This document shows positions 1-38,794 of a DNA stretch of 38,794 nucleotides, one piece after another. Positions within the stretch are counted from its first letter, which is position 1. Every line of letters begins with the position of its first letter. Made by a program: the position numbers and the translations under genes. Origin of the DNA: an uncultured Erysipelotrichaceae bacterium (GTDB taxonomy: Bacteria; Bacillota_I; Bacilli_A; Erysipelotrichales; Erysipelotrichaceae); contig CADABS010000023.1 in assembly GCA_902786245.1 (NCBI GenBank), forward strand, positions 1-38,794. Reading direction: 5' to 3'. The notes below the pieces were generated by a model. It did no database searches and was not told the DNA's origin. It worked only from the letters and a program-made list of their open reading frames with translations.

Positions 1-97
1 ACGATGGACACCCTTGAACTTGGCTAAGCCTTAGGGGTTACCACCCTTGGCTGGAGGTACCTTTCAACCTCCAAGATATGTGCCATGCCCGGCACAC
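1..97 (-). mobile_element. Group II intron, 5' fragment (class C-like), cut by window edge
   Basis: Read on the minus strand from position 97, the sequence starts with GTGTGCC and GGCATGG, then a GG..TGAAAG..CC element, a TTAGCCAAG block and CAAGGGTGTCC. These match in order what I recall of the 5' end (start of domain I) of group IIC introns such as the Oceanobacillus iheyensis one; GTGTG fits the GUGYG 5' boundary. It begins six bases after the terminator hairpin of the preceding gene, the known insertion preference of class C introns. The rest (domains II-VI and any reverse transcriptase/maturase) would lie beyond position 1. No protein-coding signal is seen in these bases. The identity rests on remembered consensus, not on a search. 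Confidence 0.72.
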
Positions 98-130
98 GTT
101 AAAAAGGCTCCGTCACAGGACAGAGCCTTT
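98..130 (-). terminator. Intrinsic terminator of the mannitol-type dehydrogenase gene
   Basis: A 12-bp stem (103-114 with 119-130, one G-U pair) closes a four-base loop. On the minus strand it is followed by a short T run that breaks off at AAC, where the intron-like sequence starts. The stop codon of the upstream gene is only three bases away. The truncated T tract fits an insertion inside or just behind the terminator. Confidence 0.85.
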
Positions 131-133
131 GGT

Positions 134-1744
134 TTATGCATCAAGACAGCGGATCAGCGTTCTCCGTACCGCCCCTTTCCCTTCCAGCATCGACCGCAGG
201 ATCTCTTCGGTCTGCCCGCCGATACCGGCTTCATAGAGGTCGCTGCCGAAGATATGGGCATTGGAGAGAACCGGCCGCAGCTGTTCTTTCAGACTCTCCG
301 GTTCACCGACATTGACATCTGCCAGGATTCCCTGCAGTTCTTCATTCATCGGGTCAGGGGAAAGTTCAAACGGGGTCAGGTCATCCTGTACGCCCTTGAG
401 ATAGCGCAGCCATCCGGCAATTGCCAGAGGAATGGCTTTCAATGCCGCAGCGCTTCCGTCTTTGAGAACATATTCTTTGATTGTTTCACCGAAGCGGATG
501 CCGACCATCTGCGATGTATCGACCGCGATGCGCTGGGGTGTATCCGGAATATATTCATTGGGGAAGCGGACATCGATGCATTCGCGGATAAACGCCCGGG
601 GTGAAAGGATCTTTGGATCCTTGACCACGGCCATGCCTTCTTCCCCGACTTTTTCACACAGCTGCTTCAGCTGCGGATCGCGCATGACATCCGAGAAGCG
701 CTGATAGCCCAGTACGCATCCCAGCGGTGCCAGAGCAGTATGCAGCGGGTTGAGACAGACGGTCACCTTCATCCGTTCGCAGGCATTGACCGTTTCCCTG
801 TCGGTCATGTATACACCGGCTTTCTGCAGCGGCGGACGGCCGTTGGGGAAGCTGTCCTCAATGACAAGATACTGGGGACCCTCCGCATTGACAAACGGAG
901 CGATATAGGTCTGCTTTTCGGTAATGACGATATCCATATCCTCAATGCCGTCCTTTTCAAGCATTTCCTTTACGGAAACGGAGGGACGGGGCGTGATCTT
1001 GTCGATCATCGTCCAGGGGAACGATACCAGAGATTCATTTTCCACGTAGCGGACAAACGGTTCTTCCGCCAGGCCGTTTTCATACCAGGTGTGAATCACT
1101 TCCAGCACCGCACTGCGCAGCTTTTCGCCGTTGTGCGATACATTGTCCATCGATACGATGGCAACCGGTGCAGCGCCGGCAAGCCATCTGTGATACAGCA
1201 TCGAAGCCGTCAGGACCACTGCCGAGGAACAGTATCCGGGGCCTTTTTTCAGCGCCTGGGCAACTTCCGGAAAATATGTTCCGTCTGCTTTCTTCAGCGC
1301 ATAGCCCTTTTCGGTGATCGTATAGCTGACCATCTGCAGCGACGGCGAAGCGAAGATCCGGGCAAGACGGGCATATGCCTCCTCATCCTGCGGCTTCACG
1401 GCAATGGCCTCGCCCAATGATCCGATCACCTGCTTTTTCGCAGTGCCGTCACCGTACAGCGTCACGCACAGCGCCAGATTGTCATGCGGTGCATAGACCT
1501 TGTCGACGACTTCAAAATCGAACGTCTCGGCACAGGTGATGCCGCTGTCCAGGTCGCCTGCGGCGATCAGCGTATCAGCGATCGTGCCGATGAAGATCCG
1601 GAAAATATTGCCGATGCCGAAATGGAGCCAGCGCGGATTCTCCCTCGTATTGGCCGCGATTTCAGCCGGATCATATCCGGGCAGAAGAACGGGTGCATTG
1701 AGCCATGCCTGCTTATCGGACAGACCGGCAGCTGTCAGTTTCAT
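134..1744 (-). CDS. Mannitol dehydrogenase family oxidoreductase (mannitol 2-dehydrogenase / fructuronate reductase type)
   Basis: A 536-residue cytosolic NAD(P)-dependent polyol or uronate dehydrogenase. Members interconvert mannitol/fructose, mannonate/fructuronate or altronate/tagaturonate. The N-terminal part has the family WLHFGIGNIFR nucleotide-binding segment. The middle carries MIDKITPRPS, close to the family signature after the Rossmann domain, and the C-terminal domain has the NPLHTALAPLG motif with the conserved Asn and His of the active site. Length fits UxuB-like members. The ATG lies one base after the stop of the superoxide reductase gene with only a weak ribosome binding site, so translation is probably coupled. 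No other sugar-acid genes are nearby, so the substrate cannot be read from context and no symbol is given. Confidence 0.85.
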   Translation of the reverse strand: MKLTAAGLSDKQAWLNAPVLLPGYDPAEIAANTRENPRWLHFGIGNIFRIFIGTIADTLIAAGDLDSGITCAETFDFEVVDKVYAPHDNLALCVTLYGDGTAKKQVIGSLGEAIAVKPQDEEAYARLARIFASPSLQMVSYTITEKGYALKKADGTYFPEVAQALKKGPGYCSSAVVLTASMLYHRWLAGAAPVAIVSMDNVSHNGEKLRSAVLEVIHTWYENGLAEEPFVRYVENESLVSFPWTMIDKITPRPSVSVKEMLEKDGIEDMDIVITEKQTYIAPFVNAEGPQYLVIEDSFPNGRPPLQKAGVYMTDRETVNACERMKVTVCLNPLHTALAPLGCVLGYQRFSDVMRDPQLKQLCEKVGEEGMAVVKDPKILSPRAFIRECIDVRFPNEYIPDTPQRIAVDTSQMVGIRFGETIKEYVLKDGSAAALKAIPLAIAGWLRYLKGVQDDLTPFELSPDPMNEELQGILADVNVGEPESLKEQLRPVLSNAHIFGSDLYEAGIGGQTEEILRSMLEGKGAVRRTLIRCLDA

Positions 1745-1745
1745 A

Positions 1746-2123
1746 TCAGGCTTCTGTTTTCCAGAGACCGTGCAGATTGCAGTATGCGTATACTGCCGTC
1801 ACCGGCTCTTCCGCGAAGAAATCAGCGCACGGCTTGTCTTCCGGATTCAGATAGGCGATCCGGAATCCCTTGGCTGTTTCCAGGGCAATGAATTCAATGT
1901 AATGTTCGGGAATCATCGGATGATCGACGGAGCCGACCGATACCGTGATCCTGCTTCCTTCTCTGGTGACGGCCGGTACATGCTTCTCCTGGGCCGCATC
2001 GGTCGTATTGGCTTCCAGCACTTCCATCGGCTCACCGCAGCATTTCGTCGGGCAGGCAGAATCCTTTAAAACCACCGCAATTTTTCCGCAGCCGTTGCAG
2101 CGGACGATTTTCAGTTTTCCCAT
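1746..2123 (-). CDS. Desulfoferrodoxin / superoxide reductase, internal start
   Basis: From the internal ATG the product is 125 residues, the usual length of two-iron desulfoferrodoxin. Cys9, Cys12, Cys28 and Cys29 form the N-terminal desulforedoxin FeCys4 site. His48 (in EKH), His68, His74 (HPMIPEH), Cys115 and His118 (CNLHG) are the ligands of the catalytic iron, and the Glu and Lys before His48 that assist catalysis are also kept. The enzyme reduces superoxide to hydrogen peroxide in the cytoplasm of anaerobes without producing oxygen. The start is supported by AAGGAG nine bases upstream, which lies within the linker of the longer GIY-YIG frame. The next gene starts one base after the stop. 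Confidence 0.88.
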   Translation of the reverse strand: MGKLKIVRCNGCGKIAVVLKDSACPTKCCGEPMEVLEANTTDAAQEKHVPAVTREGSRITVSVGSVDHPMIPEHYIEFIALETAKGFRIAYLNPEDKPCADFFAEEPVTAVYAYCNLHGLWKTEA

Positions 2124-2426
2124 TATATTTTTCTCCTTCTCTCTTTCCTTCATTATCACCGTTTTAGGCGCAGGTTTCAACCGGATCTCTTCTCTGATCA
2201 GATGCTGCTTTTCGCTTCTTGCCATATGCTTGATCCGCCATTCCGCCTGCTGCGCCTCCTGCTTTGTCGCAAATTCCTGCGACCAGGCGATCCGCACCGG
2301 TTTATGGGTACGGGTATACTTCGCCCCTTTTCCCTGACAGTGCGCCTTGAAGCGCTTTTCCAGATCATTTGTCCAGCCGGTATACAGCGTACCGTCTTCG
2401 CATTCCAGTATATATGTCCAGTTCAT
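1746..2426 (-). CDS. GIY-YIG nuclease domain protein reading in frame into superoxide reductase
   Basis: One uninterrupted 226-codon frame. Residues 1-80 are a small GIY-YIG domain of the YhbQ/YazA type: YILECEDGTLYTGWTNDLEKR gives the motif (YIL...YTG) and the Arg, with KGAKYTR following; such proteins are normally 80-100 residues and stand alone. Residues 81-101 are a charged linker. From residue 102 a full-length desulfoferrodoxin follows without a stop. The linker DNA contains an AAGGAG ribosome binding site placed nine bases before the ATG of residue 102, so the second domain is probably also made on its own. The start overlaps the end of the upstream permease gene by four bases. Whether the full fusion protein is stable is unknown. 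A lost stop codon or an assembly error could equally explain it. Confidence 0.75.
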   Translation of the reverse strand: MNWTYILECEDGTLYTGWTNDLEKRFKAHCQGKGAKYTRTHKPVRIAWSQEFATKQEAQQAEWRIKHMARSEKQHLIREEIRLKPAPKTVIMKEREKEKNIMGKLKIVRCNGCGKIAVVLKDSACPTKCCGEPMEVLEANTTDAAQEKHVPAVTREGSRITVSVGSVDHPMIPEHYIEFIALETAKGFRIAYLNPEDKPCADFFAEEPVTAVYAYCNLHGLWKTEA

Positions 2427-5400
2427 TCCACGCTCTTGAGGCTTTCCACCATTTTGATCGAATGCAGACGCCTTGCCATGACGAAATCGACCAGGATGCT
2501 GAAGAACAGCGTCAGAACCAGCGATATGGCAAAGCTTGCCGGCATGATCGAGCGGCCGAACATGACATAATCCATTTCGACCATGCGCATGATGTAGTGA
2601 TGCAGAACATTGCCGACCGGCAGTCCGCAGACGGCACCGATCAGCGTCAGTACATTATTTTCCTTATATATGTAGTTCTCTACTTCCCGCCGCCGGAAGC
2701 CGAGCACCTTGAGCGTCGCGATCTCCCGCATCCGCTCGCTGAGATTGACATTGATCAGATTGCCGAGCACGACAAAGGCCAGCGACATCGATGACACGAT
2801 CAGGGTCCAGACGATCAGATCCAGTCCCTTGACCATGGTCCGGAAGTTCTCCAGCACCGCCTCGAAGAAGGCAATGCCTTCGATCTGTTCATATTCGACC
2901 AGCCTTCTCTGCAAGGCACTGGAGTCGCTGAGATCCTCCGAGAGACGCAGATGGAGACTGTGCGAACGCGGGGAAATGCCGAAAAGCTTTTTGTAGCAGT
3001 CCTGCGACATGAATGCATAGTGATTGATATACAGCTCGCAGATATCCCCGATCTTTACTTCGGCATATTTTCCGGTTTCGCCTTCCAGCCGGACCGTATC
3101 CCCTGCTTTCAGCCCGAGCAGTTCGCTGAGCTTTTCGCTGATGACGATTGCATCATCGCCCAGTTCGATCTTCGCTCCGCCGATCCGCTTGCGCAGATCA
3201 TAGCAGCGGCAGACATCTTCGCTGTTTTCATAGATTTCGACACTGACCGTCTCTTCTTTTTTCCCGGCTGCGATCTTGGCCGTATAGGAACCGATTGCGG
3301 TGATCTCTTCGATATCCGGATCGCTCTGCAGCTGTGCCAGCAGGCTGCTGCGTTCTTCTGCGCTCAGATTCTTCTTCAGCGAGACGCTGCCGTCAAAGCG
3401 GGATATTTCATAGAACTGCAGATCGACCATCCGGTTGATGGAATCGCGGATGCCGAAGCCTGTCACCAGCAGCGCAGCGCATCCGGCAACACCGGCGACG
3501 GTCATGAAGAAGCGCCGTTTATAGCGGAACAGGTTGCGCATCGTCACCTTCCAGGTAAATGACAGCCGGCTCCAGATGAATCCGACCCGCTCCAGCAGTG
3601 TCTTTCTGCCCAGTTTCGGAGACTTCGGACGCATCAGCTGGGATGGTACTTCCCGCATGTCTTTGCGGCAGGTCAGCCACGTCGTCAGTTCCATGCCGGC
3701 CAGGAATGACGCACCGGCAGACAATGCAAGATTCCATGGCATGAATACCCGGATCGGCGGCAGAACATACATCATCCGCCAGACATGATAGATGATGATC
3801 GGGAATGTCATCATGCCGAAGACGATACCGATCACGCCGCCCAGCAGGGTTGCGCTGCCGGCATAGATCAGATACTTGGACGCACACTGTCCTTCGGTAT
3901 AGCCCAGGGCCCGCAGGATGCCGATCTCGCCTCTTTGTTCATCGACCATCCTTGTCATCGTCGTCAGACAGACCAGGGCCGCAACAGCGATGAAAAACAG
4001 CGGGAAGATGTTTCCGATCGCCCGCATCTGGTCGACCGAACCGCGGTATGTCACCGTCGCATAATGGGAGGTGCTGCGGTCCAGTACCGTCCATTCGCCC
4101 GGTTCCAGCGCATCGATCTGCTCCCTTGCTTCATCGAGTTTCTTCTTTGCTTTTTCCAGTTCTTCGCGGCCTTCTTTTCTTGCTTTTTCCAGTTCAGCCC
4201 GGCCGGAAGCGAGTTCATTGACCGCATCATCGAGACGGCTGCGGTTGGCCGCAATCTCGGCGGCACCGTTGGAGAAGGCATTCTGCGCTTCATTCAGTTC
4301 TCTTTCCAGCTGCCGGTATCCTTCATCGATCTGCCGCTGTCCTTCATCGATCTGCGCTCTGCCTTCGGCCAGCTGCCTTTCCCCTTCGGCAATGCCGGCA
4401 TCGATCTGTCCGATCCCGTCCGATGCTTTCTGTATGACATCATCCAGTTCTTCCGGCGCAATGCCCTGGTCAGCCAGTGCATCGGTGATCTGCTTTCTTC
4501 TTTCAAGGAGCGTATCACGGGTTTCATGCAGACTCTGCAGACTTTCATCATAGGCACTGACCAGCGTACCCGCATCAGTGATGGATTCCCTGCCGCTGAT
4601 CTGCTGCAGCGAAGAAACAAGTTCATCGATCTGCGTATCCGCCATCTCCCGCAGAATCCCGGGACCGCCGCCCATGACGATTTCATGAAGGATCTGCCGC
4701 ACCGGTTCCGTATCGTATTTCTGCAGGATTTCATCTGCCTGGGCAGCCCGCTGCGAGGCATTGTCATAGCCCGCCTGAATGCCCTTAGGGGTTTCCGTAT
4801 CCGCTGCCGGGTCATAGCGCAGGATCTTTTCTTTGAGAATTTCAAGTTCCTCACTGTCGGCGGTTTCTTTGTTCTTGTCCAGGCTCTTCAGCAGTTTCTT
4901 TGTCTCTTCTGCCTGGAAATATGCATTGTCCGCAGCGATTTCCGCTTTCAGCGCTTCCCCGTCCGTCAGAAGTTCCTGCCAGACTTCTTCATCCGCCTCC
5001 GGCAGGACTTCCTGCAATTGTTCCGCCGCATCTGCCGCTTCGCGCATGCCGGATGTGATTTCGCTGATCTCCGTATCCTCCGGCAGAGTCCGGAAGATTT
5101 CCATCAGAACGCTGACCATCGGGTCTTCCAGCCCGGCAATGCCTTCTTCCACCTGGGGCAGTGCAGCGTCGATCTGTGCCAGACCGTCTTTTGCCTGCTG
5201 CAGCTGGGGAATGCTGTCCTCCAGCTGTTTTCTCTGTTTCAGAAGATCTTCTTTAGTCTTGGCAAAGTCGGCTTCCGCCTGCTGGAGTTTCCGCCGGTTT
5301 TCATCGACCAGGGCCTGGGCATCTGCCAGCTGCTGCAGCGCTTCCTGCCGTTTTCTCTCCATCAGCGCCATGCCGTCCGCCAGTTCCTGTTCCCCTTCAG

Positions 5401-6307
5401 CCAGTGCTTCTCTGCCTTCTTCGATTTCTTTTTCGCCGTCTGCGATCTCTTTTTCCGCATCGGCGATCTCTTCTTCAAACTGCTTCAGACCGTCTTTATA
5501 TTCCTGCAGTCCCTTCTGATATTCTTCTTCCGCTTCATCCGCGATCTCTTTTCTTCTGCGGTCCTGCCATTTCTCTGCCAGGGCTTCATAATCTTCCGCC
5601 GCATCTGCCACGGCATCGTCATATTCTTTCGAGAAGGAATACATCTCCTTCAGACCTCTGACCGTGATATTGACTTCGGTATAGTAGGAACTGTCAAATG
5701 CCTCCTGAGGCACATAGAGATAGGTATCGATATACTGGTTGGACAGGGTGCTGTTTTCCTTGGACATATTGAGATAGACCGGGGTATCGAGCAGACCGAC
5801 GACCGTTGCCTTTTCGATTTTCAGCGAATCATTGGAGGTTCCTTCAGGATAGGAAAAATACACCACGGAACCGATCGGGAAACCGCCCTTGATATCCGAG
5901 CCGCCCTCGGCCAGGGCTTCATCCGGCTTTTCCGGCATGCGTCCTTCCCGCAGGACCGGACGGTTGAGGGAACCGTTCTCCATCAATGCATGCACACGGG
6001 TGATCCGGGCCGAATCGCTGTCTGTACCGATCACATCCGCAAACCATGTCCCTTCTGCTTCCAGGGTATCCGGATGGCTCCGGATCGCTTCAAGATCCTC
6101 TTCTTCAAAGCCGTAATTCGAATATATCGTTATATCCTTGAGATTCTGTTCATCATTATAGAAATCCACGCTGCGGCCCATGACCAGAGAGGTTGCGGAA
6201 ACACCGACAAAGAAAGCCGTGCCGATGGCGACAATTGCCGTCAGTGAAAAGAACCGGCTTTTCGTCGATCGGATCATGCGCAGGATGTTCGTCCGGAATG
6301 TTCTCAA
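2423..6307 (-). CDS. FtsX-like ABC transporter permease with two long coiled-coil arms
   Basis: A 1294-residue membrane protein. A first membrane segment lies at about 19-41, followed by an extracytoplasmic domain. Two long Glu/Lys/Gln-rich coiled-coil arms lie at about 240-390 and 590-735, the latter built from EGRAQIDEGQRQ-like heptads. FtsX-type permease blocks occupy about 768-885 and 1170-1290, and another membrane segment is at about 932-952. This architecture is known in Bacillota as MacB/FtsX-family permeases that couple a separate ATPase to work outside the membrane. No ATP-binding gene is present in the window. The start is TTG, with GAGAGGG seven bases upstream and an in-frame stop just before; the ATG at codon 11 is the alternative. 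It is first in a unit with the GIY-YIG/superoxide reductase frame and the dehydrogenase. Cargo or target unknown. Confidence 0.85.
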   Translation of the reverse strand: MRTFRTNILRMIRSTKSRFFSLTAIVAIGTAFFVGVSATSLVMGRSVDFYNDEQNLKDITIYSNYGFEEEDLEAIRSHPDTLEAEGTWFADVIGTDSDSARITRVHALMENGSLNRPVLREGRMPEKPDEALAEGGSDIKGGFPIGSVVYFSYPEGTSNDSLKIEKATVVGLLDTPVYLNMSKENSTLSNQYIDTYLYVPQEAFDSSYYTEVNITVRGLKEMYSFSKEYDDAVADAAEDYEALAEKWQDRRRKEIADEAEEEYQKGLQEYKDGLKQFEEEIADAEKEIADGEKEIEEGREALAEGEQELADGMALMERKRQEALQQLADAQALVDENRRKLQQAEADFAKTKEDLLKQRKQLEDSIPQLQQAKDGLAQIDAALPQVEEGIAGLEDPMVSVLMEIFRTLPEDTEISEITSGMREAADAAEQLQEVLPEADEEVWQELLTDGEALKAEIAADNAYFQAEETKKLLKSLDKNKETADSEELEILKEKILRYDPAADTETPKGIQAGYDNASQRAAQADEILQKYDTEPVRQILHEIVMGGGPGILREMADTQIDELVSSLQQISGRESITDAGTLVSAYDESLQSLHETRDTLLERRKQITDALADQGIAPEELDDVIQKASDGIGQIDAGIAEGERQLAEGRAQIDEGQRQIDEGYRQLERELNEAQNAFSNGAAEIAANRSRLDDAVNELASGRAELEKARKEGREELEKAKKKLDEAREQIDALEPGEWTVLDRSTSHYATVTYRGSVDQMRAIGNIFPLFFIAVAALVCLTTMTRMVDEQRGEIGILRALGYTEGQCASKYLIYAGSATLLGGVIGIVFGMMTFPIIIYHVWRMMYVLPPIRVFMPWNLALSAGASFLAGMELTTWLTCRKDMREVPSQLMRPKSPKLGRKTLLERVGFIWSRLSFTWKVTMRNLFRYKRRFFMTVAGVAGCAALLVTGFGIRDSINRMVDLQFYEISRFDGSVSLKKNLSAEERSSLLAQLQSDPDIEEITAIGSYTAKIAAGKKEETVSVEIYENSEDVCRCYDLRKRIGGAKIELGDDAIVISEKLSELLGLKAGDTVRLEGETGKYAEVKIGDICELYINHYAFMSQDCYKKLFGISPRSHSLHLRLSEDLSDSSALQRRLVEYEQIEGIAFFEAVLENFRTMVKGLDLIVWTLIVSSMSLAFVVLGNLINVNLSERMREIATLKVLGFRRREVENYIYKENNVLTLIGAVCGLPVGNVLHHYIMRMVEMDYVMFGRSIMPASFAISLVLTLFFSILVDFVMARRLHSIKMVESLKSVE

Positions 6308-6360
6308 TATTAACCCTCTCTAACCAATTAATTTTATAATGATTTATGTGTTCCTGAAAC

Positions 6361-6390
6361 AAATAAAAGCCGGCATTTGTACATGCCGGC
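6361..6390 (-). terminator. Intrinsic terminator of rpsO
   Basis: GCCGGCAT pairs with ATGCCGGC around a six-base loop (6369-6390), followed on the minus strand by TTTTATTT. It lies 14 bases after the rpsO stop and separates rpsO from the permease unit. Confidence 0.93.
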
Positions 6391-6404
6391 ATACGAACCC
6401 TTTC

Positions 6405-6671
6405 TTACTTTCTGAGTCCGAGCTTTGTGATCAGATCACGGTAGCGGTTGATGTCTTCGCGCTTGAGATACTCCAGCATCTTCTTTCTGCGTCCGACCAT
6501 CTTCAGAAGACCGCGGTTGGAAGAATAGTCCTTCTTGTTGGCCTTCATGTGTTCTGTCAGAGCATTGATCTGCGCTGTGAGCAGAGCAACCTGTACTTCA
6601 ACGGAACCTGTGTCCGCAGCGTTGCGTCCGAATTCCTTTGTGAGCGAAGCAATCTTTTCTTTTGATAACAT
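6405..6671 (-). CDS. rpsO: 30S ribosomal protein S15
   Basis: 88 residues, the standard length of S15, a primary 16S rRNA-binding protein that organises the central domain of the small subunit. The conserved features are visible: [13 protein letters not shown] near residue 20, [14 protein letters not shown], and [11 protein letters not shown] near residue 65. The ATG has GAGGA about nine bases upstream. It is a single-gene unit with its own promoter (6754-6782) and terminator. The leader of about 75 bases could hold an S15 autoregulatory site, as known for rpsO in other bacteria, but I cannot identify one with confidence. Confidence 0.98.
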
Positions 6672-6753
6672 GTCTTTTTCCTCTTACTTTCTGTTATGTT
6701 CCGGACCGAGAAAAACGCTGAGGATACGTCAGTCCCAGACCGAAAGCCTATTT

Positions 6754-6782
6754 ATCTTAGCACAGCACAGGCATGTGTGCAA
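6754..6782 (-). promoter_or_regulatory. Promoter of rpsO (extended -10)
   Basis: On the minus strand TTGCAC is followed after exactly 17 bases by TAAGAT, preceded by TGC to give an extended -10. It lies just behind the stop of the small membrane protein gene and predicts a leader of about 75 bases before rpsO. Confidence 0.65.
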
Positions 6783-6785
6783 GCA

Positions 6786-7145
6786 TCAGGATCCAAGCGA
6801 TGATAACAGCGGGATCAGTTCGGTGATCAGACGCAGACCGCCGAGAACCAGACCGGCAATGCATGCATAGTAGTTCCTGCCGCTTTTCTCCTTCACCATG
6901 CGCAGACCGATGAACGAAACTATGATGGAAAGCAGTGCGACGATGCCCATATAGTCGATCAGCCAGGCAATGATCGCCATGATCAGACCGTACAGACAGA
7001 GCACCGTCATGCCCATGACCTTGTTGTCTTCCTTCCGTCTGGCGATCTGCTTTTCGTATGCCTCCACCGCCGCGATTCTTCTGTTTTCTTCGTCGATCGA
7101 GCGCTGGCTGCGCGGTTTTGTCTTGGATTTTTTCAGCTTGGCCAT
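6786..7145 (-). CDS. Small membrane protein of unknown function
   Basis: 119 residues that I do not recognise. Residues 1-43 are strongly basic and charged (many Lys and Arg) and probably cytoplasmic. Three hydrophobic segments follow at about 45-63, 66-82 and 94-112, separated by a short charged loop MVKEKSGR. The gene begins five bases after the hemW stop, with AAGGAG ten bases before the ATG, and is the last gene of fmt-lepA-hemW. Being last in a translation/heme-chaperone operon says little about its role. The start is well supported and the reading frame is clean, so it is probably a real gene. Confidence 0.75.
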   Translation of the reverse strand: MAKLKKSKTKPRSQRSIDEENRRIAAVEAYEKQIARRKEDNKVMGMTVLCLYGLIMAIIAWLIDYMGIVALLSIIVSFIGLRMVKEKSGRNYYACIAGLVLGGLRLITELIPLLSSLGS

Positions 7146-7150
7146 ATCGT

Positions 7151-8272
7151 TTATTCTCCTTCATCATCCATCAGGCAGACCAGTATCTCATTGAGCACGG
7201 GGAATCCCTTTTCCGTGCACCGGATCCTGTCTCCGTCTGTTTCCAGCATTTCCTGCCGGATCATTTCTCTGATCTTATCGCCATAGGCATCCGTCAGAGG
7301 CACTCCGAATGTTTCCGCAAAGCGGGACAGAGAGAATCCTCTTTTCAGACGCAGGCCCATCATGACCGTCTCAAACATCCGGTCTCTTTCACTGAGCAGT
7401 ATTTCTTCCCGCTGCAGCGGATCTGTCAGATAGCTGCGCAGCGAGCGGGTATTGTCATAGCGTATATTCTTTTCCTTGCCGGAAGCGCCGCAGGATATCC
7501 CGTAGAAATCTTCATATTCCCAATAGGCGGTATTATGCATGGATTCATATCCGGGCAGTGCGAAATTCGATATTTCATACTGCCTGAATCCGTATGCCGG
7601 CAGCGTATCGCAGATCCAGCGGTACATGTCCGCTTCCGTATCTTCATCGCAGGGTTCTGCCCCGGTTTTTGCGAATACCGTATTTTCTTCGATCGTCAGG
7701 GAATACAGGGACAGATGCTTCGGCTGCAGCTTCAGTGCGTCATTGACGCTCTGCTGCAGATCCGCAAGGGTCTGATCCGGCAGAGAGTACATCAGATCGA
7801 AAGAAAGATTGTCAATGCCTGCGTCCCGCAGTTCTTTCACACAGCGTTCCATATCCGCCATCGTATGGCGGCGGTTCATCTTCTTCAGCATCTTTTCATC
7901 CGATGTCTGAAAGCCGATGGATGCCCGGCGGATGCCATGGGACGCAAGGATCTCTGCTTTGGCAGCGCTCAGCGTTTCGGGATTGATCTCAATGGTATAT
8001 TCCCGTACAGAGCCTGTATACGGATCCAGCATCGAAAGCAGCCGTTCCAGCTGTGCTTCTTCCAGGACACTCGGCGTTCCCCCGCCGATATAGACCGTCC
8101 GCAGTGAACGATTGATTTCCCGCAATGCGAGTTCCTTTTTCAAGGCATCGAGCCATGCGTCTCCGTCTTCATGCTTATAGACCGTATGGCAGAAATCGCA
8201 GTAGGAACAGATCGTCCGGCAGAACGGAACATGGAGATAGAGAACATCCGGCTTATTTCTTGGGGTCATCAT
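7151..8272 (-). CDS. hemW: Radical SAM heme chaperone HemW
   Basis: 373 residues. The N-terminus has the radical SAM cluster motif [11 protein letters not shown] (CX3CX2C plus the extra Cys typical of HemW), followed by YIGGGTPS. The central TIM-barrel part has ASIGFQTSD and the C-terminal HemW domain ends the protein. HemW was formerly annotated as an oxygen-independent coproporphyrinogen oxidase, but family members with this cluster pattern bind heme and deliver it to targets. The frame overlaps the end of lepA by 20 bases and lacks a clear ribosome binding site, so translational coupling to lepA is likely. The lepA-hemW pairing is common in Bacillota. Confidence 0.92.
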
Positions 8273-10064
8273 CCATGGACAGAACCGACATGAACGCTTC
8301 CTGCGGGATCACGACCGAGCCGACCGCCTTCATGCGCTTCTTTCCTTCCTTCTGCTTCTCCAGCAGTTTCTTCTTACGGGAAATATCGCCGCCGTAGCAC
8401 TTGGCAAGAACGTTCTTGCGCAGCGACTTGATATTCGTACGGGCAATGACCTTGCCTCCGATCGCCGCCTGGACCGGAATCTCAAACTGCTGCTTGGGAA
8501 TCAGTTCCTTGAGCCGGATCGTAATGCCCGATCCCCGCTTGTACGCTTCACTGCGGTGGACGATGACCGAAAGTGCATCCACCGTCTCGCCGTTGAGCAG
8601 GATATCCATCCGGACAAGATCTTCCTTGCGGTAGCCGATGACTTCATAATCCAGCGAAGCATATCCTTTGGAACAGGACTTCAGCCGGTCGAAGAAATCA
8701 TAGATGATCTCCGACAGCGGGATCTCATAGGTGATCATGTTTCTGCCGGTATCGATCACATCCATCGTCTGGAAGATGCCGCGCTTGTTCTGGCACAGTT
8801 CCATGACGGCGCCGATATAGGCTTCCGGAACCATGATCTCCGCCTTAACATAGGGCTCCTCGACATGGTCGATGCGGGTGCCGTCCGGCATCCTTGCCGG
8901 ATTGTCAATGGCGATCATCGATCCGTCCGTCAGATAGACATGATAGATGACCGAAGGCGCTGTGCAGATCAGATCGAGTCCGTATTCTCTTTCCAGACGC
9001 TCCTGGATGACATCCATATGCAGAAGACCGAGGAAACCGCAGCGGAAGCCGAAGCCCAGTGCCTGCGATGTCTCCGGTTCATACTGCAGAGATGCGTCAT
9101 TGAGCTGCAGCTTGTCGAGCGCATCGCGCAGATCTTCGTATTTTGCCGCATCGGAAGGATACAGACCGCAGTAGACCATCGGATTGAGTTTGCGGTAGCC
9201 GCTTAAAGGCTGGGCTGCAGGATTCCGGCACAGGGTCACGGTATCGCCGACCCGTACATCCTGGATCGACTTGATCGATGCCGCAAACCAGCCGACATCG
9301 CCTGCCTCCAGAGCACTGACCCGTACCTCGCCGGGATTGCGGATACCGGTTTCCAGTACATCGTATTCCGCACCGGTCGCCATGAAACGGATCTTATCCC
9401 CTGTCTTCAGCGTGCCTTCCCGCACCCGGACCAGGGCGATGACACCCCGGTAGGGATCATAGAACGAATCGAATACCAGTGCCTGCAGAGGCTTCGAAGG
9501 ATCGCCGGACGGCGCCGGGATCTTCGTGACGATCTGCTCGAGCACGGCATCGACATTGAGACCGGTCCTGGCACTGATTTCCGGTGCGTCGGAACAGTCC
9601 AGACCGATGATATCTTCGATTTCCTTTTTCGTATGCTCGGGCTGGGCATTGTTCATATCGACCTTGTTGATGACCGGAACGATTTCCAGATCATTGTCCA
9701 GGGCCAGATAGGTATTTGCCAGCGTCTGGGCCTGTACACCCTGGGTGGAATCGACGACCAGAATGGCACCTTCGCAGGCTGCCAGCGACCGCGATACCTC
9801 ATAGGTAAAGTCGACATGGCCCGGTGTATCGATCAGGTTGAACAGATATTCATGGCCGTCTCTGGCATGATAGGAAAGCTGCACGGCATTGAGCTTGATC
9901 GTAATGCCGCGCTCTCTTTCCAGTTCCATATCATCCAGGATCTGCGTCTTCATATCCCGCTGCGAAACCGTATCCGTCATTTCCAGGATCCGGTCGGCCA
10001 GCGTTGACTTGCCATGGTCGATATGGGCGATAATACAGAAATTGCGTATATATTTACGGTCCAT
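8253..10064 (-). CDS. lepA: Elongation factor 4 (LepA), ribosome back-translocating GTPase
   Basis: 603 residues, usual for LepA. G1 is AHIDHGKS at 13-20, G3 DTPGH at 81-85 and G4 NKVD at 135-138; the RGITIK segment near 55 is the G2 region. The C-terminal LepA-specific domain ends in a Lys-rich tail ([22 protein letters not shown]) that includes the family GDI(S/T)RK motif. It acts on stalled or mis-translocated ribosomes and helps ribosome assembly. The ATG overlaps the fmt stop by one base (TGATG), with AAAGGTG about nine bases upstream. Confidence 0.98.
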
Positions 10065-11002
10065 CAGTCAAACACCTTTCCGGTCAGCGCTCTGCCGGCG
10101 CCATTGGCAAACGCATCGGCATTCATCCGGCCTTTGCCTTCCATCTGCAGTTCTTTTACACACAGAACACCGCCCTTTGCGGCAATGCGCATGGCATGAT
10201 CCGCAAACCCGAGCACCGTGCCCGGTGCCTCCGGTGTTTCTGTTTCTTCCATTGCGGCAGCGCAGAACTTGACCCGCTTTCCCTCAATCACGCCGTAGCT
10301 GTACGGCTCATCGATGAGCGCCCGCACATGCGCATACAGCATCCGGATCTCTTCCATGCTGAAGTGCACCTGTTCTTCTTCCCGGGAGATATTCGGCGCC
10401 AGCACGACCCCGGCGGGATCCTGGGGCGTACCCGGAAGATTTCCCTTCAGATATTCCGGCAGATCTTCCCGGATGATATCCGCGCTGATCTTTTCCAGCA
10501 CGGTATTCAGTTCAGCCGTGGTCATATCCGGTCCGATTTCCGTCTTCCGGCATACATAGACTCTGCCGGCATCCATCTCCTTGACCATTTCCATCAGGCA
10601 TACACCTGTTTCCCTGTCATCGTTCATGACGGCTCTGTGCACCGGTGCACCGCCCCTGTATTTCGGCAGCAGCGACGGATGGATATTCACGCATCCGTAT
10701 TTCGGTGCCTGCAGGATCCTGGACGGAACAAACTGTCCGTAGGCACAGGTAACGATCAGATCCGGTTCATATGCCAGTACGGCATCCATTTCATCTTTCA
10801 GCTTCACCGGCTGGATGACAGGAATTCCATAGCGGTCTGCCAGCGCATGCACCGGTGTCGGTTCGATGCGTCTCTTTCTGCCGACCGGTCTGTCCGGCTG
10901 CGATACAGCCGCCGCGACCGTATATCCTTCATCGATCAGTGCCTGCAGTACCGAACAGGCGAAAACCGGTGTGCCAAAAAAAACGATTCGTAGATCTTTC
11001 AT
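10064..11002 (-). CDS. fmt: Methionyl-tRNA formyltransferase
   Basis: 312 residues. It formylates the initiator Met-tRNA using 10-formyl-tetrahydrofolate. The N-terminal fold begins [15 protein letters not shown]. The catalytic block [19 protein letters not shown] contains the conserved Asn, His and the SLLPKYRG loop, followed by [15 protein letters not shown] with the active-site Asp. A C-terminal tRNA-binding domain follows. I chose the ATG at 11002 because AGGAGG lies seven bases before it and homologous proteins start there; an in-frame upstream extension of 24 codons would cross the promoter. It is the first gene of fmt-lepA-hemW-membrane protein. The def and priA genes that often precede fmt are absent here. 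Confidence 0.97.
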
Positions 11003-11027
11003 GTGCGAATCCTCCTGCCATTGCCCT

Positions 11028-11033
11028 ATTATA
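11028..11033 (-). promoter_or_regulatory. -10 element for fmt
   Basis: A perfect TATAAT on the minus strand 25 bases before the fmt ATG. I see no good -35 at 16-18 bases. It lies back to back with the rpsT promoter. Confidence 0.45.
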
Positions 11034-11054
11034 CAGCATTCAAACGGGTTTTTA

Positions 11055-11083
11055 TTGCATTTTAATATATGCACTGCTATAAT
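11055..11083 (+). promoter_or_regulatory. Promoter of rpsT (extended -10)
   Basis: TTGCAT, 17 bases, then a perfect TATAAT preceded by TGC (extended -10). It is placed 33 bases before the rpsT ATG. Confidence 0.75.
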
Positions 11084-11116
11084 TCTCCTTGCGGAAAATC
11101 GAACAGGAGGTTAAGC

Positions 11117-11380
11117 ATGGCAAATATCAAGTCGCAGAAGAAGCGTGCACTGACAAATCTGAAGAGACAGAATGCAAGAGCAGGTCAGAAGAGCGAACTG
11201 AAGACCGCGATCAAGAAGGTTCTCGCAGCAGTTGAAGCCAACGATAAGGACGCCGCTGTTACAGCATATAACGAAGCAAACAAACAGCTGGATAAGGCAC
11301 TTGTCAATCACATCAGGAAAGACAACTACGTTGCCCGTCAGAAGTCCAGACTCGCAAAAGCAGTCAATTCGATTCAGTAA
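11117..11380 (+). CDS. rpsT: 30S ribosomal protein S20
   Basis: 87 residues, highly basic, beginning MANIKSQKKRALTNLKRQNAR, the conserved S20 N-terminus, and continuing as three helices that bind the 5' and 3' minor domains of 16S rRNA. The start at 11117 is set by CAGGAGG seven bases upstream; a longer in-frame extension would run into the promoter. It is the only plus-strand gene in the window, with its own extended -10 promoter and two tandem terminators, so it is a monocistronic unit divergent from fmt. Confidence 0.98.
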   Translation: MANIKSQKKRALTNLKRQNARAGQKSELKTAIKKVLAAVEANDKDAAVTAYNEANKQLDKALVNHIRKDNYVARQKSRLAKAVNSIQ

Positions 11381-11402
11381 AGCTGTGCACACAGCTTTTT
11401 TT
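11379..11402 (+). terminator. Intrinsic terminator of rpsT
   Basis: AAAGCTGT pairs with ACAGCTTT around GCAC, followed by a run of seven T. It starts at the rpsT stop codon itself. Confidence 0.9.
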
Positions 11403-11410
11403 GTTTATGA

Positions 11411-11436
11411 AAGGAAGGCAGCCGCCTTCCTTTTTT
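11411..11436 (+). terminator. Second terminator hairpin between rpsT and trmK
   Basis: AAGGAAGGC pairs with GCCTTCCTT around AGCC, with six T on the plus strand. Its plus-strand T tract makes it a back-up terminator for rpsT. It also sits directly behind the stop of trmK on the other strand, but there its T tract is only three bases, so it would be a weaker terminator for the dnaG-rpoD-trmK unit. Confidence 0.75.
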
Positions 11437-12101
11437 CATTCATGCAGTACCGACCAGTACATTGCCAGTTCTTTTTCCCCCTCCGCATATGCCGGGGAGG
11501 AGGTGTCCGGGATCTTTGCGAGCCTTTTCTGCAGAGATGTAATCTTCCTTTGTACAAAGGCCAGATATTCTTCATCCCGGCGGCGCATCAGAATGGGACC
11601 GCACAGCAGTTCCTTTTCATTATAGGAATCATGCCGGCGGGTATTGAAAGAGATGATGACATAGTCAAATCCCCTTTCATATACCGTCCGTTCATCAATG
11701 ACCGTATAGTTTCTGTCGGATATCCATGTCCGCATTTCCCTGACATTGCGGTTGACTTCGACAATGATCTGCTTCATGCCGTCCAGCCGCTCTGCCGCCC
11801 TGGTCAGTATATCCGCTGCCGTATAGTATCCCATGCCGGCCAGTACCGCTGCGTCCGCATCCGCAGGCACCCGGTCAAAGCCGTCCGAGAGGACCGGGAT
11901 GATCTGTTCCTGCATCCCGTTTTTCGCGATGTTTTTCCTGGCCGCTTCCAGCGGTCCTTCCGCAATATCGCAGGCATAGACTTTCTCACACCTGCCGCTG
12001 CGGATCAGCAGAACCGGAAGAAAGGCGTGATCGGTGCCGATATCCGCTGCAATCACGCCCTGCTTTACCATATCTGCGATCGTTTCGATCCGCTTCATCA
12101 T
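11436..12101 (-). CDS. trmK: tRNA (adenine(22)-N1)-methyltransferase TrmK
   Basis: 221 residues. A Rossmann-fold SAM-dependent methyltransferase: [17 protein letters not shown] is the SAM-binding motif I with the family GTDH signature, [16 protein letters not shown] the motif II region, and [13 protein letters not shown] the motif IV position (the family normally reads GMGG; here GMGYYT). EVNRN follows. It modifies A22 in the D-loop of tRNAs. The ATG overlaps the rpoD stop by four bases, as is usual for rpoD-trmK in Bacillota. The NIF3-like gene that often follows is not present; rpsT on the opposite strand comes next. Confidence 0.92.
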
Positions 12102-13849
12102 TTGTCGAAGAAATCCTTCAGACGCTTCGAGCGGGTCGGATGCTTCAGCTTGCGCAGCGCCTTTGCCTCGATCTGACGGATACGTTCTCTGGTGACATTG
12201 AACTCCCGTCCGACTTCCTCGAGGGTCCTGGTTCTGCCGTCATACAGGCCGAAGCGCAGGCGCAGCACCTTTTCTTCTCTCTCGGTCAGACCGGAAAGAA
12301 CATTGTTGATCTCATCCTTCAGCAGCTGGTTGGAAGCGTACTGATCCGGTGAAAGCGCGTCCTTGTCTTCGATGAAGTCGCCCAGATGCGAATCATCTTC
12401 TTCACCGATCGGCGTTTCCAGAGATACCGGCTCCAGCGCGATCTTCTGGATCTCGCGTACCTTTTCCGGAGAGATGCCCTCCATCCGGGCACTGATCTCC
12501 TCCGCTGTCGGATCGCGGCCGTATTCCTGGACGAGCTGTCTCTGGATACGGGTCAGCTTATTGATCGTTTCGACCATATGGACCGGGATACGGATCGTTC
12601 TTGCCTGGTCTGCGATCGCTCTGGTGATTGCCTGACGGATCCACCATGTCGCATAGGTACTGAACTTGAATCCCTTCGTATAATCAAATTTCTCGACTGC
12701 CTTGACCAGACCCATATTGCCTTCCTGGATCAGATCCAGGAACAGCATGCCCCGGCCGACATATTTCTTGGCAATGGATACGACCAGACGCAGGTTGCTG
12801 GAAATCAGGATGTTTCTGGCTTCTTCATCGCCTTCTTCGATCCGCTTTGCGATTTCCGGTTCATCTTCCGGCTTCAGCAGCGGTACGCGGCCGATTTCCT
12901 TCAGATACATCTTGACCGGATCGTTCAGCTGGACGCTGCCGGAGCGGGCATACAGACTCAGATCGGGAATGATCGTCTCATCCGGATCGCGGTCTTCATC
13001 ATCGCCCAGATCATCGGCGTCATCGTCGGCGTCATCGACCATGTCGATGTCATCCGCATCGGTCATCTCTTCGATGTCTTCATCTTCCGAGATCTTGATA
13101 TTTTCGCCGGAGAACCAGTCCCAGAGCGCATCCAGATCATCATCCATCAGATCCAGATGATCCAGGGATGCCATGATATCCTTCTGGTAGATCACACCGT
13201 CTGTCTCATAGACATGGCGGTAGTCTTCCTTGAGTTCATCAAGGCTCTTGAGCACCTTGCTTCTGCCTTCCCGCTTATAGACATCAATAGTTGTATGGGT
13301 ATCGCGCAAAACCACTTCCGCGGGTGCTTCCGGTTTCTTTTCCGGTACCGGTGCAGGAATGACCGGTGCTTCTTCTTTCTTTTCCGCTTTCTTTGCGGTC
13401 TTCTTTGCCGGTTCTTCCTTCACCGTTTCTTTCTTCGCTGTCTTCTTTGTTTCCTTCTTTGCAGGTTCTTCCTTGACGGCTTCCTTCTTCGCCGTCTTCT
13501 TTGTTTCCTTCTTTACAGGCTCTTCTTTGACGGTTTCCTTTTTCACTGTCTTCTTCGCTGTTTCCTTCTTTGCCGGTGCATGCTTCACTTCTTCTTTTTT
13601 CGCAGCTGTCTTCTTTGCCGGCTCCTTCTTTTCCGCTGTTTTCTTCGCGGCGGTTTTCTTTGCCGGTTCTTCTTTGACCGCTGCCTTTTTCGCAGCCGGC
13701 TTCTTTTCGGTTTCTTTCTTCGCGGATGCTGTCTTCTTCACGGTTTCCTTCTTTGCGGAGGTCTTCACTTCTGACTTCTTTGCGGCCGTCTTCTTCGCGG
13801 CTGCTGTTTTCTTTTCTGTTTCTTTTCTGTCACTCGCTGTCGTCTTCAT
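12098..13849 (-). CDS. rpoD: Primary sigma factor RpoD/SigA with a Lys/Ala-rich N-terminal tail
   Basis: 583 residues from the ATG at 13849, which has GGAGG about seven bases upstream and overlaps dnaG by 20 bases. Residues 1-160 are almost only Lys, Ala, Glu, Thr, Val and Pro in PAKKTAAKK-like repeats, including an 18-residue near-perfect tandem repeat at 113-130 and 131-148. A proline-rich hinge follows, then a region-1.1-like segment (about 190-250) and an acidic Asp-rich stretch (255-290). The core is canonical: region 1.2 near 308-340, region 2 with [16 protein letters not shown] and [11 protein letters not shown] (352-408), region 3 to about 500, and region 4 ending [18 protein letters not shown] (553-570). 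It directs RNA polymerase to housekeeping promoters such as those listed here. The tail is absent from Bacillus SigA; Ala/Lys-rich tails are known on actinobacterial primary sigma factors. Confidence 0.97.
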
Positions 13850-15581
13850 CAATATACCTCCGTAGTTCTCTGAGACACTGCTCATATTTATTCAGGATCA
13901 GTTCCCGCGTCTCATTGTTCAGCGCCGCCGAAAGCTGTTCGCGGTACGCATCTGCCTCGGATGCGAGCACGGTCCGCTTGATTCTGCGGATCGCCCCGTT
14001 CATCCGGTCTGCGTCATAAGGCGCGCCGTATTCATCGGATGCTGCGATTGAACTGATCATATCCCGCACCGCCGGATCATCGGTATTGCTGATGAGGCGG
14101 GCCGGATCTGCTTTTCCGTATGTATGCATGGCATCGATGATCATCATGGCGGCCGTCTGCCGCGTATCATCGATGAGATAGCCGAGATTCTCTTCGAAAT
14201 TTCTGGCTGCCGAGGCAGAGGACATCATCATCGCCAGGATCAGTTCCTCCGCTTTGACGGTTCCGTCCGGTGCCTTGATCCGGTGTAGAACTTCCTGGAC
14301 CGGCTTGGCGGCAGGCGCCGGTGCATATTCCATGCGGAATCCGGTCATCTGCGAAAGCTGTTCGGTGAAATACCTCTTTTCGGTCTCATCCTGCAGCTTT
14401 GCGATTTCCGCCATCGCCCTGTCTGCCATTTCCTTCTTGGCCAGATAGCTGTCCATGTTTGTCCGGTTCCGCAGATATTCCAGAACAAACTCCATCCAGG
14501 ACATTTCATGCGAAGCCATTTCGGCAAGAGCTTCTTTTCCCCTGCTGCGCAGGATCTCATCCGGATCCTGTCCGGTCCGGTTCAGTACGATCGTCACGGT
14601 GCATCCCTGATCGATTGCCATCTTCGCTCCCCGCCAGGTCGCAGCCTGTCCGGCTTCATCGCCGTCATAGCAGAAGACGATCTTTGCGGCCATGCCCTTG
14701 AGAACGGCGATCTGCGCATTCGTACAGGATGTACCGAGCGTACAGACGGCATTTTCCATGCCGGCCTGCCAGAAGGCAATAACATCCGTCACACCTTCGC
14801 AGATATATACCTTTCCGGCTCTGCGGGCCGGACCTCTTGCCCGGTGGCTGTTGTATACGATATCTCCCTTGCGGAAGACTTCCGTATCATTGGTGTTGAT
14901 GTATTTGGACGTTCCCTCGGTCCGGACTGCCCGGGCACTGAAGCCGATCGGGTTGCCGTAGCTGTCATGGATCGGAAACGTGATCCGTCCCCCGAATACA
15001 TCATGCATGCCCGAATCGCTGATCCGGGTGACATTCGCATTGACCAGATCGCGGTCGGCGAAACCCTTTGCATGCATGAAACGGTACAGCGAATCATTGA
15101 GCGGATTGAAGCCGATCTGGAACGTTTCGATCGCCTTGTCATCCAGACCGCGCTTACGCAGGTATTCCTTCTCGCTGACGCCGCCGGAGCCGTTGAGCTC
15201 ATACATCGTATAGCGGATCGTTTCGTTGAGGACTTCATAGATCTTTTCCCTGCCCGGATCCCGGTTTTTCTGCACGGCTTCCGGCTGTACCGAAAGCGTA
15301 TAGCCGACCAGCGAAGCTACCCGGCCGACCGCTTCGGGAAACGAGATCTTTTCATAATCCTGCACGAAGGTGAACACGTTGCCGCCCTTGCCGCAGACAA
15401 AGCATTTGAAGATCTGCCTGTCTTCGGAGATCGACATGGACGGAGAATGGTCATCATGAAACGGGCAGAGAGCAACATAAGATCTGCCTTTGCGGTGGAT
15501 CTGCAGATAGTGTCCGATCACATCGACGATATCTGCCTGCGCACGGACTGCTTCGATCTCTTCATTGCTGATTCTGACCAT
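13830..15581 (-). CDS. dnaG: DNA primase
   Basis: 583 residues. The N-terminal CHC2 zinc finger has Cys39, His42, Cys60 and Cys63. The core carries the RNAP-basic motif region and the TOPRIM metal site, with [11 protein letters not shown] and the [13 protein letters not shown] acidic motif. The C-terminal third (from about residue 430) is a divergent helicase-interaction domain. DnaG makes RNA primers for Okazaki fragments together with the replicative helicase. Start ATG with CGGAGG about eight bases upstream, 13 bases after the glyQS stop. It forms dnaG-rpoD-trmK, probably cotranscribed with glyQS; the order dnaG-rpoD is widely conserved. Confidence 0.97.
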
Positions 15582-15594
15582 TCATACCTCCGGA

Positions 15595-16971
15595 TTAGAA
15601 ACGAATTTCGCGGCAGATCCTTTCTCTGACTTCGTCCACGCTGAGTCTTTCCTGTTCCATGGAATCACGGAAGCGGATCGTCACGGTGCCGTCTGCCAGG
15701 GTCTGGTCATCGACTGTAATGCAGTACGGTGTACCGATTTCATCCTGACGGCGGTAGCGCTTGCCGATCGAGCCGGACTCGTCATACTGCACAGAGAAAT
15801 CGCATGCCAGATCGCGGTAGATTTCCTGGGCTCTGTCGCCATGATCCTTTTTCTTCAGCGGAAGGATCGCCGCCTTGACCGGAGCCAGTATCGGCGAGAA
15901 GCGCATGACAACGCGCTTGTCTCCGTTTTCCAGTTCCTCTTCGTCATATGCGTCTGTAAAGAACATGAAGAACAGACGCTCGACCCCGACTGCCGGTTCA
16001 ACGACAAACGGGATATATTTTTCATTGGTCGCCGGATCGAGATATGTCATATCCTTGCCGGATGTTTCCTGGTGCTGGGTCAGGTCATAGTCGGTTCTGT
16101 CCGCAATGCCCCAGAGTTCGCCCCATCCCCACGGGAATCTGTATTCGATATCGGTCGTTGCCTTGGAATAGAAGCTCAGTTCTTCCTTCTCATGATCGCG
16201 GAAACGCAGATTTTCCGGATTTCCGCCCAGGTTCAGGATCCATTCCATGCAGAAGTTCCGCCAGTACGGGAACCAGTTGTCATCATCTCCCGGCTTGCAG
16301 AAGAATTCCATTTCCATCTGCTCGAATTCACGGGTACGGAAGATGAAGTTGCCCGGTGTGATCTCATTGCGGAAGGACTTGCCGATCTGGCCGATGCCGA
16401 ACGGCAGCTTCTTGCGGTATGCCCGCTGTACATTCTTGAAGTCGACAAACATGCCCTGGGCTGTCTCCGGACGCAGATAGATCGTATTCTTTGCGTCTTC
16501 CAGCGTACCCTGGAATGTCTTGAACATCAGGTTGAACTGACGGATCGGCGTAAAGTCATGGCCGCCGCAGTCCGGACAGGGAATATTGTTTTCTTTGATG
16601 AACGTTTCCATCTGTTCATTGGACCAGCCTTCGCAGGTGACCTTTCCCTGCGACCAGTTCTCGATGAGCTGATCGGCTCTGTGTCTTGTCTTGCACTGTC
16701 TGCAGTCCATCAGCGGATCCGAGAATCCCTTCAGATGTCCGGATGCCTCCCAGACCTTCGGATTCATCAGGATCGCAGACTGGATCTCAACATTGTTGGG
16801 ATCTTCCTGGATGAATTTCTTCTGCCAGGCGCGCTTGATGTTGTCCTTCAGCAGAACGCCGTTGGGACCGAAATCCCATGTATTCGAAAGGCCGCCGTAT
16901 ATCTCAGAACCCTGAAATACGAACCCTGTATTCTTTGCATGCGATACGATCAGATCAAATGTTTTTTCCAT
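15595..16971 (-). CDS. glyQS: Glycyl-tRNA synthetase, single-chain alpha2 type
   Basis: 458 residues, the length of the homodimeric (not alpha2beta2) enzyme. Class II motifs are visible: [20 protein letters not shown] at the N-terminus, [21 protein letters not shown] for motif 2, [12 protein letters not shown] for a family block, and a C-terminal motif 3 around VGVERLFF followed by the anticodon-binding domain. Two Cys pairs (CRQCKTRH and CPDCGGHD) form the insertion zinc site. ATG with GGGAGG ten bases upstream. The leader from its own promoter (17013-17041) is only about 35 bases, so there is no room for a T-box. Gene order era-recO-glyQS-dnaG is common in Bacillota. Confidence 0.97.
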
Positions 16972-17012
16972 AAGCAGTCAGCCTCCCTATTTTATCATCG
17001 TAAATCTTACGT

Positions 17013-17041
17013 AGTATAGCACTTTCGCGCAGGTCATTCAA
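17013..17041 (-). promoter_or_regulatory. Promoter of glyQS-dnaG-rpoD-trmK (extended -10)
   Basis: TTGAAT, 17 bases, TATACT with TGC in front (extended -10), on the minus strand. The -35 overlaps the recO stop codon. It gives the unit that contains the primary sigma factor its own promoter, apart from upstream transcription. Confidence 0.72.
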
Positions 17042-17786
17042 TGGCAAAAAGCCGTCCGACAAGGTCAAAAGACCGCAGACTGACACCTGCGTGAAGCCGG
17101 ATCATTGCGCTGAGATACCCCAGTCCGCTGAAGCGGCCGTCTGTTTTTTCCAGCACATGGTCGATATGGGTCAGTCCGGCTTTGACGATCAGCCGGAACT
17201 GCCGCAGCTGTTCCGCCGGCAGCGGCTGCACCCCTGCTTTGGCAGCACAGTCCGGACAGAGGAATCCGCCGTCTTCCGCACTGACTGCACTGACCGACAG
17301 CGATCCGCAGCGGACGCATTCATCGACATCCGGCTCGATGCCGAACAGTTTCATCATATCCGCCAGATACAGGGCGGTGATCAGGTCGCCCCGGTGCCCT
17401 GCCTCCAGGGCATCCCAGCCCTTTTCCAGCAGCTGCGCTTCGGCTTCAGCCGTACCCAGTTCATCTTCAGCCAGGGTCATGACATCGGCTGTCTCTGCCA
17501 TCATCATGGCACAGGCGGATGCATTCAGATCGCGGTGTATGCGGGGATACATCTTTTTCGCCCTTGCCGTCTTAAGACGCTGGACGGAACGGTTCATGTG
17601 CCAATCGAACTGGATTTCCGCAATCGTGCAGGGAATGATCGCCCCGGCGTTTTTACTGCTGATCTTACGGGCGCCTGCCGCAAGAAAAGAAAGCTTACCG
17701 TATTCCTCCGTCAGGACGGAGAGAATCACATCGCTTTCTCTGTAATCAATCTGTTTTAAAATCAGACCGCGGACGCTTTCGTTCAT
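17034..17786 (-). CDS. recO: DNA repair protein RecO
   Basis: 250 residues. The N-terminal OB fold begins VRGLILKQIDYRESDVILSVLTEEYG, the conserved RecO start, followed by a helical domain with a Cys4 zinc site formed by Cys157, Cys160, Cys177 and Cys180 (CVRCG and CPDC). RecO works with RecR to load RecA onto SSB-coated single strands in gap repair. The ATG overlaps the era stop by four bases, with GGAG ten bases upstream. The last gene of the ybeY-dgkA-cdd-era-recO operon. Confidence 0.96.
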   Translation of the reverse strand: MNESVRGLILKQIDYRESDVILSVLTEEYGKLSFLAAGARKISSKNAGAIIPCTIAEIQFDWHMNRSVQRLKTARAKKMYPRIHRDLNASACAMMMAETADVMTLAEDELGTAEAEAQLLEKGWDALEAGHRGDLITALYLADMMKLFGIEPDVDECVRCGSLSVSAVSAEDGGFLCPDCAAKAGVQPLPAEQLRQFRLIVKAGLTHIDHVLEKTDGRFSGLGYLSAMIRLHAGVSLRSFDLVGRLFAIE

Positions 17787-18682
17787 TCTTCAAATTCTCC
17801 GCTGCTTCCGCCGTAGCCGTATTCCGTGATACGGGCATCGCGGGAGCGCCATTCTTCCTCGACCCGGACATACAGTTCCAGATAGACCTTGCGGCCGAGC
17901 AGCTGTTCGATCTCGGGCCGGGCCAGCGAACCGATCTTCTTCAGCATCGATCCCTGCTTGCCGATCATGATTCCCTTCTGGCTGCTCTTTTCCACCAGGA
18001 TCAGCGCCTGGATATAGCAGGCACCGCGGCGGAACTCCTTGTTTTCGATCTTGACGGCTGCCGCATGGGGAACCTCTTCTTCCGTGCACTGCAGCACCTT
18101 TTCCCGGATCAGTTCGGCAATGCGGAAGTCTTCCGCATCGTCGCTGGTGATTTCCGCCGGATACAGCAGATCTCCTTCCGGCAGATATTTCAGGGTCGTC
18201 CGGATCAGGTCATCAAACGATTTCCCGAATTTCGCCGACAGCGGAAAATATTCGGCAAATGCAAAGCGTTTCTGCCAGCTCTGCAGATTGGCAATGACCC
18301 TGTCTTTTTCCATTTTATCGATTTTGTTCAGGATCAGAAACACCGGCAGATGCGCGTTCTTCACCATGTTCAGAACATATTCATCGCCTTTTTTATACGG
18401 TACCGATCCGTCCACGACCAGATAGATCAGATCGACACCCTGGATGACATCCGCCGCCTGTTTGTTCATGCGTGTTTCCAGACGGTATTTCGGCTTATGG
18501 ATGCCGGGTGTATCCGTAAAGATGATCTGATAATCCTCTTTGGTCAGAATGCCGCGGATCTCCGAACGGGTCGTCTGCGGCTTGGAAGATACGATTGCCA
18601 CCTTTTCATGCACAAGGGCATTGACCAGGGTGCTTTTGCCGGCATTCGGACGTCCGGCCAGGGCTACGAATCCGCTCTTCAT
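17783..18682 (-). CDS. era: GTPase Era
   Basis: 299 residues, standard length. G1 GRPNAGKS at 10-17, the QTTRSEIRG effector segment near 36-44, G3 DTPG at 57-60, G4 NKID at 119-122. The C-terminal KH domain has GIMIGKQGSMLKKIG, the RNA-binding loop that contacts the 3' end of 16S rRNA. Era helps mature the small subunit and checks its 3' end. The ATG overlaps the cdd stop by four bases (ATGA). Neighbours ybeY (16S 3' end processing) and recO are the usual partners. Confidence 0.98.
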   Translation of the reverse strand: MKSGFVALAGRPNAGKSTLVNALVHEKVAIVSSKPQTTRSEIRGILTKEDYQIIFTDTPGIHKPKYRLETRMNKQAADVIQGVDLIYLVVDGSVPYKKGDEYVLNMVKNAHLPVFLILNKIDKMEKDRVIANLQSWQKRFAFAEYFPLSAKFGKSFDDLIRTTLKYLPEGDLLYPAEITSDDAEDFRIAELIREKVLQCTEEEVPHAAAVKIENKEFRRGACYIQALILVEKSSQKGIMIGKQGSMLKKIGSLARPEIEQLLGRKVYLELYVRVEEEWRSRDARITEYGYGGSSGEFEE

Positions 18683-19080
18683 CGCAGAACGTCTTCCTGG
18701 GAAAACTGCATCGGCAGCAGTTCTTCCATATTCGTATCGCAGTCATCCCTGCCGTTGGACAGCCAGATCGGTGTATCCGGCTTCAGCAGTTCCGAAAGTA
18801 CCTGCCGGCAGATGCCGCACGGCGCAGCGATCCTGCCGCCGTCGGAAACGATTGCCAGCGCTTCGATCGTATCCTTCCTGTAGCCGTTGGAATAGGCCGC
18901 GAATACAGCGCTTCTTTCCGCGCAGTTGGTCGCTCCGAACGAAGCGTTTTCGATATTGGCACCCAGGAATACCTTTCCGTCCGTACAAAGAACAGCCGCA
19001 CCGACATGATAGTTCGAATACGGCGCATATGCGTTTTCCATCGCTTTGAAAGCTTCCTGTATCAGTTCATTGCGTTCCAT
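18679..19080 (-). CDS. cdd: Cytidine deaminase
   Basis: 133 residues, the homotetrameric small-subunit type. The catalytic zinc site is complete: Cys53 and Glu55 in NCAERSA, Cys88 and Cys91 in PCGICRQ. The N-terminal YAPYSNYHVGAAV holds the nucleoside-binding block. It converts cytidine and deoxycytidine to the uridines in pyrimidine salvage. TAGGAGG lies five bases before the ATG, the strongest site within this operon. It follows dgkA by eight bases. Confidence 0.97.
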   Translation of the reverse strand: MERNELIQEAFKAMENAYAPYSNYHVGAAVLCTDGKVFLGANIENASFGATNCAERSAVFAAYSNGYRKDTIEALAIVSDGGRIAAPCGICRQVLSELLKPDTPIWLSNGRDDCDTNMEELLPMQFSQEDVLR

Positions 19081-19088
19081 GTTTCCTC

Positions 19089-19421
19089 CTATAGATGTCT
19101 GCCCAGAATGATCAGTGCCGTGATCAGAGCGCAGAGGGATGATACCAGCACTGCCCCGGCGGCCATATCCTTGATCAGGCCGACCTGTTCGTTATAGGCA
19201 TCCGTATACAGATCGCACAGTTTTTCAATGCATGTATTGAGCATCTCGGTGCTGATGACCAGTCCGGTGCAGATGATCACCGCAATCCATTCCATCGCAT
19301 CAAGACGCAGTATCGCTGCCGCAGCCAGAGCCAGCCCGGCCAGCACAAACTGCATTGCGACTGCTCTATGGCCAAGACCTTTCCGGATCCCGGCGAAAGC
19401 CGCTGAAAACTTGCGGATCAT
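19089..19421 (-). CDS. dgkA: Diacylglycerol/undecaprenol kinase, DgkA family
   Basis: 110 residues with three hydrophobic helices (about 20-40, 45-62, 88-106). The family catalytic block is STEMLNTCIEKLCDL near 57-71, with its conserved Glu and Asn, and the KDMAAGAVL segment follows. In Bacillota this trimeric membrane enzyme phosphorylates undecaprenol, which fits the cell-wall role, rather than diacylglycerol. The ATG overlaps the ybeY stop by four bases. The symbol reflects the family; the substrate is inferred from Gram-positive members. Confidence 0.93.
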   Translation of the reverse strand: MIRKFSAAFAGIRKGLGHRAVAMQFVLAGLALAAAAILRLDAMEWIAVIICTGLVISTEMLNTCIEKLCDLYTDAYNEQVGLIKDMAAGAVLVSSLCALITALIILGRHL

Positions 19422-19867
19422 TTGCGGCTGACGATCGGATCGAGGATCCTGTCCTGCAGTGCGAACATGACCTTCTCATCCGCTTCATTCATATGATCAT
19501 AGCCCAGGCAGTGCAGCAGTCCGTGCAGGAACAGAAAGCCGGTCTCCCGTTCCAGGGAATGGCCGTACTGTTTTGCCTGTCTTGACGCATAGTCGATGTT
19601 GATGAACAGATCGCCCAGATCCGTCTCGTCCATCAGGAATTCCTCTTCCCCGTCGCGGATCGCGAAGCTGATGACATCGGTCGGCCTGTCGATGCCGCGG
19701 TACTCCAGATTGATCTTATGCATGGTGCGGGAACGTACAAAAGTCACGCTGATTTCATAATCCTTACGCAGTTTCAGTTCTTTTTCGCAGCGCTTTGCGA
19801 TTTTCTGAAAAAAAGGCTTCCAGGCTTCTATGTCCTGGTTTGTCCGGTTATAGTATGTAATTTCCAT
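19418..19867 (-). CDS. ybeY: Endoribonuclease YbeY, 16S rRNA maturation
   Basis: 149 residues from the ATG at 19867. The metal-binding motif HGLLHCLGYDH, holding three zinc-binding His, lies near residues 113-123. The RGIDRPTDVISF block is the conserved substrate groove. It is a zinc-dependent RNase for 16S 3' end maturation and ribosome quality control. I chose this start because an upstream extension would run through the hup terminator and hup coding sequence. A perfect TATAAT ends six bases before the ATG, so the transcript may begin at the start codon itself. It is the first gene of ybeY-dgkA-cdd-era-recO. Unlike in many Bacillota, phoH is not directly upstream. Confidence 0.95.
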   Translation of the reverse strand: MEITYYNRTNQDIEAWKPFFQKIAKRCEKELKLRKDYEISVTFVRSRTMHKINLEYRGIDRPTDVISFAIRDGEEEFLMDETDLGDLFINIDYASRQAKQYGHSLERETGFLFLHGLLHCLGYDHMNEADEKVMFALQDRILDPIVSRK

Positions 19868-19873
19868 AGTTCC

Positions 19874-19879
19874 ATTATA
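19874..19879 (-). promoter_or_regulatory. -10 element for the ybeY operon
   Basis: Perfect TATAAT on the minus strand, six bases before the ybeY ATG and about 20 bases beyond the hup terminator. A -35 is poor (TTGCGC at a 19-base spacing). If used, the predicted first base of the transcript is the A of the ATG. Confidence 0.5.
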
Positions 19880-19900
19880 TGTGTTTTCCCTGCGATTTGC

Positions 19901-19928
19901 GCAAAGAAAAACTCTGCCGCGGCAGAGT
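19901..19928 (-). terminator. Intrinsic terminator of hup
   Basis: ACTCTGCC pairs with GGCAGAGT (19911-19928), followed on the minus strand by TTTTCTTT. It starts nine bases after the hup stop and separates hup from ybeY. Confidence 0.93.
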
Positions 19929-19937
19929 CTTTTGTTC

Positions 19938-20231
19938 TTACTGAACAGTGTCCTTGAGATTCTTGGAAGCCTTGAATTTGACGGACTTGGAAGCAGCGAT
20001 CTCGATCTTTTCCTTTGTTGCAGGATTGATGCCTGTACGGGCAGCGCGCTCGGATACTTCAAACTTGCCGAAACCGTTGATAGATACTTCTCCGGAAGCA
20101 GCCAGTGTTTCAATGATTTCATCGAATACGATATTCACTGCCTCTGCTGCGTCCTTCTTTGTCAGGTTCAGCTCATCAGACAGTCTGTCAGCCAGATCTT
20201 TCTTTGTCTTGACCATAATTGCTTTGCTCAT
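19938..20231 (-). CDS. hup: HU family DNA-binding protein
   Basis: 97 residues. HU fold with the dimerisation helices (KKDLADRLSDELNLTKKDAAEAVN), the FGKFEVSERAARTGINPATKEKIEI arm that inserts into the DNA minor groove with its Pro, and the C-terminal SVKFKASKNLKD. It bends and compacts DNA as a dimer. AAAGGAGG lies eight bases before the chosen ATG; the Met at position 6 is the usual family start, so this protein has a five-residue N-terminal extension. It is a single-gene unit with its own promoter and terminator, positioned between phoH and ybeY, which are usually neighbours. Confidence 0.97.
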   Translation of the reverse strand: MSKAIMVKTKKDLADRLSDELNLTKKDAAEAVNIVFDEIIETLAASGEVSINGFGKFEVSERAARTGINPATKEKIEIAASKSVKFKASKNLKDTVQ

Positions 20232-20259
20232 AATTTAATCCTCCTTTATGACCTAAGTT

Positions 20260-20288
20260 ATTCTACTCATTTGGATTTCGCCTTGCAA
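20260..20288 (-). promoter_or_regulatory. Promoter of hup
   Basis: TTGCAA, exactly 17 bases, TAGAAT on the minus strand, 28 bases before the hup ATG. It begins just behind the stop of the aldo/keto reductase gene. Confidence 0.75.
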
Positions 20289-20298
20289 GTGGTTCTTT

Positions 20299-21114
20299 CT
20301 ACTGCTTGGCCAGCGGCACCTTGCGTACAGGCGGCGGACAGACCGCATCCAGCACGCTCATATACGGCTGAATATCGAAGGAAAGTCCCGCACAGTTATC
20401 CTTCAGATGGGCTCTGCTGCGGGTCTGAAACAGCGGTGTGACACCATGGGCGATGACAAATGCGATCATCAGGGCTTCAATGGTGATTCCTTCTTTTTCC
20501 AGGATCATCCGGACCCTTTCATCTGCCGCAAGTCTGTTTCTCACAGCCCTCGAATCCAGCGAGGAATAGGCCATGACGCCGATGTTTCTTTCCTGCAGAT
20601 ACGGCAGCAGATCGAATTCGCTGCCCCGCTTGTCCGGGTTGTAGAAAATCTGATTCGCTTCGCAGTACTTACCCTGCGGGCATGCCAGCAGATCTTCCAT
20701 ATCCTGCACATCGAAATTGGAAACGCCCCAGGCCCGGATCTTTCCTGCTTTCTTTGCCTCTTCCATCAGTTCGCTGACTTCCTGCAGATCGGCATTCTCC
20801 CGCCAGTGCAGCAGATAGAGATCGATGCAGCCGGTCCCAAGGCGCGAAAGACTTGCGTCGAGACTGCGGAAAAAACGTTTCCTGTGCGCATTGTCCGGCA
20901 GGATCTTGTCAACGATCATGAGTTCATCGCGGCCGATGTCCCGGATCAGCCTTCCGACGGCTTCTTCGCACCGTCCGTCTCCGTACATCTCGGCAGTATC
21001 GATCATGCGGATCCCGTAACTGCATACCGCTTCCCGCATGCTGATGTAGGCTTCCCGGTCATATCCGTACCAGAACTGGGTCGTACCGAAGCCGGCGATC
21101 AGATGATTCTTCAT
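20299..21114 (-). CDS. Aldo/keto reductase
   Basis: 271 residues, TIM-barrel NADPH-dependent reductase. The catalytic tetrad is visible: Asp and Tyr in MIDTAEMYGDG, Lys in IVDKILP, His in LYLLHWRE. The WGVSNFD block and NQIFYNPDKR follow, as in the family. The C-terminal cofactor block is degenerate: the usual (I/V)PG(A/S).. reads TPLFQTRSRAHLKDN. The physiological carbonyl substrate cannot be told from sequence. It has its own -10 (TATAAT ending about 17 bases before the ATG) and an AGGAGAGGG ribosome binding site, and lies between the phoH-lipoprotein unit and hup, apparently as a single gene. Confidence 0.88.
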   Translation of the reverse strand: MKNHLIAGFGTTQFWYGYDREAYISMREAVCSYGIRMIDTAEMYGDGRCEEAVGRLIRDIGRDELMIVDKILPDNAHRKRFFRSLDASLSRLGTGCIDLYLLHWRENADLQEVSELMEEAKKAGKIRAWGVSNFDVQDMEDLLACPQGKYCEANQIFYNPDKRGSEFDLLPYLQERNIGVMAYSSLDSRAVRNRLAADERVRMILEKEGITIEALMIAFVIAHGVTPLFQTRSRAHLKDNCAGLSFDIQPYMSVLDAVCPPPVRKVPLAKQ

Positions 21115-21146
21115 AGCGTCCCTCTCCTGTACTGATTATACACGCT

Positions 21147-21180
21147 GCAAAAAGAAGAGCAGGAGACTATGCTCTCCTGC
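21147..21180 (-). terminator. Intrinsic terminator of the phoH-lipoprotein unit
   Basis: GCAGGAGA pairs with TCTCCTGC around a six-base loop (21159-21180). The minus strand continues TCTTCTTTTTGC. It lies directly behind the lipoprotein stop. Confidence 0.88.
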
Positions 21181-21181
21181 C

Positions 21182-21727
21182 TTATTCAGCTGTAAACCGT
21201 ACTTCGAACAGATCTCCTTCTGTTTCGTCTTCAAAGAATTCCAGAAAATACACTGCGAAGTCTTTCTGCCCTGCGGGGACTTCGAAGACAAGATCGCCGC
21301 TGACCGTTTCACCGGGTCCGATCAGATATGCGCTTTCCAGCATTGCGCCGGTCTGCTGATCCGGATGTTCGAGTGTCACAGGATATGCCAGAGCATCATC
21401 GCCGCCTTCCCATTCCACGTCGAAGTCATAATCGGACATCGGTATTTCTTCCGGGAATGTACTTGTCATGGATATATGCACGACAAGCAGGATATTGTCT
21501 TCTTCCTGCGCCCGGATACCTCCATAGGATTCTGTCTTTTCCGCACTGTCAATCGTGAAATCAAACCAGTATGTCCGCAGGATATCGCCGATGCCGCCCT
21601 GGGCAAGACCGTCCTGTGCTTTAATCACGGGTATTTCCGGTTCCTGCGGTTCCGGTTCCGCTTCCGGTGATGCACATCCGGCCAGAACCGTCAGGGACAA
21701 GAAGAAACTCAATAACCGTTTTCTCAT
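21182..21727 (-). CDS. Lipoprotein of unknown function, DUF4352-like immunoglobulin fold possible
   Basis: 181 residues. A lipoprotein signal peptide ends in LAGC, with Cys18 as the lipidated residue, so the protein is anchored outside the membrane. A short Glu/Pro-rich linker follows (EAEPEPQEPEIP), then a beta-rich domain (about 45-180). Within this, DNILLVVHISMT, GPGETVSGDLVFEVPAGQKDFAVYF resemble the telokin-like DUF4352 proteins of Bacillota, but that assignment is by resemblance only. The ATG overlaps the phoH stop by four bases, so it is cotranscribed with phoH. This placement inside the phoH region is unusual, and no function follows from it. Confidence 0.75.
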   Translation of the reverse strand: MRKRLLSFFLSLTVLAGCASPEAEPEPQEPEIPVIKAQDGLAQGGIGDILRTYWFDFTIDSAEKTESYGGIRAQEEDNILLVVHISMTSTFPEEIPMSDYDFDVEWEGGDDALAYPVTLEHPDQQTGAMLESAYLIGPGETVSGDLVFEVPAGQKDFAVYFLEFFEDETEGDLFEVRFTAE

Positions 21728-22707
21728 ATCTTCTGCTGCCGTTTTCCTTCATCGTCGCTGTAGCGTTCGATGATCTTCTGTACCAGCGGATGGCGGACAA
21801 CGTCATCGGCCGTCAGTTCCAGGATCGCGATATCATCGATGCCCCGCAGAAGCCGGGCTGCCTGTACCAGTCCGCTTTCGGTATGCCGGTCCAGATCAAT
21901 CTGGGTGATATCGCCGGTGATGACCATATGCGAATGGAAACCCAGACGGGTCAGAAACATCTTCATCTGCGATGCGGTCGTATTCTGCGCTTCATCAAGG
22001 ATGACATAGGAATCATTCAGCGTCCGGCCCCGCATATAGGCAAGCGGCGCAACTTCGATCGTTCCTCTTTCCATCAGTTTTTCGGTCTGTTCCGTGCCGA
22101 GCATATCATGCAGGGCATCATACAGCGGGGTCAGATACGGATCGACTTTTTCCTTCAGGTCGCCGGGCAGGAAGCCGAGATTTTCGCCTGCTTCCACGGC
22201 CGGACGGGTCAGGACGATGCGCTTGACATCGCCGTGCTTCAATGCCGTCACCGCTTTGATGACTGCCAGATACGTTTTTCCGGTACCGGCCGGACCGATG
22301 GCAAATACGATGGAATGGCTATCCATGGCTTTGACGAATTCGAGCTGTCCTTTGGTTTTCGGCATGATTGCTCTGCCGGCCAGGGTCCGCCCTGCCATCA
22401 CCGTCTCCATCGATTCAAAGTCGACGCTGCCGCTGCGCTGGATCAGACGGCAGGCATAGATCACATCCTGTTCCGTGATCTCTCTGTTCTTTTCCGCCAG
22501 GCGGTACAGAGCCGTCAGGATCGAACGGACATTGTCGGTCTGCTGACGGGAATGATCCGCAATGAAAAATGTATTGCTGCGGAATGAAACATCCACCCCC
22601 GTGCATTCGCTCAGAACCAGAAGATTTCTGTCTTCCGATCCGGTCATGGCCCGGGCCTGGGCATCCGTCATCCCTTCAATCTGAAATGATACTGTTTTAT
22701 ATCCCAA
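21724..22707 (-). CDS. phoH: PhoH-like ATPase
   Basis: 327 residues. Walker A GPAGTGKT at 138-145, Walker B VILDEAQNT near 233-241, and TGDITQIDL as the sensor region; the N-terminal part (1-100) is the usual PhoH-like helical domain. PhoH ATPases are thought to act in RNA metabolism and are normally next to ybeY. The start is a TTG at 22707, chosen because GAGGTGA lies six bases upstream and no ATG is near the conserved N-terminus. The downstream gene is a lipoprotein, then a terminator, so phoH is uncoupled from ybeY here. Confidence 0.94.
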   Translation of the reverse strand: MGYKTVSFQIEGMTDAQARAMTGSEDRNLLVLSECTGVDVSFRSNTFFIADHSRQQTDNVRSILTALYRLAEKNREITEQDVIYACRLIQRSGSVDFESMETVMAGRTLAGRAIMPKTKGQLEFVKAMDSHSIVFAIGPAGTGKTYLAVIKAVTALKHGDVKRIVLTRPAVEAGENLGFLPGDLKEKVDPYLTPLYDALHDMLGTEQTEKLMERGTIEVAPLAYMRGRTLNDSYVILDEAQNTTASQMKMFLTRLGFHSHMVITGDITQIDLDRHTESGLVQAARLLRGIDDIAILELTADDVVRHPLVQKIIERYSDDEGKRQQKI

Positions 22708-22727
22708 TGCAATTCACCTCAATTTCA

Positions 22728-22739
22728 ATACAATTGTAT
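22728..22739. promoter_or_regulatory. 12-bp palindrome upstream of phoH
   Basis: ATACAATTGTAT is a perfect palindrome 21 bases before the phoH start, overlapping a possible -10 (TACAAT) on the minus strand. It could be an operator, but a 12-bp AT-rich palindrome can arise by chance. Confidence 0.25.
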
Positions 22740-22760
22740 GCAATAACTCTGTGAAAGAAA

Positions 22761-22784
22761 AGAAAAAACGGTCTTTTCGACCGT
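22761..22784 (-). terminator. Intrinsic terminator of the glucosaminidase-PASTA unit
   Basis: ACGGTC pairs with GACCGT (22768-22784) around five bases, with TTTTTTCT behind it on the minus strand. Three bases after the stop codon of the PASTA gene. Confidence 0.88.
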
Positions 22785-22787
22785 CTC

Positions 22788-23876
22788 CTACCATCTCTGG
22801 TACATCGTTACATTGAGATATGTATCCGTCAGTTCAAAATCCGCAACACCCTGGTAGTTGTTCGGGTTGCTGGCGCTGTCGCCCAGGACCGTGACGCTGA
22901 CCGGACATGCCGGATAGCTGCCGGCAATATAGCTGTATACCTGATCGCTCGTCTGGAAAATGCTCGACGGGAATCCGGCCGGACATACTGCGGCGGGTTC
23001 GGGTTCAGGTTCCGGCTCCGGTTCAGGCTGCGGTTCGGGTTCCGGTTCGGGCTGCGGTTCCGGTTCGGGTTCGGGAATGTACTGTTCCTGCGGTTCGGTA
23101 TTTTCTACCGGGGCTGCGTTTGCACTGGCATCCGCCAGATAAACCGTTACGCCTTCTCCCGGCTGCAGAATCGTACCTGCTGCCGGCCAGTAGCCGATGA
23201 ATGTGCCGGTCGGCACAATATCATTGACCTGGTATTCATAGTAGATATAGATGCCGTTCTGCCAGCCCCAGTCTTCGATTTCCGCCAGGCTGAGACGGCT
23301 GAGTTCCGGCACTTCGATTCCTTCCGGTTCGGGTACGGGAACAGCGGTCTTGACGGTGATCTTATCGGAGCGCTTTGCCTTGGCTGAAGCAGGTTCCATC
23401 GATACGAATACACCCTCTTCAATTTCATCGGTTTCCTCTGTCGCAAAGGTTACGTTTTTAAACAGATTGTCAGTGAACCATTTTTGGATTTCTTCCAGTT
23501 TCTTTCCGGTGAAATCCGGCAGTTCCAGTTCCTTGTCGGGATCGGGTCCGTCCGAGAGCGTCACTGTCAGAAGTTCTCCTGCTTCCAGGAATTCTCCGGC
23601 CGGAATGCTCTGGGAAAGAACCGTATCCTTTGCCTTTTCTTCATCGAATGCATATTCGAACTGCAGGGATTCGTCCCCGACTTCATTTTCCTGTGCCCAT
23701 GCCTGGACATCCTTTTTCGTCTGATCCGTAAAATCGATCACTTCCGGTCCCTTCGGACCTGTACCGGGCAGACTGATATTCTCCATTCCGCCGTTGAGAA
23801 GGACCGTTCCGCCGGTCGCGACACCGATTCCGGCAATGACGAGCATAGCGATTTTCGCACTGGTTTTCAGTCCCAT
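22788..23876 (-). CDS. Membrane-anchored PASTA-domain protein with Pro/Glu repeat linker
   Basis: 362 residues from the ATG at 23876, which follows the stop of the glucosaminidase gene by one base, with GGAGG and AGGA upstream. Residues 7-27 form a membrane anchor or uncleaved signal. Three PASTA-like modules follow at about 44-113, 117-180 and 187-250, each with a V/LPDFTG- or VPELS-like start and a GxxVTVxLSDG-like end. There is no kinase or transpeptidase domain. Residues 264-295 are a PEPEPEPQ repeat, a stiff linker typical of wall-spanning proteins. The last 65 residues are an unrecognised module with two Cys (CPAGF, ACPV). PASTA modules bind peptidoglycan fragments; partnership with the upstream glucosaminidase is inferred from coupling. 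Confidence 0.82.
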   Translation of the reverse strand: MGLKTSAKIAMLVIAGIGVATGGTVLLNGGMENISLPGTGPKGPEVIDFTDQTKKDVQAWAQENEVGDESLQFEYAFDEEKAKDTVLSQSIPAGEFLEAGELLTVTLSDGPDPDKELELPDFTGKKLEEIQKWFTDNLFKNVTFATEETDEIEEGVFVSMEPASAKAKRSDKITVKTAVPVPEPEGIEVPELSRLSLAEIEDWGWQNGIYIYYEYQVNDIVPTGTFIGYWPAAGTILQPGEGVTVYLADASANAAPVENTEPQEQYIPEPEPEPQPEPEPEPQPEPEPEPEPEPAAVCPAGFPSSIFQTSDQVYSYIAGSYPACPVSVTVLGDSASNPNNYQGVADFELTDTYLNVTMYQRW

Positions 23877-23877
23877 G

Positions 23878-26568
23878 TTATTCCTGCACCTCCAGCAGAT
23901 ATCTGCATCTTGTTTCCGTGCTGCGCATGCTGTAGGTTCTGTTTTCCGTTTCCGAAGCACACGCAAAGTCCATTGTGTTATAGAGTTCGAAGATGTCATG
24001 ACATGCATCGGTCGTCACTTCCAGATACATGCGGTAGGTTCCGGCCGGCAGACCGCTCAGATCCGCATCGGCGCTGAACGATGCCATGCTGTAGTCGAAT
24101 TCCGTATTCAGCAGAGCGCTGAAGTCATAGACGCTTTCTTTTGCGGCTGTCTCAAAGCTGTATGTGTTTCCTTCTTCATCTTCCATGATCAGTTCATAGG
24201 AAGGATGGGCATCCGCATTCATCGCGGTATTGTACAGGATCGCATATCCGTCGATCAGCAGATGGCCTTCGGAAATATCCATCATATCGTAGCCGAACAG
24301 AGACATCATCCGCGAAGGCTTGTTTACATCCGCAAGATTCAGAGTCTGCTTTTCAACCGAGATCTCGAGTCTGTATTTGGACAGGGAGTTGGCGAAGAAA
24401 CGCACCGTATAGCCCTGTTCATTGACATATTCTCTGTCCGTATCATCCAGCGTCGTGAAGATCGCACCTTCACCGCTTCTGCCGTTATTGTCGACATGCA
24501 TGCGCAGGTACCAGTTTCCGGCCGGGATATCATCCAGATCGATCATCGTCTTATAGCCGACCGCTGTATAGTCAACTGCACCGCCGGTCAGAAGTTTTCC
24601 GTAGTCATTGGTGGATGCATTCAGGAAGTATTCCTCATGGGTTTCCGTATTGACCAGTGCCAGGGCATGGCTGACGGTTCCGTCCATCGGTGCCGGTGCA
24701 TCCATGAAGAATGCCGCACCGTCCATCGTGATGATATGGGATGCTTCATCATAAGCGATTGCGTCTACACCGCGCATCAGGGAAGAATCATCCCCCGGCA
24801 GTTCCGCCTGTTCGGATTTCTCCGGTACGGACGGTTCCGTGATGACTTCCGGTTCAAACGGTACCGGTTCTTCGACAGGCTGCTCAGGTTCAGCCGGTTC
24901 TTCCACAGGCTGCGGCGATGGCTGCTCAGGTTCAGCCGGTTCTTCCGGTACCGGTGCTGCCGGTGTTGGACCGTTGATGATCCTGACATCTTCCTTGCGG
25001 AAATAGCCGACCGATCCGTTCCAGTCATAATCGCGGACATCCGCGCTGCTGTTGATGAACCAGATATTGCCGTTGACGACATAATTCGTACACTGTGTTC
25101 TGTAGAAATCCCCTTCACTGCCGAGCACGGCGACCATGGCCTGGGCCTGGTAATTGCCGTTGGAGGAAGTCAGATCATAGACATCTCTGCCGTTGGTTTT
25201 CAGCTTGGCCATCGCCTTGAACTTCGTCAGCAGACCGATCGAAACGCTGTCCATATCCGTCAGACCGCCGTCGTAGTTGTGCGAAGCCTTGTCGATCCGG
25301 TAGGCGATCGAAGCGATATCGATGCCCCAGTAGGCAGTCGAAGCATATTTGACATTGAAGCCGTTGCCCTTGTTTCCGACCATCGAACCGTAGAAACGCC
25401 AGTCATTCATATCCAGATATCCGGCCAGGTTCGTAGCCATCTGGGTCTGGATACCGGATTCGGCACTGGCAAAAGATGCCGCCTGACCGGGATTGGAATC
25501 GATGGCACCCCAACCGAAGAAATTGTTCCGGGTCTGGGCAAAATAGCTCGTGCCGTATGCCGATTCAAGACATGCCATGGCGAAAACCATCAGGGCATTG
25601 ACACCGTATTTCTCCTGTCCGTCGATAAACGCCTGGGCTTTGCCGTAGAGTTTGGAGGACGGCGAAACACCCGTGTCGCTCAGAAACCGGTCATAGGCAC
25701 CGGCACTGATCGCGGAACGGGAGCGCAGCGGCAGGAACTGATAGTAATTGAAATACTCGCCGGCATAATTATGCATTGCCTGATCGGTATAGAATTCATA
25801 GCCGTTGTAGCTGTAATAGACCCTGCCTGCTTCCATCCAGTCGGCAGCCGGAAGAACCGTATTCTTATCGAGGTATGACGGTGTTTCACCTTCGCCCCAT
25901 CCGATATAGGAATTGAACATCAGTTCTTTGTAATTGCCGTTCTGGGCACAGACATAGGTATTCATCAGAGGTCTGATGACGAAAGGCTGTTCAGGTGTGC
26001 TGTAATAGGTTTCATTTCCGCCGAGCATGACCGGCAGATTTCTTTCGAAATACTTGACCGGTACCAGATCGACATCCTTCAGACTGACATATCCGTCAAA
26101 TCCGTTGATGTTGATATGCACAGAGCCGTTTCCGTCTTTCCCATACGATACCGTATCAAAGTATTTCATCTGATAGTGCTGACCGGTATAGGTGGAGCCG
26201 GAGGCGGAACTCAGGCCGGCTGACCCGTAGTAGTACTCCATGAAGGTGCCGTCGCGGAACGGGTATGCAAAAGCAATACCATTGTTCATTGCAATGATTT
26301 TAGTCTGGCTGTAGCTTCCGCTGTGGCGGACGACTGCGTCATCGCCGAGTTTCTTCATCGCGTTGACAGCCGAATTAAAATCATCGTAACAGCCTGATTT
26401 CTTAAATGATCCATTATCATCGACAGTGGCTACTTCAAATGCGGAACATGCCATCGGATACTGTCCGAGATCCTGTTTGGCATTCACTCTGATCGCACCT
26501 GCAGAGGCCGCAGGAAAAATCGTGCATGCCAGAGCAAATGCAAGAATGCTTCTTGTTATCGATTTCAT
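23878..26568 (-). CDS. Secreted glucosaminidase (GH73-like peptidoglycan hydrolase)
   Basis: 896 residues from the ATG at 26568, with GGGAGAG four bases upstream. Residues 1-29 are a signal peptide ending AGA/VNA. A 250-residue N-terminal region with SH3-like beta segments follows. The glucosaminidase domain is at about 305-435: ACLESAYGTSYFAQTRNNFFGWGAID carries the presumed catalytic Glu335. A second SH3-like region runs to about 530, then a Pro/Glu linker at 538-585. Two similar beta-sandwich modules close the protein (about 600-735 and 755-895), each with an IDG/MDG start and a PAG-W/T-Y-(R)-M/L-V motif. It cuts the glycan backbone of the wall in division or turnover. The linker resembles that of the PASTA protein translated right behind it. 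Confidence 0.85.
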   Translation of the reverse strand: MKSITRSILAFALACTIFPAASAGAIRVNAKQDLGQYPMACSAFEVATVDDNGSFKKSGCYDDFNSAVNAMKKLGDDAVVRHSGSYSQTKIIAMNNGIAFAYPFRDGTFMEYYYGSAGLSSASGSTYTGQHYQMKYFDTVSYGKDGNGSVHININGFDGYVSLKDVDLVPVKYFERNLPVMLGGNETYYSTPEQPFVIRPLMNTYVCAQNGNYKELMFNSYIGWGEGETPSYLDKNTVLPAADWMEAGRVYYSYNGYEFYTDQAMHNYAGEYFNYYQFLPLRSRSAISAGAYDRFLSDTGVSPSSKLYGKAQAFIDGQEKYGVNALMVFAMACLESAYGTSYFAQTRNNFFGWGAIDSNPGQAASFASAESGIQTQMATNLAGYLDMNDWRFYGSMVGNKGNGFNVKYASTAYWGIDIASIAYRIDKASHNYDGGLTDMDSVSIGLLTKFKAMAKLKTNGRDVYDLTSSNGNYQAQAMVAVLGSEGDFYRTQCTNYVVNGNIWFINSSADVRDYDWNGSVGYFRKEDVRIINGPTPAAPVPEEPAEPEQPSPQPVEEPAEPEQPVEEPVPFEPEVITEPSVPEKSEQAELPGDDSSLMRGVDAIAYDEASHIITMDGAAFFMDAPAPMDGTVSHALALVNTETHEEYFLNASTNDYGKLLTGGAVDYTAVGYKTMIDLDDIPAGNWYLRMHVDNNGRSGEGAIFTTLDDTDREYVNEQGYTVRFFANSLSKYRLEISVEKQTLNLADVNKPSRMMSLFGYDMMDISEGHLLIDGYAILYNTAMNADAHPSYELIMEDEEGNTYSFETAAKESVYDFSALLNTEFDYSMASFSADADLSGLPAGTYRMYLEVTTDACHDIFELYNTMDFACASETENRTYSMRSTETRCRYLLEVQE

Positions 26569-26872
26569 AATCTCTCCCGTTTCCAGGCAGATATTCCGAT
26601 CAATGCGTATATAAAACACGTCAGACCGCAGAAAAAGCGTTCTGTACCCTTTGCATATGATCTTATGTGAATATCGATCCGCCATGTGCGGATATTAAAG
26701 CCTGTACTAATTCAAAGCATGCAGCGGCCGTATCCTGAACAGCAAAAAGGATCTGTCATCAGATACAGGTCATCAAGAACATCCGGCATACGCCCGCATC
26801 GTGTCAATGGTCCCTATGGACTCTTCTGTCAGTCTGGAGTTCTTCTGCCATTATGTGTACCCTTCTGTTTTC

Positions 26873-26898
26873 TCGCATATGCATATGGGCATATGCGA
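26873..26898. repeat. Perfect 10-bp inverted repeat
   Basis: TCGCATATGC and GCATATGCGA pair exactly around a six-base loop (ATATGG). No T run on either side, so it is not an intrinsic terminator. It could be an operator or an RNA hairpin in the leader of the glucosaminidase mRNA. Confidence 0.6.
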
Positions 26899-27217
26899 TC
26901 CTGTTCCCTTTTTCAGAGCAGGACAGAAAAATGATCACCGTACATATCAGGAGATATACCGGATTCTTCTGAACGGTTCTTCCGGGCGGGGCAGTACGAT
27001 CATCCCCTGTTTTCAGGCCATGCACATTCATGTCGGCGCAGCTGACACCCGCGCTTCTTCGCACATGGACCGGGCTTTGAAAGATGTGACTGTATGCACG
27101 CGAGCACACGGCCGCAAATTCATCCGCCTTGCAGACGGTGCCGCAGATGAACGGCTTCCGGCTGCGGGAGAGCATCTGCAGAGATCCGCATTTCTCTGCT
27201 GTTCAGAGACACTTCTC

Positions 27218-27246
27218 CTTATATGTTAGTATATGACTTTGTTCAA
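27218..27246 (-). promoter_or_regulatory. Putative promoter behind the recJ terminator
   Basis: TTGAAC, exactly 17 bases, TATAAG on the minus strand, about 20 bases beyond the recJ terminator. It points across the gene-poor region to the glucosaminidase gene, which starts about 640 bases downstream. Confidence 0.5.
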
Positions 27247-27266
27247 TACTTTCCAATCTTTTCCTG

Positions 27267-27293
27267 AAAAAAAAACCGGAATTATTATTCCAG
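27267..27293 (-). terminator. Intrinsic terminator overlapping the recJ stop codon
   Basis: CTGGAAT pairs with ATTCCGG around four bases (27276-27293, one G-T wobble), followed by nine T on the minus strand. The stop codon (27285-27287) lies in the loop and 3' arm, so the hairpin is partly coding. Confidence 0.88.
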
Positions 27294-28877
27294 TTCTTCC
27301 GTATTGATCTGACAGGATATCTGATTCCTGTACCGGTTGATGCCCAGGGTTCCGATCACGGTGCGCGGTTCATCCGGGCACTGAATGCCCCTGGACGCAA
27401 AGACGACTGCCTCGAGTTCCTGGGCATTGCAGGCAAGACGGTATTTGGTCACCTTCGCACTGCGGTAGACGCTCAGCTGCTGGGCATCCGTCACCGCAAA
27501 CACCGGTTCCTGCCATTCTTTCGGCCACGGTTCCAGCGATGCAAGTTCGCTGACCGCCGCCAGGGTGATATCATCCGCCTTCAGGGCAATGGCTGTCTTC
27601 TGCGGTATTTCCGTACTGACGGATACGCCTTTCATCTTTTCTCTGACATCCGCGCAGAAGCGTTCAAAATCCTCCTGTCTGAGGGAGATGCCGACTGCCA
27701 TGGCATGGCCGCCGAATGCCTGCAGATAATCAAATTCAGAGAAAAAGGCAAACATATCGAAGCCTTCCGTACTGCGGCCGCTTCCCTTGATCAGCTCTCC
27801 TGCTCTGGTCAGGACCAGGAACGGACGTCTGTATCTGGATGACAGTTTCCCGGCCAGGATACCGCAGATTCCTTCATGGAAGTCTTCCCGGAAGATAACC
27901 GGCAGCGGATCGTCATTGACGGCTGCTTCGGCGGTCTTCATCTGGGCAGCGGTCATATCGCGGCGGGTCGCATTGACGCTTTCCAGCTGGGTCTTATAGC
28001 GCAGGATCATATCTTCATCTTCGCACAGCAGGAAGCGCGGTACGGTGTTGACATTGGATATATCATTCATCCGGCCGACGCTGTTGAGCATCGGCACGAT
28101 CTGATAGGCGATCGATACCGGATCGATCGATGAACCGGGACGCAGCAGAGATGCCAGCGGTCTGGGTCTTCCCTGCTTCAAGAGATCCATGCCTCTGCGG
28201 ATGATCCTTCTTGTCTCAAGACGGTACGGCATAGCATCGCCGATCGCCGCAACTGCCGCCATGGCCGTCAGATCATCCTGGGGACCGATCAGATTCCGGC
28301 TGATCTCCAGGGCAACACCGGCACCTGACAGGGTGCTGTACTCTTCTTCCATATAATCCGGATGGACGATGATATCCGCTTCGATCTCTTCTTCGATCCG
28401 GTGATGATCCGTCACGATGACTTCAACACCGAGTTTCTGTGCTTTCTGCAGGGCAGCATGTGCCTTGACGCCGTTATCGACGGTAATGATCAGTGAATAT
28501 CCCTTGGCATGTACCTGTTCGACCGTTGCGGCAGAAAGACCGTACCCCTCTTTGAAGCGGTCAGGAATATAGAATCCGCAGCGGATGCCGAGCAGCTGCA
28601 GTGTCTTGTACATGATTGCCGTACTGCAGATGCCGTCCGCATCATAATCGCCGCCGATGAAAATCTGTTCATGATTTTCCTTTGCCTGCAGGATGCGCCG
28701 TACGGCTGCTTTGACGCAGTCTGCCTGCGATGTGCGCAGTTCGGTGCTGCCATCCAGTATTTCCTGTACCTCTGTGTCATTCAGTCCGGCCGCGGCGAAC
28801 AGTTTTCCGCTGAGAACGGAAACACCGTATTTTCCGCAGTATCCGGACGGATCCGGGTCAATGATCTTATAATTCAT
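27285..28877 (-). CDS. recJ: Single-stranded-DNA-specific exonuclease RecJ, short form
   Basis: 530 residues. The DHH phosphoesterase motifs are complete: motif I DYDADG at 77-82, motif III DHH at 157-159, followed by the DHHA1 domain with GSGRSTEGF and GGHAMAVG (near residue 385-400) and a C-terminal OB-like region. RecJ degrades single strands 5' to 3' in recombination and repair. It is shorter than the about 780-residue Bacillus type, lacking the extra C-terminal domain. The start overlaps the HAD gene by 11 bases and shows no good ribosome binding site of its own, so coupling is likely. Unlike in many Bacillota, it is not adjacent to secDF directly but separated by the HAD gene. Confidence 0.93.
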   Translation of the reverse strand: MNYKIIDPDPSGYCGKYGVSVLSGKLFAAAGLNDTEVQEILDGSTELRTSQADCVKAAVRRILQAKENHEQIFIGGDYDADGICSTAIMYKTLQLLGIRCGFYIPDRFKEGYGLSAATVEQVHAKGYSLIITVDNGVKAHAALQKAQKLGVEVIVTDHHRIEEEIEADIIVHPDYMEEEYSTLSGAGVALEISRNLIGPQDDLTAMAAVAAIGDAMPYRLETRRIIRRGMDLLKQGRPRPLASLLRPGSSIDPVSIAYQIVPMLNSVGRMNDISNVNTVPRFLLCEDEDMILRYKTQLESVNATRRDMTAAQMKTAEAAVNDDPLPVIFREDFHEGICGILAGKLSSRYRRPFLVLTRAGELIKGSGRSTEGFDMFAFFSEFDYLQAFGGHAMAVGISLRQEDFERFCADVREKMKGVSVSTEIPQKTAIALKADDITLAAVSELASLEPWPKEWQEPVFAVTDAQQLSVYRSAKVTKYRLACNAQELEAVVFASRGIQCPDEPRTVIGTLGINRYRNQISCQINTEELE

Positions 28878-29541
28878 GTCTGTCCTCTTTTCTCAGTGTC
28901 CCGAGCAACGGGATCACTTCATTCAGGCTGCTGCACTCATATTCTATCGCAGATTTCATCTCTGCGTCAGGAATGATTGTATCCGGAATGAAACAGCTGT
29001 GCATCCCTGCCCTGCGGGCTGCCAGGATCCCGGCTTTGGAATCTTCCAGCACCATGCATTCCGCAGGCGCCACATGCAGTGCCTGAGCTCCGAGCAGAAA
29101 GATCTCGGGGTCCGGCTTTGCATGCTTTACCATATCGCCGCCGACGATGGCTTCGTATTTCAGCTGCACAGATACGGTTGAAAGCAGAGTTTCCACATAT
29201 ACTGCCGGGCTGCTGGAACAGATGGCGCAGGGAATGTTCTCCTCTCTGAGCCATTGGAAGATCTCGATCAGACCGGGACGGTTGAGACAGTCGGTATGGA
29301 TGGAAGCCCAGAAATCCAGATCAAAGCGCTTTGCCCGTATATCGGCGACGATATCCCTCAGACCGGCAATGGAATCGATGTAGGCCCAGAGATCATTGCC
29401 GCCCGATCCGATGATCCGCTCAAAGAAGTCTTCCGGCAGAACGACATTGTTCTTCTCTGCCTCATAGCGCCAGATCTCATTGGCGACGATTTCCGTATCG
29501 AACATCAGACCGTCGCAGTCAAACAGTACCGCAGATATCAT
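28867..29541 (-). CDS. HAD family hydrolase (beta-phosphoglucomutase-like subfamily)
   Basis: 224 residues. Motif I FDCDGLMFDTE supplies the nucleophile Asp8 and general acid Asp10. A four-helix cap follows; motif II is CAICSSSP and motif III/IV region is KHAKPDPEIFLLGAQ plus VLEDSKAGILAARRAGM. This pattern is that of phosphatases/phosphomutases acting on small phospho-sugars; the true substrate is unknown. The ATG at 29541 is preferred over one at 29547 because AAGGA sits six bases before it. Only the secDF terminator lies upstream, so its promoter is unclear; it overlaps recJ downstream by 11 bases. Confidence 0.88.
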   Translation of the reverse strand: MISAVLFDCDGLMFDTEIVANEIWRYEAEKNNVVLPEDFFERIIGSGGNDLWAYIDSIAGLRDIVADIRAKRFDLDFWASIHTDCLNRPGLIEIFQWLREENIPCAICSSSPAVYVETLLSTVSVQLKYEAIVGGDMVKHAKPDPEIFLLGAQALHVAPAECMVLEDSKAGILAARRAGMHSCFIPDTIIPDAEMKSAIEYECSSLNEVIPLLGTLRKEDRHEL

Positions 29542-29559
29542 ATGCATTCCTTTCTAAGA

Positions 29560-29583
29560 AAGGCAGCGGGTGTCCGCTGCCTT
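29560..29583 (-). terminator. Terminator hairpin after secDF
   Basis: AAGGCAGCGG pairs perfectly with CCGCTGCCTT around four bases. The minus strand continues TCTTAG, so the T tract is short and some read-through into the HAD-recJ pair is possible. Confidence 0.75.
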
Positions 29584-29590
29584 GGTTTCA

Positions 29591-31888
29591 TTAATCGTTG
29601 ATTCCCTTGAATGTATATTCGTCGAGCGCTTCTCTCTGTTCCTTCTTCCTGACCTTGCGGCCGCTGTTCTTGCGCAGATGCGTACGCGCATAGCGCCATG
29701 CAGTCGGAGCGATGAAGATGGAAGACAGCGTACCGGCGATCAGACCGACAAACATCGCGAAGATGAATGTGAAGATCGAGCGGCTTCCCATCAGAAGCAG
29801 GAAGATAACCGGCAGCATCGTTGTGACCGAACTGAACAGAGACATGATGATCGTCCGGTCGAGAGACAGGTTGATGACTTCCGCGAAGTCTTCCGCCTTT
29901 GTGCGGCTCTTCCGGTCGGACATCATCTCACGGACACGGTCGAATACGACGATCGAGTTGTTGATCGAGTAGCCGATGATCGTCAGAAGAACGGAGATCA
30001 GCTCCGTATTGACTTCCAGACGCAGGATGCCGAAGACTGCGAGTACGATGGCGACGTCATGCACAAGCGCCACAATACAGCCGAAGGCATAGTCCCATTC
30101 ATAGCGGAATGTGACATACAGCATCATGGCGATCCATGCGACGATCGTCAGAATGACAGCGTTGCGGACAAGGTCGCGGCCGACGACCGGCGTAACGACG
30201 TTGTCGCCCGGCTCTTCGCCGAATGTTTCCTTCAGGCCTTCCTTCAGTTCCGTCAGTTCATCTGTAGCGATGGCTTCCTTGGTCGTTGCGTATACTGCTG
30301 TATCGCCGCTGGCCTGGAAGGTAAATCCGTCATAGCCGAGTTCTTCGAATCTTGCACTGACCTGATCTACGGTGATCGGCTGCTCGGAGGATACCGTCAG
30401 ACGGGTACCGGAAGAGAAGTCGATGCCGAGGTTGAAGAATCCCTTGCCGGCGGCCATATTGACAAAGCCGAGAACCAGCGCAACGGCGATGACTGTCAGA
30501 GCGCCTCTGACAAAGTATTTGGACTTGGCAACATAGTCAAACGGCTTTGTGCCGGTATAGAACTGCGATTCGCCCTTCGAGACATCCGGGATCTGTTCCG
30601 GCTTGACCGCAAACAGATGCGGCTTGCCGTCCGTGACACCGGAGCTGACGATCAGCGAGAGCAGCCATCTGGAGAAGCCGACATTGAGCACCAGCGTCAT
30701 GACGACGGTGATGATCAGCATCGTTGCGAATCCCTTGACTGCGCCGTTGCCCCAGATATACATGATCAACGCAGCGATCAGCGTTGTGAACTGGGCATCA
30801 AAGACAGCCGAGAAAGACTGCTGCATACCCTCTTTGACAGCCGCACGGATACTGTGGCCCTTATAGAGTTCCTGACGGATACGTTCATAGCTGATGATAT
30901 TGGCATCGACCGTCATACCGACACCGAGCACCAGAGCACCGATACCGGACAGCGTGAATACCGCTCCCATCAGGGCATAGAGTCCGAAGACAGCCCAGAT
31001 ATACAGGGCAAGCATGACTGCGGATACAGCACCCATGACCCGGTATTTCCAGATCATGAACAATGCGACTGCCGCAATGCCGATGATGCCGGCCGTGGCT
31101 GTCTTCTGCAGTGCATCCGCACCGTACTGTGCCGATACGACATTGGAGCTGAGCTCCGTCAGTTTGACCGGCAGCGAACCGGAATTGATCAGATTTGCCA
31201 TGGTTCTGGCTTCTGCTTCCGTGAAATTGCCTTCGATGATGCAGTTGCTGGAAATCGTCGTTCTGACGGTTGCCGCACTGACATACTTCGGCTCTTCGCC
31301 GGCTCTTTCCTTGGCGGCTTCTGCGGTATAGGAATCTCCTTCTTCCCAGTCAAGCCAGATGATCATGATGTTCTGGCCGCTTGCCCGGGAGGAAATATCG
31401 CCGGTGATTTCAGCGAATTTCGTCTGATCCTTGATCTGCAGCGATACGACCGGTCTGCCGTCGTTGTAGCCCAGCGATGCACCGCCTTCGACCAGAATGC
31501 TTGAATCCGCCATTTCAACATCATTGACATCGCGGAATGTCAGATTCGCTGTCGTTCCGATCATGGAACGGGCGGTTTCCTGGTCTTCGACGCCTGCCAG
31601 CTGTACACGCACACGGTTGTCGCCTTCGACCGAGATCATTGGTTCGCTGACACCGAGTACATTGACACGTTTGGAAATGCTGTTGGTGACTGCTGTCATG
31701 TCAACATCCGCTGTTTCTTCATTCAGCGGCGTTGCCTCATACAGAATCTCGAATCCGCCCTGCAGGTCCAGGCCCAGATTCAGATGGTCTCTGACCGTGC
31801 CGAATGTCGTCGCTATCAGCACTGCGATCAGAGCTGCAACGGCAAAGAATATGCCGAGATTTCCTTTCTTTGTTTGTCTGTCCGCCAT
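29591..31888 (-). CDS. secDF: Fused protein-export membrane protein SecDF
   Basis: 765 residues joining SecD (about 1-435) and SecF (about 455-750), as in Bacillus. The SecD D1 motif LGLDLQGGFEILYEA is near residues 37-51, with the P1 periplasm-side domain following and the six-helix RND-like block after about 245 (GVGMTVDANIISYERIRQEL includes the conserved Asp/Asn). SecF starts with NLGIDFSSGTRL and has its own block with TIIGYSINNSIVVFDRVRE. The protein uses the proton gradient to pull substrates out of the SecYEG channel. GGAGGG lies seven bases before the ATG, inside the end of the upstream comN-like gene. Confidence 0.97.
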   Translation of the reverse strand: MADRQTKKGNLGIFFAVAALIAVLIATTFGTVRDHLNLGLDLQGGFEILYEATPLNEETADVDMTAVTNSISKRVNVLGVSEPMISVEGDNRVRVQLAGVEDQETARSMIGTTANLTFRDVNDVEMADSSILVEGGASLGYNDGRPVVSLQIKDQTKFAEITGDISSRASGQNIMIIWLDWEEGDSYTAEAAKERAGEEPKYVSAATVRTTISSNCIIEGNFTEAEARTMANLINSGSLPVKLTELSSNVVSAQYGADALQKTATAGIIGIAAVALFMIWKYRVMGAVSAVMLALYIWAVFGLYALMGAVFTLSGIGALVLGVGMTVDANIISYERIRQELYKGHSIRAAVKEGMQQSFSAVFDAQFTTLIAALIMYIWGNGAVKGFATMLIITVVMTLVLNVGFSRWLLSLIVSSGVTDGKPHLFAVKPEQIPDVSKGESQFYTGTKPFDYVAKSKYFVRGALTVIAVALVLGFVNMAAGKGFFNLGIDFSSGTRLTVSSEQPITVDQVSARFEELGYDGFTFQASGDTAVYATTKEAIATDELTELKEGLKETFGEEPGDNVVTPVVGRDLVRNAVILTIVAWIAMMLYVTFRYEWDYAFGCIVALVHDVAIVLAVFGILRLEVNTELISVLLTIIGYSINNSIVVFDRVREMMSDRKSRTKAEDFAEVINLSLDRTIIMSLFSSVTTMLPVIFLLLMGSRSIFTFIFAMFVGLIAGTLSSIFIAPTAWRYARTHLRKNSGRKVRKKEQREALDEYTFKGIND

Positions 31889-31891
31889 TTC

Positions 31892-32179
31892 TTACCCTCC
31901 AATAATATCCGTGAAATCATCCAGCTGCTGATGCGCTCCGTCGATGACGGCACGCTTCGACATGAAGCGGATCACGTCATCTGCCTGGATCGACATGATC
32001 GCGTCGGCTGCAGCATGCAGTGATTCCGGATTCTTCTTTTTCCAGAGACAATATGCCAGATAATCCTCCAGATTGCCGTAACTCAGAGAAGGAATCTGCT
32101 CGCGCTTCAGCTGCTGCAGTTTGAGCACCATTGTCAGCTGAACAAGTGTATTGTTTACATCATACTCTTCTGTCCGCAT
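31892..32179 (-). CDS. ComN/YrzD-like post-transcriptional regulator
   Basis: 95 residues. The core LEDYLAYCLWKKKNPESLHAAADAIMSIQADDVIRFMSKRAV matches the pattern of the small ComN/YrzD family (a Trp-Lys-rich centre, then LH..ad.I..i...D...F...). In Bacillus subtilis that gene lies beside secDF, as here, which supports the call. ComN there controls comE mRNA and its localisation; whether that applies here is unknown. AGGAGG lies five bases before the ATG. It starts the comN-secDF unit behind an extended -10 promoter, and ends three bases before secDF. Confidence 0.7.
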   Translation of the reverse strand: MRTEEYDVNNTLVQLTMVLKLQQLKREQIPSLSYGNLEDYLAYCLWKKKNPESLHAAADAIMSIQADDVIRFMSKRAVIDGAHQQLDDFTDIIGG

Positions 32180-32202
32180 TCCTTCCTCCTGACAATTAAA
32201 GT

Positions 32203-32211
32203 ATTATATCA
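32203..32211 (-). promoter_or_regulatory. Extended -10 for comN-like-secDF
   Basis: TGATATAAT on the minus strand, a perfect extended -10 about 23 bases before the ATG. No good -35 is seen at 16-18 bases, as is common with extended -10 elements. Confidence 0.6.
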
Positions 32212-32242
32212 AAAATATGTCTCAGCGCATACGTTAATTCAC

Positions 32243-32268
32243 AAAAAGAAAAAGCCCCTGCGGGCTTT
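32243..32268 (-). terminator. Intrinsic terminator after mraY, end of the division cluster
   Basis: AAAGCCC pairs with GGGCTTT around four bases (32251-32268), followed by TTCTTTTTG on the minus strand. It touches the mraY stop codon. Confidence 0.9.
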
Positions 32269-33227
32269 CAGCGCGATATCAGGAATCCTGCAAGAGCGAA
32301 CACCGCTTCCGCCGCCCAGAACATGACGACGACCGCCTGTTCTTTCATGCCGCGGATCCGGAATGCGTAATGGATCGGGGTATAGGTGAAGATCCTGCGG
32401 TGAATCGTCTTGACCGCAGCGATCTGCAGCATGACGCAGAGCGTTTCAATGACCGGTACACCGGCGATCAGAATCAGCGCAAGTTCGTTTTTCGTTACCA
32501 TGGCCATGGCCGCCAGGACACCGCCCAGGGCCAGCGAACCGGTATCGCCCATAAAGACGCGGGCCGGTTTCTTGTTGTAGTACAGATAGCCCAGCAGTGC
32601 ACCGAGCAGACAGCAGATGAATACCGGCAGACCCGGTCTTCCCTGGCGCAGGGCAATGAAGAAGAACGGAATGCAGGCAATGATCGATACACCGGCCGCC
32701 AGACCGTCCATGCCGTCGGTCAGGTTCACCGCATTGGATGAACCGGCAAACATGAACAGGACAAGTATGAAATACCCCGCTCCCAAATGCAGCACCCTGC
32801 CGCTGATCGGCAGAATGATTTCCAGGTTTGCATGGGTCCGGTACAGGATGAAGAACAGCACTGCAAGCACCACCTGCATCAGGAATTTCTGCTTCGGTTT
32901 CAGTCCGTCATTGTTTTTCTTGACGGCGATCAGGTAGTCATCGACAAACCCGATCAGTCCGTATCCGGCATAGGCCAGGATCACGACTAGCATGTCAAGA
33001 TCGGCAAATGACGCCGGCGATACAATTAACATCGCAATGATCGGCACGATGATGAACAGTACCCCGCCCATGATCGGTGTACCTGCCTTGAGCTGGTCCT
33101 CCGGCAGCGAGTATTCGCTGATCGACTGACGAAGACTCATCTTCTTCAGAAATTTTATGAATGACGGCATCAGAACCATGACTGCGGCCAGACTGATGGC
33201 AAAGCCGATGATCATACGTATTTCCAT
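32268..33227 (-). CDS. mraY: Phospho-N-acetylmuramoyl-pentapeptide-transferase MraY
   Basis: 319 residues with about ten membrane helices. MraY moves phospho-MurNAc-pentapeptide from UDP onto undecaprenyl phosphate to make lipid I. The catalytic motifs are present: GFVDDYLIAVKK with the conserved Asp pair, NAVNLTDGMDGLAAG with the Mg-binding Asp, FMGDTGSLALGG, and a cytoplasmic HH-type motif is reduced to TIHRRIFTYTPIHYAF (HRR..THIHH usually). AAGGAGG lies nine bases before the ATG, which follows the PBP stop by 22 bases. Last gene of the mraZ cluster; murD, ftsW and murG do not follow. Confidence 0.96.
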   Translation of the reverse strand: MEIRMIIGFAISLAAVMVLMPSFIKFLKKMSLRQSISEYSLPEDQLKAGTPIMGGVLFIIVPIIAMLIVSPASFADLDMLVVILAYAGYGLIGFVDDYLIAVKKNNDGLKPKQKFLMQVVLAVLFFILYRTHANLEIILPISGRVLHLGAGYFILVLFMFAGSSNAVNLTDGMDGLAAGVSIIACIPFFFIALRQGRPGLPVFICCLLGALLGYLYYNKKPARVFMGDTGSLALGGVLAAMAMVTKNELALILIAGVPVIETLCVMLQIAAVKTIHRRIFTYTPIHYAFRIRGMKEQAVVVMFWAAEAVFALAGFLISR

Positions 33228-33249
33228 ACCGTTGCCCTCCTTTGATTCG

Positions 33250-35427
33250 CTATGTGCTGAATTCTACCAGAATCTGTGTTCCTTTTGTAACCAATGTACC
33301 CGGCGGTATATTCTGGGAGACCGCCGTGCCTTCTCCGGAAAGCTGGAATCCGAACCCGCTGACCGCCCATAATCCGGCAACATCCTTGCGGGTCCAGCCG
33401 GTCATATCCGGCATGATGAAGCTGTTCGTATCCGTCAGAAGGAAGATCCGCTGTCCGGTCGTGATCGCTGTTCCCGCTTTGGGGAACTGATCGATCGTTT
33501 CGCTTCCTTCGCCGAGTATATATACCTGCATATTCAGCGGTCCGAGCTTATCCGTGCAGTAGCGCACCGAATGATTTGCCAGCGCCGGCATCTCATAGGT
33601 ATCGATCTGCTGCGGCACCGCTGCCGGGGCTGCTTCCTTGGAACCGGAATCATTGAAGCCGTAGGTCATGGCAACCTTGCGGGTCAATGCAGTGACAGCC
33701 TCTGTATTATAATGCGAATATTTATCCGCCGGTGAATCAAATGCATAATAGACCAGCACCTGGGGATGATCCGCCGGCAGAGCCAGGATGACGGAAGTGA
33801 TATAGCGGTCGGACTGATACTGTCCGTTGACCGCAACTTCACCGGTACCGGTCTTGCCGATGACCTTGCATTCCGGGATCCGGTAGTACATTGCCGTACC
33901 GTCGCTGTCATTGACGACTCTGTACATCAGCTGCTGTACCTGCTTTGCCGTTTCCGCCGTGATCGGCTCGCCTGTATACTTTGTTTCCGCCTGGTAGATG
34001 ACGCTGTTGTCATAGGGATCGCGGATCGACTCCACGAAGTACGGACGCACCGTCCGGCCGTCGCCGAAGATGGCGCTGTAGGCCTGGAACAGCTGCAGCA
34101 TCGTGACACTGGTACCCTGTCCGAATGACAGAGCAACCTTATCATATGCATAGGAAAAATTCAAAGTTCCCGAAGATTCCGGCAGACCGTCCGTATCGAC
34201 CGGCTGGAAGAAACCGAATTTCTTCAGATAATCGAGATGGATATCCGGTGTGATCAGTTCATTCTGGATCGTCGCGGCGACCGTATTGAGGGAATAGACC
34301 AGACCGTGGTCAAGGTCGATAGACCCCCACTGCACGCCGTTGGCGTTGAAGATACAGCCGTAGTTGTCATCGCTGTAGGTACGGACCGGATTGTTATAGG
34401 CATCGCCGACGAAACAGAACTGGTTGCCGTCGGTCGTCATGTTTCCGTCATAGACACCTTCATTCATCGCCGCCGCCCAGGTGAAGGGCTTCAGCGTGGA
34501 ACCGGGTTCATACGGCAGCTGGGCACCGATATTCTGATATTCCGTGATATTGTCCAGAGAATTGGGATCGAACGAAGGAGACTGTCCCCAGGCAACGACT
34601 TTGCCGGTGGCGATTTCCATGGCACCGCCCCATACCCGGTAGGCATTGAACCTGTTTTCCGTGATCTTGAACGATTCCTCCAGGGTGGACTGAATACCCG
34701 GATCCAGGGTCAGCGTAACGTTGTATCCGTTCTGGGCACTGACGATCGTTTCCTTCATGCCGGGCAGGATATAGCCGTTCTTGTCGACCTGGTAGCTGTG
34801 CGATCCGTCTTTGCCGGAAAGATAGGAATCCAGATACAGTTCCAGTCCCATCTGGCCGACCGTCGATCCGGTCTCATCAGATTGGGCATAGCCGACCAGA
34901 TTGGCCGCAAACTGTCCCATCGGATAGACGCGCTGAATCGAATCGGTGAATTCGATACCCGGCAGTTCATAGCTTTCGATCAGATCTTTGGTTGCCTTGG
35001 GAAGCTTTCTTCCCGCTTCGCCCAGTTCGGTCTGATAGACATCCTGGCTGAAGTATTCCAGGATCCTGTTTTTATCCATGCCGAGGATGGAGGAAAGAAT
35101 ATCCGCGGTACCCTCTTTGTCGGCGACATAGGCAATCTGCCCTTCTACCGCCGGGCGGTAATCCGCCAGAACGCAGACGATGTTATAGGTGCGGTTGTCC
35201 TGGGCAATGACACCGCCGGCGCGGTCATAGATATTGCCCCGCAGCGCTTTGATCACGCTGGTCGTGATATTGGCGCTGTCTGCGTAGGCGGAAAGATCCG
35301 TGCCGGAGCGCAGATGCCGTTTCCCGATTGCAACGAAAAAAACATCGGCAATCAGCAAAGCAACAATTGCCAATGTTACTAAAACGATCTGATGGATTGA
35401 GCGGTTGCGTCCGGATCCGGCAGCCAT
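33250..35427 (-). CDS. Class B penicillin-binding protein with two PASTA domains (FtsI/PBP2b type)
   Basis: 725 residues. Membrane anchor at about 13-35, N-terminal pedestal domain with RGNIYDRAGGVIA near 63-74, transpeptidase domain with SxxK Ser310-Lys313 (STLK), SxN Ser379-Asn381 (SLN) and KTG 525-527 (GKTGTGE). Two PASTA modules at about 608-666 and 667-725. It crosslinks septal peptidoglycan. In Bacillota the gene after ftsL is pbpB (division) or spoVD (sporulation); the place in the cluster points to the division enzyme, but no symbol is forced. GGAG lies seven bases before the ATG, overlapping the end of ftsL. Confidence 0.95.
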   Translation of the reverse strand: MAAGSGRNRSIHQIVLVTLAIVALLIADVFFVAIGKRHLRSGTDLSAYADSANITTSVIKALRGNIYDRAGGVIAQDNRTYNIVCVLADYRPAVEGQIAYVADKEGTADILSSILGMDKNRILEYFSQDVYQTELGEAGRKLPKATKDLIESYELPGIEFTDSIQRVYPMGQFAANLVGYAQSDETGSTVGQMGLELYLDSYLSGKDGSHSYQVDKNGYILPGMKETIVSAQNGYNVTLTLDPGIQSTLEESFKITENRFNAYRVWGGAMEIATGKVVAWGQSPSFDPNSLDNITEYQNIGAQLPYEPGSTLKPFTWAAAMNEGVYDGNMTTDGNQFCFVGDAYNNPVRTYSDDNYGCIFNANGVQWGSIDLDHGLVYSLNTVAATIQNELITPDIHLDYLKKFGFFQPVDTDGLPESSGTLNFSYAYDKVALSFGQGTSVTMLQLFQAYSAIFGDGRTVRPYFVESIRDPYDNSVIYQAETKYTGEPITAETAKQVQQLMYRVVNDSDGTAMYYRIPECKVIGKTGTGEVAVNGQYQSDRYITSVILALPADHPQVLVYYAFDSPADKYSHYNTEAVTALTRKVAMTYGFNDSGSKEAAPAAVPQQIDTYEMPALANHSVRYCTDKLGPLNMQVYILGEGSETIDQFPKAGTAITTGQRIFLLTDTNSFIMPDMTGWTRKDVAGLWAVSGFGFQLSGEGTAVSQNIPPGTLVTKGTQILVEFST

Positions 35428-35429
35428 CC

Positions 35430-35744
35430 TCAGTCTCCGTTTTCATCAAAAATCGTGATGATGCTGTCCTGATTGTTGTTCAGGCCGCTGGCAGCCGCAA
35501 TCTGATCGATTCTGTCACTGGAAGCGAGCTGATTGATTTCAACCCGTACCGCATCATTCTGCAGCTCGATGACGGCAATCTGCTCATTGATCTCCTGGGC
35601 CATCGTGCTCAGATTGTTGTTATAGGAACGCAGAAAGAGCGACGTCAGCAGATAAAGCGTCATAGAAAATAAAAACATGATGCATATGAAGCCAGGAAGT
35701 CTGATTCTTCTTTTTGTCTTTTTTCTTTTAACGATCTTTGCCAT
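35430..35744 (-). CDS. ftsL: Cell division protein FtsL
   Basis: 104 residues. A basic cytoplasmic tail (MAKIVKRKKTKRRIR), one membrane helix at about 16-36, and an external heptad-rich coiled coil (about 45-85) with a SSDRIDQIAAASGL end, the typical FtsL pattern of low sequence conservation. It forms the divisome subcomplex with FtsB/DivIC and FtsQ/DivIB and so activates the septal PBP encoded next. The call rests mainly on position between rsmH and the PBP gene and on topology. AAGGGG precedes the ATG. Confidence 0.9.
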   Translation of the reverse strand: MAKIVKRKKTKRRIRLPGFICIMFLFSMTLYLLTSLFLRSYNNNLSTMAQEINEQIAVIELQNDAVRVEINQLASSDRIDQIAAASGLNNNQDSIITIFDENGD

Positions 35745-35750
35745 TTCCCC

Positions 35751-36686
35751 TTACCCTGCTGTTCTTTCTATCACTCTCAGTTTTGCGCTGTGAGACCTGT
35801 TGTTTCTTGCCAGTTCCTCCCGGTCCGCCGTCACCGGCTTTCTGGTGATGAGGTGGAAGGAGGCCTGCTCCATCTGTGTCGCCGTCAGCGGCAGCCTGGG
35901 TTCGACAAATGGAGCAGAGGAATACTCTTTAAATACCTGCTTGGTGATCCTGTCTTCCAGTGAATGGAAGGTGATCACAGCACACCGTCCGCCCGGCTTC
36001 AGCAGATGCAGAGCCGACTGCAGGCCATTTCTGAGCGCACCGAGTTCATCATTGACCTCGATGCGCAGTGCCTGAAACGTCTGTTTGGCGGGGTGTCCCT
36101 TTTTGCGCAGTTCCTTTTCAGGAAGCGCACTGCGGATAATTTCTGTCAGTTCCATGGTCGATTCAACCGGCTTTTTTCTGCGGTATTTGCCGATTGCTTT
36201 CACGATCGATACGGCATATCTTTCTTCGCCGTATTCCTTCAGAATGCGGATGAGCTCTTCTTCCGGGTAACCGTTGACCACTTCATACGCACTTAACTGC
36301 TGTGTCTGATCCATGCGCATATCCAGCTTCGCATCATAGCGGTAGCTGAATCCGCGGGAAGGATCGTCAAACTGCGGAGAACTGACACCGAGATCCAGCA
36401 TGATACCGTCGACACTTCCGATCCCGCGTATATGGAGTTCCTCCTCCATGGACCGGAAATCACTGTGTATCATGGTGACCTTGTCCAGGACATCCGACAG
36501 GTTTACTTCGGATTCCTTCAGTGCCTGTTCATCTTTATCAAATGCGTAGAGATGACCGGCAGACAGCTTCGAGATCAGCAATTTCGCATGCCCTCCTCTT
36601 CCGAGCGTTCCGTCAACGTAGATGCCGTCCGGCTTTACATTGAGCAGATCGATCGTTTCGTTGAGCAGCACACTGGTGTGTTCCAT
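35751..36686 (-). CDS. rsmH: 16S rRNA (cytosine(1402)-N4)-methyltransferase RsmH
   Basis: 311 residues. EHTSVLLNETIDLLN is the conserved N-terminus, DGTLGRGGHAKL the SAM-binding motif, GIMLDLGVSSPQFDDPSRGFSYR the family signature, and LKPGGRCAVITFHSLEDRITKQVFKE the C-terminal catalytic block. It methylates C1402 in the ribosomal decoding centre. The ATG at 36686 overlaps the mraZ stop (TGATG). A GTG one codon upstream has a better spacing to GGAG, so the start may be one residue earlier. Confidence 0.97.
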   Translation of the reverse strand: MEHTSVLLNETIDLLNVKPDGIYVDGTLGRGGHAKLLISKLSAGHLYAFDKDEQALKESEVNLSDVLDKVTMIHSDFRSMEEELHIRGIGSVDGIMLDLGVSSPQFDDPSRGFSYRYDAKLDMRMDQTQQLSAYEVVNGYPEEELIRILKEYGEERYAVSIVKAIGKYRRKKPVESTMELTEIIRSALPEKELRKKGHPAKQTFQALRIEVNDELGALRNGLQSALHLLKPGGRCAVITFHSLEDRITKQVFKEYSSAPFVEPRLPLTATQMEQASFHLITRKPVTADREELARNNRSHSAKLRVIERTAG

Positions 36687-37117
36687 CACTGCAGATACTC
36701 CGTCAGAGTTTCTGCGACGGATTCGAATGAAGCGGATGCTTCCTCATCATAGGAATCCCAGGTTTCTTCCGGCCAGATCTCGACATGGTCGGCTACACCA
36801 ACGATGACGCAGGCTTTCTGAATCTTTACCGCGCCGATCAGAAACTGGGGCAGCTGGATGCGTCCCTGTGAATCCAGAGAACACTCCGTCGCGTATGACG
36901 TGACATTTCTGAGCATCTGACGGGCTTCGCTCTTTGTCGCAGGAATTCTCTGGAGTTTTGCGATCATCTCCTCGAATTTGTCCTGGGCATAGATCGTAAG
37001 ACAGCCGTCGAGCCACTTGGTAACGATAAACTCGCTGCCGACGCCATCGCGGAATTTGGCGGGAATAATGAGCCGGTTTTTTGAATCCAGACTGTGTCTG
37101 TACTGACCTATGAACAT
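36686..37117 (-). CDS. mraZ: Transcriptional regulator MraZ
   Basis: 143 residues, normal length. Two AbrB/MraZ-type half-repeats: MFIGQYRHSLDSKNRLIIPAKFRDG with the DxK(N/G)R motif near residues 11-15, and later ATECSLDSQGRIQLPQFLIGAV with DxQGR near 83-87. It forms ring-shaped oligomers that bind direct repeats before its own gene and represses the cluster in enterobacteria. The start is at 37117 or the adjacent ATG 37120; the strong GTGGGGGAAG site favours 37117. First gene of mraZ-rsmH-ftsL-pbp-mraY, with overlapping or near-touching genes throughout. Confidence 0.97.
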   Translation of the reverse strand: MFIGQYRHSLDSKNRLIIPAKFRDGVGSEFIVTKWLDGCLTIYAQDKFEEMIAKLQRIPATKSEARQMLRNVTSYATECSLDSQGRIQLPQFLIGAVKIQKACVIVGVADHVEIWPEETWDSYDEEASASFESVAETLTEYLQ

Positions 37118-37126
37118 CATCTTCCC

Positions 37127-37164
37127 CCACTTTGTCCCACTTCTTACCACAATTCTACCACCAC
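37127..37164 (-). promoter_or_regulatory. MraZ-type operator: four to five GTGG repeats at 10-11 bp spacing
   Basis: On the minus strand GTGG occurs at plus positions 37127-37130, 37137-37140, 37147-37150, 37158-37161 and overlapping at 37161-37164. The spacing of 10, 10 and 11 bp is one helical turn, as known for MraZ boxes (TGGG/GTGG direct repeats). The first copy (nearest the gene) is also the ribosome binding site of mraZ, and the fourth touches the -10. Confidence 0.8.
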
Positions 37165-37179
37165 ACATGGGTTTTACAA
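37152..37179 (-). promoter_or_regulatory. Promoter of the mraZ cluster
   Basis: TTGTAA, 16 bases, TAGAAT on the minus strand. The predicted transcript starts about 28 bases before the mraZ ATG, within the repeat array, so bound MraZ would cover both the promoter and the start of the mRNA region. Confidence 0.65.
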
Positions 37180-37200
37180 GGATTTTTAGTGAAAAAGCGC

Positions 37201-37224
37201 AAAAAAAGAAGGCTTTCGCCTTCT
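37201..37224 (-). terminator. Intrinsic terminator of the M20 amidohydrolase gene
   Basis: AGAAGGC pairs with GCCTTCT around four bases (37207-37224), with TTTTTT behind it on the minus strand. Confidence 0.9.
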
Positions 37225-37249
37225 CTGCAGAAACAATTTTCAGAACTGT

Positions 37250-38638
37250 TCAGATATTCTGGAAATCGACGGATACATTGCCGTTTTCATCGTATTTCAC
37301 AGCGTCTTTATCCAGTACAAACGCATCGATTGCCTCCAGATATGCATGAATGGACGGGTATTCCGGTTCGTATTCCGCAACGATTTTCTTTGCGGCAGCC
37401 GCACCGTTTTCCAGCAGTGCATCGATGACAAACAGCTGCGCTTTGGTTGAATTGACACACAGCCGTTCCGGATCAGCGACGGAGAAATCAATGCCGTGGA
37501 ACGTGCCTGCTGCCCCGGCCGCATTGAACTGCACACCGGGCATGACACAGGTGATATCGCCGAAGTCCGATGAACCGGTGCTCCAGGAATCATATTCGAA
37601 GCAGACCCTGTCTTCGCCGGCAAGCTCTTTGCAGCAGTCTTCCACCAGTTTCATAAACTGTCTGTCATGGCGTTCCGGTGCATAGCCCGGACGGTCCCTC
37701 AGTTCTACGCCTGCTCCGATTGCCAGGGCTGCTCCGGCCATGGCCCGGTTGACTTTTGTGTTTTCTCTCCTGATCGCTTCCAGGCTTTTTCCCCGGACAT
37801 AGCTTTCGATTTTCATTTCATCGGGGATGATATTGACGGCACAGTTGACACCCATCATGATCGGATGAAAACGGATCGTATCGCTGTCCGGGAATGTTTC
37901 GCGCAGGTCATTGACTGCCTGCAGACCCAGCATCGCCGCATACTGGGCATTGATGCCCTTGTGCGGTGCACCGCCGGCATGGGCGGATTTTCCCTTGAAG
38001 CGGATCGTCTTGGCCATACAGCCGTTGTTGCCGCAGCCGCACCGGAAATCAAACGGTTCGCCTTCCCCGGCCGAGGTTCCGTGCACCATCATCGCCAGAT
38101 CCACCCCGTCCAGAATGCCTCTGTGCATGAACTCGGTCTTGCCGCCCATATAGGCAATGACACCTTTGCGGCGCAGTTCCTCACGGAAGCCGAGCTGGAT
38201 CATCTCTTCCGCCGGCACTGCGATCAGCCTGATCTTTCCGCAGAGTCCAACCAGAGCATTCTCTTCTTTCAGTGCCGCTGCCAGTCCCAGCAGGGCTGCG
38301 CACTGGGCATGGTGTCCGCAGCAGTGGGTCATGCCGTTGACCGATTCCGGATGATTGGCGATATCCAGCGCATCGAGTTCCCCGAATACAGCCAGGACAG
38401 GTCCTTTCCTGCCCGTATCGGCATCGGCATAAAATCCGGGAATATCGCCGAAGCCTCCGATCTTTCCGGCCAGTACCGGATCATATCCGAGTTCTCTGAA
38501 TTTCTCCAGCAGGTAGCCGTGCGCTTCCCATTCGGTATAGCCGGTCTGGGGATGCGCCCACAGCCATTTTTCTGCATCCAGGATCAGCTGTCTGTGTTTT
38601 TCAGTGTTCTGTACCAGTTGTGCCTGTCTTTCGTTCAT
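37250..38638 (-). CDS. M20 family metallo-amidohydrolase (aminobenzoyl-glutamate / N-acyl amino acid hydrolase-like)
   Basis: 462 residues from the ATG at 38638, which has GGTGA five bases upstream; a GTG three codons earlier is the alternative. A zinc-dependent cytosolic amidohydrolase: AVFGELDAL gives the first metal-site Asp/Glu position, CCGHHAQCAALLG the conserved CGHxxH, VPAEEM the catalytic Glu with second metal ligand, MMVHG the next His, and a late GSSDFGDI with TFHGIDF the last ligands and the dimer block. The lid domain begins near AKTIRFKGKSAHAGGAPHKGINA. Members cut N-acyl or aminobenzoyl-glutamate amides, including folate breakdown products. No transport gene is adjacent, so the substrate is open. 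Own promoter and terminator. Confidence 0.88.
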   Translation of the reverse strand: MNERQAQLVQNTEKHRQLILDAEKWLWAHPQTGYTEWEAHGYLLEKFRELGYDPVLAGKIGGFGDIPGFYADADTGRKGPVLAVFGELDALDIANHPESVNGMTHCCGHHAQCAALLGLAAALKEENALVGLCGKIRLIAVPAEEMIQLGFREELRRKGVIAYMGGKTEFMHRGILDGVDLAMMVHGTSAGEGEPFDFRCGCGNNGCMAKTIRFKGKSAHAGGAPHKGINAQYAAMLGLQAVNDLRETFPDSDTIRFHPIMMGVNCAVNIIPDEMKIESYVRGKSLEAIRRENTKVNRAMAGAALAIGAGVELRDRPGYAPERHDRQFMKLVEDCCKELAGEDRVCFEYDSWSTGSSDFGDITCVMPGVQFNAAGAAGTFHGIDFSVADPERLCVNSTKAQLFVIDALLENGAAAAKKIVAEYEPEYPSIHAYLEAIDAFVLDKDAVKYDENGNVSVDFQNI

Positions 38639-38659
38639 GATCTTCACCCCGCTGATTTC

Positions 38660-38689
38660 AGTATAGCAATTTCATGAATGCATGGTAAA
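38660..38689 (-). promoter_or_regulatory. Promoter of the M20 amidohydrolase gene (extended -10)
   Basis: TTTACC, 18 bases, TATACT with TGC in front (extended -10) on the minus strand, 21 bases before the ATG. Confidence 0.6.
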
Positions 38690-38696
38690 CAGCCGT

Positions 38697-38742
38697 AAAA
38701 AAAGAGGCTTCATCAAGAAGTGTGGGCAGATTTAAGAAGCCT
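38697..38742 (-). terminator. Possible terminator of a gene beyond the window
   Basis: AGGCTTC and GAAGCCT (38705-38711, 38736-38742) can pair across a long 24-base loop, followed by CTTTTTTT on the minus strand. The stem is short for the loop, so the call is tentative. The remaining bases to the end of the window show no gene. Confidence 0.5.
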
Positions 38743-38794
38743 GTAAGGTAAATCCACCGGTATATCTGAACATCTCAGAAAGATCATATCGATC

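Follow-up and report, generated by a model that had tools for sequence, protein, structure and literature searches.

A probable class C group II intron behind a dehydrogenase terminator at a contig end of an Erysipelotrichaceae-like genome

Group II introns are mobile RNA elements that splice themselves. Those of class C in bacteria insert immediately behind rho-independent terminators (PMC8919778, which cites Robart et al. 2007 for this behaviour). Target recognition by group IIC introns combines a 5' DNA stem-loop with the EBS1-IBS1 and EBS3-IBS3 pairings and the structure of the RNP has been solved; in the cryo-EM structure EBS1 lies in the loop at the end of D1d and pairs with 4 nt of the target DNA (PMC10190682). 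We analysed a stretch of 38,794 nt (hereafter the window), which is contig 23 of a 102-contig assembly. Judged by the first gene of the window, the nearest named relatives are Erysipelotrichaceae / Solobacterium MAGs from rumen and gut. From sequence comparison we consider it very likely (about 97%) that bases 1-97 are the 5' portion of an ordinary class C intron, cut off by the contig end, behind a gene's terminator, and that the contig stops at base 1 because the intron is repeated in the genome, where the assembly collapsed no fewer than three near-identical copies.

The junction at the left end of the contig

The first gene of the window lies on the minus strand (134-1744) and encodes a 536-aa oxidoreductase of the mannitol dehydrogenase superfamily, fructuronate/tagaturonate reductase-like, with PF08125 and PF01232 above cut-off and sub-cut-off NCBIfam matches to fructuronate reductase and D-arabinitol dehydrogenase. 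The terminator hairpin at 103-130 (minus strand) belongs to this gene. Its arms (119-130 and 103-114) form a perfect 12-bp stem with a 4-nt CUGU loop, and the fold has an energy of -18.5 kcal/mol at z = -5.6, with 0 of 200 shuffles equally stable. The tail UUAAC follows at 102-98, and the gap between the end of the stem and the intron is 5 nt. Further along the same strand (2423-6307) we noted a large FtsX-like ABC-transporter permease of 1294 aa, for which the translation suggests a putative long coiled-coil insert.

Read on the minus strand, the junction runs ...AAAGGCTCTGTC CTGT GACGGAGCCTTT TTAAC and then directly GTGTGCCGGGCATGGCAC...; the 5' exon up to this point ends in ...GGAGCCTTTTTAAC. 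The presumed intron is represented by its first 97 nt (1-97, minus strand; GUGUGCCGGGCAUGGC...), which are cut by the contig end; they open with GTGTGCCGGGCATGGC and, after the tail, read GTGTGCCGGGCATGGCACATATCTTGG... from base 97 to base 1. The body of this copy, its EBS1 and its 3' exon fall beyond the contig end. GTGTGCC begins at base 97, and its first five letters agree with the GUGYG boundary at the 5' end of group IIC introns, as does the 12-bp stem, at a distance of 5 nt from the intron, with their insertion behind hairpins. The original prediction had described a 12-bp terminator hairpin, a T run broken by AAC and the GTGTGCC start, and all three are present. It had also joined the intron end to the terminator, which stands, but had spread this feature over 1-130; the intron part covers only 1-97 on the minus strand and the exon extends from 98 upwards.

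Homologues and copies of the element

An Rfam search with bases 1-400 alone returned nothing but chance matches, as the group II models set in deeper within domain I. RF02001 found no match across the own genome assembly, from which the body of the window copy is thus missing, and an exact 30-mer scan of genome_contigs found no match. The predicted group IIC identity is borne out by the homologues. Congener matches to the 97 nt are 92-97% identical, and homologues continue into Rfam group II models (RF02001; group-II-D1D4-3 and group-II-D1D4-1 with 42-136 bits, of which 60-136 bits for D1D4-3); the domain I-IV core is carried by the close homologues L010, L012, L164 and L166. The full-length copy L164, from a congener, is 95% identical to the window fragment across 96 nt. 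It comprises a terminator, the intron (107 to ~1975), a reverse transcriptase (RT) ORF at 612-1880 and, at 1887-1975, domain V; its 3' end is ...CTCCTACTCGAT. This copy scores 129.6 bits with RF02001, 48.9 bits with RF01998 and 44 bits with RF00029. Its RT/maturase of 422 aa contains PF00078 (RVT_1) and the GIIM maturase domain and reaches 416 bits with TIGR04416 (cut-off 300). The best PDB match was 7uim (8.8e-150, residues 2-416), followed by the GsI-IIC RT 6ar1. We take 7uim to be the Eubacterium rectale protein; in the PDB search its only label is group II intron RT/maturase.

Two further contigs of the own genome, C47 and C27, share 92 nt of the window fragment at their starts, without a mismatch and each behind a different terminator hairpin. 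This agreement is far beyond chance, and the break falls at almost the same point in all three contigs. A search with the L164 3' end, and only this search, detected the matching 3' ends: exactly three own contigs have the same 98 nt at their start or end (C54, L230 1-98; C51, L231 7872-7969 minus; C20, L232 1-98). They share 92% identity with domain V/VI of L164, finish in AT and all terminate in ...CCTCCTACTCGAT, then T, in three different flanks; a T as the first base of each flank would fit one shared EBS3-IBS3 base. The subfamily thus has three 5' and three 3' ends in this genome, all at contig ends, which points to a short-read assembler facing three near-identical repeats of ~1.9 kb. 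The genome therefore holds at least three near-identical copies, with the assembly broken in each, and the proposal that the contig ends here on account of a repeated intron agrees with this.

Synteny pairing matched the window contig with none of the 3' flanks on C54, C51 and C20, and the window exon with none of the own 3' flanks on C14, C44 and C65. The latter three were rejected as 3' ends of the window copy as they belong to other class C subfamilies: the 3' flanks of C14 and C44 go with the type found on C16, C91 and C6, and C65 probably belongs with a third type seen in genome G010. The own genome contains at least two such further subfamilies (C16, C91, C6, C14, C44, C65), most copies of which also lie at contig ends. 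At C6:65576-68289 (L196) a 5' fragment of ~200 nt from the second subfamily stands behind a terminator, followed by a putative glycosidase-like gene and other DNA and then by a 42-nt intron 3' end with 98% identity; this appears to be a split intron flanking other genes. The same contig encodes a 435-aa reverse transcriptase (C6:59323-60630, minus strand; L202 324-1631) that PADLOC assigns to RT_UG26 (DRT class) with 469 bits and that is a candidate defence RT. In the closed genome G070 we observed three short ORF-less class C derivatives, L158 (from about 200), L159 and L160 (both minus strand), with a common domain I deletion removing the EBS1 arm. L158 and L160 have a further junction in common, by which domain V/VI is lost, yet occupy different sites; they were either deleted before they spread or homogenized by gene conversion.

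At each of the three own 3' ends the sequence is CCGCCGTATACCGAACGGTACGTACGGGTGG, which has one G more than any congener copy of the subfamily that was checked. The additional G (GGGTGG) sits in the catalytic domain V helix, with ACGTACGGGTGG in the own copies versus ACGTACGGTGG, and folding places it as a bulge in the lower part of the helix at a cost of about 4 kcal/mol. We attribute to it that the own 3' ends fall below RF00029, whereas congener copies score 43-46 bits. Of the 3' end expected by the original prediction, the domain V/VI-like sequence and the final AT were thus recovered at contig ends of the own genome, but not a score above the model's threshold. The extra G is either an error of the assembly consensus or a bulged domain V that was recently amplified. 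Of the two, the consensus error is the simpler, as a single collapsed repeat path probably underlies all three contig ends. It is unlikely, if still worth stating, that the subfamily does carry, in each of its three copies, a bulged G beside the catalytic-triad region and yet spread to three sites; such a group II intron would tolerate a bulged catalytic helix, which would matter for ribozyme structure.

Target site and proposed mechanism

We compared 40 distinct 5' junctions of class C elements, gathered across the own and related genomes, with random positions. A simple hairpin directly upstream (at least 8 bp, ending at most 9 nt from the intron) was present at 38 of the 40 sites and at 398 of 7986 random positions (5.0%). 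An earlier, looser control was too permissive, with 53% or 27% of random positions accepted, and the strict one was used instead. The binomial P of 2e-47 overstates the difference, as the sites lack phylogenetic independence and coding DNA is included among the random positions, though the contrast is still plain. The expected insertion just behind a terminator stem is thus seen in the window and in nearly all collected copies.

For the pairing with the exon we used the 11 copies with a readable domain I, defining EBS1 as the 4 nt before CAACG and IBS1 as the last 4 nt of the 5' exon. EBS1 was fully paired in 7 of the 11 copies, and 36 of 44 possible pairs were formed, against 19.6 on average after shuffling (P about 1e-5, which is optimistic because the position of EBS1 was picked by inspection). 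By analogy with these relatives and the group IIC cryo-EM structure (PMC10190682), the putative IBS1 of the window copy would be TAAC (98-101, minus strand), adjoining the 98/97 junction, and predicts an EBS1 near GUUA. The sites on C47 and C27 read TTAC at this position. Among intron-free congeners with the orthologous gene, several carry a terminator-like hairpin in the corresponding position (e.g. L049, L053, L060 and L061). These hairpins are not homologous in sequence and would be analogous rather than allelic empty sites; a strict same-species empty-site allele was not found.

We propose that a class C intron retrotransposed directly behind the dehydrogenase terminator, in the same orientation as the gene. 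As judged from the family, the lariat intron RNA and the maturase would recognise the DNA hairpin of the terminator, EBS1 would pair with the 4-nt IBS1 that follows the stem (TAAC in this copy) and EBS3 with the base after it, and the intron RNA would reverse-splice into the hairpin strand and then be copied by its own RT. The genome itself shows the sequence identity, the site, the multiplicity and the matching 3' ends; D1-D4, maturase and domain V come from a close family member.

Alternative readings and comparison with known systems

The most serious alternative is that the window copy is a truncated, dead relic of which only a short 5' fragment is left at the site. Fragmentary class C copies do exist, as the own ~200-nt 5' fragment followed by unrelated sequence on C6 and the three derivatives in G070 illustrate. 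However, the 97 nt of the window match C47 and C27 over 92 nt without a mismatch, the contigs break at nearly the same place and the 5' ends of the subfamily equal the 3' ends in number (three each), and we therefore regard a relic as distinctly improbable. An assembly or binning artefact that mis-joined an intron end to the terminator might be suspected in an assembly of 102 contigs with the junction less than 100 nt from a contig end. As the exact anatomy of hairpin, short tail and GTGTG recurs at 38 of the 40 sites, this is very improbable.

We give practically no weight to the view that the shared bases are a conserved non-intron sequence common to several loci, such as a terminator-linked attenuator or a small RNA. 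It would agree with the position next to a terminator, but the homologues run into group II D1-D4, in the case of L164 also into RT and domain V, and this view is already refuted by the full-length homologues. The upstream flanks, which differ at every copy, likewise speak against it.

The cut-off class C intron remains our reading of the locus. In the gut and rumen Erysipelotrichaceae MAGs of this genus, class C introns repeatedly cause contigs to break, and GTGYG behind a terminator at the end of a contig is a good indication of such an intron. The closest described system is the E. rectale group IIC intron with its RT-maturase (PDB 7uim, 7uin; PMC10190682), which is alike in class and DNA stem-loop target and, as judged from the family members, in RT/maturase and a 4-nt EBS1-IBS1 pairing; in contrast, the host here is a rumen Erysipelotrichaceae-like MAG, the terminator sites are others and the own copies have the extra G in domain V. 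The GsI-IIC intron RT (PDB 6ar1) belongs to the same class C RT family (4.9e-113 with L164) and is more distant in sequence. Compared to the class C introns of Robart et al. (2007), in so far as PMC8919778 reports them, insertion behind the stem and orientation to the gene are the same and nothing of substance differs. The window adds one individual insertion of a well-known family whose mechanism and anatomy are not new, and it confirms the rule, already known, by which class C introns choose sites behind terminators.
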